This document shows positions 1 to 64,000 of a stretch of DNA of 64,000 nucleotides, piece after piece. The stretch covers positions 2,658,501-2,722,500 of the forward strand of contig NZ_CP061336.1 of assembly GCF_005473905.2 (NCBI RefSeq). Reading direction: 5' to 3'. Source of the stretch: Ruminiclostridium herbifermentans. Lineage in GTDB: Bacteria > Bacillota > Clostridia > Acetivibrionales > DSM-1351. The translations under genes and the position numbers were made by a program. The notes beneath the pieces were generated by a model. It had not been told where the DNA came from. It did no database searches and saw only the letters and a program-made list of their open reading frames with translations. The stretch's first letter is position 1. Each line of letters begins with the position of its first letter.

Positions 1-740
1 TCAGCTTTAATACTTTCTGGAGAACTTTTGTCATTTAGCAGAAGTTTGCCTCCATATGACTCCAATCTGTCCATTATTTTTCTAGCATCACCTTCAATTT
101 CGTTGTAGGCTTCATTTCTCAAGCTTAATTCAAGCTTTCCATCTTGTCTGACCCTTTTAACTCTTACTTCAACATTTTCACCTACAGCATAGCTGCCATA
201 TAGTTCTTTATTGGGAATTAAGCCCTGATACTTGTTATCTACAGCCACAAAAGCTCCAAGTTCCTTGCTAATTTCATATATCATACCACGTACTCTATCT
301 TTTTCTTTGTATGGTGACCGAAATTCCAGAAAGTCATATACCTTCATTGTTGCAGATAATCGGTCGCTTTTATCTATATACAAACCTACCAAATAATCGT
401 TACCTTCTATAACCTCCGTTGTTTGCTCTTTGAAAGGCAAAAACAAATCTTTTTCCAAGCCCCAATCTAAAAATGAACCTATATTTGTATTTTCAACAAC
501 CTTTAATACTGCTAATTCTCCAAGTTCAAGCTTTGGCTTTCTAACAGTGGCTATTAGCCTATCTTCCGAATCTTTATAAACAAATACTTCTAATTCATCT
601 CCCACTTCTGTACCTTCAGGTACTTGACTTTTGGGCAGTAAAATATCTTCTCTATCGGAACAATTTTTTTTGTTAAGATATACACCAATCTGAGTTTTTC
701 TAAGTACTTCTAAACATTGTGTTTTCCCTAATTCTACCAT
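1..740 (-). CDS. CvfB/YitL-like S1 RNA-binding protein (partial, 3' end outside window)
   Basis: The gene runs off the left edge; about 246 codons are visible from the ATG at 740, which is preceded by an AAAGGAAAAGGGA ribosome-binding region. The protein begins MVELGKTQCLEVLRKTQIGV and contains successive S1-like beta-barrel segments. Key phrases are GSFLDWGLEKDLFLPF near residue 90 and GAFVAVDNKYQGLIPNKELYG near residue 165, followed by VKRVKQDGKLELSLR. This order matches the CvfB family (about 280 aa), in which S1 domains are followed by a winged helix, so roughly the last 35-40 residues would lie outside the window. CvfB proteins bind RNA and affect expression of virulence and surface genes in Gram-positives; the role here is inferred from the family. 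No partner gene is visible. Confidence 0.8.
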   Translation of the reverse strand, partial: MVELGKTQCLEVLRKTQIGVYLNKKNCSDREDILLPKSQVPEGTEVGDELEVFVYKDSEDRLIATVRKPKLELGELAVLKVVENTNIGSFLDWGLEKDLFLPFKEQTTEVIEGNDYLVGLYIDKSDRLSATMKVYDFLEFRSPYKEKDRVRGMIYEISKELGAFVAVDNKYQGLIPNKELYGSYAVGENVEVRVKRVRQDGKLELSLRNEAYNEIEGDARKIMDRLESYGGKLLLNDKSSPESIKA

Positions 741-1151
741 ATATTATCCCTTTTCCTTTTATCTTAATGAATGTTATTGTTTTCAGTTTACTAAACTTTC
801 AAAATGAATAGTCTTTTTGCACACAAGTATTTTACTAAATAATTTATAGTATTGTGCTAATTATTTCATGAACCTTACATGGCAAAGCTATAGTAATTGC
901 TTACTATTACTCCCGTACGAATTTATCTAAATGGTTTACTCACAAGATATTTGTTGAATTTGTATCTGCTCATTATAGTTAATTATACCACAATTCAACA
1001 TTCAGCACCCATGCTTCATTGATTCGTTGGTATACATTAACTATTCTTCAACAATAAATTCAATATTATATAATTTTAGGAATATTATTTCTATGCCATA
1101 TTCTTATAGTATACCGTTATTATGTTTATAAGAAAAGATTTTTATAAAATA

Positions 1152-1249
1152 AGGATGTCACCAATACCCTTGTCATTGGCTGTGTCTTTACCAATACTAG
1201 GGCAGGCTAAGGACTTTCATCCGTTAGATTGTGCCCATTCTATGTGCAC
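1152..1249 (-). other. Probable group II intron 5' fragment (domain I relic)
   Basis: On the minus strand the segment begins GTGCACATAGAATGGGCACA and continues with TAACGGATGAAAGTCC and then GACAAGGGTATTGGTGACATCC. This order resembles the 5' end and domain I of bacterial group II introns (GTGCG start, a GAAAGTCC block, a GACAAGGGTGTCC block). Only about 100 bases remain, with no reverse transcriptase ORF and no domain V nearby, so it would be a dead relic. The match is from memory of the consensus and is tentative. Confidence 0.35.
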
Positions 1250-1257
1250 TAAAATAG

Positions 1258-1291
1258 ACAGAATCAATAGGATAAATCCCATCAATTCTGT
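1258..1291 (-). terminator. Imperfect hairpin downstream of the MFS gene
   Basis: ACAGAAT and ATTCTGT pair around an imperfect inner stem. On the minus strand the hairpin is followed by CTATTTTA. It lies about 80 bases after the stop of the transporter gene and is the best candidate for its terminator. Confidence 0.4.
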
Positions 1292-1368
1292 CTCTTTTAA
1301 ATAAATATATTTATATTAATTATCCACTAGTTCTTCTCTGCTTGTTTTGCTTTGTCACAAATTCTCCA

Positions 1369-2634
1369 TTAGTTATTTACTGCTTGTTTTGCTTTGTCAC
1401 GTGGTGCTTTTATAAAGGATATTATTACAATTCCCACCAATGCTGCAATTGCAGCTATGATAAAGGCTGTTGAAAAGGCTTTTGTTTTACTAAAGTACGC
1501 TACAATATATGACGAAGCAACTGCTCCTACTCCAAAGCCTAATAAAACCATACCATAAATTTGAGAACCATGCTTTGTACCCCAGAAATCAGCTGTTAAT
1601 GCTGGGAATACTCCAAGAAATCCTCCGTAAGAAAAACCTATAACTGCTATAAACGCAAGCATTATATATGCTTTTGCAAATGATACTCCAATGATTGAAG
1701 CACCTGCTAAGAATAAGAGAATTAATATTGTTTGCTTTCTTCCAAGCTTATCTGATGTCCAGCCCCAGAATAATCGTCCAAAGGAATTACAAATTGATAT
1801 AATCATAACTCCCGCAACTGCTGTACTGCTTGACAAACCACTATCAGGCTGTAAGCCTAGTATCTTTGCCATTGGAATCATCATTGAACCTGCTGCAGTA
1901 GCACACATCATAGCTAGTGTTATCATATAAAACTGTGGCATTTTTAATACTTCACCAGGTGTAAAATCCTGCACTATAGCAGCAGTCTTTTTTTCTGATG
2001 GTGTCCATCCCGCAGGCTTGAAATCTTCAGGAGGATTTTTAATAAAAATAGCTCCTAAAACGGTAACAACTATAAATATGAATCCCAAAACTGCAAAGGT
2101 CTTTAAAACACCTATTTGACCTATAAGCGCTTCTGCAATAGGTGTAAATACCAATCCTCCAAATCCAAGTGCTGAAACAATTATTCCTGTTACCATACCT
2201 CTGCGATCTGGAAACCACTTTTGACAGGTTGAAATAGTTGTCGTATAAGCCATTCCCATTCCAAAGCCGCCTAGAACTCCATAAGTAAGCCAGAGCAACC
2301 ATGGTGTAGACTCTGTTGTAAACTGAGCAAGAAAAAATCCTACTCCAAGTATAATGCCTCCTGAAATAATAGCTGGTCTTGGATTTTTTAGCTTATTGTG
2401 AATTTTTCCACCAACAATGCTACCAAGAGTTAACACTCCAAGTAATAAAGAGTATGCCAAGGTTCCATGGGTTGCTGGCCACTCAAACAATGCATTTGGT
2501 GTAGTGCTTCCTTTGATTAAGTACGATTGAAATACGCTCCAAATATAAGCCGTACCTAAACACATTTGAATTGCAATACTTGCTATAACCGGTATCCATC
2601 GATATCTGTTATTTTGTACATTTCCTTGATTCAT
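1369..2634 (-). CDS. OFA-family MFS transporter (oxalate/formate antiporter-like)
   Basis: 421-aa integral membrane protein with about 12 hydrophobic segments. The N-terminus has the signature of the oxalate/formate antiporter (OFA) family of the major facilitator superfamily: a short polar start, then a first helix containing CLGTAYIWSVF. The usual MFS loop motifs follow: GGKIHNKLKNPR after helix 2, FPDRRGMVTGI after helix 4 and SDKLGRKQTILI in the second half. OFA proteins exchange small carboxylates across the cytoplasmic membrane; the substrate cannot be read from the sequence. The start is supported by GGAG in TAGGAGCGGATTAAATG. It stands alone and appears monocistronic. The C-terminal tail ends in a short Lys/Asn-rich stretch. 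Confidence 0.85.
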   Translation of the reverse strand: MNQGNVQNNRYRWIPVIASIAIQMCLGTAYIWSVFQSYLIKGSTTPNALFEWPATHGTLAYSLLLGVLTLGSIVGGKIHNKLKNPRPAIISGGIILGVGFFLAQFTTESTPWLLWLTYGVLGGFGMGMAYTTTISTCQKWFPDRRGMVTGIIVSALGFGGLVFTPIAEALIGQIGVLKTFAVLGFIFIVVTVLGAIFIKNPPEDFKPAGWTPSEKKTAAIVQDFTPGEVLKMPQFYMITLAMMCATAAGSMMIPMAKILGLQPDSGLSSSTAVAGVMIISICNSFGRLFWGWTSDKLGRKQTILILLFLAGASIIGVSFAKAYIMLAFIAVIGFSYGGFLGVFPALTADFWGTKHGSQIYGMVLLGFGVGAVASSYIVAYFSKTKAFSTAFIIAAIAALVGIVIISFIKAPRDKAKQAVNN

Positions 2635-2987
2635 TTAATCCGCTCCTAATCATATATTGTATTTTCCTGTAACAATATGTTACTTTATGGTTAAGATTTT
2701 AGCCACACGATTTATATCCTTTTAGTGACAAATATATGAATGTTTTTTATCCTAAATTTATAAATGCTAATATTCTAATACATTAAGTGTGGAATAATTA
2801 GCTTCTCTAGCATTTTGGATAATCTATTTTGGATAATCATTTATTGGAGCTGTTGAAATAAAGTGAATCTAAGAAAATCTCATTTATTAATATCTAACCA
2901 ACTCTTCTCAGTATAAAATTAAAGGTGCTCAACTTATCAATTAAAAATTAAGTTAGAAGAATTGATAAGTTAGAACACCAAAATTAA
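2635..2987. other. Intergenic stretch, 353 bases
   Basis: AT-rich leader of the MFS gene and trailer of the oxidoreductase gene. Apart from the inverted repeat at 2924-2979 nothing is recognised. Confidence 0.5.
2924..2979 (-). terminator. Long inverted repeat after the oxidoreductase gene
   Basis: GGTGCTCAACTTATCAATT pairs with AATTGATAAGTTAGAACACC with one or two mismatches around a 17-base loop. It begins only 8 bases after the stop at 2988. No clear T-run follows, so it could be a processing hairpin rather than an intrinsic terminator. Confidence 0.45.
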
Positions 2988-3950
2988 TTACCTTCCCCAT
3001 TTTTTCAAAAGCTTATCTACTATTTCTGCACACATAATTACATCTCTATGCGGAACAAGGTTACTTTCTATTTTTTTATTGCTGTATAACTCATTAAAAT
3101 GCTCAATTTCATATATAAGACCATCTTCAAATTTTTCTCCGAAGCATTCCTTCAAATTATTCTCGCTATCATATAATTCGCATTTTGGAGACCCAAAAAA
3201 ATCATATACTATAATATTGCCTTGCGTTCCATATATTCTTGCATCTCTATTTGTATAAGCAGTTAATCCACAGCTAAGTGTTGCTAAAACCCCACTTTTA
3301 AAACTCATATTAATTGCAGCAAATTCATCAACACCTGTTGCACAATTTGTTGCAATACCATTGACAATCTCGGGGCATTCATTCAATATTCCTGTAGCAA
3401 ATTGAATTGGATATACTCCCACATCATATACACTTCCTCCTGCCAAATCAGGATTAAACAACCGACTCTTTGGATTAAATTGTGCATAATATCCAAATGA
3501 AGCACTAATGAGTTTAACATCACCTATCTTCCCTGTTTTAACCCATTGCTTAGCTTTAAGGTAGGCTGGAACACATTTCATCCACATAGCTTCCATTAAA
3601 AGTACATTCTTTTTTCTAGAAAGCGCTATTAATTCTTCAGAATTCCTTTTATTAGTAGTTAACGGCTTCTCACATAAAACTGCCTTCCCCTTATTCAAGC
3701 AATGCTTTACAACTTCATAGTGAAAATTATGGGTGAGCGCTACATAAATAACATCAATCTCTTTATCGTTAATCAGTTCAATATAATTGCCATATGACTT
3801 TCTAGCATTGAATTTATCTGCGAAAGCCTCTGCCTTTGCTTTATCTCTAGCTGCAACTGCAGTTAATTCGACATTTTCAACTCTATTTAACACCTTTACA
3901 AATCTTGTAGCTATATCACCTAAGCCTATAATTCCATATCGAATATTCAT
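2988..3950 (-). CDS. Gfo/Idh/MocA-family NAD(P)-dependent oxidoreductase
   Basis: About 320 aa. The start is the ATG at 3950, preceded by CGGAGGACTGATC; a longer version from 3971 lacks such a site. The N-terminal Rossmann fold starts at residue 2 with IRYGIIGLGDIATRF. The family's catalytic Glu-Lys-Pro is present as CEKPLTTN near residue 90. The C-terminal half has GGSVYDVGVYPIQFATGIL, typical of the dihydrodiol dehydrogenase-like branch. Members oxidise or reduce sugars, inositols or related compounds in the cytosol with NAD(P); the substrate is unknown here. No sugar operon adjoins it. Confidence 0.85.
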   Translation of the reverse strand: MNIRYGIIGLGDIATRFVKVLNRVENVELTAVAARDKAKAEAFADKFNARKSYGNYIELINDKEIDVIYVALTHNFHYEVVKHCLNKGKAVLCEKPLTTNKRNSEELIALSRKKNVLLMEAMWMKCVPAYLKAKQWVKTGKIGDVKLISASFGYYAQFNPKSRLFNPDLAGGSVYDVGVYPIQFATGILNECPEIVNGIATNCATGVDEFAAINMSFKSGVLATLSCGLTAYTNRDARIYGTQGNIIVYDFFGSPKCELYDSENNLKECFGEKFEDGLIYEIEHFNELYSNKKIESNLVPHRDVIMCAEIVDKLLKKWGR

Positions 3951-4251
3951 GATCAGTCCTCCGTTTAACATTAGCCTATCCCAATATGTTTATATTGATT
4001 CTAGCATATCACATGAATATATTCCAATACTTTATAAGAAATTTATTCTATATTTCAACTTTTTTCTTTTTATAAACTTATTTATCGCCAGCAGTCTTAT
4101 TGTTTTATCGACAATACTATTTCAAAATTATGAAGGTTATCATCATCCTTTGAGGTCAATAGTTATTATATTATATTTTTATATACTATTATCCATCCAT
4201 GCTTTAACAATTGCTTTGTAGCTCTCCTCCATAAAGGGATTATTTTGTAAT

Positions 4252-5766
4252 TCATAATACGCTTTCTGCAAATTCAAATAGCTTTTTCACTTTAGTTATC
4301 ATTTCTTTGTTTATACCATTCCATACAAAATACGGAAACAATGGACATTTTGGCTTTGTATTGCCATTTAGTTCAAGAAGTAATGTGAGCCGCGGGCGTT
4401 TACCAGTTTTATCGGTTTGATTGCAATAACCGCATCCATCGCATATTTTAGTTCTATTAAAGACCATAGCTTTTAATTCAGCGTCCATCTGGTCATAAAA
4501 TTTTAGTACTTTACTAAAATGAGGAACTTTGAACTCAAATATCATGGGGCTTACCTTTCGGAAGTCATATGAAATATTCATATACGCCTTTTGTTTATTT
4601 GGGTATTCTTTTTCATATCTAACTGTTAACTGGCTATTTTCGCAGGTGTATTCTTTCTCCAGAAAGTATTGTTCAAGTTCAGAAATTAGTGCTGGATTCC
4701 CTACCCTGCCGAAAATCTCATCTGCCGTGTATTTCTTATCCATAAGGCTTCCATACAGAAAATTCATCACATCATGTTCACTAATTTTATTATCTTTTGA
4801 TATGGAACAGTGCAATTTCCATGCAGGAAACATTTCCTTATATTTATTATTTATAAAATAATAGCCCTCTTCTTTTTCATCACAAACAAGTCCGAATGCA
4901 AAAAGCTTATCTTTGTTTTTTTGTGTTATTCGTAAATTGCCTTTGCTAATGAATAAACTATTTTGCATGACTTCGCCTGCCAGACCCATTTTAATGAAGT
5001 ATTCATAGACGGCAAAGAACTCCTTTTTGATTTTCTGCATTTTCGAAATCAATTTAGGTTTAGTATTATTAGTTTGCCAATACTCATAGCAATCGTCTGG
5101 TTCGTAAGAAATATTAATAATTGATAAATCCAAATAAATGGTTTCAATGCTTTCAAATAAAAAATCATACATTTGCTTTTGTGAATCGCAGCTAACATTG
5201 CAATCATTAACTGGTTTAAAGACAGGATAGGTTGCTAAATAAGGATAGATGACTCTCTTTCCTAGACCATCGAATGATTGGGCTAACGGTATATAATAGT
5301 ATAAAATAACCTCTCCGTTTGCATCAGGTACTGTGAAACGCGGATTAGTGAATAACTGCATTGACCATTTCATCTGATTTGGGCAAAGTCCATTGTTTTT
5401 TATTGCCTGCATGGTTATTTCATGTGCACTGCTGCAAACATCAGCAGCATCTTTGCCCTTTATCCATCACATGCCAATCTTTTCATCACCAATTTCATAA
5501 ACAGCATATCCCTCTGGTACCGTTACTCCTTCTTTAAAAAGCATTCCACAAACATATGAGAAATTTCCGTACCCCATATCCATGTAAATGCAGGTACCTA
5601 CATACGCAGGCTGGTAAACATATTCCTGCTGCTTTTCAAGAACATAAAAAGTTCCATCGGCAAGACATTTATCCCAAAAGTTCGAGATACTGTTATCACC
5701 TTTATTATGTACTTCTATAGTAAACTTTTTTTCTTTACCTACCAAATATATTTTGGGCAAATCCAC
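4252..5766 (-). CDS. GyrI-like effector-binding domain protein with in-frame TGA (selenoprotein candidate or nonsense-interrupted)
   Basis: Two open frames (5766-5470 and 5466-4252) are in the same frame and separated only by a single TGA at 5467-5469. Read through, they give about 504 residues. The N-terminal part (residues about 4-155) is a GyrI/AraC-type small-molecule-binding domain: PKIYLVGKE at the start, VPEGYAVYEI before the TGA, then WIKGKDAADVCSSAHE and RFTVPDANGEVILYYYIPL after it. The domain is therefore split by the TGA at codon 100, not ended by it. The rest (about 350 residues) is unfamiliar and contains CDGCGYC near the C-terminus. The downstream frame carries no other stop for 404 codons. 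A 6-bp hairpin (TGCTGC/GCAGCA, loop with G at position 2) starts 17 nt after the TGA, where a bacterial SECIS would lie. The start is a GTG overlapping the stop of a 9-codon mini-ORF (TAGTG). It could equally be a recent pseudogene. Confidence 0.6.
5430..5449 (-). promoter_or_regulatory. Possible SECIS-like hairpin 3' of the in-frame TGA
   Basis: TGCTGC and GCAGCA form a perfect stem around the 8-base loop TGATGTTT; an alternative register gives CTGCTG/CAGCAG extended by G-T pairs. The loop G lies about 25 nt after the TGA. Bacterial SECIS elements are short hairpins just 3' of the UGA with a G in the first loop bases. Base pairing alone does not prove function. Confidence 0.35.
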
Positions 5767-5845
5767 TACCTAGAATTTAACAAGTTGAGCCACATTAATC
5801 ACCTATGCGTATAATAAATTCGTAATATAATTCCCCGTAACATTC

Positions 5846-6278
5846 TCATTTATCAAAGATTTTCACAAAATTCTTTTGGTCTTTTCTATGTGTATATCCA
5901 CAATGACTATAAAATTGATGGGCTTTTTCTCTGCTAAAGCTTGACACAAGGCGTACTCCAGCACAATTATCATCTTTTGCCCATTGCTCCACAGTCATTA
6001 AAAGCTGCTTACCTATGCCTCTTCCTTGGTATTTCTCATCAACCGCAATTGCCATTTTTTAGGGATTCAGAATATGTACATTCATAATCAGCCCCATGTA
6101 TATAGCCTACTACCAAATCATCTTCACAGGCAACCCATATTTTATCTGTTTGCCTGCTTATAATATATTTTAATCTTTCCTTTGTCTTTTCTTCAGGATA
6201 ATCATATCCAAAGGAATTCTTGTTAATTTTACAAATGTAATGTGAGTCCTTTTCTGTTGCTGGGCGGATTTTGAGCAT
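5846..6278 (-). pseudogene. GNAT acetyltransferase, frameshifted
   Basis: The N-terminal half starts at the ATG at 6278 (AAAGGAGGAATCCCC upstream) with MLKIRPATEKDSHYICKINK and runs to VVGYIHGADYECTYSES. The C-terminal half, in another frame, starts MAIAVDEKYQGRGIGKQLL, the acetyl-CoA-binding Q/RGxGxG motif, and ends near VKIFDK. Joined, they give a normal GNAT N-acetyltransferase of about 140 residues. The frame is lost at a run of six A near 6050-6057. Translation of two halves would not give a working enzyme, so it is called a pseudogene unless slippage on the A-run restores it. A degenerate copy of the same 5' end lies at 6417-6515. Confidence 0.75.
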
Positions 6279-6416
6279 GGGGATTCCTCCTTTTAAATCT
6301 ATAGTTTTAGAGTAATAGGGGTTGTCCATTATTTATTCAAGTCTTAACTCTTAACCTTCATCTGTTATTTAGTATGTATAGACCTATGTATTTTTTCCTA
6401 TATATTAAACATTCTG

Positions 6417-6515
6417 TTTTCTTTTCTTCTGGATAATCATATCCTAATGCATTCTTGTTTATTCACAAATGTAATGTGAGGCGTTTTCTTTGACTTGGTG
6501 GATTTTGAGCACGAT
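6417..6515 (-). pseudogene. Decayed second copy of the GNAT 5' end
   Basis: The plus-strand sequence TTCTGGATAATCATATCC, then ATTCTTGTTTATT, ACAAATGTAATGTGAG and GGTGGATTTTGAGCA closely follows 6190-6280 of the neighbouring GNAT gene with substitutions and small deletions. It is a tandem duplication relic of about 100 bases. No reading frame survives. The rest of the 6279-6633 gap is AT-rich and holds nothing else recognisable. Confidence 0.7.
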
Positions 6516-6633
6516 GGTCGACTTGTAAATATTTTTAGTGTTATCGTATTATTTATAGTTCATAAAATTCAATCAATATATGAAAAAATATAGTAATGAC
6601 ACTTTTCAATAACAAAAATGCACATTATTTCTT

Positions 6634-8136
6634 TTAAGATATTGATAACAGTTCCAAATTTTTATTTAAATTTAGTTTAGATATAAACTCCATTTCATCT
6701 ATATGGCCTGAAACATAAAGTTCATAAATAAGAATCCAAGAAAATGCATTATCCCTTACTTGGCTTATATTTTCACTTTCCAACAAATCTTTTCGTAGAA
6801 GAATAATTTTAGCTAATTCATTTCTACTTTCTATAATTTGTTCCACTAGTAATTGTTCAATATTATTGCCTGTTTCGACCAACAAATATAACAGCCATAG
6901 TACTTCCAAATCATGCTCATACCTAATATGTTTGGTTATCATATCCTTTATAAGGACAACATCTTTTACATCTAATGTTAGGTTTTCTTTGTTTTTAATA
7001 AACAATGAACATGCCTTTGTTAAAGAGCGATCATTATTTTCAATAATTGTTAATAAATAAGCTTTATATAGGGATATGTTAGTTGCTTGTATCGGATTTT
7101 GTTCTAATGTTTTTAGCAAATATCTTATCGCTCCTTTAGTTCCATTTTTCTCCAATAATAAATATGTATTAAATAACTTCATTAATTCTGAATTATCCAG
7201 AGATTCTTTAATGAGTCCCTTAAAAATCTTTTCTAAATTCTCTACTACATAATAAGGAAAATCGTCTATCTCCGTCTTTTCATAATTAAGAGAAAATCCA
7301 TACTTTTTAAGCACTCTTGTAAAAATGCTTATTATGGATTTTTCATCATCATTAAAAAGATAAATTTCATAATCATCAACATATCGAGAAAATTTAATAC
7401 CCTCAAAATTCAATTCCTTATCAATACGAGTTAGAATTCCTTCCGCTATAATTTTTGATATTAATGGGCCAGGTAACAATCCGTTAGTTCTATTTAAATT
7501 TTGTCGTCTAAGGACTTCATCTAGTTTACGATATTTTCTATAAACATTACTAATTGTCTGATCATCAGGATTCCTTATAAATTTATTATAGTTGCGTTCA
7601 GTTTCTTCAACACCTAACAAAATTGCTGGTATCATATGCATATAGAAGCTAGAAAAGCAATTTGATATGTCTAACTTTAATACTTTTTTAGCCCCTGTTG
7701 CCTTAATTATTTTTTTGGCAATATTTTCAATATAATTAGAAGAAATTTCCTCCAATTGAGCAAAATCCATTATTTGAGTCGTTGTTCCACTATATGCTTG
7801 TTCATGTCTCATAATGCTATCATTTTCACCTAAAATAGGAGAAAACGATGCTTCGTTGTTTTCAGTAAACTCAATTAGTTCTTTTATAATATTTTCTTGC
7901 CTGATATAATTTCGAACGACAGTATACGCTCCGATTTCAGGAATAAAAATATTACGCCTAGCATCATTGTTGTTATATCTACTCATCGTAAAACAATATG
8001 GTTGAATTAAATCACAGTTCTCAGGAGGAACTCTCATAAATACTTTTTGATCTAATTTAAAACATGGAGGCAAATATTCAGAAAAAAAACCTGTTTCTGC
8101 TATTTCTTTTTCTATTTTGTTATAATCTCTAAGCAT
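6634..8136 (-). CDS. Defence-type reverse transcriptase (Abi/DRT-like)
   Basis: 500-aa protein with a reverse-transcriptase palm in its middle. Motif A is LKLDISNCFSSFY near residue 152, motif B is GLLPGPLISKIIAE near residue 222, and the catalytic YVDD lies in FSRYVDDYEIYL near residue 252. The N-terminal 140 residues lack the group II maturase layout. The last 190 residues are predicted to be all-helical and repeat-like, as in AbiA/AbiK and other UG/DRT reverse transcriptases. Such enzymes act in phage defence by making DNA products, often without a template. No intron RNA or retron msr/msd is evident beside it. It follows the gene at 8180 by 43 bases on the same strand, with its own AAGGAGA site, suggesting a two-gene unit. 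The exact UG/DRT class cannot be assigned by eye. Confidence 0.8.
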   Translation of the reverse strand: MLRDYNKIEKEIAETGFFSEYLPPCFKLDQKVFMRVPPENCDLIQPYCFTMSRYNNNDARRNIFIPEIGAYTVVRNYIRQENIIKELIEFTENNEASFSPILGENDSIMRHEQAYSGTTTQIMDFAQLEEISSNYIENIAKKIIKATGAKKVLKLDISNCFSSFYMHMIPAILLGVEETERNYNKFIRNPDDQTISNVYRKYRKLDEVLRRQNLNRTNGLLPGPLISKIIAEGILTRIDKELNFEGIKFSRYVDDYEIYLFNDDEKSIISIFTRVLKKYGFSLNYEKTEIDDFPYYVVENLEKIFKGLIKESLDNSELMKLFNTYLLLEKNGTKGAIRYLLKTLEQNPIQATNISLYKAYLLTIIENNDRSLTKACSLFIKNKENLTLDVKDVVLIKDMITKHIRYEHDLEVLWLLYLLVETGNNIEQLLVEQIIESRNELAKIILLRKDLLESENISQVRDNAFSWILIYELYVSGHIDEMEFISKLNLNKNLELLSIS

Positions 8137-8179
8137 CTATACTTTTAATCTCCTTGTATAACTAATTTGTAACTTATTA

Positions 8180-8848
8180 CTACATTAAAATGCTTGTTAA
8201 TGTTGTAATCCCAGATACTCTTTTAACAATTTCAGAATGACATTTTTCTAAAAAGTATACAAAACAATTTGGGTTGTATAAAATTATATGAACATAATCA
8301 TTATCATACTCAAATTTCATGTCCCCAGGTACTCTCCATTCACGTTCATGTGACCAGTCTACAATATCAAAATCTTCATTTTCTAATTTTTTAAAATCCA
8401 ATTTAACTATTCTCCACCATTCTTCTTTTTGAAGTAAAGCTTTAGCTATGTCAGTCTGTTCATAAATAACAGGCCTTGCTCCATATGTTGCATACATATA
8501 TGGTTTAATAAAAGAAAGTCCAACTCCACAGTAACGTAGTTTTTCTCTTGAATTACGTTCTCTTCTTTTACGCTCATGCTCTACATTTTGTATTAGAGCA
8601 TATAAAGGAACATCTTGAAAACATACAGCACTCTTATCCCCTATTACATATCCAGTTTGTGTTGTACTCCCTAAAATAACTTTTTCTTTTAGTATCTTAA
8701 TTAAATTGTCTACTGCCAATATATTTATTTCATTAAAGGTCATATCAGTGATATCTATTCCTGTTGGTTTAGTTAAATGTGTTAATCGTCCTGTTAAGTC
8801 TGAACGGTCAGCAATTCTATTACACTAGTCCACCATATTAATTCCCAT
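8180..8848 (-). CDS. AbiGi/DUF2971-like partner of the reverse transcriptase, with amber codon at position 8
   Basis: The open frame from the ATG at 8743 encodes 187 residues. The frame extends upstream through RIADRSDLTGRLTHLTKP to a start at 8848 with a strong GGAGGTAAGGC site. It is blocked only by a TAG at 8825-8827 (codon 8, MGINMVD-stop-CNRIAD), where Trp (TGG) would fit. Conserved-looking features are SAVCFQDVPL, YGARPVIYE and DWSHEREWRVPGD. This layout resembles AbiGi/DUF2971-type proteins linked to abortive infection, some of which look like ADP-ribosyltransferases; the assignment is tentative. Either the gene is inactivated by a recent point mutation or translation starts downstream. 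It precedes the reverse transcriptase and probably forms one defence unit with it. Confidence 0.6.
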
Positions 8849-9134
8849 GCCTTACCTCCATTTATTGAAACTCCATATTAATTGCTAATCTTATATTCTT
8901 ACTATATTTTACCATAATCCTCATACTTTGTAATTATCTTCTATAATTTTTAAATATTATACTTTAAATACAATCACCAACCCACTTTAACCCCCATTTA
9001 TTCCCAATAAATATACATAATTTGATTATTTATCCTCAAGAATATGTAGAACTTATTAATACACCATGTTTCATTTTTTATCTAAGTGCCTCCTAATAGC
9101 ATTTCTCCCCCCACATTCTCCCATTTTATTCCTC
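8849..9134. other. Divergent intergenic region
   Basis: AT-rich spacer between the minus-strand reverse transcriptase unit and the plus-strand SOS cassette. It should contain the promoter of the reverse transcriptase unit, but no clear -35/-10 pair stands out. The SOS promoter follows at 9135. Confidence 0.5.
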
Positions 9135-9184
9135 TTTACAGAACACATGTTCGAGTTGTATAATTATATTACGAACACACGTTC
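9135..9184 (+). promoter_or_regulatory. SOS promoter with two LexA (DinR) boxes
   Basis: TTTACA (9135-9140) and TATAAT (9159-9164) are spaced by 18 bases. GAACACATGTTC (9141-9152) abuts the -35 element, and GAACACACGTTC (9173-9184) lies just after the -10 element. Both fit the Gram-positive LexA/DinR consensus GAAC-N4-GTTC exactly. Binding to either would block RNA polymerase, so the polymerase gene and probably the next two genes are DNA-damage inducible. Confidence 0.9.
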
Positions 9185-9201
9185 TGTGTAGAGGTGATTT
9201 T

Positions 9202-10443
9202 GTGGAAAGGACTATATTGCATTGTGATCTCAATAACTTTTATGCCTCAGTTGAATGTTTATACAATCCGTCAATTAGAGATTGTCCGGTAGCTGTTTGC
9301 GGGAGTCAGGATTTACGGCATGGAATAGTACTTGCAAAGAATTATATTGCAAAAAAATATAATATTATCACTGGTGAAGCTATTTGGCAGGCCAAGCAGA
9401 AATGCCCCAATTTGGTAGTTATAAATCCCAACTACTCTTTGTATTTGCGATTCTCCAAAGAAGCCCGTGATATTTACTCTAGGTATACCAACAATATAGA
9501 GGCTTTTGGAATTGACGAATGTTGGATAGATGTTTCTGAAAGCACCAAGCTATACGGCTCAGGTGAGAAAATTGCAAACGAAATCAGGGAAGCTATTAAG
9601 GAGGAACTTGGAATTACAGCTTCTATTGGTGTAAGCTTCAATAAAATTTTTGCCAAATTGGGCAGCGATTTAAAAAAGCCTGATGCTGTTACTGTAATTT
9701 CAAAAGAAAATTACAAAGAAATAGTTTGGAAGCTTCCTGTAGGTGAGCTTTTATATGTTGGGCGTTCTACTAAGAAAAAGCTGAACAATATTGGTATTAT
9801 GACAATTGGTGACCTCGCTGCCGTGTCCCCCACATTTTTGAGAAGTCTGTTGGGCAAATGGGGTGATACCCTCTGGGCATTTTCAAATGGCATGGATGAA
9901 TCAGAGGTTACAGCGGTTGATTTTCAAAATACAATTAAAGGCATTGGAAATAGCATGACTACAGCAAGAGATTTAGTTAACAATGATGATGTGAAGTTCA
10001 CTTTTTATGTTTTGGCAGAAAGTGTTGCAGAGCGTTTGCGAAAGCACAATTTTATGGGAAAAACCGTACAGGTGTATATAAGAGACAATGAACTGGGTTG
10101 TATGGAAAGGCAAGCAAAGCTTCAAAACCCCAGCTGTATTTCCGGTGAAATAGCTAATAAGGCTTTTGATATATTCAAGAAAAACTGGAGTTGGCACAAA
10201 CCCATACGCTCACTGGGCATAAGGACTACAGACCTTGTTACGGCTGACACCTATACTCAGCTTTGCCTTTTTGAAGACCAAAACAGAAGGTGTAAGCAAG
10301 AAGCGCTGGAACAGAGTATTGATGAGTTAAGAAAACGCTTTGGGCACTATGCTATTCAAAGAGCGCTTTTTCTTAAGGATAAAGCACTTAATGCCAATCC
10401 TGTTGAAGACAATATTATACATCCGGTTTCATTTTTTAGGTAG
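9202..10443 (+). CDS. Y-family translesion DNA polymerase (DinB/UmuC-like)
   Basis: 413 aa, GTG start with AGAGGTGAT upstream. The palm begins with ILHCDLNNFYASVE (first catalytic Asp at about residue 9), and GIDECWIDVSES near residue 104 carries the Asp-Glu catalytic pair. IGVSFNKIFAKLGSDLKKPD and a helix-hairpin-helix segment (LNNIGIMTIGDLA) follow, then a little-finger domain from about residue 240. It lacks the usual C-terminal QxxLF end; the nearest likeness is TQLCLF near residue 350. These enzymes copy damaged DNA. The two LexA boxes upstream and the HMCES gene downstream place it in the SOS response. It belongs to the clostridial DinB group that sits with small SOS genes rather than to classical DNA polymerase IV, a choice based on context. 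Confidence 0.92.
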   Translation: MERTILHCDLNNFYASVECLYNPSIRDCPVAVCGSQDLRHGIVLAKNYIAKKYNIITGEAIWQAKQKCPNLVVINPNYSLYLRFSKEARDIYSRYTNNIEAFGIDECWIDVSESTKLYGSGEKIANEIREAIKEELGITASIGVSFNKIFAKLGSDLKKPDAVTVISKENYKEIVWKLPVGELLYVGRSTKKKLNNIGIMTIGDLAAVSPTFLRSLLGKWGDTLWAFSNGMDESEVTAVDFQNTIKGIGNSMTTARDLVNNDDVKFTFYVLAESVAERLRKHNFMGKTVQVYIRDNELGCMERQAKLQNPSCISGEIANKAFDIFKKNWSWHKPIRSLGIRTTDLVTADTYTQLCLFEDQNRRCKQEALEQSIDELRKRFGHYAIQRALFLKDKALNANPVEDNIIHPVSFFR

Positions 10444-10783
10444 GCAGATTGGGTTTGCTTCGTAAAATATGCAATTAATCCCTATTATCCTCGGATTCTA
10501 TATTGAAGCTGAAGTATATAGCAGGATTAAGTTTCATTATTAAAATCTATTTATTATATTTGAAAAAATAATACTATATTCCCCGATAGTTTTAGTTTAG
10601 TGCTAATCTCTATGCCGACACAAAATAGTGAAGCTATCGTTATAGATACGCCAACTTTTTGTGGTTTCATACTTGATAAAAAAGTTTGTATTATAACATT
10701 TTATATTTCAAATAGAAGGAGGGCTAAGTTCTACGTCTGTATTTTGATGAATTTAATTCTCAAATTCAGGCTAGAATATAATT
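10444..10783. other. Gap inside the SOS cassette, 340 bases
   Basis: AT-rich. The longest frame (from 10600) has no coding character. AGAAGGAGGGC at 10714 looks like a ribosome-binding site but leads into no supported gene. No LexA box was seen. Confidence 0.4.
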
Positions 10784-11017
10784 ATGCGAAAGGTTTATGT
10801 TCAAGTAAATGCTGTTTTTTCATCAGATGGAGAGCTTACTCCCAAGTCCTTTATTTGGGATGATGGCAGACAATACGATATTGACAAAGTTTATGAACAC
10901 AAGCCATCTGCAAGCCTTAAGGTAGGCGGTCATGGTATTCGTTATAAATGCAGAGTTATGGGAAAAGATATTTTTCTTTTTTTCGAAGACGGTCGCTGGT
11001 TTATGGAGGGTAAATAG
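10784..11017 (+). CDS. Small conserved SOS-associated protein
   Basis: 77 aa, beginning MRKVYVQVNAVFSSDGELTP and containing FIWDDGRQYDIDKV, GIRYKCRVMGKDIFLFFEDG and the end RWFMEGK. It is a compact, beta-rich sequence with no Cys pair. Proteins of this size and pattern often follow Y-family polymerase genes in clostridia; that is recollection, not a search result. The ribosome-binding site is weak (AGGCTAGAATATAATT). It lies between the polymerase and the HMCES gene on the same strand, so a role in damage tolerance is inferred from position only. Confidence 0.65.
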   Translation: MRKVYVQVNAVFSSDGELTPKSFIWDDGRQYDIDKVYEHKPSASLKVGGHGIRYKCRVMGKDIFLFFEDGRWFMEGK

Positions 11018-11145
11018 AGCCTGTTGCTTTATGGATAACCAATAGACCTCCATTGACTTTATAAATTGATATGATATTCTGATATAGTAAAGGTCTACCA
11101 AGACTATCTGGCTTTTTAGCTTTATTTGATGCGGAGGAACACCCA

Positions 11146-11958
11146 ATGTGCGGACGCTATGCAATTTTCACAGAAGAAGAAAATGCAGAGTTACGAGAGA
11201 TTATCAATAGTATAAATGAGCGATACAAGGATGAGACTGCTAAAGAAAATTTGGCTTATGACCAGCTTTCACAAATGCAGGAGCCTAGCTGTACAAATAC
11301 TAGCAAAGTACAGTCTAAAGGAAACTCAGCATATACCCAGCTTTCGCTCTTTCCAGAGGAGCCTGTCAGCAACAATATTTATCAGGTGCCCTCTCCAATG
11401 AAAACTGGTGAAATATTCCCTACCAATATAGTTCCCGTTATTACTGGTGTGTCTGGAAGTAAAAAGATCGCAGACCTCTTCAAGTGGGGCTTTCCAAATT
11501 ACAGGCAAAATAGCGGAGTAATTATTAACGCAAGGAGTGAAACTCTGTCTGAAAAACCTACTTTTAGAAAGCTGCTCAAAAATAACAGATGCCTTGTCCC
11601 TGCCAGTGGCTTTTACGAGTGGAAAACTATTGAAAATCGTAAAGAAAAGTACTTAATCCGCTCTGTACCTGATAAATTAATGTATTTTGCAGGCCTGTAC
11701 AATAGCTTTATCGATAAAAATGGTATTCCCTTTACCAGCTTTGTCATAATTACTACTGAAGCTAATAGTCAGATGTCACAAATTCACACTAGAATGCCAG
11801 TTATTTTAAGCAGTGCCAAAGCAATGAGTTGGATTAATGGTATCACTCCTGAAAGCGCTAATAATTCATATATTAGTACAAACACCTTTGATACAGATAT
11901 TTTAAGCCTGCTAAAGCCATATGATAAGTTTATTAGTATTGAAAAGCTGGCAATATAA
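11146..11958 (+). CDS. YedK/HMCES-family SOS abasic-site protein (SRAP domain)
   Basis: 270 aa, beginning MCGRYAIF, so Cys2 becomes the N-terminal catalytic residue after Met removal; the start is set by GCGGAGGAACACCC. The SRAP domain residues are visible: FKWGFPNY near residue 110, NARSETLSEKPTFRKLLKNN near residue 125 with the conserved Asn and Glu, CLVPASGFYEWK, and IHTRMPVIL near residue 215 with the conserved His. The family forms a thiazolidine cross-link with abasic sites in single-stranded DNA and shields them. About 40 extra residues (40-85, Gln/Ser-rich) are inserted between the N-terminus and the core. It follows the SOS polymerase and is probably induced with it. Confidence 0.93.
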   Translation: MCGRYAIFTEEENAELREIINSINERYKDETAKENLAYDQLSQMQEPSCTNTSKVQSKGNSAYTQLSLFPEEPVSNNIYQVPSPMKTGEIFPTNIVPVITGVSGSKKIADLFKWGFPNYRQNSGVIINARSETLSEKPTFRKLLKNNRCLVPASGFYEWKTIENRKEKYLIRSVPDKLMYFAGLYNSFIDKNGIPFTSFVIITTEANSQMSQIHTRMPVILSSAKAMSWINGITPESANNSYISTNTFDTDILSLLKPYDKFISIEKLAI

Positions 11959-12010
11959 GCAGAAAACCAATCCTGCACTTGAAAGTTAGATTGGCTTATT
12001 TCTTTTTATT

Positions 12011-12305
12011 TATATCTTCAGCTAGGTTCGGTAGTTTAGCTTGATTCTTATGCCTTCTGCTAAGATTCGGTTGTTTAGCTTGATTCTTATGCCTTCAGCT
12101 AGGTAGTTTAGCTTGATTCTTATACTTCCAGCTAAGGTTCGGTAATTTTGCTTGATTCTTATGCCTTCAGCTAAGGTTTGGTAATTTTGCTTGATTCTTA
12201 TGCCTTCAGCTAAGGTTTGGTAATTTGGCTTGATTCTTATGCCTTCTGCTAGGTTCGGTTGTTTAGCTTGATTCTTATACCTCCAGCTAAGATTCGTTAG
12301 TTTGG
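12011..12305. repeat. 39-bp tandem repeat array (minisatellite)
   Basis: A unit close to CTTGATTCTTATGCCTTCAG / CTAAGGTTCGGTAATTTTG is repeated about seven times from 12040, with lengths 39, 33, 39, 39, 39, 38 and 39, after a partial unit from 12011. More decayed units continue toward 12420. Neighbouring units have no unique spacers, so this is not CRISPR. On the minus strand the units read as a 13-residue repeat (LNYRTLAEGIRIK-like), but with no start codon and a frameshifted unit. It lies between the convergent ends of the HMCES and dprA-like genes. Confidence 0.85.
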
Positions 12306-12429
12306 TTTCGCTGGTTATATAACTCCATACAAGTTTGATAGTTTAACCTAGTTCGTTTCATTTGACTCCAAATAATCTCGGTAACTTGGTTAAAATCATT
12401 TAATGGCTCCAAGTTAGCTAGTAATTTGA

Positions 12430-13788
12430 TTACTTAGAAATATATCTCACAGGCTTATTAAGTTTACTTACCATACTTAGAGACATTGCTCTTTCAATCC
12501 ATGTAGACGCTTGTTTTTTATTTATATTCAATTTTAATGCAATTTCTTCTAGAGTCATTGGTTGTTTTAGCAATTTAATTATTGATGGAATAACTATATC
12601 AAATAAATCATATGATGTTTGAGTCTCAAGAATTTTTTCTTTATCTATTCCGCTAATTCTACTTGCATTCTTTTTTGAATTAATATCGTAAAATTCATCT
12701 ATAACTAGTTCTGTATCCTTTTTACAAATAGCACTTGTATCCGTATTTTTATCTTTAACTGTATCAGTGATTTCCTCTAAAACTTCTTTAATATAAGCCT
12801 CCGAACACTCTCTTATAGCCAAATCCTTCTCATATATTCCAAACAAATCCATTTGATTGTTTAAAGAAATTTTTTCACTTATTAAATCTGATAAATTATC
12901 TTTAGCAATATCAGTAAGTGGTATTCCACCCTTTTCAATTAACTTTTTATTCCCATCATATGTCTTATTATCCCATATAAAGGTTTTAACCCAATTATTC
13001 TTAATATTCTCTATTGCTCCTGCCCAAGTTCCGCCTTTGTTAAAGTCTGATGCAATAACAAAAGCAGCACTTGACAGGCAGTATATATACTTATTTCTGT
13101 TCATAGCTCCTCCAGCAGAAAAAGGAGCATCGGGATTGTTTGCGCTTATGAGCAGCAATTGCTTATTAACGATTCTTTCCCTAATTTCTTTCTTTTTAAT
13201 CCTCTGAGATAACGAATCTGCCAAAATTGAAACCACCTTACCTCTATTTTCAATTGCAGATTGCTCTGAAGTTGTATCTATACCTTTTGCTCCACCTGAA
13301 AATATAGTAAGATTTTCACCAGCAGCCTTTTTAGCCAAATCGTAAGCAAATTTAACACCCTTCTCATCAATGTTTCTTGAACCAACTATAGCTATTCCTT
13401 TGCTATTTATCAATGATATATCTCCAGAATAGTAAAGTAATGGAGGAGCATTCTTTTTTAATAATGCTTTTATCCTCTTTGGATATTCCTTGTCACTTTT
13501 AGTTACCACACCTATACCTTTTCTTGATAACTCTTCAAGTGCAAAAGCAAGCTTCGCCCCTCTAGATAGTAGTATAGAAATTCTCTCTGCATTTTCTTCA
13601 GAAATCAATAGATTATTTTGAATTTCCTGCTTTGAAAGTTGCATTAAACCTGCGGGTTCTTTAATTTTAGAATTAATAATATTTGCTGCCAAGTTGCTCC
13701 ATTCCACTATTGAAAATGGTTTAGCTCCATCATCCTTCAATAAGTGACTGCATAATAAAATAGTTACATAAGCATTATCTGAAAACAT
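12430..13788 (-). CDS. DprA/Smf-family protein paired with RecQ-PRTase
   Basis: 452 aa. A helical N-terminus (1-100) is followed by the DprA Rossmann-like domain: PPLLYYSGD, KGIAIVGSRNIDEKGV near residue 130, FSGGAKGIDTTSEQSA near residue 163 and KVVSILADSL. The C-terminal 80 residues look like a winged helix (LLKQPMTLEEIALKLNINKK). DprA normally loads RecA on incoming single-stranded DNA, but this copy is not in the usual topA-dprA setting and is longer than the typical 360-380 aa. Its ATG follows directly on the RecQ stop (TAAATG), with its ribosome site GGAGGACAAG inside the RecQ 3' end, so the two are translationally coupled. DprA-like proteins paired with phosphoribosyltransferases occur in anti-phage systems such as ShosTA, so a defence role is plausible but inferred. 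Confidence 0.85.
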   Translation of the reverse strand: MFSDNAYVTILLCSHLLKDDGAKPFSIVEWSNLAANIINSKIKEPAGLMQLSKQEIQNNLLISEENAERISILLSRGAKLAFALEELSRKGIGVVTKSDKEYPKRIKALLKKNAPPLLYYSGDISLINSKGIAIVGSRNIDEKGVKFAYDLAKKAAGENLTIFSGGAKGIDTTSEQSAIENRGKVVSILADSLSQRIKKKEIRERIVNKQLLLISANNPDAPFSAGGAMNRNKYIYCLSSAAFVIASDFNKGGTWAGAIENIKNNWVKTFIWDNKTYDGNKKLIEKGGIPLTDIAKDNLSDLISEKISLNNQMDLFGIYEKDLAIRECSEAYIKEVLEEITDTVKDKNTDTSAICKKDTELVIDEFYDINSKKNASRISGIDKEKILETQTSYDLFDIVIPSIIKLLKQPMTLEEIALKLNINKKQASTWIERAMSLSMVSKLNKPVRYISK

Positions 13789-15888
13789 TTAATCTTGTCC
13801 TCCTGAGCCTGCTGTATTTGCTAATGCAAACGGATATACAAGCCCTGCTCCCTTTTTTCTAAGTTTATATCCACATACGGTAAATGTCCATCTTGAATCT
13901 ACCATATCATCAACTAATAATACATTACCGGCATGAACATTATTATTTACTTCAAAGCTGTCCCAAGCATTTTTAAATTGACTATGACTATTATGAAGTT
14001 CTTTTTGTTGCTTAACATCTGCAATCTTAATAATTGTATCATAATATGGTAATCCAAGTAATTCAGATAACCTTACAGCAAAGCTTCTAACTAACTCTGG
14101 TCTTCTAAGTGAAGAGACAGCAGTTATCCACTCAATATTTTTTTGCCCTGCAAAATCTTTTAGCAGTTCAAAAGAAGCTTTTACTAAATCATCTGAAAAA
14201 TATCCGTCGTTATATTTGTTTTTACTAACTTCTCTACCCCAGCCAGCATCTCCATAATTACTTAGTGCAATTCCATTCTCGCACCTATACATTTCATTAA
14301 TTTTATTCTTACCATCTACAGATAATCCAGTCGGCCACTGTTTTCTTGCCTCAATTGTATAATGTTCATTTTTTATATATTTCAGTGCCTCTATAATTGT
14401 ATCTCTTTTAACCGAACTTGGGTATATGTCTTTTTGTAAACAATTTCTGCATCGGTTACACTTTTTTGCAAAAGAATCATTTAGCTCCTTAGCAATGAAC
14501 TCCATATAGCAATCATCTGTTTTAATAAAATCATTCATTCTTTGCAGTTCATAATGTCTTATCTTAGTTATGCTTTCGCTATATGCTAAATCGGGAGTCC
14601 ATGGTATAGGTGACTTATAATACTTTGAACCATCTTTATATATATCACCACTTATAACTAAAAACTTCAAACAGTTTTCCAGTCTTTTATTACGTATGTC
14701 TATTTCTTTCATAATTTCATATATAGATATTCCATCACTATTCTCTATAGCTTTTACAACAATATCCATTTCTTTATATGTAGGAAATGCGGTATTAATA
14801 AAATAATTAGTTATTTCATCGTCTTCATTGCCAGCAAGTAAAATTGCATCTGCTGACTCAATTGCTCTTCCGGCCCTGCCTATTTGCTGATAATATGTAA
14901 CAACATTACCTGGCTTTTGAAAATGTATTACAAATCCAATATCTGGCTTGTCAATACCCATACCGAAAGCAGTAGTTGCAACTAGTACTTTCATCTCATT
15001 GCGGATAAACATTTCTTCAAGCCGTAACCGTTCTTCTTTTTCCTCAATTTTATCTTTCCTTAACCCTGAGTAATAAGCATACGCATCAATACCGCACCAT
15101 TTCAGCCATCCTGCTACTAAATTGCAATCATGCTTTGTTAAACAATAAATTAAACCCGTGCCATGCATTTTATTAATATTCTCAATTAACCATGCCAATC
15201 TTTCTTCTTTTCTATTTAAATGTATAACTTGTATTGAAAGAGATTCTCTTATCAATGGACCTCGTTGAATAATTATATCATTGCCTAGCTGTTCTGAAAC
15301 ATCTTTAACCACACGATCATTAGCTGTTGCGGTAGTAGCTAGCAAAGGAACATTTGGTGGCAAAAATTTTACAATATTTATAATTCTTCTATAGTCAGGT
15401 CTGAAATCATGTCCCCAATCAGAGATACAATGTGCCTCATCAATCACCAGCACCCCGATTGAACTATTAATCTCATTTAAGATATTCTTTTTAAATTCCT
15501 CATTATCCAATTTCTCGGGTGCTATAAATAAAACATCAACCTTGTTCTCCCTCAGTTCTTGATAAATTTCTTCCCATTCATCTTTATTATTTGTGTTTAT
15601 TGTTCTTGTATTTAGTCCGAAATTATTGGCCGATTCAATCTGATTGTTCATTAATGCAAGTAATGGGCTAATAACTAAAGTAAATCCTTTTCCTTCTTTG
15701 CGCAATATTTTAGTTGACAGAAAATAAATCAAGCTTTTACCCCATCCTGTTTTCTGCACAACTAAAGCTCGCTTTCCTTGTAAAACCCCAATAATTGCTT
15801 CTAATTGACCATCTCTGAAAGTTGCGTCTTCACCATAAAATTCTTTCAGGCACTCAATTGCAATTCTTTTTAATTGCTCTTTATCCAT
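13789..15888 (-). CDS. RecQ-family DNA helicase fused to a phosphoribosyltransferase-like domain
   Basis: 699 aa. Helicase motifs: TGWGKSLIYFLSTK (Walker A, near residue 47), LVIDEAHCISDWGHDFRPDY (DEAH box plus the RecQ aromatic loop, near residue 150), VATTAFGMGIDKPDIGFVIH and YYQQIGRAGRA (motif VI, near residue 335). A zinc-binding CNRCRNC lies near residue 480. The last 150 residues are not RWDC/HRDC but a phosphoribosyltransferase fold ending in GNVLLVDDMVDSRWTFTVCG, which resembles the PRPP-binding loop LVDDxxxTGxT with the Gly replaced. RecQ helicases unwind DNA 3'-5'. The fused PRTase and the coupled DprA gene suggest a dedicated system rather than housekeeping repair. Start ATG at 15888 with AGGTGACTCT. 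Confidence 0.88.
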   Translation of the reverse strand: MDKEQLKRIAIECLKEFYGEDATFRDGQLEAIIGVLQGKRALVVQKTGWGKSLIYFLSTKILRKEGKGFTLVISPLLALMNNQIESANNFGLNTRTINTNNKDEWEEIYQELRENKVDVLFIAPEKLDNEEFKKNILNEINSSIGVLVIDEAHCISDWGHDFRPDYRRIINIVKFLPPNVPLLATTATANDRVVKDVSEQLGNDIIIQRGPLIRESLSIQVIHLNRKEERLAWLIENINKMHGTGLIYCLTKHDCNLVAGWLKWCGIDAYAYYSGLRKDKIEEKEERLRLEEMFIRNEMKVLVATTAFGMGIDKPDIGFVIHFQKPGNVVTYYQQIGRAGRAIESADAILLAGNEDDEITNYFINTAFPTYKEMDIVVKAIENSDGISIYEIMKEIDIRNKRLENCLKFLVISGDIYKDGSKYYKSPIPWTPDLAYSESITKIRHYELQRMNDFIKTDDCYMEFIAKELNDSFAKKCNRCRNCLQKDIYPSSVKRDTIIEALKYIKNEHYTIEARKQWPTGLSVDGKNKINEMYRCENGIALSNYGDAGWGREVSKNKYNDGYFSDDLVKASFELLKDFAGQKNIEWITAVSSLRRPELVRSFAVRLSELLGLPYYDTIIKIADVKQQKELHNSHSQFKNAWDSFEVNNNVHAGNVLLVDDMVDSRWTFTVCGYKLRKKGAGLVYPFALANTAGSGGQD

Positions 15889-16108
15889 AGAGTCACCTTC
15901 ATTCTACATTATAAGGTTTCATTGTAAATGTATTCAGCCACCAAAAAAATAAACAAGTTATAGTTTTGGGTGGTATACTACTTGGTAACTCTATTATAAT
16001 ATTTATATAAAGAAAATTATATAAAAATAAACTTTTTATACTATTTTATCTTTTATTTTCCTAATTTCGCGAAAATCCAGCTATACGTATTTCACAAAAG
16101 TATTCAAC

Positions 16109-17608
16109 TTATAAAATCACATTTTCAACCCCATTCATACTCACCAATTTCCCATTTGAAATTACTGAAATGGGGCCATGGCCTCCGCAGATAATGCAAG
16201 GCTTTTGGTTAGCATCGCCAATTTCTTCAGCAAGGCTTATAATTTGATTTCTCATTTCTGTTGCTTTAGCAGAGTCAGTATTAACACTCCTTAGAAGATA
16301 TGGCGCAAGTGAATTAAACTCAGCTCTTTCAGGTGTAAATCCACTTATATTAACAAGAATATCGCCTGTAAAAACAATTCCGTATTTTCTGCACACAAAA
16401 ACCATCTCTCCACGCAAGTGACCTCCGCTTCCTTCAAACACCTCAAATTCAAGGTCAGACACAGCAAAACTTCCAATAAACTGAAGATTATTGTGCTCCT
16501 CAGGAGTATCTTCATCAATAATATAGAATTTATCAGTATTTGGTGGTATATATCCTGAAATAATGCGGCTCAGCTTACTGTAGCCCAAACTAGTTTCATT
16601 TTGTTCTCTGTCATCAGGAACTCCCATATACTGCCGTTTCAAGCTGTCAGCACTCTTTTTATTAAGACAAATAGAAGCCCCTTCAAGCTTGGATAAAAGT
16701 CCGCAATGGTCAACATCTGCATGAGTAATGTATACTCTTTTTATTCTATTTTCCCAGTTAATAAATAGCTTGCTAAAAACCTCGAACATTTCATCTGCAT
16801 ATATAGCATAGCCAGTATCTATGAGCACAAGTTCCTCTTGAGTTTCCAAAACATAAGTATTACTGCCGCAGGGCGGTTCAATGCTGTAAAGAGTAACCAA
16901 ATCACTAATTTTTATCTTTTCGATATCAGCCTTAAAATTAATTCCCTGTCGCTTATTTATGAAATATGCAAATCTTCGAATATAGTCAAATACCGTGTCT
17001 GGATTTTCACCCTTATCCTGAAGCCTTTGCATAATCCTGTTAGACTCAGAAATAAACTCCATCGTTGTTTCAGTGCTTAGCTGTAAAAGCTTTTGCATCT
17101 CATTAGCAAGTCTTATATAAAATATTGTATTATCCAAATTCTTTTCAGAATCATCATATTCAGCAATATCAACCTGATAAACTTCGCTAATATCATCAAG
17201 TACCATTTTGATTATTTTAGGATTTTCAATTAATAGTCCCATTTTAAAGTTCTGGTAATCCGAATTGGTAGAGTTTGAGTTTATATATGAAATATTTATG
17301 TCATACCTGTCAAGGATTTTAAGTATTGGCAGAACTGCTCCTGGTACATCTGGTATTTTTATATTAACCATAACAACTCTGACTTCAGATAACTTATTAT
17401 TAATATAGCCTATAGTTCCCAGTTCTTCTGCTATTTCAGAAAGTGCCTCTTCAGATGCTTCGACGTCAATAAACAGTGTATGCAGGTCAACTGCCTTGTT
17501 ATAACTGACGCGAGCAATATTTCCATTGTGCTTTGCTATGATTTTTGATGCAAGTAAGAATGCTCCTGTTTTATCTGGCATACTTGTGATGTACGTTTTT
17601 CGTGGCAT
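16109..17608 (-). CDS. ACT-domain metallo-beta-lactamase-fold hydrolase
   Basis: 499 aa, start set by GGAGGTTCTAT. Two ACT-like regulatory domains occupy about residues 1-155 (VVMVNIKIPDVPGAVLPILK marks the second). A helical linker (160-235) leads to a metallo-beta-lactamase fold: NTYVLETQEELVLIDTGY, the metal-binding YITHADVDHCG near residue 295, the later metal ligands in GGHLRGEMVF and FTGDILVN, and CGGHGP near the end. ACT domains bind amino acids; the hydrolase substrate is unknown. The combination suggests an amino-acid-regulated hydrolase. It is monocistronic as far as can be seen. The neighbours do not name a pathway. Confidence 0.8.
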   Translation of the reverse strand: MPRKTYITSMPDKTGAFLLASKIIAKHNGNIARVSYNKAVDLHTLFIDVEASEEALSEIAEELGTIGYINNKLSEVRVVMVNIKIPDVPGAVLPILKILDRYDINISYINSNSTNSDYQNFKMGLLIENPKIIKMVLDDISEVYQVDIAEYDDSEKNLDNTIFYIRLANEMQKLLQLSTETTMEFISESNRIMQRLQDKGENPDTVFDYIRRFAYFINKRQGINFKADIEKIKISDLVTLYSIEPPCGSNTYVLETQEELVLIDTGYAIYADEMFEVFSKLFINWENRIKRVYITHADVDHCGLLSKLEGASICLNKKSADSLKRQYMGVPDDREQNETSLGYSKLSRIISGYIPPNTDKFYIIDEDTPEEHNNLQFIGSFAVSDLEFEVFEGSGGHLRGEMVFVCRKYGIVFTGDILVNISGFTPERAEFNSLAPYLLRSVNTDSAKATEMRNQIISLAEEIGDANQKPCIICGGHGPISVISNGKLVSMNGVENVIL

Positions 17609-17743
17609 ATAGAACCTCCATAAATATTAAGTATATGCTAATACTTAATATTTACCCATTTTAACTGAAATTAAAATATTTATTTAATTCTCAGTTCTAG
17701 TTTCTAAGTTTCTATCATTTTTAGTTTCTACAAATACAGCCAA

Positions 17744-18622
17744 TTAAAACAACGTAAGCTGCTTATCATAGTAACCTTGCTTATAATCCTTAATTATATC
17801 CTTCATATAAAATAAAATACCAAGTATCTCACACTTCTGCTTAGCAATTGACATAAGCTGCTTGGCATTAAGAGAACTGCATTCATATGAATTGCCGAAA
17901 GCATCTAACTAATTATTATTGCTATCATATGTCCAACCAAAATCATTGTGATAAATCATCAGCTTAGTCATACCACCGTCAATTGCAATATTCTCACCTG
18001 TAATAAAGCCTGCCTTATCACTGCAAAGAAACAATACCATATTAGCAATATCAATGGGAGTTCCAACTCTGCCTGCTGGGTGCTGAGTATTATCAGCACC
18101 GTGAAATTCAGTTCCGCTAGTGTCAATCCATCCCGGGCTAATGGAATTTACTCTTACCTTTCCCGCCAAACTTACTGCCAGTGCATGAGTTAAGGCAGAG
18201 ATTCCGCCTTTTGCCGCCGTGTAGCTTTCTGTATTAGGCTGACTCATTCTGTCTCTGCTAGATGAAATATTTACAATTGCCGCACCCTTGCCAAAATTGT
18301 TCATGAATAACTTTGCTAGCATAAATGGAGCTGTTACACCAGTTCGAAGAACATAATTAAAATCATCATATGAACAATTTTCAATACCTCCTCGTGTTAA
18401 ACACGCATTATTTATAATATAATCCACATGCCCATAATCCTTTAGAACCTTTGCCGCAAAATTACGCAGAACACCTTCATCGGCTATGTCACCCACAAAA
18501 TAAGGGTTATCTGATTTATCAATAACGCAAACATTTGCACCCTCTTTACGGAATTCCTCACAAATGACCTTTCCTATACCATTAGCACCACCAGTTACAA
18601 CAGCTACTTTATTTTTAAACAT
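17744..18622 (-). CDS. Short-chain dehydrogenase/reductase, frame continuing past a TAG
   Basis: The SDR proper runs 18622-17912 (237 aa), ending DSNNN at a TAG (17909-17911). It has the cofactor motif VVTGGANGIGK at residue 8, IINNACLTRGG, the catalytic Ser in NISSSRD, the YTAAK of the Tyr-x3-Lys pair near residue 142, and SPGWIDTSG. This is a complete classical SDR reducing or oxidising an unknown alcohol with NAD(P). Beyond the TAG the same frame stays open for 54 codons (LDAFGNSYECSSLNAKQLM to YYDKQLTLF) to a TAA at 17744-17746. That tail is coding-like and could be a lost C-terminal extension or part of an unrelated small gene. The start is supported by GGAGACTAGGGATAAT. Confidence 0.7.
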
Positions 18623-18954
18623 ATTATCCCTAGTCTCCTAAAAATTAATTATTTATTTTATTTATGCAAACAATTAAATAAACTATTTATACAAATTATC
18701 GGAACATATTATACTAAAAAGTTTCAATTTATTAAACCAATTATATCATTTTAAAATGACAGCAGTCAGTTATATTAATATAGATTAATAATCAATGTCA
18801 GTCAAAAGTACCTAACTAAAGTTAAGTACAGCCATGCTTATGCTTAGTTGTTTTCTGTACAGACAATAAAAATGCATTCCAAATGTTAAATATATTGTCT
18901 AACTTTTGGAATGCATAGCATAATCTCAACTGACTTATTATTATGTGGTATATC
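18623..18954. other. Intergenic stretch, 332 bases
   Basis: Leader of the SDR gene and trailer of the TPR relic. Only the terminator at 18872-18916 is recognised. Confidence 0.5.
18872..18916 (-). terminator. Intrinsic terminator after the TPR relic
   Basis: ATGCATTCCAAA pairs perfectly with TTTGGAATGCAT. On the minus strand the stem is followed by TTTTTATT. Confidence 0.8.
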
Positions 18955-19530
18955 TTATTTTACAATAGCTGTGAAAGCTTTGTCTTTCTTAATTGAAGAA
19001 AATGCTGAATCTTTTTTTATTATCAATGTATTTCTTATCAAATGAAATTGCTTTTTTTAGACTCTCAATTGATTTATCTTTATTCTTAAGCAAAGCATAT
19101 GCACAAGCTTTTTGGTAGTGAGCCTCTCCATTAACAGCATCTACACTAATTGACTTATCATACATTTTAATTGCATCTGCATACTTTTTATTTTTTACCA
19201 TTGCGTTACCCTTTTGAGTATACAAATCTTTATTACTAGGCTTTAGTGCTATGGCTTTATCTAAAACTTTTATAGCATCTTGATACTTTCCAAGACCTAG
19301 TAATGCGTCGCTTTTATTAGAATATGCATCAATATTATATGGATTCTGTGAAATTATATTATCATAAATTTTAATAGCTTCTGCATATTTCTTCCACGAA
19401 TAATATATCTGTCCCTTTTTATTCATCATTGAGAAATCTTTTGGTTTAATTTTCAGGAAATCATCTGCAACTTTGACAGCCTCCTGATATTTTTTCTGTT
19501 CAACTAATATATCTGCTTTTTCATTTTATT
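18955..19530 (-). pseudogene. Tetratricopeptide-repeat protein, frameshifted at both ends
   Basis: The middle frame (about 19429-18989) encodes about four TPR units such as YAEAIKIYDNIISQNPYNID and YADAIKMYDKSISVDAVNGE. Upstream, the same frame continues as ADILVEQKKYQEAVKVADD without a start codon, while a nearby ATG-AAA-AAG lies in another frame. At the 3' end a run of seven A shifts out of the frame that would give KKDSAFSSIKKDKAFTAIVK and a stop at 18955. Both faults are at A-runs. The intact gene would be a small TPR protein of unknown role; as it stands it is broken or a sequencing artefact. Confidence 0.6.
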
Positions 19531-19613
19531 ATTCTCCATATATTTTTTCAATAATACCATTTTACTACAATTTTATAGTGCTCTCAACAAAATATTTACA
19601 TTTACCCTAACAT

Positions 19614-19673
19614 AAAAATGCTACTAAGCCAGAGACTTCAGTTTTTCTAAATTCTCTGCTTAGCAGCATTTTT
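19614..19673 (-). terminator. Strong intrinsic terminator after the CxxxC peptide gene
   Basis: AAAAATGCTACTAAGCCAGAGA pairs with TCTCTGCTTAGCAGCATTTTT around a 17-base loop. It is flanked by A- and T-runs, so it could work in both directions. Confidence 0.85.
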
Positions 19674-19797
19674 ACTTGTATAAAATTATGCATATATAAT
19701 AAATATCTGCAGATAGTCTTTCTTAAATAACAGTCTATTGTTCCATAATTATGTAAACAATCAAAATTTATGAATGAGCTTTTCTTACAACATTATG

Positions 19798-19965
19798 TTA
19801 CCTAATGTAATTATTTGCCCAACAACTGTGAACACACTTAGAGTCGCAGCTTCCTCTACAAGTATATGAACAACTGCTTGCACATTCATAATCACATGTA
19901 TAGCAATATCCACTTATATCCTGTCTTGCTTTAGTAATTTTTTTATTTGAAAATAAACGCTCCAT
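19798..19965 (-). CDS. CxxxC-repeat peptide, RiPP precursor-like
   Basis: 55 aa from the ATG at 19965, with a strong GGGAGGTG site; longer versions start inside the upstream relic. A basic leader (MERLFSNKKITKARQDISGY) is followed by eight Cys at residues 21, 24, 28, 32, 36, 40, 44 and 48, that is, one CxxC and then six exact CxxxC steps (YECASSCSYTC and so on). This regular Cys-every-four pattern is typical of precursors of radical-SAM-modified peptides (CxxxC-repeat or Clo7bot-like families). There is no signal peptide. It lies at the end of a transcript that begins with the ABC exporter and passes through a broken subtilase. No radical SAM gene adjoins it. Function as a natural product is inferred from the pattern and the exporter. 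Confidence 0.75.
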   Translation of the reverse strand: MERLFSNKKITKARQDISGYCYTCDYECASSCSYTCRGSCDSKCVHSCWANNYIR

Positions 19966-19966
19966 A

Positions 19967-20188
19967 TTAACACCTCCCACGCCCCAATAGGCATAAAAAA
20001 TTATTGTTAGTAGTAGTACCATGCATATGTAATACAGGCATAGAATTGTTTTCTTCTATATATCCCTCAGCATTAATTCCAAATCCAGTGGAATGCACCA
20101 CTTGCTCACTTAGATTGCATATTTCAGTATTGATTCCACTGTCTACTATAGCAATTCTTATCTTCTTGCTAGATTCTCCGATATCAAA
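19967..20188 (-). pseudogene. Truncated subtilase (S8 peptidase) remnant
   Basis: In the frame downstream of the ABC gene, 74 codons read KKIRIAIVDSGINTEICNLS, then STGFGINAEGYIEEN and VLHMHGTTTNN before a stop. IAIVDSG is the subtilase catalytic-Asp motif and HMHGT the catalytic-His motif. The Ser half (some 200 residues) is missing. There is no start codon in this frame. The ABC frame would continue into it if a single A were restored in GCAAGAAGATAAG. So a protease, or an ABC-subtilase fusion, has been lost by frameshift and deletion. Such proteases usually cut leader peptides in RiPP export operons. Confidence 0.65.
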
Positions 20189-21960
20189 TCACCTCCTTGC
20201 ATCTCTCCATTAATAAGTTCAACCTCTGCTTTATATAATTTTTTATATATGCTGTTAGTGTGTATTAATGAGTGGTGTTTGCCGCAACCTGCTAACTTTC
20301 CTTGTTCCATTACATATATAACATCAGCTTCAATTATTGTTGAAAGCCTGTGAGCTATTATAACCACAGTACAATCCTTAGCTATGGCATCAATAGCTTT
20401 CTTTATATAAAATTGAGATTCATTATCCAAAGCTGAAGTAGCTTCATCAAATAGAATTATTTTTGATTTTTTGATTAAAGCTCTTGCAATTGCAATTCTT
20501 TGTATTTGACCACCAGAAAAATTAACGCCATTTTCTCCTATCACAGAATCATATTTATTAGGTAAAGTTTCAATGTACTCATGTATAAATGCCTTCTTAC
20601 ATGCATTTTCTATTTCTTGCTGAGACGCATTTGGATTTGCAAGCAACAAATTCTCTTTTATTGATGTCATAAATAAAACAGGTTCTTGACGGACAACTGA
20701 AATATGCTTTCGCAAGTCCTCTTCTTTAATGTCATTTATGTCTATACCATCAATTAAGATACGTCCTTCACAAGGGTCATACAACTTAAGCAGCAAATTG
20801 AACAAAGTAGTTTTACCGCTTCCACTGCTCCCTACTATTGCAGTCTTACTTTTTGCTGGAATATGTAAAGTCAGATTATTAATTACCTTTGCTTTCTTGC
20901 TATAACTAAAGGATACATTTTCAAACATTATCTCACCCTTTAGTTTGTCCACACTTTTTTCACCGAATTTTTCAGCTTTATAAGACAGTCCGTCAATCAA
21001 TAAAAATATTCTTTCAATGGAGTTCATGACTTGTTGAAGATTAAGATTTAGTTTGCTAATGTTGGTTATCGAACTTGAAAACTGCCCAGAATACGAATAA
21101 AAAGCTATAAAATATTTTATGTCTAATAAACCTTTTACAACAAATAGACCTCCAAAAAAAGCAACTGCCATTTGAGAAAAAAAGCTTACAACACTTGATA
21201 ATGCTTGAGACTTAGCGCCTAACAATGTTATTTCCACTATCTTATTCTTAATTTTGTTCGATAAGTAAATAAAAGAATCAAATTTTTCTTTTTTAACTCC
21301 CAGACTTTTTATCTCTCTTATCCCCCAAATTGCTTGTCCCGAATCACTATAGTATTTATCATTTAGTTCTGATAACTCTTTGTTACTTTGTCTTATTTTC
21401 TTGCCGTATTTATTAAAAATATAAAAGGATATTGGAAAAGTAAATACCACTATTAAGGCTAATTTTATACTTATAGCAAATACTGTTACCCCTATAGCAA
21501 TAAGACGTATTATATCAACGATAGTGTTTAACAATGTTCCTGTAATAGCATTTGCTACTGCTGCAGCATCTCCATGCAATCTAGAAATTAATTCTCCGTT
21601 GCTTATATCATCATAAGCCTTTACAGGTAGATCAAGCATTGATTTATACATATCCCTTTTTAAGTTGAATATTATATTTTGGTTAAGTGAAGAAAATATA
21701 TATGATTGCAAATATGAAATTATATTGGTAAGTATGCCCAATATAATGCTATACATTATATTAAGTGCTGCACCGTCCATACTTTTTTGGAACAGACTGT
21801 CCAATATTCTCCCCCAAAGCAGAGGCATTATTAATCCAGTACCAATTGTGCTGATAATACATAATAGTGCAATTATAAATTTAGCCTTATAATTAAAAAC
21901 ATATTTTAGCATACGTTTAATTAAAGCAACATCTTTTTCATTTAGACCTTTAATCTTCAT
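20158..21960 (-). CDS. ABC transporter, fused membrane and ATPase domains (peptide exporter-like)
   Basis: About 600 aa. The start is the ATG at 21960 after GGGGACAAAAA; an in-frame ATG at 21975 is also possible. Six transmembrane helices (residues about 20-310) are followed by an ATPase domain: Walker A VGSSGSGKTT near residue 375, signature NFSGGQIQRIAIARAL, Walker B IILFDEATSALD and the H-loop IIAHRLSTI. There is no N-terminal C39 peptidase. The last residues (DLISENLARR) overlap the broken subtilase. Its position ahead of a protease relic and a CxxxC peptide suggests export of a modified peptide, though general multidrug export cannot be ruled out. Confidence 0.88.
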   Translation of the reverse strand: MKIKGLNEKDVALIKRMLKYVFNYKAKFIIALLCIISTIGTGLIMPLLWGRILDSLFQKSMDGAALNIMYSIILGILTNIISYLQSYIFSSLNQNIIFNLKRDMYKSMLDLPVKAYDDISNGELISRLHGDAAAVANAITGTLLNTIVDIIRLIAIGVTVFAISIKLALIVVFTFPISFYIFNKYGKKIRQSNKELSELNDKYYSDSGQAIWGIREIKSLGVKKEKFDSFIYLSNKIKNKIVEITLLGAKSQALSSVVSFFSQMAVAFFGGLFVVKGLLDIKYFIAFYSYSGQFSSSITNISKLNLNLQQVMNSIERIFLLIDGLSYKAEKFGEKSVDKLKGEIMFENVSFSYSKKAKVINNLTLHIPAKSKTAIVGSSGSGKTTLFNLLLKLYDPCEGRILIDGIDINDIKEEDLRKHISVVRQEPVLFMTSIKENLLLANPNASQQEIENACKKAFIHEYIETLPNKYDSVIGENGVNFSGGQIQRIAIARALIKKSKIILFDEATSALDNESQFYIKKAIDAIAKDCTVVIIAHRLSTIIEADVIYVMEQGKLAGCGKHHSLIHTNSIYKKLYKAEVELINGEMQGGDLISENLARR

Positions 21961-21975
21961 TTTTTGTCCCCACAT

Positions 21976-22590
21976 TATATATTTATAATAATCATCAATC
22001 TATTTCATATTAATCTTTCACTTTATCTTTCGAGTACTATTACAGATAAAATTTATTTTTACATCTTAGAAAATAACTTAAAGCCAAAACTTAACTTCTG
22101 AAAGCCAAATTCTTATATATGAAAAATTAGTATTATTTTAAAGATTAAATTGAGCAGTAATTTGTTCCATTTTTTAATAATATTATCATAGTAATTTCAA
22201 TTAAATATTGTATTTATATTGTAGTTATATTGAACTTTTGTTGAATTTTCTATGATATCATTATTTAAATATATATCCATTTATAGTTGATATAGGAAAC
22301 TATAATGTGATAAAATTCTTACGGTTAGACTATTTGCACTATATGTTGTAGTTATTAAATTAACTTGTTGTGCTAAATTTTTGAACTGAGTTTGTCGGTA
22401 AACAACTAATGCTTATATGCAAGTACAAAATATAAATGAAAATATCTTGAAATAAACAATTTAAATAAGTTTGTGAAGAAGCAACAGTATGCTAATACTA
22501 TAATTTTACTCAGCAAGGTTAATAAAATAATTGGCCTGCGCATTAAATTAATATAATATCCTGTCCTTGTTTTTTATACTGGAGGTACAT
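21976..22590. other. Divergent intergenic region, 615 bases
   Basis: Very AT-rich spacer between the minus-strand ABC gene and the plus-strand HTH gene. It must hold promoters for both, but I cannot assign them with confidence. No repeats or RNA genes were recognised. Confidence 0.4.
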
Positions 22591-23694
22591 ATGACAGACA
22601 ATTCCCTTAATATCGATAATGTTTTAAATATAATTTTTAAAACCACTACAAAAAGTCCACAAATTTTCGCCGATTTTTATCTTAGAAAAGATATATCTAT
22701 AATATCAAGATGGAGAAATGGTACGATTGTACCTAAAACAGAGGATTTAAAAAAAATAGCTGAGTTTGTTTTAAATGAGTCTACCGAAGTACAGAGACTT
22801 GTTATCAAAAACGAATTAATATCAATATTAAGAAATAGTTTGTTAAAACAGGAGCTTAAGCAAACTATAATTAATAAAGAAAACTTTGAAGATTTTTTGA
22901 TTGAATTCTTGAGTATCTTTACAATAGAATTTGATTTATATGAAGAAACAAAATCTAACCATCCTGCTGCAAAAAAAATTTTTACCCCAAAGAAACGTTC
23001 TGCTAGTATTGAATTAGAAAACAAAGAACTTGAGCAAATTGATAATCAAAATGATATTTCCGGCAATTATAAAGGTATTATGAAATTTAATCTATCTATA
23101 GATAAAAAGGGTAATATTACTTCCAATAATTCTATAAAAAGGCTAATTAGAAATACTAATCAAAATGTAAAGGATATAAATAAAATAAAAAATATTAAAT
23201 ATTTATTGAGCAAAGCAACATTAGTAATAGTATTGTTCTCGCTAACCAGCTTTATAGTTTATCAAGCACTAGATAATAAGCAAAGCAATATCGGCTTAGA
23301 AACAGCTCCCGCTCAGAGTTCTCAAGTAGTAGCTTCTCCTAAGCAAAATAACACTGTAATTGCAGATGATAAAAAGTCATCTGACAATGATATACCAACT
23401 GCCTCTTCACCAGCTGTGTCCAGTGATACAAATTCTACTTTAGCTAAAAATACTGAAGTAGTTGAGAAGAAACAGCATGAAAGCCCCAAAAAAACATCTC
23501 CAAAGGCTTCATCTAAAAAAAGCGCTGAGAGTGGTATTAAGACCGACTTAAATACCTCCTCAAAGAACAACAATAAAGACAGCAACAATAATATTGAAAA
23601 TAGTAATAATAATATTAATAATTCTATTAATATAAATGGCAGTAATAATAACATTGCTGTAGGAAGTTCTACAATCATACTAGAAAACGAATAG
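22591..23694 (+). CDS. Membrane-anchored HTH protein with extracellular Asn-rich tail
   Basis: 367 aa from the ATG at 22591, set by CTGGAGGTACAT. Residues 1-80 look like a helix-turn-helix of the Xre type (IISRWRNGTIVPKTEDLKKIAEF). A cytosolic segment (80-204) follows. One transmembrane helix lies at about 205-226 (YLLSKATLVIVLFSLTSFIV). After it comes a 140-residue Ser/Lys/Asn-rich, low-complexity extracellular tail ending INGSNNNIAVGSSTIILENE. The layout (DNA-binding-like domain, one helix, outside tail) resembles RodZ-type or membrane-bound regulators. The terminal motif recurs in the two secreted proteins encoded next, so the three probably work together. Whether it binds DNA or acts as a cytoskeletal or envelope adaptor cannot be decided. 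Confidence 0.75.
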   Translation: MTDNSLNIDNVLNIIFKTTTKSPQIFADFYLRKDISIISRWRNGTIVPKTEDLKKIAEFVLNESTEVQRLVIKNELISILRNSLLKQELKQTIINKENFEDFLIEFLSIFTIEFDLYEETKSNHPAAKKIFTPKKRSASIELENKELEQIDNQNDISGNYKGIMKFNLSIDKKGNITSNNSIKRLIRNTNQNVKDINKIKNIKYLLSKATLVIVLFSLTSFIVYQALDNKQSNIGLETAPAQSSQVVASPKQNNTVIADDKKSSDNDIPTASSPAVSSDTNSTLAKNTEVVEKKQHESPKKTSPKASSKKSAESGIKTDLNTSSKNNNKDSNNNIENSNNNINNSININGSNNNIAVGSSTIILENE

Positions 23695-23866
23695 TCTGCA
23701 TTAAGCAATTTATTTTTACCGAAAAACCGACACGATATTGGTTTTAGCACACTATGAATCATAGATGTTGAATATAGTAAGCCAGCTTTTTGCATTGATG
23801 AACTAAAACACACCAAATATATAGATACTCCCCACACATTAGTAAAAAAGACTTGCGTTTTTTGAG

Positions 23867-23908
23867 ACTCGAAAGTGCACCATGTAAGCACAAACTATAC
23901 TTTCGAGT
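23867..23908 (+). repeat. Dispersed hairpin element, copy 1
   Basis: ACTCGAAAGT and ACTTTCGAGT form a perfect 10-bp stem around GCACCATGTAAGCACAAACTAT. Related copies lie at 37963-38013 (minus), 40931-40980 and 63714-63760. This copy is about 90 bases upstream of the next gene. The rest of the 23695-23999 gap has no recognisable feature. Confidence 0.75.
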
Positions 23909-23999
23909 TATTTCTTGTCTACAAGCCATTGATAAGCTTAAACACCGATAGATTTTTGCGGTGGGATAGTAGAATTAATAATTAATAGGAGGAAGACTT

Positions 24000-25622
24000 T
24001 TGAAAATTGTTTCTAGAATTTTACTTTTTACTATTATTTCAATTCAAATAATCCTTTTAATGATTAATCCTATATATGCAAAAGATAATTACATTTATGT
24101 TAATACCAATAAATCAATTTCAATAAAACCAAAAATAATTAACAACAAACCGTATATCCCATTGCGAACTGCACTTGAAGCTTATGGTTGGGAAGTAACT
24201 TGGAACTCAGCTAACAAATCTATAACTTGCATTAGGGAAGCTGATAAGGTTATTTTTACAGTTAATAATAGAACTGCTGAAATTAACAATGTTAAAACCC
24301 ACATAAATAGTTCACCAATTATAATTTCAGGTGTTACATATATAGAAAGCAAGCTGCTGGCAACACAATTCGGAATTAAAGTCAGATGGAATAAAACAGA
24401 TAATTTCATAGTTGTATCAAACGATGTGTACAGTAATATTGCTGTAAAAGGAAACGGAAATATTATTGTTGCCGGAAATGGTATTATTGTCAATATAATA
24501 GAACCCTATGGAATTGACACCTTAAACGACATGCTTGATTATGCAGATAGCATGTTAGCTAAAAATCTTGTAGATGATGCTGTTATACAATACAAGAGTA
24601 TTCTAGATAATATCTCTTTAAATGAAGACCCTAATATTTATGCACATATCATGAATAATCTTGGAAATGCATATACCCTTAAATCAGAAATTAGAAATAA
24701 GGTTTCAAACATTAATTATGCAATAAGCTATTACAAACAAGCATTAGAAATCTATTCCTCAGATGCAAACAGTCTTAAATATTCAATAGCATCTATTAAT
24801 CTAGGCAATGCTTACAATGTTCTTTGGGAAGTTTCAAGAGAAGAAGAACATCTAAAAATGGCACTTGAGTATTTTTCAAATGCCTCCATTAACGATTTGT
24901 CAAAGAATTATATCCTTGAATATGCTACTTTGCAAAACAATATTGGAATAACTTATTTTAGGCTAAATCAAAAAAACTTATCTGAAGAAAGCCTACTGAC
25001 AGCATTAAATATATATAATGATTATTTAAATATATACAATTTTTCAGAAACACCCTTAGAATGTGCTTCAATACATAAAAAGACTGGAGATATTTATAAG
25101 TTATTATTCTCCTTCTCCCCATCCGATTTGTATATTCAAAGTGCAATTGACTCATATAAGCAAGCCTTAAATGTGTTTACTGTTGAAAGCTATCCAAAAG
25201 AATACGCAAAGCTTCATCAAAGCCTTGGTGATGTTTTTTCAATTCAACTTGCGAAGTGGAATACAGATAGCTTTAATAAACCATATTTAGCTGAATATTT
25301 GTCATCTAATACCTTTGCACAAGTTAATAGTATAAAATTACCTTCACTAGTAAAGCCAACTTTACTTGAATTAATTAAAAATGAGTACACAGAAAGCTTA
25401 TTAATCTACACATATGAAAAATATCCTATTGGGTATGCATATAGCAATTATTTACTTGCTGCAGTATATAGCCATTTAATTATAAATCAAAATGAAAAAG
25501 AATACCTTTCATCAGCTCTTTCTGCATATAATAATTCGCTAAAGGTCTATACAGAGCAGGATTATCCAGTTCTTAATTCCCTAATTAATCAGAAGGTTAA
25601 TGAAATGGTCAACATTAACTGA
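24000..25622 (+). CDS. Secreted protein: copper-amine-oxidase-N-like domain plus TPR repeats
   Basis: 540 aa, TTG start with a strong AGGAGGAAGACT site. A signal peptide covers residues 1-27. Residues 30-140 form a copper amine oxidase N-terminal-like (stalk) domain of two beta repeats (NKPYIPLRTALEAYGWEVTW; YIESKLLATQFGIKVRW). These domains occur on clostridial surface proteins without oxidase activity. A glycine/asparagine motif follows at about 145-168 (VKGNGNIIVAGNGIIVNIIE), matching the tail of the upstream HTH protein. From about residue 180 to the end are TPR-like repeats (YAHIMNNLGNAYTLKSEI; EYATLQNNIGITYFRLNQ). It is likely an extracytoplasmic scaffold or sensor acting with its neighbours; the partner is unknown. 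Confidence 0.82.
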   Translation: MKIVSRILLFTIISIQIILLMINPIYAKDNYIYVNTNKSISIKPKIINNKPYIPLRTALEAYGWEVTWNSANKSITCIREADKVIFTVNNRTAEINNVKTHINSSPIIISGVTYIESKLLATQFGIKVRWNKTDNFIVVSNDVYSNIAVKGNGNIIVAGNGIIVNIIEPYGIDTLNDMLDYADSMLAKNLVDDAVIQYKSILDNISLNEDPNIYAHIMNNLGNAYTLKSEIRNKVSNINYAISYYKQALEIYSSDANSLKYSIASINLGNAYNVLWEVSREEEHLKMALEYFSNASINDLSKNYILEYATLQNNIGITYFRLNQKNLSEESLLTALNIYNDYLNIYNFSETPLECASIHKKTGDIYKLLFSFSPSDLYIQSAIDSYKQALNVFTVESYPKEYAKLHQSLGDVFSIQLAKWNTDSFNKPYLAEYLSSNTFAQVNSIKLPSLVKPTLLELIKNEYTESLLIYTYEKYPIGYAYSNYLLAAVYSHLIINQNEKEYLSSALSAYNNSLKVYTEQDYPVLNSLINQKVNEMVNIN

Positions 25623-25742
25623 AAATATATGCAAATTATATTTTTGACTAGACCACTTATTTTTATATACTACTAACTCAACTTCTACATAGACGTTTTT
25701 AACTTCTCATTAGTTAGTTGAGTATAAAAAATGGAGGTAACT

Positions 25743-28565
25743 ATGAAAAAATTAGTAAAACTTACAGCCTTTCTTTTTATGTTGATATTAAGTTCAACAT
25801 TTGCATATGCAAACACAAGCCCTGTATCAGGTGTTAAAATCAATGGAGAAAATGTTAAATTCAACTATCCCCCCTTCAAAGTTAGTGATACTATTTTTGT
25901 TCCAATAGCAGAAATAGCTGATATTTTAGGCTATGATTATAAATGGGATAGTACAAAAAGAACTGTGACATGCAGAAATAGTAACAAAAATATTATATTT
26001 AACTTATTTAGTAAAACAATAACAGTTAATGAAGAACATCATGTTCTTAAACTATCACCAATTATTATTAATAATAAGTTCTACATTCCTGATGAGGCTT
26101 TGGATATAGCATATGGAATAAAATCCTACTGGGATAAAAGTGATAATGTTTTCCATATAAATATTTTAAACGATCTATCTATTACAGGAAATAATAATAA
26201 TATTGCAATAGGTTATGAAAATATTCTTTACATAGATAAACGGTACGGATTAAGCAAAATAAATGACAGTATCAACGATGCTAACAAGCTATTTGAGGAG
26301 AATCGTTTTTCTCCAGCTATAAAAGCCTATGAAAATATTCTAAAAAATATATCAAGTACCAAAAATCCTGAGGAATATATTCTAGTAAAATTCAATATAG
26401 GAAATGCATATACAAAGCTTTCTCAATACAATAACAATGAGGATAACCTTAAGAAGGCAATAATTGTATATGAGGAAGCCTTAAAAATATGTTCTGAAGA
26501 AAAATATACAAATATGTATTTTTCTATTCAAAATGGTTTGGGTGTTGCATATTTATATCTTTCAACAGTAAGAGATGCACATACAAATATTCCTAATGCA
26601 CTAATTTGCTTTGAGAAAGCTTTAAAAGCCAGAAATATTGACCCTTTACAAAAATCCGAGGTTCAGAAAAATCTTGGATATGCATATTATTCTCTTTCAA
26701 ATGTAAAAGATAAAACAGAAAACCTTAATAAAGGCTTAGAATATTGTAATGAAGCTTTAAAAATTTATACTCTTGAAAGCTATCCTTCACAGTATTCAGC
26801 TGTTCAAAAAATAATAGGTATGATATATTCAAGCTTGTCTGAAATAAGTAATTATCAAGAATTTGTCACTAATATTAATAAATCAATATTAGCCTTTAAC
26901 CAAGCACAATTGGGGTATAAAAAAATTGATGATTCTGTAAACTATACACTCATTAATCTTAATTTAAGTACAAGCCATATACAGTTATTTAGTAAGGAAG
27001 GAACTGAAAGCTACGCCTTAAAAGCATTAGAATTTTGTGAAGAAGCACTTAGTTTTTTTACCATTGAGCAGTATCCTAATTACTATGCTGATACAAATAT
27101 AATACTATCTAATGTCTATAGAAATCTATTTGTCATGTCTGACTCACCTGATAATCTTTTAAAAGCAATTGCTTTACGTGAGGAAGTCTTAAAGATTTAT
27201 AGTATGGAAAATTACCCATTACATTTTTCAGATGTACAAATGAGTTTAGGTAAAATGTATGTTCAATTGTCTACCATTCGTAATTCTGAAGAAAACTTAA
27301 AGAAAGCTTCTAATGCTTATAATAATGCTTTCAAAGTATATACTAATGATAAATATCCAATAAGTTCTTACGAAAATAAATATGACCTTGCAGATTGGTA
27401 TAGTAAGCTTTCTGATATTGAAGATGCTGCAGATAATCTTTCAAGAGCAATTCAGCTTTACATTGAGTTGCTTGATTTCTACACACTTGATATGTACCCC
27501 ACTAAATATGCAAGTATTTATTTCAATTTATCTTTTGCATACACAAAATTAGCAAATTATAGGGATTATCAAGAAAATAATTTAAAAGCTATTAATGCTG
27601 CTAATGAATCTCTAAAGGTATTTAAGATAGATACATTTCCTCTAGATTATGCAAAAGTTCAAAATTCTTTAGCTTGCTCTTATTCTGGATTGGGCCTTAT
27701 AACAGGAGATTTAAATTATATAAGAAAATCCTTTAGTGCTTATGAACAAGCATTAAAAGTATATACCTTTGAGCAATTCCCACAAAGCTATGCAATAATA
27801 AATACCAATCTAGGTTACTCGTACTATTTCTATGCCGGTCTAAGCCAAGATAGTATTTATTATCAGAAATCAATAAACGCTAATTTTGAAGCTCTTAAAG
27901 TTTTTACTCCTGAAACATACCCTTTAAAATATGCTTTATGTCAATGCCAGCTAGGAAACTCCTATACAAATTTATCAGCATACATTAATGTAAAAGAAAA
28001 TCTATATAGAGCCATAAAAGCATATGAAGAAGCTATTAATATATTTAATAAGGAAGATTATTATTCAGAGTTAGCAAAAACAAAATTGGGCCTAGCATTT
28101 GCTTATACTAAGCTTGCAAATTTGGAATCAAATAAAGAAATGTTTGAAAAAGCCATTGCTCTAAATGAGGAAGCTTCACAAACTATCACTTATAAAAGTT
28201 CACCCCAAGACTATTATTCATCACAAATATCTTTAGGACAGCTATATTACTATCTATCAAATTATTCTGATAAAGAATACAATCTTACTAAATCAATTAG
28301 TATACTTAATAGTGTAGTCAATTTGGGAGTGGAGGAAGATGGTTCTTACCAATATGCCACCATTCAATATATCCTTGGTATTTCATATAAAGAACTAGCT
28401 GAAATAAAGGACAAAGAGGCAAATCAGAAAAAAGCATTAGAATGTTTTAATAATTCACTTAAATATAAAACTAATATAATAGAGCGTGAAACAATCGAGA
28501 AATATATAGATGAGATAGCAAAAAGTTGTACCATATACTCAAAGTCTCCTACTTCTGTACAGTAG
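25743..28565 (+). CDS. Large secreted copper-amine-oxidase-N/TPR protein
   Basis: 940 aa. The start is the ATG at 25743, with ATGGAGGTAACT as ribosome site. Signal peptide 1-23. The stalk-like domain (30-140) has DTIFVPIAEIADILGYDYKW and KFYIPDEALDIAYGIKSYW. The motif SITGNNNNIAIGYENILYID (about 146-165) matches the other two genes. About 14-15 TPR-like units of 45-50 residues follow, with a recurring phrase of the type ALKIYTLESYPSQYSAVQK. It is a long paralogue of the preceding gene, 120 bases downstream on the same strand. The repeated TPR solenoid suggests a binding scaffold on the outer face of the membrane. Confidence 0.85.
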   Translation: MKKLVKLTAFLFMLILSSTFAYANTSPVSGVKINGENVKFNYPPFKVSDTIFVPIAEIADILGYDYKWDSTKRTVTCRNSNKNIIFNLFSKTITVNEEHHVLKLSPIIINNKFYIPDEALDIAYGIKSYWDKSDNVFHINILNDLSITGNNNNIAIGYENILYIDKRYGLSKINDSINDANKLFEENRFSPAIKAYENILKNISSTKNPEEYILVKFNIGNAYTKLSQYNNNEDNLKKAIIVYEEALKICSEEKYTNMYFSIQNGLGVAYLYLSTVRDAHTNIPNALICFEKALKARNIDPLQKSEVQKNLGYAYYSLSNVKDKTENLNKGLEYCNEALKIYTLESYPSQYSAVQKIIGMIYSSLSEISNYQEFVTNINKSILAFNQAQLGYKKIDDSVNYTLINLNLSTSHIQLFSKEGTESYALKALEFCEEALSFFTIEQYPNYYADTNIILSNVYRNLFVMSDSPDNLLKAIALREEVLKIYSMENYPLHFSDVQMSLGKMYVQLSTIRNSEENLKKASNAYNNAFKVYTNDKYPISSYENKYDLADWYSKLSDIEDAADNLSRAIQLYIELLDFYTLDMYPTKYASIYFNLSFAYTKLANYRDYQENNLKAINAANESLKVFKIDTFPLDYAKVQNSLACSYSGLGLITGDLNYIRKSFSAYEQALKVYTFEQFPQSYAIINTNLGYSYYFYAGLSQDSIYYQKSINANFEALKVFTPETYPLKYALCQCQLGNSYTNLSAYINVKENLYRAIKAYEEAINIFNKEDYYSELAKTKLGLAFAYTKLANLESNKEMFEKAIALNEEASQTITYKSSPQDYYSSQISLGQLYYYLSNYSDKEYNLTKSISILNSVVNLGVEEDGSYQYATIQYILGISYKELAEIKDKEANQKKALECFNNSLKYKTNIIERETIEKYIDEIAKSCTIYSKSPTSVQ

Positions 28566-28573
28566 GAGACTTT
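28541..28573 (+). terminator. Terminator overlapping the stop of the TPR gene
   Basis: AAAGTCTCCTAC pairs perfectly with GTAGGAGACTTT; the stop codon lies in the 3' arm. It could act in both directions, also serving the convergent GH30 gene. Confidence 0.75.
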
Positions 28574-28647
28574 GTCTTATAAACCCCTCTTACTAAATAT
28601 TTTAATCTAGTAATTATTTATTAAATACTATCTTAATAATAATTCTA

Positions 28648-30240
28648 CTAAACAGGCAGCTTGCTAATATTGCCAAGCAAGAACATCTTAACTGTTGCAA
28701 AGTCAATAGCATCTACACTTCCGTCATTATTAACATCAGCTAGCTTCATTCCATTCTTTCCTGGGAATGTGCTTATTTGACCCATAAGATATTGCTTGAT
28801 AATAGCAAAGTCGATAGCATCCACAATGTTATCACCATTAACATCTCCGTAAACCCCTGCATTAGTCTCTCCAACAAATGTAACAACTGATTTTGCTGGT
28901 ATTGTAGCTGTAAAGCTATTTCCGCTTATTGATATCTTTGAACCTGCAGCTAAATCTTGTGATGCAGAAGTTGTATATGGTATAACAGAATCAGCTTCAA
29001 AGCCTTGTAGATTATAGGATATAGATTGACTAGATGAACCATCATTCAAAGCAACTACTGCAAATTTTCCTGTCACTGGATCCTTGTACGCAGTTACATA
29101 AACACCTGACACTGGATTTTTGGTAGCGTCAAATCTAACCCATCCTGGTCTTACAAATCTTGAATACTGTCCAATGGTAAATAATCTTTTACCAACCTTG
29201 TAATTTTTTGAGTTCATGTCCATTTGTATTAGGCCTTCGCCGTTCCATGTTTTGTAGCACGCACCCCACCAATACATCCAAGCATTTCCTTGAGTTACAG
29301 TCATAAAATCATAGACCTGTTTTGCCCATTTCAAGCCATCATTAATTGTAAGATCATTACCATTCAAATCAGACACTTCTGTCATCCAAATTCCTTTTCC
29401 CTTTGCCTTAGTAGTTGGAAGTGTATTATAATAATTACCATAATTATGTACGCCCACAATATCTGTCCTTGTAACAGCAACAGGATCATTTAAGCAGTCT
29501 ACAGCATATGATTCATTAAATTGTGAGTTTTCGCTCATAACAACCTTTGCTGTTATACCTTCCTTATCAAAGGTAGGAACCAAATAGTCTTTCATAAATG
29601 TTTTGAACTGAGCAGCTGTCCATTTACATGAAGAGTACGAAGTTTCAAGGTCAGGTTCATTTTGAATTCCTATATGAGTAATCTCAATACCAAATTTTGA
29701 TTTGTAGTTTTTTATATTTTCTGCTAAATATGTAGCATAAGCCTGATACATATCTGATCTAAGAGATCCTCCTACAACTGAACCATTTGTTTTCATCCAT
29801 GCTGGTGGGCTCCATACTGTATAAAGCAATTTATCAACACCATATTCTTCCTGAATGGTTCTATACATAGGTATTTGGTCATCGTTTTTTTCATTCCAGT
29901 CCCAAGTATTAGCAGAAGGCTGCATAGTCTTGTTTGGTCCGTCCTGTGCACCTCCCCATGTACCGCCATCACCTAAAATTGAACGGAATATTGAAAAACC
30001 TGCTCCTTTTTCTGTTGAAAATAGTAAGTCGTATATTTCCTTTTGTTTAGTCTCTCCTAAAAGAGCAATGTTATTTGATTGATGAAAAGCTTCTGATACA
30101 CCAAAGCCATCAATAACTTGATACTCTTTGTTCCAATCAAGAGTAACTGTGGAAGCTGCATACAAATTTGTAGGTACTAGCATTGTTAATAGCAGCGTCA
30201 AAACAATAGCAAGACTGATTAAACGAGTTGTTTTTTTCAT
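28648..30240 (-). CDS. GH30 xylanase-like enzyme with dockerin (cellulosomal)
   Basis: 530 aa. Signal peptide 1-28. The GH30 (beta/alpha)8 domain with side beta-domain spans about 30-455: VIDGFGVSEAFHQ at the start, the acid/base Glu in HIGIQNEPDLETS near residue 185 and the nucleophile Glu in IWMTEVSDLNG near residue 285. The sequence most resembles glucuronoxylan-type GH30 xylanases. The C-terminal type I dockerin (about 467-530) has two Ca-binding repeats (GDVNGDNIVDAIDFAIIKQY; ADVNNDGSVDAIDFATVKMF) with Ala-Ile at the specificity sites, so the enzyme docks on a scaffoldin. CAGGGGGATTTCATT precedes the start. It lies downstream of the GH9 gene on the same strand. Confidence 0.9.
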   Translation of the reverse strand: MKKTTRLISLAIVLTLLLTMLVPTNLYAASTVTLDWNKEYQVIDGFGVSEAFHQSNNIALLGETKQKEIYDLLFSTEKGAGFSIFRSILGDGGTWGGAQDGPNKTMQPSANTWDWNEKNDDQIPMYRTIQEEYGVDKLLYTVWSPPAWMKTNGSVVGGSLRSDMYQAYATYLAENIKNYKSKFGIEITHIGIQNEPDLETSYSSCKWTAAQFKTFMKDYLVPTFDKEGITAKVVMSENSQFNESYAVDCLNDPVAVTRTDIVGVHNYGNYYNTLPTTKAKGKGIWMTEVSDLNGNDLTINDGLKWAKQVYDFMTVTQGNAWMYWWGACYKTWNGEGLIQMDMNSKNYKVGKRLFTIGQYSRFVRPGWVRFDATKNPVSGVYVTAYKDPVTGKFAVVALNDGSSSQSISYNLQGFEADSVIPYTTSASQDLAAGSKISISGNSFTATIPAKSVVTFVGETNAGVYGDVNGDNIVDAIDFAIIKQYLMGQISTFPGKNGMKLADVNNDGSVDAIDFATVKMFLLGNISKLPV

Positions 30241-30611
30241 AATGAAATCCCCCTGTTTAAATTATTAGTATTACTCAAAATTACTGCAATCCCCTGAAAT
30301 ATCAAATTAAATAATCTTTTGTTTATTAGCACACCTCATAATAAAAGTGTGGCTAATCAAAGGTACTAGCAATGCTTTCGCATTACACGCAACTTACTTT
30401 AAAATTTTTAGTCTGATTTCACCCCTTTATAATTTATTTAGGTTTATGGATACCTAGAATCCAAAGCTGTTTTGTTAATTCAATTAATAAATAAGCCGTT
30501 ACCAAAAGGAATATCTGTACATATTTTGAATAGATATTCCTTTTGATTTGCAATACACCAGATAAACTTGCTTTAATGCTTGTTTAAATTGACTATATAT
30601 TTAATTTTGTA
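30241..30611. other. Spacer between GH9 and GH30 genes
   Basis: 371 bases with the terminator at 30504-30544 and a weaker inverted repeat near 30328-30358 (TTAGC...GGCTAA). It presumably holds the GH30 promoter. Confidence 0.5.
30504..30544 (-). terminator. Terminator after the GH9 gene
   Basis: AAAAGGAATATCT pairs perfectly with AGATATTCCTTTT around a 15-base loop. Confidence 0.8.
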
Positions 30612-32813
30612 TTAAGATTTTTTAGGTAATGAATCAATATTTCCAATTAAGTAGCTTTTTAAAATTGCAAAGTCTATGGCATTAACTTCACCATCAACAT
30701 TTAAATCTGCTGCTGATAAGTTCACATTATCAGGCTTATCCCCTAATAGTATTTTTTTCAGCAATGCAAAGTCAATAGCATCAATGCTGTTATCTTCATT
30801 TAGGTCACCGTACTTAATTTCAGGTGTAGGTGTACCACCTTCTGGCTCTTCTCCCCATAAGAGTTTTCCATCGTCATATACAGGTATATATGGTGTTAAG
30901 CCTGCAAAAGAAGTAGCTTTGTAATCTGGTGGACCACTTAAATTCTGATAAGACCAGTCATTGTCATTTGAACCTATATTCATATCTTTATACTTTATTT
31001 GTACAGTGGCATCTTTTTCGCACATTTCCCACTCAGTAGGCATAATCCTTGTTCCAGTAAAATCTACAGTAAAGTAGTAGATATTATCTTTGTATTGCTT
31101 TAAACCAATCAGTTTTGCGCCCTGATGATCTAATAGCTTTAATTCAACATCATCTAAGCCTTTACCAGCCTCAAACAATTCTGAAAGATCCATATAATAA
31201 CGAACTGAAAGTTTATCTTTCATAGTAGGTGGCCATGCAGAACGGTTGTTAATCTGGAACATGATATTTGTTGTACCATAACCTTCATAAATTATCCATC
31301 CACGGCAGAAATACTCTACTATATCATCCTGAGGATCTCTAAAATCTTCAGGCTGTGGCCAATTTTCAAGAGGGTCTCCCCCATACATATCATACATTTT
31401 AGCTAATGAACCAACAAAACCTGCATTATAATCAGTTGCAACTTCATTGAGCATGTAATCCTTGATATCATCTTTCCAGCTGTCATCTGAGCCAGGTCCT
31501 CCAACTAATGCACCATATAGAATATGTCTATGGAAGCTAGGTGTTTCAAGCTGGCTTGTCCAAGAACCATGAGCAGTCCTATGATGTGGATGAACTGGTG
31601 CATTTTCACCAAATCCAACTACATAGCTACCGCCGCGTGGATTATCTCCTAATGCGTAGTTTACTTGTCTTTCAGCAAAATCATGGTATTTCTGTTTTTT
31701 AGATGGTGTACATACAGTATCATCATCAGACCATACAAATGCTAAAAAGGCTGCTGTTGTAGCATAACGTAAAGAACCCCACTGTGAAAGCCAAGCCAAA
31801 CCTCCTGGAGTATATGTAATACTTCCATCTGGCATCCAAGAATCTAAGTTCTTTTCAACAACCTTTATGTATTCAGGATCTTTTGTTAACTGTGCAAGCT
31901 TAAGTCCTGCACCGTAGCTAACATCATCCCAGCAGTGAGTATGTCCGCCTCCTAATTTTGTTGGTGGCAATAGTTCTTTAGCTTTATCAAGATAAGTAGA
32001 ATCATTAGTCTTTATGTACAGCCAAATAGCACCCCAAGCTAAATCATCAATATAACCGCCTGATGGATACAAAGTATCAAGAGGATTTTTTCCTCTATAT
32101 TTATCACCAAAAGCAAAACATTGCTTAGCATGTTTTAAACATTTTTCTGCATATTCTGGATCAGTTTTTTCAAAGATAAGAGATGCAATAGCTAAAGCTG
32201 CTGCTGTGGAACCTGCAACATCAGACCCTGGAGTTTGAGCATTAAGTACAAAGGATTTTCTGTCTGTCATATAATCCAGCATTTCATGTGGTACCCAAAC
32301 AGAGTGGTCAGACGCTTCATATCCACACATGTAATATAAAACTTCAGGACTTGGATTTGCTTTGATAAAGAAGTCAGTAGCCCATTTTATTTCATCTAAA
32401 ATGTCGTCTATTTGTCCTGACCTTTCAAAAGCATCACGATATTCATACACTGCCCATCCTAATTGACCTGCGGCATATGACATAGGGTGAGTAAATTTAA
32501 TACCATCTCCTGCGTCAGCCCAACCTCCTGTTAAATCCAGACCAACATCTTTGCCATCATCCATAGCAGCATCAGCTCGATAAGGCAAGATATAGTCATC
32601 AGGTAAGTCTCCAAGTCGATTGGCCTTGTAGAAAAGAATAGCTTTTTGCATTGCTTCACCATAATTGTAGTAAGAGCCTCCAGTACGTGGTGAGCTAGCA
32701 GATTGTGTTTCTGGAACATAAGCAAATAATGTCAACAACAAAGAAGTCACAAGTACTAAAGCTGTTGACCGGAAAAACTTCTTGTGTGAAATATCACATT
32801 TCATTTTCCCCAT
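30612..32813 (-). CDS. GH9 endoglucanase with CBM3c and dockerin (cellulosomal)
   Basis: 733 aa from the ATG at 32813, set by AAAAGGGGAGATAATAATT; upstream in-frame starts are not supported. Signal peptide about 1-38. The GH9 (alpha/alpha)6 domain covers about 45-485: [14 protein letters not shown] with the catalytic Asp pair, [12 protein letters not shown], and the proton-donor Glu in [16 protein letters not shown]3c follows at about 515-650 ([29 protein letters not shown]), the arrangement of processive endoglucanases such as Cel9G. The dockerin is at about 668-730 ([40 protein letters not shown]). It cuts cellulose outside the cell as part of the cellulosome. Confidence 0.93.
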
Positions 32814-33744
32814 AATTATTATCTCCCCTTTTTTTATTTTATTTTTTATTGCAAAAATTGTATTATCATAGAAAACTTTGTTATTAAAAAACATAATTGT
32901 GTGAAAGCTTAACAAATTGACTTTAGTCATAATATTCTTCTACTGTAAATCATTATTAATTTACTATTTAATTATACAATGCAGCAGGAATTCTGTACAG
33001 GCCAATTTTACTGTATTTAAAGCTTCTTAGTAAAAAATGCCATAACATTAACCCAATTTAATTTCATAGAAAAATAATCTTTTTGATGACAATAATATCG
33101 TTAGAAAGCATGTCAAAAAAAGTATTTTTTCACGCTCTTATACTAACAAACTTATGTACTAAAAAGAGCAAAGCAAAAAATAGTATATGTTAGCAGTAAA
33201 CTACTTAAATAATACTCCTAAACAATATATGTATAGTTCTCTCCTAAAATTGACGTTGAAATAATTAAGGTGAAGAACAAGCACTTCCACCGACCGTATC
33301 ATCAAGACATCCTGTCTCGGGTCAATACTCACAGCTACTTACTTCCGCTGTATCGGCTACAATGTTTTTTCTTCACCCACTATTTCTAGCATCAATTTCT
33401 AACTGAACTTCTGAATTATATATTACTGCTTAGTACTATTTCTTAATAAGACATCGCAATACAAAAAATGTTGTTTTTAAGCATCCTCAAGCAAAGTAAG
33501 CAAGCAAAACTACTCTCTAATTATTTAGGCCAATCACACAGCATTAATAGTTTACTTGTCGTAAAGCCTACAGAATACCGGTTACAGGAACCACGATTGT
33601 GAATGTGTACAGCAGCAAAGCTACTTGTATGAATAATGCTAGTTTCTTGCACTTACAAATTCTAGCAATTTAATATCATTGATAATTATGAGTTACAAAA
33701 AGCTAGGTTAATATGTTATATAGTAATAACTGCTTCTACAGTTA
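32814..33744. other. Long intergenic region, 931 bases
   Basis: It contains the leader of the GH9 gene and the structured repeat at 33269-33377. The remainder is AT-rich, with no gene-like frame. Confidence 0.5.
33269..33377 (-). repeat. Structured repeat element, copy 1 (multi-hairpin RNA-like)
   Basis: On the minus strand, GGTGAAGAA at the 5' end pairs with TTCTTCACC at the 3' end. Inside are ACAGC/GCTGT, AGACA-GGA-TGTCT and GGTGGAAG/CTTCACC hairpins. A second copy at 50562-50673 keeps most of these stems, some with changed bases. The downstream flank (TATTTCTAGCATCAATTTCT) is shared too, and part of it recurs at 39239-39316. It may be a mobile non-autonomous element or a non-coding RNA. 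Confidence 0.7.
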
Positions 33745-35208
33745 TTACCACCCCATCATATTGCATTTTATAGCAGAAAAGTTGTTTTTACTTTCAAAGG
33801 ACATTGAAATTCCTTTTTCATGGAATCTTATTTCAAAAATCTCTTTTGTTGGAATTCTAGTAAACAGAGTTTCAAACCTGAAAGTATCTTCCTTTATCCA
33901 TGCACCTGCGCAAGATATATCATTATATTGCAGAAATACTTTTTTATCTTCTTTATTAAGACCTGCTTGATTGTCAATCCATTTTTGATAACCAATTTCT
34001 GCCGTATAACTCTCATTTCCTAATGTCATTGTAACTTTATTTGTATCAGCAAAATCAAAAATTATCTTTGTAAGCTTAATCGGGTTTTCAGATACTTCAT
34101 ATTCTCTTCTTGAAACTTTATCAGCTATTGGTGACGTTGCTTCTCCCGCCGGTGCTTTGTATATTAAGCTGGACAATTTCTCTTCTAAGGCCATCTGACT
34201 TTCTTTGTCTTCTGGAACTGTATCCTTTGAAATATCATCCTTCATTGCAGGTAATAATATATCCCATACACAGCTTAAAATAGTTTGAGTATCCTCTTCA
34301 CCTGACTGCATAGCTAATATTGCATCTTGATTTGGCATTACAATACAAAATTGTCCGAAAGCACCGTCTGCACGATAAACACCCTCTGGCTGACAACGCC
34401 AGAATTGATATCCATACCCTTGAATCCAGTCTTTAGGCCATTGGTCAGCAGTTTCTGGATTTGACAGAGACTCAATAACCTTTGATGACGCTTTTTTAAT
34501 CCATTCAGAATTTAAAAGTTGTTTTCCTTCCCATACTCCATTATTTAATAAGAACGTACCAAATTTAGCAACATCCTCTGTTTTTGCATTCAGACCAAAT
34601 CCCCCTGTACTTATACCTTTTGGGCATAATTCCCACCAGACATTAGAAATACCCAGAGGCTCAAATAGTCTAGGCTGTAAATAATCATATAAAGTTATCC
34701 CTGTAATTTTTTGAAGGATTGCTGACAGCATATAGGTTGCTGGAGTATTATAAACGAATATGCTTCCAGGTTCACAATCAACATATGAAGTCAAAAACAA
34801 ATATACCCAATCCTGGCCTTCTTTCATAATATCTGGCTCTACTGAATGACCAGTACACATATTCAGCAAATGCTTAATCTTCATTTTCTTCATGTTTTCA
34901 CATGGTTGGCATGGCAATTTGTCTTTAAAATAAGATACTACATAGTCTTCAACAGTGAGTAACCCTTCCTGAACAGCAAATCCAATTGCTATTGAGGTAA
35001 AGCTTTTGCTTAAGGAATAAAGTTCATGATTATATTCGGGCTTGAACGGTTTCCACCAGCCTTCAGCCACAACCTTGTTATGACGCATCAACATAAATGA
35101 ATGAATAGAGAGCTGCTTCTCTTCCAACACGTTAATAAAATTTAAAATAGCCTTTGGATCTACTCCCATTTCGTAAGGTTTTGCCCGTAGTAACTTCTTG
35201 TTTTCCAT
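33745..35208 (-). CDS. Serine hydrolase of the beta-lactamase/class C family
   Basis: 487 aa from the ATG at 35208 (AAAGGAGATTGATT upstream). The SxxK catalytic motif is in ELYSLSKSFTSIAIGF near residue 70, followed by the YxN-like YNTPATYML near residue 165 and GGFGLNAKTEDVAKFG. The last 170 residues form a separate C-terminal beta domain. There is no signal peptide, so it is cytosolic. The fold is shared by class C beta-lactamases, D,D-peptidases and esterases; a role as an esterase or peptidase is more likely than antibiotic resistance, but the substrate is unknown. Confidence 0.85.
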   Translation of the reverse strand: MENKKLLRAKPYEMGVDPKAILNFINVLEEKQLSIHSFMLMRHNKVVAEGWWKPFKPEYNHELYSLSKSFTSIAIGFAVQEGLLTVEDYVVSYFKDKLPCQPCENMKKMKIKHLLNMCTGHSVEPDIMKEGQDWVYLFLTSYVDCEPGSIFVYNTPATYMLSAILQKITGITLYDYLQPRLFEPLGISNVWWELCPKGISTGGFGLNAKTEDVAKFGTFLLNNGVWEGKQLLNSEWIKKASSKVIESLSNPETADQWPKDWIQGYGYQFWRCQPEGVYRADGAFGQFCIVMPNQDAILAMQSGEEDTQTILSCVWDILLPAMKDDISKDTVPEDKESQMALEEKLSSLIYKAPAGEATSPIADKVSRREYEVSENPIKLTKIIFDFADTNKVTMTLGNESYTAEIGYQKWIDNQAGLNKEDKKVFLQYNDISCAGAWIKEDTFRFETLFTRIPTKEIFEIRFHEKGISMSFESKNNFSAIKCNMMGW

Positions 35209-35462
35209 AATCAATCTCCTTTATATAATTTATTAAACTCATACTGTATTCCTAATAAAAAATCTCGTATTTCTGTTTTTATTCATTAAAATAACCCTAT
35301 GTAGCGGATATTAATGTAATTATTTATTATTTCCTTCAATAATCCTGTTACAAACATTAAAATACGATAAACACAAATAATACAGTCACCTGATTAACTT
35401 TTATACCTAACAATGCATGTTAACGAGGTGTCTAAAATTTTACCGTTTAAACTACTGGATAC

Positions 35463-35837
35463 CTAACATTTCAATGTTAACTCCCACCTCTCCCAAATAA
35501 TCAAAGCTATAGTCCCCGCCAAATAGCAGAGAATATCTTTTATATCAAAGGAAGTACCCATAATTGTGGCAGCAAATTTATTATCACGGAGGTTTAGTAT
35601 ATCTATAATTCGAAAATATTGTGCCATTTCAACAACAAAAGCAAAAAGGAATATGTATAAGGGCAAGTGCTTTATTGGTTTTCCAATAAAGGCCCTTATC
35701 ATTGTGTACAATAAAATTACCACCAAAAAATCACCAAAATATGGTCTAATAATTTTGTCATGCACAAATAAAGCAATTATAATTTCAATTATCAATAAGC
35801 AAATAAAAGCAAACAAATATTTCTTATTTATTTTCAC
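35463..35837 (-). CDS. DUF2809-like small membrane protein
   Basis: 124 aa with four hydrophobic helices. Recognisable parts are YLFAFICLLIIEIIIALFVH, RPYFGDFLVVILLYTMIRAF and GTSFDIKDILCYLAGTIALI, the pattern of DUF2809 membrane proteins. Function is unknown. It stands alone between the serine hydrolase and the thioesterase. Confidence 0.75.
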   Translation of the reverse strand: MKINKKYLFAFICLLIIEIIIALFVHDKIIRPYFGDFLVVILLYTMIRAFIGKPIKHLPLYIFLFAFVVEMAQYFRIIDILNLRDNKFAATIMGTSFDIKDILCYLAGTIALIIWERWELTLKC

Positions 35838-36296
35838 TATGCATCTCCTTTACAGCTTTTCTTGAAGTCAATTACTGTCGACTAAATATTAGATTTTATT
35901 GACAATTACCATATATATTGTATCACTTTTGCTCCCTTCAACACCATTTATTTTGAGCCAAAAAAACAAAATGTAATAAAATTATAATTATATAATTTTG
36001 CTCCGCCTTCTTAGCAGAAATTGCATATAAATAGATAGTTCTTTATAAATAATTATACGAATAATCTTGTGGATTAGAGTTCTAATGGACTTTTACCAGA
36101 ATAAGTTATCAAGTTAACTTCTTCTTTTCATTTCCTTCACTATATACAAATAATATTTTTGAGTTATAATATTAACAAGCATAATCATTAATAAAATAGT
36201 ATTAATATTTTAAGAAACAATAGACATAGTTCGTAAACGAGAATAAATTAATACTTTATACATATAAATTGCATCAATCTAAGGAGGTATAATTTA
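35838..36296. other. Intergenic stretch, 459 bases
   Basis: Divergent leader of the DUF2809 and thioesterase genes. No element recognised beyond the thioesterase ribosome site (AAGGAGGTATAATTT). Confidence 0.4.
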
Positions 36297-36776
36297 ATGG
36301 ATAAATTAGTATATAAAAAAGTATCGGATTCTAAGACCGAGCAGATACAAATACTTATGCCCGAACACATAAATGGCTTTAACCGCCTCTTTGGAGGAAA
36401 GCTAATGGAATGGATTGATGTTGTTGCTGCAGTAGTAGCCAGAAGACATTCAGGCTGTAATGTAACTACTGCTTCAGTAGATAATCTGCAATTTAAAGCA
36501 GCAGCATATATAAACAGCACTATCTTTTTAAGCGGCCAAGTAACATATGTTGGTACTACCTCTATGGAAGTCCGTGTAACTACTTATGTCGAAAAGCTAA
36601 ACGGCGTAAGACAGATGATTAATAGAGCATATTTGGTTTTAGTAGCATTAGACGAAAATGATAATCCAGTTCGTGTTCCCGGTCTTATACTTGAAACAGA
36701 TGAAGAAAGACTTGAATGGGAAGCTGGTGAAAAGCGCAGAGAACTTAGAAAACAAAGAAGACTTGAAGCATACTAA
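36297..36776 (+). CDS. Acyl-CoA thioesterase (hotdog fold)
   Basis: 159 aa, with CTAAGGAGGTATAATTTA before the ATG. The hotdog fold of the YciA/BFIT group is recognisable by GFNRLFGGKLMEWIDVVAAVVARRH with its conserved Asp, followed by TTASVDNLQFKAAAYINSTI and VTYVGTTSMEVRVTTYVE. These cytosolic enzymes hydrolyse acyl-CoA esters. The C-terminal 25 residues are charged and helical (ERLEWEAGEKRRELRKQRR), as in many clostridial homologues. No operon partner. Confidence 0.88.
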   Translation: MDKLVYKKVSDSKTEQIQILMPEHINGFNRLFGGKLMEWIDVVAAVVARRHSGCNVTTASVDNLQFKAAAYINSTIFLSGQVTYVGTTSMEVRVTTYVEKLNGVRQMINRAYLVLVALDENDNPVRVPGLILETDEERLEWEAGEKRRELRKQRRLEAY

Positions 36777-37303
36777 CTCTTTACGTTTGCTTATGCTTGG
36801 TCTCTTTATCTTATAAAAAGTCTTGGTCAAGCTTTAAGCAATACTGAAAATATGTTAAATTATATGTTTAAACATAATTTAACTGTTAAATATATTGGTT
36901 TTCGGCTTAAGCCCAATAATGTACATTTCATTTAACAATTGAGGATTGCCTCCATATGCAATTATTATTAACACAACATTTCGCATATGAAATTTGCAGG
37001 CATTCCTCAATTTATTTAGTCAAACACAGCTTCGTCAAATAACTAAAATTTTTAACAAATTTTCTTTCAAAGAAACTTTCTGTATAAACAAATGCATCCT
37101 TAAAAACACATGATTTTATCATAACTATTTAGGAAATAATAGCATTTACATTTTTATAATTCTTATTCAATCAGTTCCCTTTATCTCATTTTCTATGATA
37201 TAAATGACAAAGGAATGTTATTAATTTTGTAAATCACATTATAATTAATAGTATTACCCAATTAAATCACATAAAGCTTGCGTAATAACACAATCATTCA
37301 TTA
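36777..37303. other. Convergent intergenic region, 527 bases
   Basis: It contains the terminator at 36937-37013 after the thioesterase gene. The rest, up to the CrcB stop, shows nothing recognisable. Confidence 0.5.
36937..37013 (+). terminator. Long hairpin after the thioesterase gene
   Basis: AATTGAGGATTGCCT pairs with AGGCATTCCTCAATT (one mismatch), with an inner GCATATG/CATATGC pairing. TTTATTTAG follows. Confidence 0.65.
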
Positions 37304-37684
37304 TTAAGAAATTATCACCCTTGCAAGAACCTTACCTAATACTACACCTGCTAAGCAAAATAAAATGCTTAAAACAACATTAAGAATTGCAAGAAATGTA
37401 TTTCCATTTTGATATAGGTTTATTGTCTCTAGACTAAAGGTTGAGAAAGTAGTAAACCCACCTAATATTCCTGTAGTTAAAAACAACAGTAATTTCTTAT
37501 TATTTGGATTTTGAACGGCTAATATTTCGACCAACAAACCTATCAAAAAAGAACCAAGTATATTAATTATAAGTGTAGAAACAGGAAAAGTACTAGTATT
37601 ATATCTATTAATTAATAATGAGAGCAAATATCTTGAGGCAGCGCCTATAAATCCTCCGCAGCCCACCACAAACGAATTTAGCAT
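37304..37684 (-). CDS. crcB: CrcB/Fluc fluoride channel
   Basis: 126 aa with four transmembrane helices. The signature is clear: GCGGFIGAASRYLLS at the start, LIINILGSFLIGLLVE in helix 2 with the conserved Asn, and GILGGFTTFSTFSLE in helix 3 with the Phe/Thr/Ser track of Fluc channels. It works as a dimer that exports fluoride across the cytoplasmic membrane. A single copy is present here; many Gram-positives have two adjacent copies. No fluoride riboswitch was recognised upstream. Confidence 0.92.
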   Translation of the reverse strand: MLNSFVVGCGGFIGAASRYLLSLLINRYNTSTFPVSTLIINILGSFLIGLLVEILAVQNPNNKKLLLFLTTGILGGFTTFSTFSLETINLYQNGNTFLAILNVVLSILFCLAGVVLGKVLARVIIS

Positions 37685-37962
37685 GTTGTAACTCCTTCTG
37701 TATTATTATAAAATATGCTTATTATTTTATTTTTTTGTGTATTTGGAATACAAATTAATTATTTTTTATTCTTATATTTATTTTAACTCTTTTACTTTAT
37801 CTCTTGTGCTTCTTAACAAAGATTGACCGTATAAATTATTATCTTCAAGCCCATTTTCAATCAAAAGTATATCTTATTCTGATTAAATGAGTATTACCAA
37901 ACTTCGCACATATGAATCTTGGTAAGGCAGAATCATTATTGGTTTATTATGGCTTATTGAAA

Positions 37963-38013
37963 AAACAACTCAAAAATATAGTTATTGCTTACATGTTGTA
38001 CTTTTCAGTCAAT
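37963..38013 (-). repeat. Dispersed hairpin element, copy 2
   Basis: Minus-strand ACTGAAAAGTACAACATGTA / AGCAATAACTATATTTTTGAGT aligns with the element at 23867. It lies about 280 bases upstream of crcB in the same orientation. Confidence 0.6.
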
Positions 38014-38131
38014 TATAACACAAGTAGTTTTCGCCAATGTGGGTGGTTTTTCTTATTTTCTTAAATGAGTTTTTGAGTTCATATGTGCCTTAAGCATTAT
38101 ATTCAATTGCAAAGGTCGATAATATTATTAT

Positions 38132-38170
38132 AAGCCGGCTTATAAGAAAAACACACTTATAAACCGGCTT
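38132..38170. terminator. Strong hairpin between cohesin gene and crcB
   Basis: AAGCCGGCTTATAAG pairs with CTTATAAACCGGCTT (one mismatch). It lies 115 bases past the cohesin-gene stop, with TTTTAATG on the plus side. Confidence 0.65.
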
Positions 38171-38285
38171 TTAATGTTTGATTAATAAAAAGGCTGACTA
38201 AATTATCATTATATGTAATTATATATTTTAAGTATTGAACTTTAAATAAGCAATTGAATTTAAGCATTTGATAAACTTCATATAT

Positions 38286-38915
38286 CTACTTAACTTTAAT
38301 AGTGCCATCAGTACGGGTTACATTGTCTATCTTCAGCATTTTACCATTTCCAACAGCTCCACCATCTGTAAATTGAATTTTGGTGTTTCCGCTTGAACCA
38401 ACTATTTTAAAAGTTATTGTTGCAAACGTACCATCTTTGTTAATTAGCTGATTTCCAACTGTGTCATCAAGAAATAATACGCTTATTTTACCATTCTTTT
38501 CATCGATGGAACTAGAAAAGTTTACTTTTGGATTAGAAATTATTTTTCCAGCTGTAATTGATTCTGCTTTAAGTACATTGGTATCATACTTTAAGTAAAA
38601 ATTACAAGTTCCTACATCACCAACTTTTGAAACATCTTTAAAGTTTACTGGAATAGAAACAGTACTTCCTTTTTTACCAGAAGCATCACCAACAGTTATA
38701 GACAGTGCAGGTGAATTAGATTTAACCTTTGCTGCGCTTTCTTGTGTACTAACTTTTCCACTTGAATTTGTGCCCAATTGTTCATTGGAAATAGTTTGTG
38801 ATGATTCATTAAGAACCTTCGCTGGCATTTGTATATCCATTGCAATTGGTGGAATCAGTATCAAGCTGAAAATTACTACAACCATCACTGCTACGGTCAA
38901 TACAATTCTTTTCAT
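38286..38915 (-). CDS. Membrane-anchored single-cohesin protein
   Basis: 209 aa from the ATG at 38915 (TATAGGGTGGTTATA upstream). One N-terminal transmembrane helix (residues about 3-25, VLTVAVMVVVIFSLILIPP) has no clear signal-peptidase site, so the protein probably stays anchored. A Ser/Gln-rich linker (30-70) leads to one type I cohesin (about 72-209): ALSITVGDASGKKGSTVSIP, GTCNFYLKYDTNVLKAESI and GTFATITFKIVGSSGNTKI. Cohesins bind dockerins, so this protein could hold dockerin enzymes at the cell surface. The architecture resembles the small membrane cohesin OrfX described in C. cellulolyticum. No scaffoldin gene is nearby. Confidence 0.88.
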   Translation of the reverse strand: MKRIVLTVAVMVVVIFSLILIPPIAMDIQMPAKVLNESSQTISNEQLGTNSSGKVSTQESAAKVKSNSPALSITVGDASGKKGSTVSIPVNFKDVSKVGDVGTCNFYLKYDTNVLKAESITAGKIISNPKVNFSSSIDEKNGKISVLFLDDTVGNQLINKDGTFATITFKIVGSSGNTKIQFTDGGAVGNGKMLKIDNVTRTDGTIKVK

Positions 38916-39371
38916 TATAACCACCCTATATAGTTTTTTCTCAATTTTTTCAAATGCAATCCTAAAATCCATGCACAATATTTCATGCAAGAAATCAAGG
39001 AAATATACATTCTTTGACAGAAATTGTATGAGGTCGACCAACTTTCTAAAAAATTGAGTTAATTAATTATACCATACTTTTTACTAAAAGTAACAGATTG
39101 TTTTTAAATATTACATGAATCTCCAAAGCCACCATGATATATAAAACAAAAAGCCAGACATATCTCTGACTTTTAGTTTTATGAAATAAGTTAGTCTTTT
39201 GTTAACAATCCATTGGTAAGTTTAACAAATAAAGGGGGTCTTCACCTATTATTTATAAAATCAATTTCTGACCGAGTTTCGCAAATAAATATATTACTAC
39301 TTAGTACTATTTCTCGCACTAATTATCTGTGTACATAAATTGTTGATTTAACAACCCATTTATATAGTTTT
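38916..39371. other. Intergenic stretch, 456 bases
   Basis: It contains a weak hairpin near 39149-39174 (AAAAGCCAGA/TCTGACTTTT) that may end the radical SAM transcript. At 39239-39316 there is a partial copy of the flank of the structured repeat (TCTTCACCTATTATTT; TATTACTACTTAGTACTATTTCT). Confidence 0.5.
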
Positions 39372-40622
39372 TCATTCAGTTGAATCATCATCTTGCCAAA
39401 CCCCTGTGTAAGGATTATATGCACATTCTACTGTGCTAGCATACCAGTCCTTGTTGCAATCATTTGACTGAGCAATAGGTCTGCAATCATAGCATGCATA
39501 TCGGTATTCACAATCCTTACATTTTTTCACGTCATCCTTTGTAGTATTCCAACACTTCTGAAGATCAGACCCGTTAAGTATCTCACTTAATGAAGAATCA
39601 AGTATATTCCCGCAAATTTCATTACGAGCAAATATACAAGGAAAAACATCTCCTGTTGAGCTCACTGCAATTTTCCCAGCTAGACAGCTATGGTATTTAT
39701 GTGCTTTCCAAAATTCCTCAGCACTTGTATAGAAAGGAGGTCTTATTTTAGGATTTTTGTATTTAGTAGGCAAAAGCTTCTCATCATCCCCTCTTCCAGT
39801 AGGACGAACAACATCTAGCTTAGTAGCGGGCAGGCCTAAATCTTCTAATAATTTCAATATATTATCAGCCTCATTTTCGTTTGTTTTCATAATAATTGAA
39901 GCAATACGAATAGGAATACCTGCATCTAAAATTTTTCTGACGGCACTCATTGTTTTATTAAAGCTGCCTGAATGTAGTGTTACTTGGTCATGTACCTCAG
40001 CATTATCAGCGTAAATGGTTGTTGCAATATTCACATTTTGCTGCTTAAAAAAATCTATACAAGATTGATCAATTAGAGTTGCATTTGTATATATTTCAAT
40101 AAACTCATATCCTTCTTCATTTGCCTTAATTACAAGTTCCCTCCACTTCGGATAAAGCAGCGGCTCTCCACCAATAAGCTGTATTGAGGTAGCCCCTTCT
40201 TTGCGAGCTTCACTAATTAAAGACATCCATCTCTCATGGGGTACCTTATCATCATTTCTGCAGGCATCACTAGAACTATAACAATGTAGGCATTTATTAT
40301 TGCACTTTGAAGTAAGTTCAAGCCATAAAAAAGACAGCCTCTGTTCTTCAGCTTCTGTATTCTTCATTGATTTATCTTCAGGTTTATTGATGTAGATTGC
40401 TCCTAGTCCTCTATATGTTAATTGATCTATAAATTCCAACACATTTTTATTTTCTGGCAGCTTTATATCAATTACCTCATCGATAGGTTCTCCTTGACAT
40501 TTCTCTAATAGCTGCAGCGCATCAGGATTAATTGAAAAAACCTTACCCGATTTAAAATCATAAATTGCACCTCTACAAGCTCCCTTTACCAATTGGCAAT
40601 GTGCATTCAGCCTATAATACAA
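39372..40622 (-). CDS. Radical SAM/SPASM peptide maturase-like protein
   Basis: 416 aa. The best start is the TTG at 40622, five bases after GGGGGGAG; an upstream TTG at 40637 lies inside that site. Residues 1-85 form a small domain (YYRLNAHCQLVKGACRGAIY, FSINPDALQLLEKC) like the N-terminal recognition region of RiPP maturases with SPASM domains. The radical SAM core has the cluster motif CNNKCLHC near residue 108 and IQLIGGEPLLYPKW near residue 145. The C-terminal SPASM region is Cys-rich: CLAGKIAVSSTGDVFPCIF, EICGN, CKDCEYRYACYDC and a final Cys, enough for two auxiliary iron-sulfur clusters. Such enzymes install thioether or other C-X links in ribosomal peptides. The Cys-Pro repeat peptide upstream on the same strand is its likely substrate. 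Confidence 0.88.
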   Translation of the reverse strand: MYYRLNAHCQLVKGACRGAIYDFKSGKVFSINPDALQLLEKCQGEPIDEVIDIKLPENKNVLEFIDQLTYRGLGAIYINKPEDKSMKNTEAEEQRLSFLWLELTSKCNNKCLHCYSSSDACRNDDKVPHERWMSLISEARKEGATSIQLIGGEPLLYPKWRELVIKANEEGYEFIEIYTNATLIDQSCIDFFKQQNVNIATTIYADNAEVHDQVTLHSGSFNKTMSAVRKILDAGIPIRIASIIMKTNENEADNILKLLEDLGLPATKLDVVRPTGRGDDEKLLPTKYKNPKIRPPFYTSAEEFWKAHKYHSCLAGKIAVSSTGDVFPCIFARNEICGNILDSSLSEILNGSDLQKCWNTTKDDVKKCKDCEYRYACYDCRPIAQSNDCNKDWYASTVECAYNPYTGVWQDDDSTE

Positions 40623-41104
40623 GTTATCTCCCCCCAATAATTATTTTGAGAGTGAACCTCCCCCTTTCACTCTCATTATTCTAAAAACTGAATCCTATGT
40701 TTATTACATGAAAACTTGAATCATTCATTTGCTTCTGAAAGTACACTATTTGTTAAATTTTAAAATCAACTTTCTCAATTGAAATTATAGGTGTCAGACC
40801 TTATCAAATGAGAATTTATATAACGGCTTAAAATTAAGTTAATGTATTTCTAATTATTTTAGGAACCTTGCAGGATAAAATTATAATACCAATTTACTAG
40901 TACTCTCACTTCAGCAACCAATTGCATTTTTGAAACTTTAAAGTGCACCATATAAGCACCAGCTATATTTTAGTTATTTTTATAACAGAACTTTATAATT
41001 TTCCTGCACAATAGTTCCATGTGCGAAAGTTCTTTTAAATTTGCTTCATAAAATCTGATGTATAGTATACATGCGTTTAAGCTGTGTACTATGTTAAATA
41101 TACT
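40623..41104. other. Gap between repeat peptide and radical SAM gene
   Basis: 482 bases. It holds copy 3 of the dispersed hairpin element (40931-40980). No gene-like frame; no strong terminator was recognised, so read-through from the peptide gene is possible. Confidence 0.5.
40931..40980 (+). repeat. Dispersed hairpin element, copy 3
   Basis: TGAAACTTTAAAGTGCACCA / TATAAGCACCAGCTATATTT / TAGTTATT aligns with 23863-23912 at most positions. The stem is weaker than in copy 1. Confidence 0.65.
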
Positions 41105-41590
41105 TTATGGAGCACAATTAGGCAGACACTGACTTGGAGGACATGGTCTGCATTGGCTTGGTGGACATGGCCTGCACTGGCTTGGCGGACATGGCCTACA
41201 TTGACTTGGAGGGCATGGTCTGCACTGGCTTGGCGGGCATGGCCTGCATTGGTTTGGCGGACATGGCCTACATTGGTTTGGCGGACATGGTCTGCATTGG
41301 CTTGGTGGACATGGCCTACATTGGTTTGGTGGACATGGTCTGCATTGGCTTGGTGGGCATGGCCTACATTGATTTGGTGGACACGGCCTGCATTGGCTTG
41401 GTGGACATGGTCTGCATTGCTGAGGAGAACAGCCTGGCAACGGTGGACAAGGAATAATTATAATTGGTTCACGAACATCGGATTCATCATAATAATCATC
41501 TTCCGAATAGGAATCTTCATATTCACCGTCATCACACCAATCTACAATTTCCGGTCTGTAAACTGGCCTCATGTCATCATTATCATACAT
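41105..41590 (-). CDS. Cys-Pro octad-repeat peptide, candidate RiPP precursor or coat protein
   Basis: 161 aa, with GGAGAGATGATT before the ATG. Residues 1-45 are acidic and Tyr/Asp-rich (VDWCDDGEYEDSYSEDDYYD), ending in REPIIIIPCPP. Residues 50-161 contain about twelve tandem copies of the octad QCRPCPPS or QCRPCPPN, ending QCLPNCAP, so nearly every fourth residue is Cys. There is no signal peptide. The DNA shows a 24-bp tandem repeat over about 41130-41435. A radical SAM/SPASM gene follows 480 bases downstream on the same strand, suggesting an acidic leader plus a repeated core that is modified. Alternatives are a spore-coat or metal-binding protein. The Trp-rich frames on the other strand are shadows. 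Confidence 0.75.
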   Translation of the reverse strand: MYDNDDMRPVYRPEIVDWCDDGEYEDSYSEDDYYDESDVREPIIIIPCPPLPGCSPQQCRPCPPSQCRPCPPNQCRPCPPSQCRPCPPNQCRPCPPSQCRPCPPNQCRPCPPNQCRPCPPSQCRPCPPSQCRPCPPSQCRPCPPSQCRPCPPSQCLPNCAP

Positions 41591-42066
41591 TAATCATCTC
41601 TCCAATCATACAAGATAAATATTATTTTATGTTACCCTATATCATATTCATGAGGCAGTTATGTAGTTACACATCAATGATTCGGTTCATAGTTCTGTAG
41701 TTTTAATTATCAGATTTTTATATGATTTTTATCTGCTTTCATTGATAAACCAGAAAAAGTTACCTTGGTCATTGGGCTTATAAAAACTAGAAATATTTCG
41801 TTCAGCATTGGTTAGTTTCTTTTCAGTTTGAAAAGGTTTGGATTTTAAAAGTCATAGATTTAAAAAGTCTTGGATTTGATAAGTCTTAGATTTAAAAAGT
41901 CTTAAAATTTAAAAATTTGGGGGTTGAAATAGTTTTGGTTAAGAAAAGTGTATCCCCCACTAACTTTTATTAATATAGATAGTTAAAAAACTGTAGGCTG
42001 CTGCGTTTTCACGCAGCAGCCTACAGTTTTAACGCCTGCTAAATAATTCGGCAAGCAGTTTTTTTA
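41591..42066. other. Intergenic stretch, 476 bases, with short tandem repeats
   Basis: Near 41845-41915 a 16-17-base AT-rich unit (AGATTTAAAAAGTCTTG) is repeated about four times imperfectly. The xylanase terminator lies at 41988-42029. Confidence 0.6.
41988..42029 (-). terminator. Perfect intrinsic terminator of the GH10 gene
   Basis: AAACTGTAGGCTGCTGCG pairs without mismatch with CGCAGCAGCCTACAGTTT around a 6-base loop, followed by a T-run on the minus strand. Confidence 0.93.
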
Positions 42067-45000
42067 TTAAATTAAGCCTGAGTTTTTCAAAATCTTATTA
42101 ATGATTGATGCTACCTCTCCACGGGTAATATTGCTTTGAGGTTCAATCATTTTTGTATTTGTACCAGATATTATATTATTCTTTATACAAGCAGCAATAG
42201 CCATCTTTGACCAGCTTGATACCTTGTTAGAATCCTTAAAACTGCTTAATATGTTGTTTAATTCATTTTCATTTAAATCAGTTTTTATTCCAGCAAGTTT
42301 CATAGCCTTTGCAACAATTACTAAAGCTTCTTGACGAGTAATTTTGCTGTTTGGTTTAAATGAATTGTCTGCATAGCCAGATACTAAACCATATTCATAA
42401 GCTATACTTATTGAATCATAGTATGCAGAAGCTTTTGTCACATCAATGAAGCTATCCACTCCTGCACCACTTCTATATAGACCTAAAGCCTTTACAACTG
42501 AGTCAACAAACTCGCCTCTGTTAATACTTAAATTAGGTTCAAATTTATCACCCACAGTACCGCTCAAAATAAGTCTTGAAGTAACTACATTTACTGCATC
42601 CTTTGACCAATGCTTCTCTACATCACTGTAAGCTTTGTTATTAGCAATTACAGCATATGTACTATTTGTCATGCTCTTTATCTTAGCATAATACTTACCA
42701 TCAATATATACTATTGAGGTTGGAATATGAGAGAAGCTACCATCTGTATTAATTATAACAGCTGTAGAAATTTCTTTTGGGTTAATATCATCAGGAATTG
42801 CTATCAATCTCTCAATAAAGCTGTCAAATTTTGATACATCAATAGTCTTATCTCCATTAGTCACTGTAATTTCAAACTCTATAGGCTTTGCCACAAGCTT
42901 ATACTTATTCTTTTTAGCATTCTCTTCGGCTAAAGCAATTTTCTCATCAGATGACTCTGCGATTTTAATACTTATAGTTATGTCCTTTAAATCTGAACCC
43001 AACGCTAACGCTATTTTTTCAATGTCAATTTTTGAAGCAGGAAGAATGTAGGTTCCATTTTCAGTATTAATTTGCAGTACAGCATTTTTTGTTTTCAGTT
43101 CTTTGAAGGTTACACCTTCAAACCTGCCTTCAACAATATTAGAACCATTTTTAACATCAATAGTAATAGTCAAAATATTGTCTTTGAGAATTTTACTAAT
43201 TTCATCTTCTATTATCTCAAGTATAGTATGTTTTTTGCCTTTTATAACTTCTGATATTATTTTTGCAAATTTATCATTCTTGCCATTGATTTTAATTTTA
43301 TCATCATTTGGTGTCGTGCCAGTGCCAGAACCGGAGCCTGAGTTAGAACCTGAACCAGAACCATTGTCAGTATTTGAGCCTTTTGTTGACACTAATTTTA
43401 CAACACCTATTTTAACCAAACTAGACCAGCTATTACCTGAAATATCATTCCAAATAGCAACACTGTCTCTTATACCATTGCTGTTATCTGAATTATTAAC
43501 TTGTAGGTCAAAACCAATAACAGTTCCTTCTTTAGCATCAATCTTATCTAAGTCAATAGCAGCTTCTACAATATAACCTGTTTCAGTAACAATTGCTGCT
43601 GATGTAAGAGCGCTTCCTCCAGGGTTACTTCCAAAGCTCTGCTCATTGTCAAAATTAATTCTATATTGACCGTCATCATCACCATAAATGTCAGTCTTAT
43701 CATTTTTTTGGTCAACAAATATTTCAATAGAATCCTGCTGGTATGTATCCTTGCTTTCTTTATGCAAGCTGCCGTCAGTAACTACAGCATATACATAAAG
43801 CTTGTTTTCATCCCACATAGTTCTTGCTACAGCAGTTGCTCCTGATGTTCCAGTTATAAATTTATTAACACTAATCTCATTAGCATTATCCCATATTTTA
43901 TCCTTAGTACCATCTATTGTAGGTGTACCTTTTATAGCTTCAGTTGCACTAACGGCTTCACTGAGAGTTAATTTTCCAATATTGGCTTTGCTTGTGTCCT
44001 GATTATTTGTTATATCATTCCATGAAACCATTTTTCCATTTCCATCAACAAAGCGAATATCAAAAGAAACTTTTTCGTCTAAAACAACAGTCGAAGTTAA
44101 TGGGATTTTTGCTTCAAGAATATAACCTTTTTCAGTCTCAACTGTTTTAAAATTACTATTTGAGTTTTTGCGTTCAAAGGTTGTTTTTGTATCATTTACA
44201 AATACATCTATTGAACCTGACTTATTAGTAGAAGCATCTGTTACCTCTGCAAATACATATAGATTGTTTTCATCCCAACGTACTCTAAATGAACCTATAT
44301 AGCCATTATCACCTTGCACTGAAATTGGCGCATTTGATTCCCAAAGAAGTTCGCTATTTCCATCAATCTTAGGTGTTCCTTTAGGTGTTGATAAATTCTT
44401 TATTAAAATTGGCAGATTTGCAGAATATTCTTTATACTCTGGATTTGCCAAAACAACACCCCAGTATGCATATTTCGCTTGTTGATTTGTGTCAAAAAGA
44501 AGCGGTTTCTCCAGTCTTGTTATTGGGAAAGTAGATAACCATGTATTAGCATCAGAAATTCCCCATATAGCAACACTGCTTATGCAATCTTTTTTCTTAT
44601 CTATGTCTAAAAGTCCTTCAAATAGCTGCTTGTAACGATATCCTTGTTCTAGAAGTACTTCTTCCGGAACATCCTTATTAGCTGTTGACTTAGCGAAATC
44701 ACTTACACTGTCATCATAGTTACTTACATCAAGTTCAGTAACCTGATTGTCAAGACCTGCATCTGCAAATTTCTCAATAGAAGCGATAATAGAACTTACA
44801 GATGGAGAAGTACGGCCTATATGGCACTGATGACCCACACCATCAATCAGAGGTTCATCTTTATTTATCTCTTGTACAAGATTATATAAGAAATCACGTT
44901 TTGAAGGTTGTTCTGTATTGTAATCATTAATATAAAGCTTACCAGTATAGCCTTTTGCATATAATTCATCCTTTGCAGTTTTAAAGGCTACCTTGATATA

Positions 45001-47088
45001 ATCCTTACCAGTTATTACATACCACTTGCTTCTGCGCATTCCATCAGGCTCAGCTGGGTCAATAACCTCATTAACCACATCATAATAGTCAATGTATTCT
45101 CCATATCTATTAATTATCAGCTTTATATAAGCTTTCAATCTATTAAGCACCAATTCTTTGTTGGCAGCCTGCTTTACAGGATCCTTCTCTATTAGAACCA
45201 AATTTCCATTTTCATCTGTTGTTGTTAAATCATTCCCGTTTTCATCTGTAAAGAGCCAGTCAGGTGTCTGACTATGCCATACTAAGGTGTGCCAACGCCA
45301 CTTCAAATTATTAGCTTCTGTATATTCTTTAATATAATCTGAAAAATCTAAATTTAAATTTGCTTCTGTGATGTCCTCAAGGGCAAGGAATGTATTAGGT
45401 AATATTGACTCTGGCTTATTATCATTTCCCGCTACCATGCTATTAAAATGCTTCTTGAGCAAATCACCTGAAGATCCAGTATACTCACCAGGTACTACTG
45501 ATGCTCCCATTTCGAAATATTTTTCATATACATCCTTTAATGAAGGAATATCAGTCTGTATTCCTGAAGGTGGTATATATGTAACACAGAAATCATCAAT
45601 GTAGAAGGATGCTGTATCTCCCCTTGATTCTATGTACAAGCTTACTTCATCAGCATCATATGCCATTAAGTAATCAAAATTAAGATTAACCCAACCTTCA
45701 CTTTCTGTTACAACAAATGGATTGCTCACAGAACCAAAAAGATTAGTATATTTTGTGTCACCATCTTTAGTATAAGCCATTGAAACAATGATTCCTGATT
45801 GTTCGCTGCCAGGTGCTATTTTCAGCCAAGTGGAAATATTATATTTTGAACCCTGAAGCATTTTTCCACTTACATCAATAATAGGACCGTCAATTTCATC
45901 CTCTCTGTCACTAACAAGTAAACTATATGTTCCTGCTTTTTTATCAGCATTTGTTACTGTAACATTACAACCTAATCTTGATGTAAAGCCCTGAGTGGTC
46001 TTGTCTTCAAATCCTATATTAGGTACACCAGCTCCTGGAGATGCAATATATATATCATCAATATAGAATGAATCATATGGGTCACTGCTTTCAAAGTACA
46101 AGGTTTGATCTACCATGTCTTCAGTAAATGAATATGTACCTTTAATTTCATGCCATTCACTATCATTAATGCTGCCAGTTGAAGCAACCTGTTTATATTC
46201 TGTGCTTGCTCCGCCAGCTGTTGCTTTTTGCTGCATTGTTAAACTAATTGCACTAGGTGTTGTTGATGCACATATAGATTTAACCTTTGCTGTAACTGTG
46301 TAAATTACATCCTTGTCCAACTTTCCTAAAGCATTTATGCTTGCACCATGCCAATTTTGACTTCGTCCTGTTACCTTTATACTGTTTGGTAATGATGTGG
46401 CTGCCTCTGCAGAAACAGCAACATTAACACCGTCTCCTCTTGGACTCCATCCTTGTGTTGTTCCATTGTCAAAATTATATTCATAACTCTTTATATTACT
46501 TGATGCTTCTGGTTTTGAATTATCTAAACTTACTAATGTGAAAGTTACGTCATCAAGATAATAGTCAGGTGTATTATTGCTATCAGCAGATTCAATTTTT
46601 ATACTGCTAGCAACCATTATTTTAGACAATGTGAATGTTCCCTCAAGCTTTGTCCATTCGCTAGAAGTAACATTATCATTTGCTGTAAGCTGATCATAAG
46701 CATCACCATCTGCACCTTTATCAGTATGCTGGTGGGTTATCTTAAGAGCACTTCTTTCTGCTGACACAAGCTTTACATAACCCTCAATCTTGTATTTTCC
46801 TGCTGGAAATGAAGTAATATTGAGCATTGCTCCTTGCCAATTTGCAGAAGAATTTGATGACTTTAGTCCATACGAACCACTATTAGCCGCAACTGTATCA
46901 TTAACTACTTCAACAGTGCTGACTAATCCTTCCCAACCTTGAGAAGAACCATCTTCAAAATCATATTTTTTTGTGTCACCAGCCTCAGCAAATAAAGTAT
47001 CTGCTGCTTGAACATCTGACATGCTCATTGGTAATAATGATGTTAAAACTATCGCTATTACCAAAAGCAGACTTAGTTTTTTTGACAT
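42067..47088 (-). CDS. SLH-anchored multimodular GH10 xylanase
   Basis: 1673 aa, start set by GGAGGTAGGAAC. Order: signal peptide 1-28; three CBM22-like domains (about 38-187, 200-350, 353-510; each with a DFE/NFD-G-QGW start and YYLDDVTF/FYIDDIYI-like end); GH10 barrel (about 513-890). In the barrel the acid/base Glu is in DYYDVVNEVIDPAEP near residue 674 and the nucleophile Glu in QVTELDVSNYD near residue 786. Two CBM9 domains follow (904-1055, 1057-1232; GTPKIDGNSELLW, GTPTIDGTKDKIW), then a Gly/Ser linker, a 210-residue uncharacterised domain (1260-1470) and three SLH repeats (1487-1673; AYSDVEKHWSKDAV, YDSISIAYEYGLVSGYADNS). It is cell-wall bound, not cellulosomal, and would cut xylan near the cell. 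The layout matches known clostridial Xyn10 enzymes. Confidence 0.93.
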   Translation of the reverse strand: MSKKLSLLLVIAIVLTSLLPMSMSDVQAADTLFAEAGDTKKYDFEDGSSQGWEGLVSTVEVVNDTVAANSGSYGLKSSNSSANWQGAMLNITSFPAGKYKIEGYVKLVSAERSALKITHQHTDKGADGDAYDQLTANDNVTSSEWTKLEGTFTLSKIMVASSIKIESADSNNTPDYYLDDVTFTLVSLDNSKPEASSNIKSYEYNFDNGTTQGWSPRGDGVNVAVSAEAATSLPNSIKVTGRSQNWHGASINALGKLDKDVIYTVTAKVKSICASTTPSAISLTMQQKATAGGASTEYKQVASTGSINDSEWHEIKGTYSFTEDMVDQTLYFESSDPYDSFYIDDIYIASPGAGVPNIGFEDKTTQGFTSRLGCNVTVTNADKKAGTYSLLVSDREDEIDGPIIDVSGKMLQGSKYNISTWLKIAPGSEQSGIIVSMAYTKDGDTKYTNLFGSVSNPFVVTESEGWVNLNFDYLMAYDADEVSLYIESRGDTASFYIDDFCVTYIPPSGIQTDIPSLKDVYEKYFEMGASVVPGEYTGSSGDLLKKHFNSMVAGNDNKPESILPNTFLALEDITEANLNLDFSDYIKEYTEANNLKWRWHTLVWHSQTPDWLFTDENGNDLTTTDENGNLVLIEKDPVKQAANKELVLNRLKAYIKLIINRYGEYIDYYDVVNEVIDPAEPDGMRRSKWYVITGKDYIKVAFKTAKDELYAKGYTGKLYINDYNTEQPSKRDFLYNLVQEINKDEPLIDGVGHQCHIGRTSPSVSSIIASIEKFADAGLDNQVTELDVSNYDDSVSDFAKSTANKDVPEEVLLEQGYRYKQLFEGLLDIDKKKDCISSVAIWGISDANTWLSTFPITRLEKPLLFDTNQQAKYAYWGVVLANPEYKEYSANLPILIKNLSTPKGTPKIDGNSELLWESNAPISVQGDNGYIGSFRVRWDENNLYVFAEVTDASTNKSGSIDVFVNDTKTTFERKNSNSNFKTVETEKGYILEAKIPLTSTVVLDEKVSFDIRFVDGNGKMVSWNDITNNQDTSKANIGKLTLSEAVSATEAIKGTPTIDGTKDKIWDNANEISVNKFITGTSGATAVARTMWDENKLYVYAVVTDGSLHKESKDTYQQDSIEIFVDQKNDKTDIYGDDDGQYRINFDNEQSFGSNPGGSALTSAAIVTETGYIVEAAIDLDKIDAKEGTVIGFDLQVNNSDNSNGIRDSVAIWNDISGNSWSSLVKIGVVKLVSTKGSNTDNGSGSGSNSGSGSGTGTTPNDDKIKINGKNDKFAKIISEVIKGKKHTILEIIEDEISKILKDNILTITIDVKNGSNIVEGRFEGVTFKELKTKNAVLQINTENGTYILPASKIDIEKIALALGSDLKDITISIKIAESSDEKIALAEENAKKNKYKLVAKPIEFEITVTNGDKTIDVSKFDSFIERLIAIPDDINPKEISTAVIINTDGSFSHIPTSIVYIDGKYYAKIKSMTNSTYAVIANNKAYSDVEKHWSKDAVNVVTSRLILSGTVGDKFEPNLSINRGEFVDSVVKALGLYRSGAGVDSFIDVTKASAYYDSISIAYEYGLVSGYADNSFKPNSKITRQEALVIVAKAMKLAGIKTDLNENELNNILSSFKDSNKVSSWSKMAIAACIKNNIISGTNTKMIEPQSNITRGEVASIINKILKNSGLI

Positions 47089-48237
47089 GTTCCTACCTCC
47101 TAAATTTGATATGTGTTTTATTGCACTGGTATTTGCCTAAAAAGCTCCGATATATTGAATATTGACTGAATCCCCTTTTCAAACACACATAATATATCGA
47201 CTGAAATCCCCTTTTCAAATTTACAAAAATTTTAGCTTTGTATAAATCCTTACTCCATAATATGCTTATAACTATTATCCACTGCAACAGTGCAGCTATT
47301 CTAACACTAATATCAGTGGCAGTATTAGCGTGGCAGACAATAGAGTAAGCATTTCTTCTCAAAATGCTATTTAGGCAAACCAAGTGCAAAATAATAGTAT
47401 ATTATAATATGCTATTATTTCAAACAATACAATTAAATTGATACCTATTTAAATTATGATATTTAATCTATCTTCTTGATTTCTTGCTAAATGTTCTTAG
47501 GGAAATATATTAAGCAGAGTTTTAGTAAATTTACTTTGCAACACTTAGAAATGCTTTTAATTTGAGCATTCTTAATATACTATAATTTCCCTAAAAGCCA
47601 TTAGAATAAGCATATGGAAACTTCCATTAATTTAGGAAATACTATATCATAAATATAAATCTATACACAATATATAAATCTATACAAAACATATAAAATA
47701 CTAATATGTTTAGAAATGTAATGGAGACATTTGATTTTTATAAACGTTATTTACTTTACTATTAGCTTATAACAATAAATGTTTTGATAACAAGTGTAGA
47801 AAATATATAATGAATTGTATTCAGCAATACTAAAGACTTATTATTCTGGGGAAATCTAAAAAATATCATATCTTGTATAGTATGTTTTTATTATATTTAA
47901 AGATCTTACAATAATAACCAATAAAATTCACTTTCCAACAATAGCTGATAAAACACCCCTAAAATCATATAATATGCTGCAATATCTATTTGTAAGCTTC
48001 GTAAAAACAAGTTATAATTGTAATATAATTGATATTTTAATCATAGTTGTTAATTTTCTGCACCTTGAAAATAGAAAAATCTTATCTTTAGTGGCCTATT
48101 TATCCGTCGTATTAATTACATTATTGATGCAGCAACACAAATATTAATATAATTTGATGTTGAATTGTATCAATATATTTTTTGAGTTTTTATCCACTAG
48201 CATATTGTTAACTTAAATATTACAGGAGGAATTTTGT
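47089..48237. other. Long divergent intergenic region, 1149 bases
   Basis: Leader of both the GH10 gene (minus) and the CotH-dockerin gene (plus). A direct repeat GACTGAA(A)TCCCCTTTTCAAA occurs twice near 47164-47219. The 98-codon minus frame at 47093-47389 is not convincing. No other element was recognised. Confidence 0.45.
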
Positions 48238-50097
48238 ATGAAAAGAAGTCGCTTACTAATTTTGTCATTAGTAATAGCACTTGCTGCAAGTGTTTTTTCA
48301 ATGACAATAGTCTCCGCAGCAACACTTTACGGTGATTTAAACCAAGATGGTGCAATAGATGCCATAGATTTTGCTTTAATGAAAGGTCATCTTTTAGGTA
48401 ATACTGAATTATCTGATCTTAAAGCTGCAGATTTAGATGCAGATGGTTCTGTTAATGCACTTGATTACTCATTATTGAAGCAATATTTACTTAAGGTAAT
48501 TGATAAGTTCCCAGCTGATAAAGGCACAGAAGAAGGAAAGAAAACTGAAGCTGAGAAATTGCTTGGAGATATAATTTTCTCTGTTCCTGGTTCAACCTTC
48601 CAGAACTCTATTTCAGTATCTTTAAGTACAAAAATTTCAAATGCTGAAATACGTTATACAACTGATGGAAGCATTCCTACAATTAATTCACCAGTTTATA
48701 AGAATCCTTTAACGCTTACAAAAACCACTCAAGTAAGAGCTCAAGCTTTTGTAAATGGAGCTGCAAGTGGCAAGGTGGGTACAGCAGTTTATATATGCAC
48801 TTCAATAAATACCACTCATGATTTACCTATTGTAATTATTGATTCCTATGGTGCTGGAAAAGCAGGTAAAGAAGATTATTTAGAGGCTGCAATCATGGTA
48901 ATGGAGCCTAAAAACAATCAAGCTTCATTATTGCAAGCTCCTACAATTGCTACAAGAGGTGGCTACCATATTCGTGGACAATCCTCCTCAAATTTTGAAA
49001 AGGCACCTTATAGACTCGAATTCTGGGATAACAAAGGTGACGATGCAAAATATTCAATAATGGGTCTCCCTGCAGATGGAGACTGGTGTTTACTTTCACC
49101 ATATCCGGATAAATCCCTTATCCGTAATGCCTTAGCATATGAACTTGGAAATATAATGGGATTAGAAACACCTGGCTATACATTTGTAGAGGTATATATC
49201 AATACTGATAATCAGCCGGTATCTTCTTCCGACTACCAAGGTGTTTACTTGTTAACTGAAAAAATAGAAATAGACAAGGATCGTCTAAACATTGCGAAAT
49301 TAAAAAAAGAAGATTTAACTGAGCCAAATATTACAGGTGGTTACTTAATGCAGTTCAATATGATGGCAGCAGAACCTCCATTAATCAGAGGTAACGGATG
49401 GTCTGACCTTGAACTTACAGAGCCTGATGATGCTCTTCCTGAGCAAATTGCTTGGATAACAAATTACATTCAAAAAACTCACAATGCTATCCACAGTGCA
49501 AACCCATCAGATCCAAATACCGGTTATCCTGCATACATAGATGTTGATTCATTTGTAGATTATATAATCGTAAATGAAATGGCACGCCAAGGTGACTCAT
49601 ACATGCGTAGTACAAGAATATTTAAAGACAGAGGTCAAAAGCTAAAAGCCGGACCTCTCTGGGACTTTGACCTTGGCTTTGATTGTGTCGCTGGTTTTGG
49701 CTGGGGCGGTGGAGGATCTTCTAATGTACAAGGATGGCAGTTCCAACCTATGTTCGGTACAAACTCGACTGTTGATTGGTACTACACATTAATGAAGGAT
49801 CCAAGCTTCCAGCAAAAAATTGCAGCCCGTTGGAGTTCATTACGCAGCGGTCCTCTATCTGATAATAATTTGAAGGCATTGATACAAAGGTTATCAAGTC
49901 CGTTGTCAAACGGTGCAAAGCGTAACTTCCAAAAATGGAATATCTTAAACACTTCTATGGTAGGTGGTTTTGGAACACAAACTACACAGACTTGGGAGCA
50001 GCAGATAGATATTCTTCAAAGATTTGTAATCAATAGAGCTGCTTGGCTAGACACATCTGGTTGGAAGCCTACAACTACTAACCCATGGGGATTTTAG
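48238..50097 (+). CDS. CotH kinase-like protein with N-terminal dockerin
   Basis: 619 aa, ACAGGAGGAATTTTGT before the ATG. Signal peptide 1-28. A type I dockerin lies at 31-95 ([40 protein letters not shown]). A chitobiase/FN3-like beta domain occupies about 115-190 (AEIRYTTDGSIPTINSPVYK). The CotH domain spans about 195-600: RGGYHIRGQSSSNFEKAPYR, KSLIRNALAYELGNIMGLET, GVYLLTEKIEID and the active-site GPLWDFDLGFD. CotH proteins are atypical protein kinases, known from spore coats. Dockerin-borne CotH proteins occur in cellulosomes, where their role is unsettled (structural, or phosphorylation of cellulosome proteins). Monocistronic, with its own promoter region. Confidence 0.9.
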   Translation: MKRSRLLILSLVIALAASVFSMTIVSAATLYGDLNQDGAIDAIDFALMKGHLLGNTELSDLKAADLDADGSVNALDYSLLKQYLLKVIDKFPADKGTEEGKKTEAEKLLGDIIFSVPGSTFQNSISVSLSTKISNAEIRYTTDGSIPTINSPVYKNPLTLTKTTQVRAQAFVNGAASGKVGTAVYICTSINTTHDLPIVIIDSYGAGKAGKEDYLEAAIMVMEPKNNQASLLQAPTIATRGGYHIRGQSSSNFEKAPYRLEFWDNKGDDAKYSIMGLPADGDWCLLSPYPDKSLIRNALAYELGNIMGLETPGYTFVEVYINTDNQPVSSSDYQGVYLLTEKIEIDKDRLNIAKLKKEDLTEPNITGGYLMQFNMMAAEPPLIRGNGWSDLELTEPDDALPEQIAWITNYIQKTHNAIHSANPSDPNTGYPAYIDVDSFVDYIIVNEMARQGDSYMRSTRIFKDRGQKLKAGPLWDFDLGFDCVAGFGWGGGGSSNVQGWQFQPMFGTNSTVDWYYTLMKDPSFQQKIAARWSSLRSGPLSDNNLKALIQRLSSPLSNGAKRNFQKWNILNTSMVGGFGTQTTQTWEQQIDILQRFVINRAAWLDTSGWKPTTTNPWGF

Positions 50098-50461
50098 AGT
50101 TATAAATAGTAGTTTGTTTCTTACAAATGTGGTTTTAACACATATTGAGTTTATGGCTTCAGATGTAGTTCTTTATATGTAGTTTTTATGTGTAGTTCTT
50201 CATCCGAAACTTCGAATGGTTAATTGCCATAATGCAGATAGCATATATATGTGTTATCTGCATTATGTACCGGATAAGTACCCACTAAATTTAAGATGAG
50301 TATACTCATTTATTAACATATCATTGGCAATTGTTGCGCATGGCAATTGCCAAAAGAAGCAAATTATATTCTAACCAATACCTGTAGAGCACTTTAATTT
50401 TTGGGTTTCAAAGCAGGCTTACATGCAAAGTAGATATTTAAATAGTTTTATATAAAAAAAT

Positions 50462-50491
50462 ACAGTAACCAGACAAATGTCTTGTTACTGT
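50462..50491. terminator. Bidirectional intrinsic terminator
   Basis: ACAGTAACCAGACA pairs with TCTTGTTACTGT around a short loop, flanked by A7 on one side and TTATTTTTTA on the other. It separates two convergent genes. Confidence 0.85.
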
Positions 50492-50561
50492 TATTTTTTA
50501 TTCAATATATCATATTCAATATATCAATGGTTTGCTCACGAAATTTCTGCTGAAATAGTGC

Positions 50562-50673
50562 GGTGGAGAAACAAGCACTTCCGCCGAACGTATACCACTC
50601 GACATCCTGTCTCGAGCTAATACTCACAGCTACTTTACTTTCGCTGTGTCGGCTACAATACTTGCTCTTCACC
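50562..50673 (-). repeat. Structured repeat element, copy 2
   Basis: Minus strand: AGGTGAAGAGCAAGTATTGT, AGCCGACACAGCG, GTAGCTGTGAGTATTAGC, CTCGAGACAGGATGTCGAG and GGCGGAAGTGCTTG, ending TTTCTCCACC. It keeps the outer pairing and inner hairpins of copy 1 (33269-33377), with altered bases in the stem around GACAGGATGTC. Confidence 0.7.
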
Positions 50674-50910
50674 TATTATTTCTAGCATCAATTTCTATTC
50701 AAGCTTATCCATTAATATATAATTGCACTCGCGTACTATTTATATAGTATTTCTTGTTTTTTTATACAATATCATCACAAATGTATTAACTGTAATTGTC
50801 TTTTGCCATTTCGATTGTGTATTAACGCCACAGAAAAGCCCCAGTTTTGGTATAAAATATATCTCATGTACTTCTCAAATATATATTACACAACCAGAAA
50901 ATTACTTTGC

Positions 50911-52698
50911 TTAAGGTTTAGTTACATTTGTTACCTCTAGGTAATCTAAATTAGGGCCTCCTGTTGCTACAATAGAAGAAGCTCTTATTTTATTTATACC
51001 AGCATTAAGATTTGCATTTATAGTTACATCTTGCCAAGTGGTCCATACTCCTGTAGAAAAGAAGCTTAAACTGCTGATTACAGTATTTCCATTAACCTCT
51101 ATTTTCATAGGACGATCAGCCGTTGTACCATTTGCATATCTAAACTTTAGTTTATACAAACCTGCCTTTTCAGCATTAACAGTCCATTCAATATAGCTTG
51201 TTGTATCATTGTTTAAATTGCAATAACCTTCCCCTATAAAGCCACCGTTAATTGTCTCTTTTACGCCGTTGAAAATATAAGCATCTTCAGCCTGATATAT
51301 TGTTGAAATTTCTGTATTTCCCTCATCTACAGGAAATTCTGTAATGGCTCCTAGAAGATACTTTTTCATTAATGCAAAATCTAATGCATTTATGTTGCCA
51401 TCTCCATCAAGGTCAGCAGCAATTTTGTCATCTACATCTGGGAAATCACTAATTACACCGAGTAAGAATTGCTTCATAAGTGCAAAATCTATTGCATCAA
51501 TATTTCCATCTCCATTTAAATCACCAGCTTTGTCCTTTTCTTTAGAATCGAAAAGACCCTGCCTTTGTATATCCTCAACAATTAAACGTGCCAGTTCAGT
51601 TGCACCTGCTCTATTAGGATGAACAGCATCCCCACTCATAAATAAGGAAAGGGTTGCATTTGGCCCAATACTTGTGAAATATCTAGAACTTAAAACATTT
51701 AGGTCTACTAGTGGAACATTTTCTTCTCTTGCAAGTGCAAGTGTGGAGTTTCTATAATATCTGCCTTCAGAATTATGTACATTTGAGGAATTGAAATCTG
51801 TTGATCTTCCCTGGGGAGTTACCAATATTATAGTAGCACCCTTTGCAACTGTTTGTTTCACCATATCTCTCATTATTTCTTTAAATTGTGCCTCAGTTGT
51901 ATTGTTTTTTGCTGCTGTATCGTTTATTCCGAATTCTAATAAGAAGTAATCTCCTGGCTTAATGTATTTAAGGATTGTTTCAAACTGACCATCATCCCTA
52001 AAGCCTCTTGCACACTGCCCACTGGCAGCTATATTTCTTATTTGAAATTCTTTCGTATCTATAAACCTATGAAGCATTTGCCCCCATCCAGCTTGTGCAC
52101 TAGTGTCTATTGGATAGTAATTGCAGGCTGTTGAGTCTCCTCCTACATATATAGTTCTGTTTGTCACTGCATTATCTGATATTTTTTTAATTGTAAGAGC
52201 ACTTAGTGTAAAGGCTGTTCCTTCTTTACCTTCAGTAACCAATATATTTAACTGCCCATCTGTTATTGGAATTTGAAATTTATCCTTTGCACAATTTCCA
52301 GTCATATTAATAATTTGAAACACACCTTCTGCAGCAACACTTGCTCTTGAAGTATTTCCCAATGTCACTTCAATCTCATAGAGTCCATTTGGCAAGTCTA
52401 CGTTAAAAGTATTTGTACTTTTTGTACCAAAGGCCAAAAATTGAACAGCATCACTTGTAAGCCCACTGCCTGATGCTGTTACATTTTTCATATTTGCTGG
52501 AGTATTAAAACCATATCCTCTTGCAGCACTGTAAGCAGTGGTTGCACTAACACCAATATATCCTGGCTCTACTGCTCCACCACCAAAATCGAACTTATAT
52601 TCAGTTGCCGCTGTTGCATTAAATCCATTTGTATTGCAGGCAATTGTTGTTGTGAAAATGACAGCACACAAAAACTTGCATATTTTATTTTTCAACAT
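50911..52698 (-). CDS. Dockerin-bearing rhamnogalacturonan acetylesterase (CE12-like) with CBM35
   Basis: 595 aa, start set by GAGGGAGAACTT. Signal peptide 1-31. Residues 33-180 form a beta-sandwich beginning YKFDFGGGAVEPGYIGV, as in CE12 esterases. The SGNH esterase domain (about 183-385) has YVGGDSTACNYYP (catalytic Ser), FLLEFGINDTA (Asn) and SGDAVHPNRAGA (Asp-His). The dockerin (about 390-455) has [20 protein letters not shown] and [22 protein letters not shown]-terminal CBM35-like domain (about 465-595) starts [20 protein letters not shown]. It removes acetyl groups from rhamnogalacturonan, opening pectin to the lyase encoded next. It lies 280 bases downstream of that lyase gene on the same strand. 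Confidence 0.88.
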   Translation of the reverse strand: MLKNKICKFLCAVIFTTTIACNTNGFNATAATEYKFDFGGGAVEPGYIGVSATTAYSAARGYGFNTPANMKNVTASGSGLTSDAVQFLAFGTKSTNTFNVDLPNGLYEIEVTLGNTSRASVAAEGVFQIINMTGNCAKDKFQIPITDGQLNILVTEGKEGTAFTLSALTIKKISDNAVTNRTIYVGGDSTACNYYPIDTSAQAGWGQMLHRFIDTKEFQIRNIAASGQCARGFRDDGQFETILKYIKPGDYFLLEFGINDTAAKNNTTEAQFKEIMRDMVKQTVAKGATIILVTPQGRSTDFNSSNVHNSEGRYYRNSTLALAREENVPLVDLNVLSSRYFTSIGPNATLSLFMSGDAVHPNRAGATELARLIVEDIQRQGLFDSKEKDKAGDLNGDGNIDAIDFALMKQFLLGVISDFPDVDDKIAADLDGDGNINALDFALMKKYLLGAITEFPVDEGNTEISTIYQAEDAYIFNGVKETINGGFIGEGYCNLNNDTTSYIEWTVNAEKAGLYKLKFRYANGTTADRPMKIEVNGNTVISSLSFFSTGVWTTWQDVTINANLNAGINKIRASSIVATGGPNLDYLEVTNVTKP

Positions 52699-52903
52699 AA
52701 GTTCTCCCTCACATAAATTATTTTTTTAAAAATTAGTAATCTTTTTATAATCAAATAATCTTTCATACTTGAATTTTTTTAATTACAATCAGCTTTCATA
52801 TAAAAAGCTATTATTTTATAAATAACATACCTCTTTATGCGATAAATCTGCCAACTAAATTCTACTATTAAAATTAATATATAATTTTCTTGGACTTCTT
52901 TAA

Positions 52904-52942
52904 AGCTACCTCCACTTATCATACAGAAGAGTGGAGGCAGCT
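52904..52942 (-). terminator. Terminator after the lyase-esterase gene
   Basis: AGCTACCTCCACT pairs with AGTGGAGGCAGCT (one mismatch). On the minus strand TTTAAAG follows. Confidence 0.7.
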
Positions 52943-52978
52943 GCTTAATTCTCAAAGGTATAACCGTAATAATTTTTA

Positions 52979-55900
52979 CTATTTAACAGCACTAGCTAAT
53001 GGTATATTTAACTTCTTTACTTCTTGTGCAATAATTTTAGCCATAGCATCTGCACCCGCTTCTGTAAAATGAGTATAATCAGTTCCATTTGAAGAAACTA
53101 AGTACAATTTGTATGCTTCATTATACCCAATAGAAGTTAAGTAGTTTAAGCTAAGAGTCATCAAATCAATCAATAGTACATTTTCCTCACTTGCTACCTG
53201 CTTCATAGCAATACAATAATCAGGGAAATCATTTTTAAAAGCACCATTTGAATAATTAAGTCTTGCAACTGGAGTTATTAACACTGGAATTGCACCTTTT
53301 GCTCTTGCACCAGCAACATATTTCTTAAGGTATTCTTTATAGGTTGTATATGGTGCTGCATAACGGTCAGCATTATTTACAGTTGCATCGTTATGTCCAA
53401 ATTGAACAAATAAATAATCATTGGGTTTTATAACATTCAAAATAGCATCTAGTCTTCCTTGCTCTACAAAGTTTTTAGAACTTCTTCCTCCAATTGCATG
53501 GTTTGAAAAGGTAACTTTTGAATCAAAGTATTTCCAAATCATTTGACCCCATCCAGCTTGAGGATAGTAGGATGCATTATAAGTCATTACTGTTGAATCA
53601 CCGCAAAGATACACCGTAGCCCCATTAAACGGCTTTGTTGTTGGAGCAGTAGCATTTGTCACCTCCAAGTAGTCAACATTAGGACCTCCTGTGTCTGTAG
53701 TAGAAGAAGCCCTGATAGTATTGATGCCGGCTACAAGATTTGCAGTTAATACAACTTCCTGCCATGCTGTCCAGCTTCCTGTAGGGACAAAGCTTGTACT
53801 GCTACTAACTACGTTTCCATTAACTCGTATTTCCATTGGACGGTCAGCATTAGTACCATTTGCATATCTGAACTTAAGTGTTTGAACACCTGCTTTTTCT
53901 ACATTTATAGTCCATTCGACATAGCTTGATTTTTCATTGTTATAGTTAGCATAACCTTCTCCAGTAAAGCCACCGTTGATGTTTTCTTTTACACCATTAA
54001 ATATGTACGCATCTTCAGCCTGGAATATTGTTGAAAATGGTGTTGGAGGTTCGTCCTCTACAGGAAACTCCGTAATTACTCCTAACAGATATTTCTTCAT
54101 TAATGCAAAATCAAGTGCATTGATTTCTCCATCTCCATTTAAATCTGCATTCTCTTCAGATATATCCTCAGAAGAGTCAAGCAGGTACTTTTTAAGCAAT
54201 GCAAAGTCTATAGCATCTATGCTGCCATCACTATTTAAATCACCTCTAACTGGTTTATCTATAACAACTACATTATTAGGAGTATAAATATTTGGTATTG
54301 GCGGTTCTTTCATTCCACTGCCAATGAAAAAGCCTGTATGTGGAGGCTGATTATATGCAGTGTTCTGCCATGCTATTCCCAATCTATAAATAGGATCATG
54401 CATTAGTGTATAAATTCTGCGATTTGTAATATCTGTAGTAGTATATATACGTAAAGCTCTGTTATCACTTGTTGCAAATATAACTTCCTCTCTCCAGTCA
54501 CCCAATATATCTGCCTGTAAGCAAGGAGTAGCTTTTGTTCCATTTATTGAAACACAGCCAGTAGCAGAAAGCAATGTTCCCGCATTATACTTAGAAATTG
54601 TAGTACCGTCTAAAAGTTCACGGAGTTCATCTCCATCCCACCATATTGCAAAATTAGTTGGTCCAGGAGCAGTTCCTATATTTTGCCCTGTTGCACTATA
54701 AAGTGGTGAACCTGAAGCCCACATTTCTTCACCAGGAGAAGAAGCAACTATGTCAGCCGTACAAGCTCTTCCGCAATCCTTTGTATAGTTGTATCTGAAT
54801 ATTTGTTTACCTGTTTTTGCATCTAATAATACAGCACCTTTTTCCCCTTCCAAAGCTGTCCACACTTCTAAGCCTTCTCTGTTTGGATCCAAATCACCAA
54901 AATGCATTGCATCTCCGTGTCCTAATCCTGTAGTCCATAAGCCATTTCCATTATGGTCGATGACAGATGTACCATTTAAAATTTCATCAAAACCATCATT
55001 GTCAACATCTCCTACACTGAGATTGTGATTACCTTGTCCTGCGAATGCTGAATTACCGCTGTTATTACTATCAAATATCCATCTTTGTGTAAGCTTTCCA
55101 TCTCTAAAATCATATGCAACCGCTACCATTCTTGTATAATATCCACGCATCATTACAAGACTTGGATGTACTCCGTCAAGATAAGCTATACATGCTCTAA
55201 AACGGTCTACACGGTTTCCGTAATTATCTCCCCAACTGGAAACAGTGCCTCTTGGCGGATTATAATTAACAGTTGTAATAGCCGCACCAGTTTCTCCGTT
55301 AAATACAGTAAGATATTCTGGCCCTGACAATATGTATCCGTTAGCATCTACATAATTTGCATTTTTATCTCCAATATATATACCCTTACCATCCATAGTA
55401 CCGTCTGCAGTTTTACATGCAACCTCGGCCTTACCATCACCATCAAGATCATATACCATGAATTGAGTATAATGGGCACCGCCACGAATATTTCTGCCTA
55501 AGTTTATTGTCCATAATCTTTGACCATTAAGCTTATAGCCCTCAAGATATACTGGATCAGTAACTCCTGCATTTGCATTGTCATTTGTTGCTCTTTCCCA
55601 CTTTACTACAATATCATACTCTCCATCTCCATCTAAATCACCAGTACTGCAATCTCCTGCCATATATCCGTTGCCTGGTGGCGTAATAGGAACCTGTAAA
55701 TAATTCTGCCCCCATACATTTGCAGCCTTTGATGCAGCCTGTTCTTTACCATTAATAATTGCCTTTACAGTATATGTTGAACTGGTAGTACCACTTGCAT
55801 CAAGATAGTTTGTACTGTTGGTAATTGGTGTTGAATTTACTTTTGTTCCATTACGATATAAATTATATGCAACACTGGTTGGTTCTGTACCGAACATTCT

Positions 55901-56065
55901 CCAGCTTACAAACACACCATTGCTAACCTTTACAGCCACGACACCTCTATCCAAATCCTCCATCTGTCGTTGGAAAGATACTGCTTCTACAGGTTGCTGC
56001 TGAATTGGCATAAAACATAAACCAATTTGCAAACTTAAAAGAAGTGCAACTACTTTTTTAAACAT
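52979..56065 (-). CDS. Bifunctional rhamnogalacturonan lyase (PL11)-dockerin-CBM35-acetylesterase (CE12)
   Basis: 1028 aa, AGGGGGGAAAAGT before the ATG. Signal peptide 1-29. A PL11 seven-bladed propeller lies at about 32-600: [70 protein letters not shown] and [11 protein letters not shown]. The dockerin is internal (about 605-665; [40 protein letters not shown]). A CBM35 follows (about 675-805). A CE12 SGNH esterase (about 815-1020) has [24 protein letters not shown] and [13 protein letters not shown]. It would deacetylate and cleave rhamnogalacturonan on one chain while docked to a scaffoldin. Its CBM35 and dockerin are close relatives of those in the next gene, implying domain shuffling. 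Confidence 0.9.
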
Positions 56066-56762
56066 ACTTTTCCCCCCTGAATTATCTTAATTTACTTTTT
56101 CAATTTTTTCAGACTAATATATGACTAAACCTAATTATAAATGCTTATATTCACATAGCATTAAATGCTAAATTTAGTCTTCAAGTCCTTCTGTGACAAT
56201 TGAATTAATACTTACCTTCACTTTGTCCACAATAAATAAGAAAGGTTGTATTGTTTACCTTTTTTATCCTGCCCATTATTTTAGCTTTTGTAATTATGAA
56301 TTTTTTGAGACAGTAATTTTCTTATAGTTGACTGTATTTTTTGACTTTTTAAAACAATCTTCCACATTGTTGCATAAAAAATTTAATTTTCCAATTTAAT
56401 AATACACTATATTCATAAAGTGGTCAATCACAATAGTTTAGGTAACTTCGAGTTCCGAATGAATTTTATTTTCTTAGTTTATTTTCCTATACTTTATTGA
56501 ATAAGATGCTAACTATTTGCCCCAAACCAAAGAAAAAATATAAACCAATTCCACCTTTAATTAGGTAGTACAGGTAATATAATTGTATAGAAGTGGTGTT
56601 AGCCAAAGTAATAAATGTAAAAGATTAATACAAATCTCTAAAGCAAATCAAAAAAAGGAAGAACTGTTTCATCTCCCTTTCATTTACTTTCATTTATATA
56701 TATTTTAATTTATATCAGATTATTAATTATTTTACGTTCATAATTTTGGAAGACTCAACAAC
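56066..56762. other. Intergenic stretch, 697 bases
   Basis: Leader of the lyase gene and trailer of the coiled-coil gene. AT-rich, with no RNA gene, repeat or frame recognised. Confidence 0.45.
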
Positions 56763-57059
56763 TTAAAGCCTTTTATCTTGGCTATTTACTGACAAAGCGA
56801 GATAATCCATTTTGTTATTTAAATTGGTAAGTTGCAAAGAGTGTTCATCTAACTTAGTAGTGGTAGCAGAACCCTGTTCACCAAGTATCTGAAGCTTGTC
56901 TTCTATACCATGTTCTACTTTAGCTTCAAGCTTTGAAAGTCTCTGTACAACATCTTGTTGTGCTGATTCAAGCTTATCAAATCTTGTAGTTGTTTCTTTC
57001 CTAAATTGTAATAACTCGCTATATATCTTCTCAATCAGATCAAATGTTTTATCTTCCAC
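56763..57059 (-). CDS. Small coiled-coil protein
   Basis: 98 aa, GTG start preceded by GGAGGCGAGTATCA. The whole chain is helical with a heptad pattern: MEDKTFDLIEKIYSELLQFR, TRFDKLESAQQDVVQRLSKL, HSLQLTNLNNKMDYLALSV. There is no membrane helix or Cys. Proteins of this kind are common and unnamed in clostridia and may act as oligomerisation modules. It stands alone next to a tRNA gene; function unknown. Confidence 0.75.
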   Translation of the reverse strand: MEDKTFDLIEKIYSELLQFRKETTTRFDKLESAQQDVVQRLSKLEAKVEHGIEDKLQILGEQGSATTTKLDEHSLQLTNLNNKMDYLALSVNSQDKRL

Positions 57060-57311
57060 TGATACTCGCCTCCAAATACCTTGTGAAATTGATTATATCA
57101 TATAGGTAAACGGGATTAAAGGACTAATTTAATATGTATCTCATATCCAAAGATAAAGTATTAAATACTACAAATGTATTATCAGAATGCATGTGTACAA
57201 ATACACATTATTCTTATAGTTTTATTCTTCAATGTGTAAATAAGGTGTAAACAGCACATTTTTGCATAAAAAAGAAGAGTCTCAAAAAACATGAAACCCT
57301 TCATTCTTCAC

Positions 57312-57389
57312 TGGTCGGAATGACACGATTTGAACGTGCGACCCCTTGCACCCCAAGCAAGTACTCTAGCCAAACTGAGCTACATCCCG
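57312..57389 (-). tRNA. tRNA-Pro (GGG anticodon)
   Basis: On the minus strand CGGGATG pairs with CATTCCG (one G-T) as acceptor stem. The D-arm is AGCTCAGTTTGGCTAGAGT. The anticodon stem is CTTGC/GCAAG around TTGGGGT (anticodon GGG). The T-arm is GCACG-TTCAAAT-CGTGT, and CCA is encoded. A weak hairpin with a T-run follows at about 57271-57311. Confidence 0.93.
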
Positions 57390-57674
57390 TTAATATATAT
57401 TATCTAACCGTTATTACGGAAAATAGTATAACATAATTGTATTTTAAAGTAAATATGCAATTTTAGTTACTAGCTGCCATAAAGCTTGCAGCATAAAATC
57501 ATGCTCCCCTCATAGCTGACAGCCTTTATTATTTCTACTGTCTTCTACTACAAGGGAAGCAATCAACAAGTTTCTAAATACACTTTCCTATTCTTTTTAA
57601 TGTACAAAAACTACCTTATTTCTAGTTTCAAATTTATCTGCATCAAACCTATTTACAGTAGTTTTTTATCAACT
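57390..57674. other. Spacer between tRNA-Pro and CotH gene
   Basis: AT-rich. AAAAACTAC (57606) and GTAGTTTTTT (57657) could form the terminator of the CotH gene around a long loop. Confidence 0.4.
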
Positions 57675-60434
57675 CTATTTCGCTGTAAATACAGGTCTTA
57701 CACTTACATTTCCAGTAGGATTGAAGGTTATAGTATCAGAGGTAGTTGTAACACCTGATATTCCTTCCCAATGGTCAAATTTGTAGCCTTCATTTGGTAT
57801 AGCTTTTAATGTCACAGGAACACCTTTAAAGTAAATTCCAGTCCAACTTGATGCATTGGTTATTCCAGGTGTTGTAGTTTTTATATCAATTGAATTAACC
57901 TTTACATAGCCTTGTGCTGTATTAGTCGATATATTGATTTCTGCTGTTCCTGTTACTCCATCATTTCTAAAATTATTTACTATGGCTTGTCTCATGTATG
58001 AAGGTCTTTGTTCTGCATAGTTCTTTAGAACTTTTACACTATCATCCCATGAAGAACCACCCATACCTGGAATGCCAGGGATACCAGGAATACCACCACC
58101 CTGATTATTATTTCCCATACTAATAGCTTGCCATCTATCACAATGCTCAGGCATTGCAGTTTGAATTCCTGCCTTTAATTCATCTACCTTTGCAGTTACT
58201 CTTGAAGGAATAAATGATGTATTGAGTTGGTCTGCAAAAGCATTAATAAACTGATTTCTAAACTCAGTATTTTGAATTAGCGTTTTTAACAGGAATACAG
58301 CCCATGAACTGTTTGAATTAAGAGCAGCTCCAGGTACATATTGCTCTGAAGTAGCATATTTTATAGAATCAAAAGATGGACTTTGATTTTGGTATCCAAA
58401 GCCGAAGTCAGTATCCTTAAGCATCCATCTCCATCTTCCATCCTGTCCATATGGAGCCTCTGGATGATATTTTCCATCATCAGTCTTGTACTTCCAAATA
58501 GCTACATTATTGCCCGGCCAGTCTGTATTACCGCAGTAAATCTGAGTTACATTATAATTAATGTAGTTTTCGATATCTATCTTTGTTTTAATATTCTCAT
58601 AAACTTCTGTATTTCTAATATTATTACTTTTCAGATAATTTATAACATCATCTTGATACAGCTTGTAGTCTTCAGGCTCCCCTTCCGAAACTTCAGGTGT
58701 TTGTAATACATCTAGTATAATAACTTTATTCTTATCAAGATTATAGTGGGCTTTGAGATATTTATTATCATAGCGTTCTCTTATGTTGTAAATACCCCAG
58801 AATTCACCATCTAAGAACACAACTGAGGGTCTATATGCCATAGTATCTACATTTAGATGTGATACTAAACTCTGAATTAAAGCATCTCTGAAAAATGTTC
58901 CTGAATTATCATTTCCAGCATTTCTCAAAATTAATGTTTCAAATTTATCTAACTTCTTTCCATTTGCCTTCTTTTTCAATCCTGGGAATATTTCATATTT
59001 ATATGAATCTACATCATCATAATCATGACCAGCATAAAGTCTAAGTGATTTCTGAGCAATCTTTCTTGTATAACCGCCATTTATACGTATACCGCTGTTA
59101 TCAGAAAATGCAAGCGTTCCGTCTTTCTCAAAGAACTCAATATGTACAGGTCTTTCCCATTCCTCGCCTTTCTTTTCATAGTTCCCATTAACATATATTC
59201 CTTTTGAATTATCAAAGAAATTAGCTTGGTCTGTAACTAAAGATATAACAGGCAAGTTGTATCTGCTAGCTATATTCTGGTCTACAAAATATGAATGGGT
59301 AATTATTTTGCTTTTATTACTGCCATCTTTAATTGCAACTGCCTTTATTGTTGTACATTTAAAAACCTCTCCCTTTGGTCCTCTCCATTGTGACCACATA
59401 TCATTTGATATATTAGAAATCGCAGAAAGAACATTTGGATCTCCTGCTCTGCTTTTAACTAATATTGGACTTGTGTATTCGAATGTTCCTTGTTTACCGG
59501 GAACAGGATCAGAACCATTTAGAGTATAATAAATTTTTGTATTTGGTTCATTTGTTGTCAGCTGAAGATTAAATTGAGATGTATAAAAACCACCATTATG
59601 TGAAAATGCAGGTTCTTTTACAACTATTGACTCAGATGAATTAATATTTGAATTTGAAGGTGATGCCTTGGAGAATATTACCCATTCTGAAGAAGCATCA
59701 GTCTTTCGTCCGTATGACTCATTATCCTTTAATGCAGGAAATGTCAGTGAATCAATAATAGATCCATTGGGTGCTTTCAAGGTTATCTCCTCACCTGAAG
59801 CACTTAATTTAAAATTAGTATGTAACTGCCCATCTTTTGCAACTTTATTCTTATCCGATGCCCACACAAGCAAGTATCCCTTTGCTGGAATAACTCCCGA
59901 AGGGAATTCCCATGTACTAGATGAATCAGACAGAGTATAACCTCTTAAATCAACTGCCTGATTGCCGGAATTGTAAAGTTCTATCCAGTCAGAATAGGCA
60001 CCTCCAGAACTTCCTGCATCAGCGTCCTCAATATCTCCATCACGTAATGTAGTATTAGATGCCATTATCTCGTTAATAAAAATTGTCTTCACACTTTCTG
60101 AAACTGGGAATTCTGTAATTGTTCCAAGTAGATACATTTTCATTAATGCCAAATCGATAGCAGAAATTGTACCATCCCCGTTTAAGTCACCCGCAGCCAG
60201 ATCATTGTAAACAGGAAAACTACTTAATGTTCCAAGCAAATAGCTTTTCAACAGCGCAAAGTCTATTGCATCAACACTTGCATCTCCATTTAAATCTCCA
60301 ACTATTATAGAATTGGTCATTCCACCAGTATTTCCGGCATCAGCAGCAAATACTTCTAAATTAGTTCCTAATGTAAATGTTGATTGGGAACTTAGAATTA
60401 ACGATAGTGCTATAGCTGTTAATTTCTTTCTCAT
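57675..60434 (-). CDS. CotH kinase-like protein with dockerin, lamin-tail and InlB-like repeat domains
   Basis: 919 aa, AAAGGGGATATTTTT before the ATG. Signal peptide 1-30. A dockerin lies at about 45-112 ([40 protein letters not shown]). A lamin-tail (LTD) domain is at about 118-250 (FINEIMASNTTLRDGDIED, YSDWIELYNSGNQAVDLRG). A chitobiase/FN3-like domain is at about 275-375 (TKIYYTLNGSDPVPG). The CotH domain spans about 385-720, with SGIRINGGYTRKIAQKSLRL and the active-site MLKDTDFGFGY. A Gly/Pro/Ile run (GIPGIPGIPGM) precedes the C-terminus. An InlB-B-repeat-like domain ends the protein (VTLKAIPNEGYKFDHWEG). It is secreted and would attach to a scaffoldin; kinase activity is inferred from the family. 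Confidence 0.9.
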   Translation of the reverse strand: MRKKLTAIALSLILSSQSTFTLGTNLEVFAADAGNTGGMTNSIIVGDLNGDASVDAIDFALLKSYLLGTLSSFPVYNDLAAGDLNGDGTISAIDLALMKMYLLGTITEFPVSESVKTIFINEIMASNTTLRDGDIEDADAGSSGGAYSDWIELYNSGNQAVDLRGYTLSDSSSTWEFPSGVIPAKGYLLVWASDKNKVAKDGQLHTNFKLSASGEEITLKAPNGSIIDSLTFPALKDNESYGRKTDASSEWVIFSKASPSNSNINSSESIVVKEPAFSHNGGFYTSQFNLQLTTNEPNTKIYYTLNGSDPVPGKQGTFEYTSPILVKSRAGDPNVLSAISNISNDMWSQWRGPKGEVFKCTTIKAVAIKDGSNKSKIITHSYFVDQNIASRYNLPVISLVTDQANFFDNSKGIYVNGNYEKKGEEWERPVHIEFFEKDGTLAFSDNSGIRINGGYTRKIAQKSLRLYAGHDYDDVDSYKYEIFPGLKKKANGKKLDKFETLILRNAGNDNSGTFFRDALIQSLVSHLNVDTMAYRPSVVFLDGEFWGIYNIRERYDNKYLKAHYNLDKNKVIILDVLQTPEVSEGEPEDYKLYQDDVINYLKSNNIRNTEVYENIKTKIDIENYINYNVTQIYCGNTDWPGNNVAIWKYKTDDGKYHPEAPYGQDGRWRWMLKDTDFGFGYQNQSPSFDSIKYATSEQYVPGAALNSNSSWAVFLLKTLIQNTEFRNQFINAFADQLNTSFIPSRVTAKVDELKAGIQTAMPEHCDRWQAISMGNNNQGGGIPGIPGIPGMGGSSWDDSVKVLKNYAEQRPSYMRQAIVNNFRNDGVTGTAEINISTNTAQGYVKVNSIDIKTTTPGITNASSWTGIYFKGVPVTLKAIPNEGYKFDHWEGISGVTTTSDTITFNPTGNVSVRPVFTAK

Positions 60435-60563
60435 AAAAATATCCCCTTTAAATAAATTTTATTAACTTATTAGAATATCTCTTAGCTAGCACTATAACAC
60501 CTAGAATCAATTTTAATTTTTCGATTATAGAAAAATTATGTTTAATTATAGGCGTGTATGCGA

Positions 60564-60667
60564 GGCGGGAGATATTCTCACCGCTTGAAACCTAAGCGGT
60601 ACCCGCCACTTACAGAAGTGAAGGGAATTTTGCCTCGTTAGAAATTCTAGCCGGCAACGGCAAAATT
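60564..60667. ncRNA. Strongly folded non-coding segment, possible structured RNA
   Basis: GGCGGG/CCCGCC encloses ACCGCTT/AAGCGGT. ACTT-ACAG-AAGT follows directly. Then AATTTTGCC pairs perfectly with GGCAAAATT around a loop containing TAGAAATTCTA. It is far more GC-rich than its surroundings. Pairing allows either strand. On the minus strand it lies about 130 bases ahead of the CotH gene and could be its leader. No known riboswitch class was recognised. Confidence 0.5.
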
Positions 60668-61175
60668 GTCATTTCTGTCCAATCGCTGTCGACCTAGAAA
60701 GTCTTATATAATAATTATATAACAATTGTGTATATTTATCAATAATTGTAATTTGTTGTAGAAATTACACACAAACTAAAATATGATAATTATGTTGACT
60801 TATTGTATAAATTTGCTTTAAGCAAAGCTTGCAGACAAACTACTTGCTAATGCTTGTACGGGAGTGCCAGTAAGCCAGTATTATTATTTGACCTTAGCTT
60901 ATATTTGTTCGGGAGTAGCAGTAAACCAGTACTATAAATTTACCATGCAAGGCTTACAAAATGATTGGTATAAAGCGTTATTTTACCTCGTTATGCTGTT
61001 TTTATTGAATTGAGTTTGCAGGTAAGAATACTTATAGCGTTTACTGGTACGAGAGTACAACTTAGATAAGTGGGAGCTTACTTGGTTAAAGATATTGTTT
61101 GAATTTGTAGGTAGTGCTCTTCTATAGAAATTCTAGCTGATATTTCCCAATGTTTTTAACGTTGAGTTATATATT

Positions 61176-61212
61176 AAAAAAGCCATGAAGCGTAAACTAC
61201 CAACTTCATGGC
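61176..61212 (-). terminator. Terminator after the 55-aa gene
   Basis: GCCATGAAG pairs perfectly with CTTCATGGC; on the minus strand TTTTTTAAT follows. Confidence 0.85.
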
Positions 61213-61318
61213 CTAGATAAGTGTATCGTTATTTATATTTTGCATTACAATTTACCTCTCTTTTTTAATTGCTTTCGTACTCAAAATGCACTAATAAATG
61301 CATAAATAATAGTAAAAA

Positions 61319-61486
61319 TTAAACTTTTGAATCAAAACTATGATTTATCTTTTGTTTGAGAGTATTTGCAAAATCATTTCGTTTAGTATCCTCCTCTCTT
61401 CTCTTGTCATCTGTTCTAGCTTCCTTACGATTGAATGCAGTTACTCGTGTTATAGGTGAAACAGCAGCTACTCTAGTAATATCCAT
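61319..61486 (-). CDS. Small charged protein, 55 aa
   Basis: The ATG at 61486 has a strong AAAGGGGGTG site. The protein starts MDITRVAAVSPITRVTAFNR, then has a highly charged stretch (KEARTDDKRREEDTKRN) and ends DFANTLKQKINHSFDSKV. There is no membrane segment or Cys. It resembles small unnamed clostridial proteins with an MxITRVxxVxPI start. Its terminator at 61176-61212 supports a real single-gene transcript. Confidence 0.7.
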   Translation of the reverse strand: MDITRVAAVSPITRVTAFNRKEARTDDKRREEDTKRNDFANTLKQKINHSFDSKV

Positions 61487-61846
61487 AATGAGCACCCCCT
61501 TTGTTCATCCATTTAACTAGAAGTATCTTCCTAATATAAAGTACCTTCCTAATATATATATCGACATATAAGCTAATTCTTATAAGCTAGTTTTATTTAT
61601 AGAACTGACAAATAAATTAATCCCTAATTAACTACCAAACAGCTTTGATGTACTAGTTGGAATAATAACAACTGATACCGCTAAAACTTTAATTAATTAC
61701 TAAACAGCGCTTATTATTAATTTTAATAAGCGCCGCAACGAAAAACCATTTTAGATTAACCTTTCTTTGAATAATGAGATTGTTTGAATAATAAGCTTAA
61801 ATGTATAATCTTTCAAATCTAGTATTTCTAAAATACAATCACAAAA
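61487..61846. other. Intergenic stretch, 360 bases
   Basis: A hairpin GCGCTTATTA/TTAATAAGCGC at about 61706-61732 may end the upstream small membrane protein gene. Nothing else was recognised. Confidence 0.45.
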
Positions 61847-62020
61847 TTAAAATTTTCGATAAGTGGTCTTATTAATTAATCTAAAAACAATATACCCAAT
61901 AAGTGCAAGAACAGCTAATGGTATTATTACACTGAGTACAGCCCCTATTATCCTTATTGCCACTAGTCCCAAAATCACTAATAAAATAACAGTTAGTATC
62001 TTTTTAAATGTATTATCCAT
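61847..62020 (-). CDS. Small membrane protein, 57 aa
   Basis: The ATG at 62020 gives MDNTFKKILTVILLVILGLV, a second hydrophobic run (GAVLSVIIPLAVLALIGYIV) and a basic end (FRLINKTTYRKF). Two transmembrane helices are likely. AAGGTGAGC lies 15 bases upstream, a little far; an alternative ATG beside it leads to an immediate stop. The plus-strand frame over this region is a shadow. Confidence 0.55.
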   Translation of the reverse strand: MDNTFKKILTVILLVILGLVAIRIIGAVLSVIIPLAVLALIGYIVFRLINKTTYRKF

Positions 62021-62375
62021 AATATTTCTTCATGCTCACCTTAAAAATTCCCCTATAAGTCAGCATGAAATCCATCCTCCCTTTTATATATAGTAAACAT
62101 TACCTTGATTTATAATATATATAGATTATACACCTGGAAATAAATTCTGTCTATATAATTTGAAATATTTTTTAATATTTTTTATTAATTTATTAATAAT
62201 ATTAATTTTTTAATCAATTTCATTAATTTCTCTGTATTATGAATGTTCAACTGCATCTTTTTTAAAACTATTATATAATAACTTATACTTTACAGTTTAT
62301 TCCTTACTTTAAGCCCATATTCAAATTAAAAGACAATTAAATTATAAATTGGTGTTTTTCTGAATGAGTAACCGT
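62021..62375. other. Intergenic stretch, 355 bases
   Basis: Extremely AT-rich (for example ATTTTTTAATATTTTTTATT). Nothing recognised. Confidence 0.45.
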
Positions 62376-63527
62376 TTATCTACTTTTTTCATATGCAATT
62401 TTATTCACAGCTATTACTGCTCTGTCAATTTCATTTATTGTATTAAAATAACCTACACTCATTCGAACAATACCTGTCTTTTGCGTTCTGAAATGATTAT
62501 GTGCCAATGGCGCACAATGAAGTCCTGCTCTACATGCTATTCCATAAATACTGTCAAGTTCTTCGCAAATTTCAGAAGAATCTATATCTTTAATATTAAA
62601 TGCAATTATGCCTGAATTTTCAGCTGCATTTTTTGAACTATACAATTTAATATAGCGGTTTTGATATAATCCATCATATAATCTCTTAATAAGTAAATCT
62701 TTTTTAGTCTTAATTGCATCTTCCCCAATTTTTTCAATAAACTCTATTCCGGCACCCAATCCAACAATTCCTGGAGTATTAAGTGTTCCGCTTTCATATT
62801 TATCTGGCAAAAAATCAGGTTGATATAAAATTCCTGATTTACTTCCAGTTCCTCCGGTCATTAATGGTTTTAAAGCAACACCAGGGGCTATATATAAACC
62901 TCCTGTACCCTGCGGTCCCATTAGTCCTTTATGGCCTGGAAATGCAATCATACTTGCATACTGTTTAGTTAAATCTATTTTTAAACAACCTAATCCCTGA
63001 GCTCCATCTATTAAAAACAATATTCCTCTATCCCTAGCAATTTCACCTATCTCTTTAACAGGCATAATAATTCCATTTACATTTGAGGAAAGTGTGCAGA
63101 CAATCAATTTAGTTTTTTTCTCTATACTTCTCCTGACTTGAACAGGATCAATTACTCCCAAATCATCTCCTGACAATATTGTAAGCTTAATCACACCATT
63201 TTTTTCCATAGTTTTAAGTGGTCTTAATACTGAATTGTGCTCCATACATGTTGTAATTACATGGTCACCTTTTGACAAGCACCCAAGTATTGCAAGATTT
63301 AACGCCTCAGTTGTGTTTTTTGTAAAGCAAATATTGAGATAGTCCTTTATATTAAGCAGCTTTGCTATACGTTCACGAGTTTCTGTAACTGCCATAGCAC
63401 TCCGTAAAGACATAGCATGACTTCCTCTTCCAGGATTAGAACAATATGTTCTCATACATCTGTCCATTTCTACATATACATTTTCAGGTTTAGGAAATGA
63501 TGTTGCTGCATTGTCCAAATAAATCAT
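62376..63527 (-). CDS. Cysteine desulfurase-like class V aminotransferase
   Basis: 383 aa, start after GGAGGTAGACA. The fold-type I PLP layout is clear: MIYLDNAATSFPKPENVYVE at the N-terminus, TKNTTEALNLAILG, TCMEHNSVLRPL with the conserved His, LIDGAQGLGCLKIDL (PLP Asp) and the Schiff-base Lys in AFPGHKGLMGPQGTGGLYI near residue 194. CRAGLHCAPLAHNH near residue 345 holds the candidate catalytic Cys loop. This combination marks the cysteine desulfurase family often encoded singly in clostridia. It removes sulfur from cysteine for transfer or selenium/sulfur metabolism; the exact acceptor is unknown. Confidence 0.88.
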   Translation of the reverse strand: MIYLDNAATSFPKPENVYVEMDRCMRTYCSNPGRGSHAMSLRSAMAVTETRERIAKLLNIKDYLNICFTKNTTEALNLAILGCLSKGDHVITTCMEHNSVLRPLKTMEKNGVIKLTILSGDDLGVIDPVQVRRSIEKKTKLIVCTLSSNVNGIIMPVKEIGEIARDRGILFLIDGAQGLGCLKIDLTKQYASMIAFPGHKGLMGPQGTGGLYIAPGVALKPLMTGGTGSKSGILYQPDFLPDKYESGTLNTPGIVGLGAGIEFIEKIGEDAIKTKKDLLIKRLYDGLYQNRYIKLYSSKNAAENSGIIAFNIKDIDSSEICEELDSIYGIACRAGLHCAPLAHNHFRTQKTGIVRMSVGYFNTINEIDRAVIAVNKIAYEKSR

Positions 63528-63973
63528 TGTCTACCTCCATGAGCTGTATAACAATACCCTAAAACAGCATCTTATATTAATTTAAAAATGTGGTACTAAT
63601 CTATATATAGCCCCATATACGGCTCACACGCAATTATATTACTATTATATTATGATTGTAGAGTTGACTTGTTTACAAAAACATTTTATTTGAGGTAACC
63701 AAATATTTAAGTTGTTCAAACTTATTTAAGCACCAACTATACTTTTCAGTTATCTTGTTCAAATAATTAATAAATTTAAACGCTAATATACTAAACTAAT
63801 TTAATTAAGTTAAATAGTAACTTTTTTTATACACATTTTACTAAATTGCCATTAAACTATGGACTTTTTTTTTTAAAAGTAGCATAATTAAATGTAATTA
63901 ATAAAACAGATTGATTGTAACTTTATATACATCAAAATATAATATTTAAATAAATATGAAGGGAGTAATATTA
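63528..63973. other. Divergent intergenic region, 446 bases
   Basis: It contains copy 4 of the dispersed hairpin element (63714-63760) and the leader of the gene at the right edge. Confidence 0.5.
63714..63760 (+). repeat. Dispersed hairpin element, copy 4
   Basis: TTGTTCAAACTTATTTAAGC / ACCAACTATACTTTTCAGTT / ATCTTG aligns with the 3' two-thirds of the element at 23867. The following TTTAAACGCTAAT also resembles the flank of copy 1. It lies about 215 bases upstream of the gene at the right edge. Confidence 0.55.
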
Positions 63974-64000
63974 ATGAATATTTCTATTACTAAGACAACA
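63974..64000 (+). CDS. Start of a gene cut by the window edge
   Basis: GAAGGGAGTAATATTA is followed by ATG and eight more open codons (MNISITKTT). The ribosome site is good. Nine residues are too few to name a product. Confidence 0.55.

Follow-up and report, generated by a model that had tools for sequence, protein, structure and literature searches.

Cysteine-x-proline repeat peptides and a neighbouring radical SAM/SPASM enzyme suggest a so far unnamed maturation system often tied to spore formation

Introduction

Does the cysteine- and proline-rich repeat peptide encoded in this region of Ruminiclostridium herbifermentans form a maturation system with the radical SAM/SPASM enzyme encoded beside it, and where would the product of such a system act? 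The window analysed, i.e. the whole stretch of 64,000 nucleotides that contains both genes, belongs to a 4.82-Mb genome assembled as one contig. The initial annotation had described a peptide with an acidic N-terminus of 45 residues and about twelve exact QCRPCPP(S/N) repeats, followed on the same strand by an enzyme with the motif CNNKCLHC, and had regarded each octad as the modified core unit. The ORF of 161 aa carries exactly 12 octads, and the order and strand of the two genes were confirmed, as was the class of the enzyme, which matches the Radical_SAM (E 4e-20) and SPASM (E 1e-8) profiles. The octad did not keep its assigned role, for reasons given below.

Results

The locus in Ruminiclostridium

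The minus strand of the window encodes, in this order, a GH10 xylanase with SLH domains (47088-42067), the C-x-P peptide (41590-41105), the enzyme (40622-39372), a single-cohesin protein (38915-38286), and CrcB (37684-37304), with 482 bases between the peptide and enzyme genes. The features of the pair are listed in Table 1. In R. sufflavum DSM 19573, the peptide-enzyme pair is present in the same order, and the arrangement of xylanase, peptide, enzyme, and crcB is retained; its enzyme is 76% identical to that of the window, and an unfilled assembly gap takes up part of the peptide repeat region. No cohesin ORF was seen between the R. sufflavum genes among ORFs of at least 120 aa. The peptide was found in 2 of the 11 genomes of the genus, namely the window genome and R. 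sufflavum, and the enzyme (E <= 1e-40) was found in the same two genomes among 60 relatives. A possible attenuator or terminator is represented by the stem-loop ahead of the enzyme gene, and a similar stem-loop was recognised by eye between the two genes in R. sufflavum. No protease gene was recognised by eye beside the pair in either the window or R. sufflavum; an unlinked protease is possible.

Table 1. Coordinates of the features of the peptide-enzyme pair in the window
Feature	Position	Strand	Basis
Radical SAM/SPASM maturase, 416 aa from the likely TTG start at 40622 (ORF open to 40637)	39372..40622	-	ORF, domain profiles, AF2, Foldseek
N-terminal RiPP recognition element (RRE, PqqD-like), predicted; residues 1-79	40386..40622	-	AF2, Foldseek, PqqD
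CNNKCLHCY, radical SAM 4Fe-4S site	40278..40304	-	
SPASM region, seven Cys (C313, C329, C368, C371, C377, C380, C400; 416-aa numbering)	39423..39686	-	
Stem-loop directly ahead of enzyme gene	40648..40674	-	z -2.55
C-x-P array precursor peptide, 161 aa, 12 QCRPCPP(S/N) octads	41105..41590	-	ORF call
Acidic leader; PEIVDW is the counterpart of the PE(M/I)xxW leader motif of relatives	41456..41590	-	Alignments
Core: C-x-P units (CPP, CSP, then CRP/CPP pairs, CLP, CAP)	41105..41455	-	
Sigma-K-like promoter candidate GTAAC-N17-AATATGATATA (GTAACTACATAACTGCCTCATGAATATGATATAGGG)	41635..41670	-	Matrix; kept in R. sufflavum

The peptide and the C-x-P rule

The leader of the window peptide comprises 45 residues, of which 17 are D/E and 3 are K/R. 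The peptide contains 29 Cys residues, 28 of them in C-x-P, with two C-x-P per octad. At the DNA level, the 12 octads are 12 different sequences, whereas the encoded octads are identical except for S/N at position 8; pairwise comparison of their codons gave 184 synonymous and 32 residue-changing differences, all 32 being the S/N exchange. The protein repeat has therefore been kept by selection, and a fresh duplication of DNA is excluded. No signal peptide was seen by eye, and no Pfam or NCBIfam family was found for the peptide at E 0.1; a search with 12 C-x-P proteins gave one weak NCBIfam match below the cut-off and no Pfam match.

In a set of 34 related peptides, not including those of the double-glycine loci described below, 408 of 420 Cys residues lie in C-x-P, an upper estimate because the peptides had been picked by their C-x-P content, against a mean of 98 and a maximum of 125 in 1000 shuffles. 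Pro occupies the second position after Cys in 95% of cases (mean over peptides; 1.81 bits), and the next position (+3) carries 0.77 bits. The residue x can be almost anything, with R, S, N, Y, F, D, and P leading. No other strongly conserved residue that might serve as an acceptor was found near Cys in the 34 peptides, an absence unaffected by the way in which they were chosen, and the Arg at +4 of the sulfatase motif is not conserved among them. Since the homologues keep C-x-P and do not keep the octad, the unit is C-x-P, and the octad proposed in the initial annotation had to be given up in this role. Because x is almost unconstrained, each C-x-P probably constitutes a site of its own, and chemistry is to be expected at Cys, at Pro, or at the backbone between them. 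Even numbers of Cys residues occur in 18 of the peptides and odd numbers in 16, so that disulfide pairing is not implied. A wider count of 55 peptides that included the double-glycine ones (512 of 550 Cys) was set aside, since two or more of its ORFs are artefacts and one entry is a repeat.

The enzyme and its predicted recognition domain

Translation of the enzyme likely starts at the TTG at 40622, after GGGGGGAGATAAC, since R. sufflavum and several close homologues have TTG at the equivalent place. All seven Cys residues of the SPASM region are invariant across 17 aligned homologues. The AF2 model of the enzyme, built with 17 homologues, has a pLDDT of 84.8, and Foldseek matches of the whole model include SuiB, SkfB, CteB, anSME (anSMEcpe), and TigE. 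A profile of the enzyme family matched SkfB best in the PDB (E 2e-26), followed by anSME (E 1e-19).

The initial annotation had suggested modelling the N-terminus against RRE (PqqD-like) profiles. When residues 1-79 were modelled alone, a predicted RRE fold was obtained (pLDDT 93), the best Foldseek matches of which are the leader-bound lasso-peptide B1 proteins 6jx3 and 5v1v (TM 0.78 and 0.79 by query length), with CteB, a YcfD-like hydroxylase, the PbtF RRE, McbBCD, TigE, and SuiB among the further matches; the E-values are 2e-3 and weaker, none being <0.001. The Pfam PqqD profile matches the window enzyme below its cut-off (E 0.0025), and 4 of 16 family members match PqqD.

In NCBIfam, 71 families matched the window enzyme at E 0.1, and the best 25 of these 71, among which the anSME model does not appear, are all below their cut-offs; at E 1e-24, no match above cut-off was obtained for five further enzymes of the family or for two peptides.

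Relatives, pairing, and phylogeny

Relatives were sought across 84,980 species, each represented by a single genome. A scan of genome contigs with a single protein gave no relative; when the aligned enzymes of the window, R. sufflavum, and Lutispora served as the query instead, 540 were found, of which the best 80 loci were kept. A plasmid search returned only relatives with <60% identity, the best being 25% over 91% of the query. With a filter for Cys content alone, small Cys-rich ORFs were seen beside many enzymes at the nearest 20 loci. With a stricter filter (at least three C-x-P and at least half of the Cys residues in C-x-P), an adjacent peptide was found at 12 of these 20 loci, two of which (L025 and L029) were already represented in the query alignment. 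At L032, an ORF with 3 of 6 Cys in C-x-P from its likely start missed the filter and would, if counted by eye, raise the number to 13 of 20. The remaining seven loci (L024, L030, and L033-L037) have no adjacent C-x-P ORF. L024 begins at a contig end and has no C-x-P peptide within the short end, and an ATP-grasp-like gene adjoins its enzyme (by eye). Among 60 more distant radical SAM loci, the filter passed one (L062), the C-x-P ORF of which is probably an artefact. No C-x-P ORF is present within the 11 kb of a fourth match, from a sample of the class (G351, E 6e-29). The conserved peptide-maturase pair expected in the initial annotation was thus recovered, with the order kept in R. sufflavum and C-x-P ORFs beside 12 of the 20 nearest homologues.

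In a tree of 45 enzymes, the window enzyme falls in a clade of nine that are all linked to C-x-P peptides (100/99), and a second clade of ten contains eight linked enzymes. Mapping of the C-x-P label required 4 changes, whereas the mean for shuffled labels was 14.7, and 0 of 500 shuffles was as low. The linked enzymes do not form one clade: L022 and L023 stand apart, and 0 of 200 bootstrap trees had a single change.

As in RiPPs, a precursor with leader and core is encoded together with a maturase, and the radical SAM enzyme probably modifies the neighbouring C-x-P peptide. The gene pairs suggest a so far unnamed maturation system that is often tied to spore formation.

In three genomes, precursors with double-glycine leaders precede an enzyme of a second branch. 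Eight of the nine C-x-P ORFs at L026 are of this kind, as are four ORFs at L141 and five at L142, and no transporter was recognised by eye beside the second-branch loci. The same chemistry seems to serve a secreted product in this branch. Two of these genomes (G437 and G470) carry a spore-type enzyme copy in addition to the second-branch enzyme. In G441, spore-type unlinked C-x-P proteins are present, but only a second-branch enzyme was found.

Enzymes and dispersed C-x-P proteins in the order of Sporomusa

The order of Sporomusa consists of Gram-negative spore formers. When the order of Sporomusa ovata (S. ovata itself being G435, locus L019) was searched with a 14-row profile, 27 of 28 genomes proved to carry the enzyme (E <= 1e-90), which is cut by a contig end in one of them (G462); among 398 genomes sampled from the phylum of the window, 2 carry it. 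At 24 new loci of the order (L115-L138), the filter found an adjacent C-x-P ORF in 19. The other five comprise two with short ORFs having 2 of 3 Cys in C-x-P (L133 and L126, in regions L145 and L144), one at a contig end (L137), and two without an adjacent C-x-P ORF (L115 and L135, in regions L143 and L146), and unlinked C-x-P proteins are present in all five genomes. Within this order, the peptide gene usually follows the enzyme gene, the reverse of the arrangement in the window. In all eight neighbourhoods inspected (L143-L150), the enzyme gene adjoins what we take from the sequence to be tig, with presumable clpP and/or clpX beyond; L144 ends inside clpP. At L151 (G578, outside the order), the enzyme gene is not beside tig.

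Unlinked C-x-P proteins were searched for in 48 genomes with profiles of the linked peptides and then of the linked and unlinked ones together. The enzyme-bearing set consisted of 30 genomes, i.e. 27 of the order, G434, the window genome (G000), and R. sufflavum (G003); the 18 genomes in which no enzyme was found at the thresholds applied were G449, from the order, and 17 Clostridia. C-x-P proteins were found by profile in 27 of the 30 and in 0 of the 18, and each of the three genomes that were missed (G000, G003, and G453) has a linked peptide. Since the profile misses even the peptide of the window, the 17 Clostridia are weak controls, and G449 is the only close one. Within the order, between one and nine unlinked C-x-P proteins are encoded in each of 26 of the 27 enzyme-bearing genomes, and none in G449. 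In total, 62 distinct unlinked places were found in 27 genomes, one to nine per genome, with two or more in 19. Forty of these places were examined with a filter of at least two C-x-P and at least 40% of Cys in C-x-P; all are C-x-P ORFs, with 359 of 380 Cys residues in C-x-P, and 33 have the strict leader motif. Their leaders carry W-x-x-PE(I/M)-x-x-W with acidic residues, where the window peptide has Y-R-PEI-V-D-W. No enzyme-like ORF was found within 1.6-2 kb of these 40 genes. The initial annotation would have counted it against the pairing if homologous peptides occurred mostly without a nearby enzyme gene. To the letter this was observed, as the 62 unlinked places outnumber the linked ones, but in the 48 genomes such genes occur only where the enzyme does, and we therefore take them to encode substrates modified in trans and do not count them against the pairing.

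SpoIVA was found in 35 of 39 genomes with or near the system and is absent from the Marinilabiliaceae, Synergistaceae, and Selenomonas ruminantium hosts and from G453. The last is a genome of 1.8 Mb that may be incomplete. Because the other three are family hosts without SpoIVA, a spore role for the whole family is ruled out, and such a role is at most a property of the Sporomusa/Ruminiclostridium branch. Ruminiclostridium probably gained the pair laterally and would use it as the order of Sporomusa does.

Promoter elements

The sequence CATANNATG is present upstream of 33 of the 40 unlinked C-x-P genes, within at most 110 bases of the start chosen by the script, against 0.7 expected (0.017 per gene, estimated from the remaining parts of these loci). 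The aligned sites approximate to GTAACA-N16-CATATTATGTA, with C at -18 in 91%. Among the enzyme genes of the order, CATANNATG occurs in 21 of 24 upstream regions, and AC is present at -21 to -16 in 21 of these 21. The upstream regions of spoIVA, a mother-cell gene, in the order and G434 contain TGTCATATATTT in 14 of 15 cases, most with a TAATATT-like element before it, so that, in the same genomes, spoIVA and the C-x-P/enzyme genes have a like -10 but another -35. An earlier pattern with a surplus free position before CATA was set aside; one of its seven matches is located immediately ahead of an unlinked C-x-P gene in G464.

According to the portions consulted of PMC3789822, sigma-E and sigma-K promoters of C. 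difficile have a common -10 and different -35 elements, and the sigma-K promoter of sigK has CATATAAT at -10 and AC at -35; the sigma-K elements of B. subtilis are described in an excerpt of PMC517825 as lying 14-16 bases apart. Judged by these elements, the spoIVA pattern would be sigma-E-like and the C-x-P/enzyme pattern sigma-K-like. The sigma-K pattern (-35 AC, -10 CATAnnnT, and sigma-K spacing) was found in the order of Sporomusa and, weakly, in the window. A matrix of 22 sites from the order of Sporomusa gave the candidate GTAACTACATAACTGCCTCATGAATATGATATAGGG, whose -10 begins 58 bases ahead of the ATG of the window peptide. It is the best site of its 160-base region and ranks 21 of 127930 positions, with a score of 1.9 against a window maximum of 10.0; the chance of such a match in its region is about 0.02. 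R. sufflavum has GTAAC and AATANNNTATAGGG at equal spacing with a weaker score of -2.8, and no sigma-K-like site was found before the enzyme gene in either the window or R. sufflavum. The suggestion of the initial annotation that the product stays in the cell or the spore is thus favoured for the Sporomusa order by the sigma-K-like promoters, the match in the window being weaker.

Discussion

We consider it fairly probable that C-x-P arrays destined for the spore surface are modified by a single RRE-SPASM enzyme at a late stage in the mother cell. This reading draws on the C-x-P rule, the pairing, the RRE fold of the model, the co-occurrence within one order, and the common promoter element, all of them computed. 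The RRE at the enzyme N-terminus would bind the acidic leader (PE[IM]xxW), and the radical SAM/SPASM part would then process the C-x-P repeats of the core at a single site in each unit, presumably the Cys. In the Sporomusa order, one enzyme may serve several C-x-P proteins dispersed over the chromosome, with substrate and enzyme genes behind a common late mother-cell promoter of the sigma-K-like type, putatively under sigma-K control. Most likely, the modified product would be built into the spore coat or exosporium as a structural protein, a location that would account for the lack of an adjacent exporter or protease. Extended to the whole order, the reading is more tentative: the spore machinery may include this maturase throughout, with dispersed C-x-P arrays modified in trans at up to 28 sites and hardening the spore surface.

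As for the chemistry, our first candidate, though a doubtful one, is a thioether that joins each Cys sulphur to a carbon lying inside the same C-x-P or adjacent to it, with 2 Da lost per unit; its main alternative, conversion to formylglycine, is unlikely. In this alternative, the system is the same but the enzyme is anSME-like, turning each C-x-P Cys into formylglycine (or thioaldehyde) and giving a self-crosslinking poly-aldehyde spore surface. The sulfatase maturation motif is CxPxR (excerpts of PMC11500405). The anaerobic sulfatase-maturating enzyme, anSME, is likewise a SPASM enzyme and acts on the Cys of its substrate. Here, strong conservation is confined to C and P, and anSME stands next after SkfB among the PDB profile matches and appears among the Foldseek matches as well. 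However, the +4 Arg is not conserved in C-x-P peptides, and the anSME match spans only the common core and SPASM. Moreover, anSME is not known to have an RRE, whereas CteB and SuiB, which are crosslink-forming peptide enzymes, have one, as is predicted for the enzyme described here. The present system also differs from anSME in that no sulfatase substrate is present and one substrate holds up to 28 C-x-P units.

A secreted and diffusible peptide, acting as an antimicrobial or a signal, seems quite improbable as the product in place of a structural protein. The second branch, with four to eight double-glycine precursors beside one enzyme, speaks for such a product, as do the short precursors of 52-61 aa found in Selenomonas, Synergistaceae, Lutispora, and a Marinilabiliaceae MAG. 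Against it stand the presence of the enzyme in all but one of the 28 genomes of the order, its fixed locus there, and the sporulation-type promoters. In addition, inspection by eye revealed no transporter or peptidase beside the window pair or in the eight neighbourhoods L143-L150, where ClpP belongs to the tig-clpP-clpX housekeeping locus. Still less probable is that the peptide alone is a disulfide-linked or metal-binding coat protein and the enzyme has another substrate: many spore coat proteins are Cys-rich and unlinked C-x-P genes exist, but G449, the sole genome of the order without the enzyme (a single case), also lacks a C-x-P protein, the C-x-P rule holds across different leaders, and the enzyme and C-x-P genes have a promoter element in common.

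Among known systems, the thioether-forming maturases CteB (SCIFF) and SkfB resemble the spore-surface maturase proposed here in combining radical SAM and SPASM domains and acting on Cys peptides; SkfB is the best PDB profile match, and CteB is also a match of the RRE model. They differ in that the system described here has a C-x-P array without a conserved acceptor, several substrates in trans, and a sporulation-type promoter. The window enzyme also lies below the cut-offs of the sactipeptide models AlbA (75.9 against 850 bits), SkfB (61.1 against 300), and StsB (95.9 against 625). It matches the SPASM maturase model of grasp-with-spasm systems (TIGR04193) at E 2e-32, with 112.8 bits against a cut-off of 175, and no ATP-grasp gene was seen by eye among the ORFs near the window pair. 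The core repeat of Tig peptides is TIGSVS. In TvgA/TvgB, as here, a radical SAM enzyme acts on a repeated core motif, TVGG according to an excerpt of PMC9062424; the Tvg and Tig repeats lead to cyclopropylglycine, whereas the unit here is Cys-x-Pro. No description of the C-x-P/enzyme system was seen in the parts consulted of the open PMC literature, to which the search was confined. The proposed spore link of the C-x-P system is new here.

If the proposed reading is correct, there would be a family of radical SAM-modified proteins that is defined by a simple motif, C-x-P, and radical SAM chemistry would be tied to spore structure in the order of Sporomusa. The enzyme may then act dozens of times on one repeated substrate, and radical SAM peptide maturation, with a new Cys-x-Pro chemistry, would serve armour and not the making of antibiotics.

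The second branch of the enzyme family and exceptional genomes

The arrays at L141 and L142, each with several consecutive C-x-P precursors followed by a single enzyme gene, represent a second branch of the enzyme family. In the Bacteroidales locus near an outgroup enzyme (L035), the Cys-rich peptide contains few or no C-x-P units.

Genome G441 encodes spore-type C-x-P proteins carrying the sigma-K-like element (contig C31; L242 and L243), but a second-branch enzyme is the only enzyme detected in this genome. G449 is the sole genome lacking the enzyme among the 28 of the order of Sporomusa, and a profile search found no C-x-P proteins in it either. SpoIVA is retained in G449, and the absence of both the enzyme and the C-x-P proteins perhaps reflects natural loss.

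Other genes in the window

Both CotH-kinase proteins of the window lie in a cellulosome setting. Judging from the sequence matches, the adjoining PsyrA- and PsyrT-like genes are a predicted PsyrTA-type defence pair.

Features identified in the window and at related loci
Feature	Location	Strand	Match
Defence-type reverse transcriptase	window 6634-8136	-	PADLOC RT_UG31 (DRT), E 8e-139
Adjoining gene pair	window 12430-15888	-	PsyrA, E 9e-117; PsyrT, E 2e-270
CotH-kinase protein with dockerin domain, first	window 48238-50097	+	
CotH-kinase protein with dockerin domain, second	window 57675-60434	-	
Additional radical SAM gene and 72-aa Cys-rich peptide	L035:1533-7215		
Four double-glycine-leader C-x-P precursors, then enzyme	L141:2973-4154		
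Five double-glycine-leader C-x-P precursors, then enzyme	L142:2315-5103
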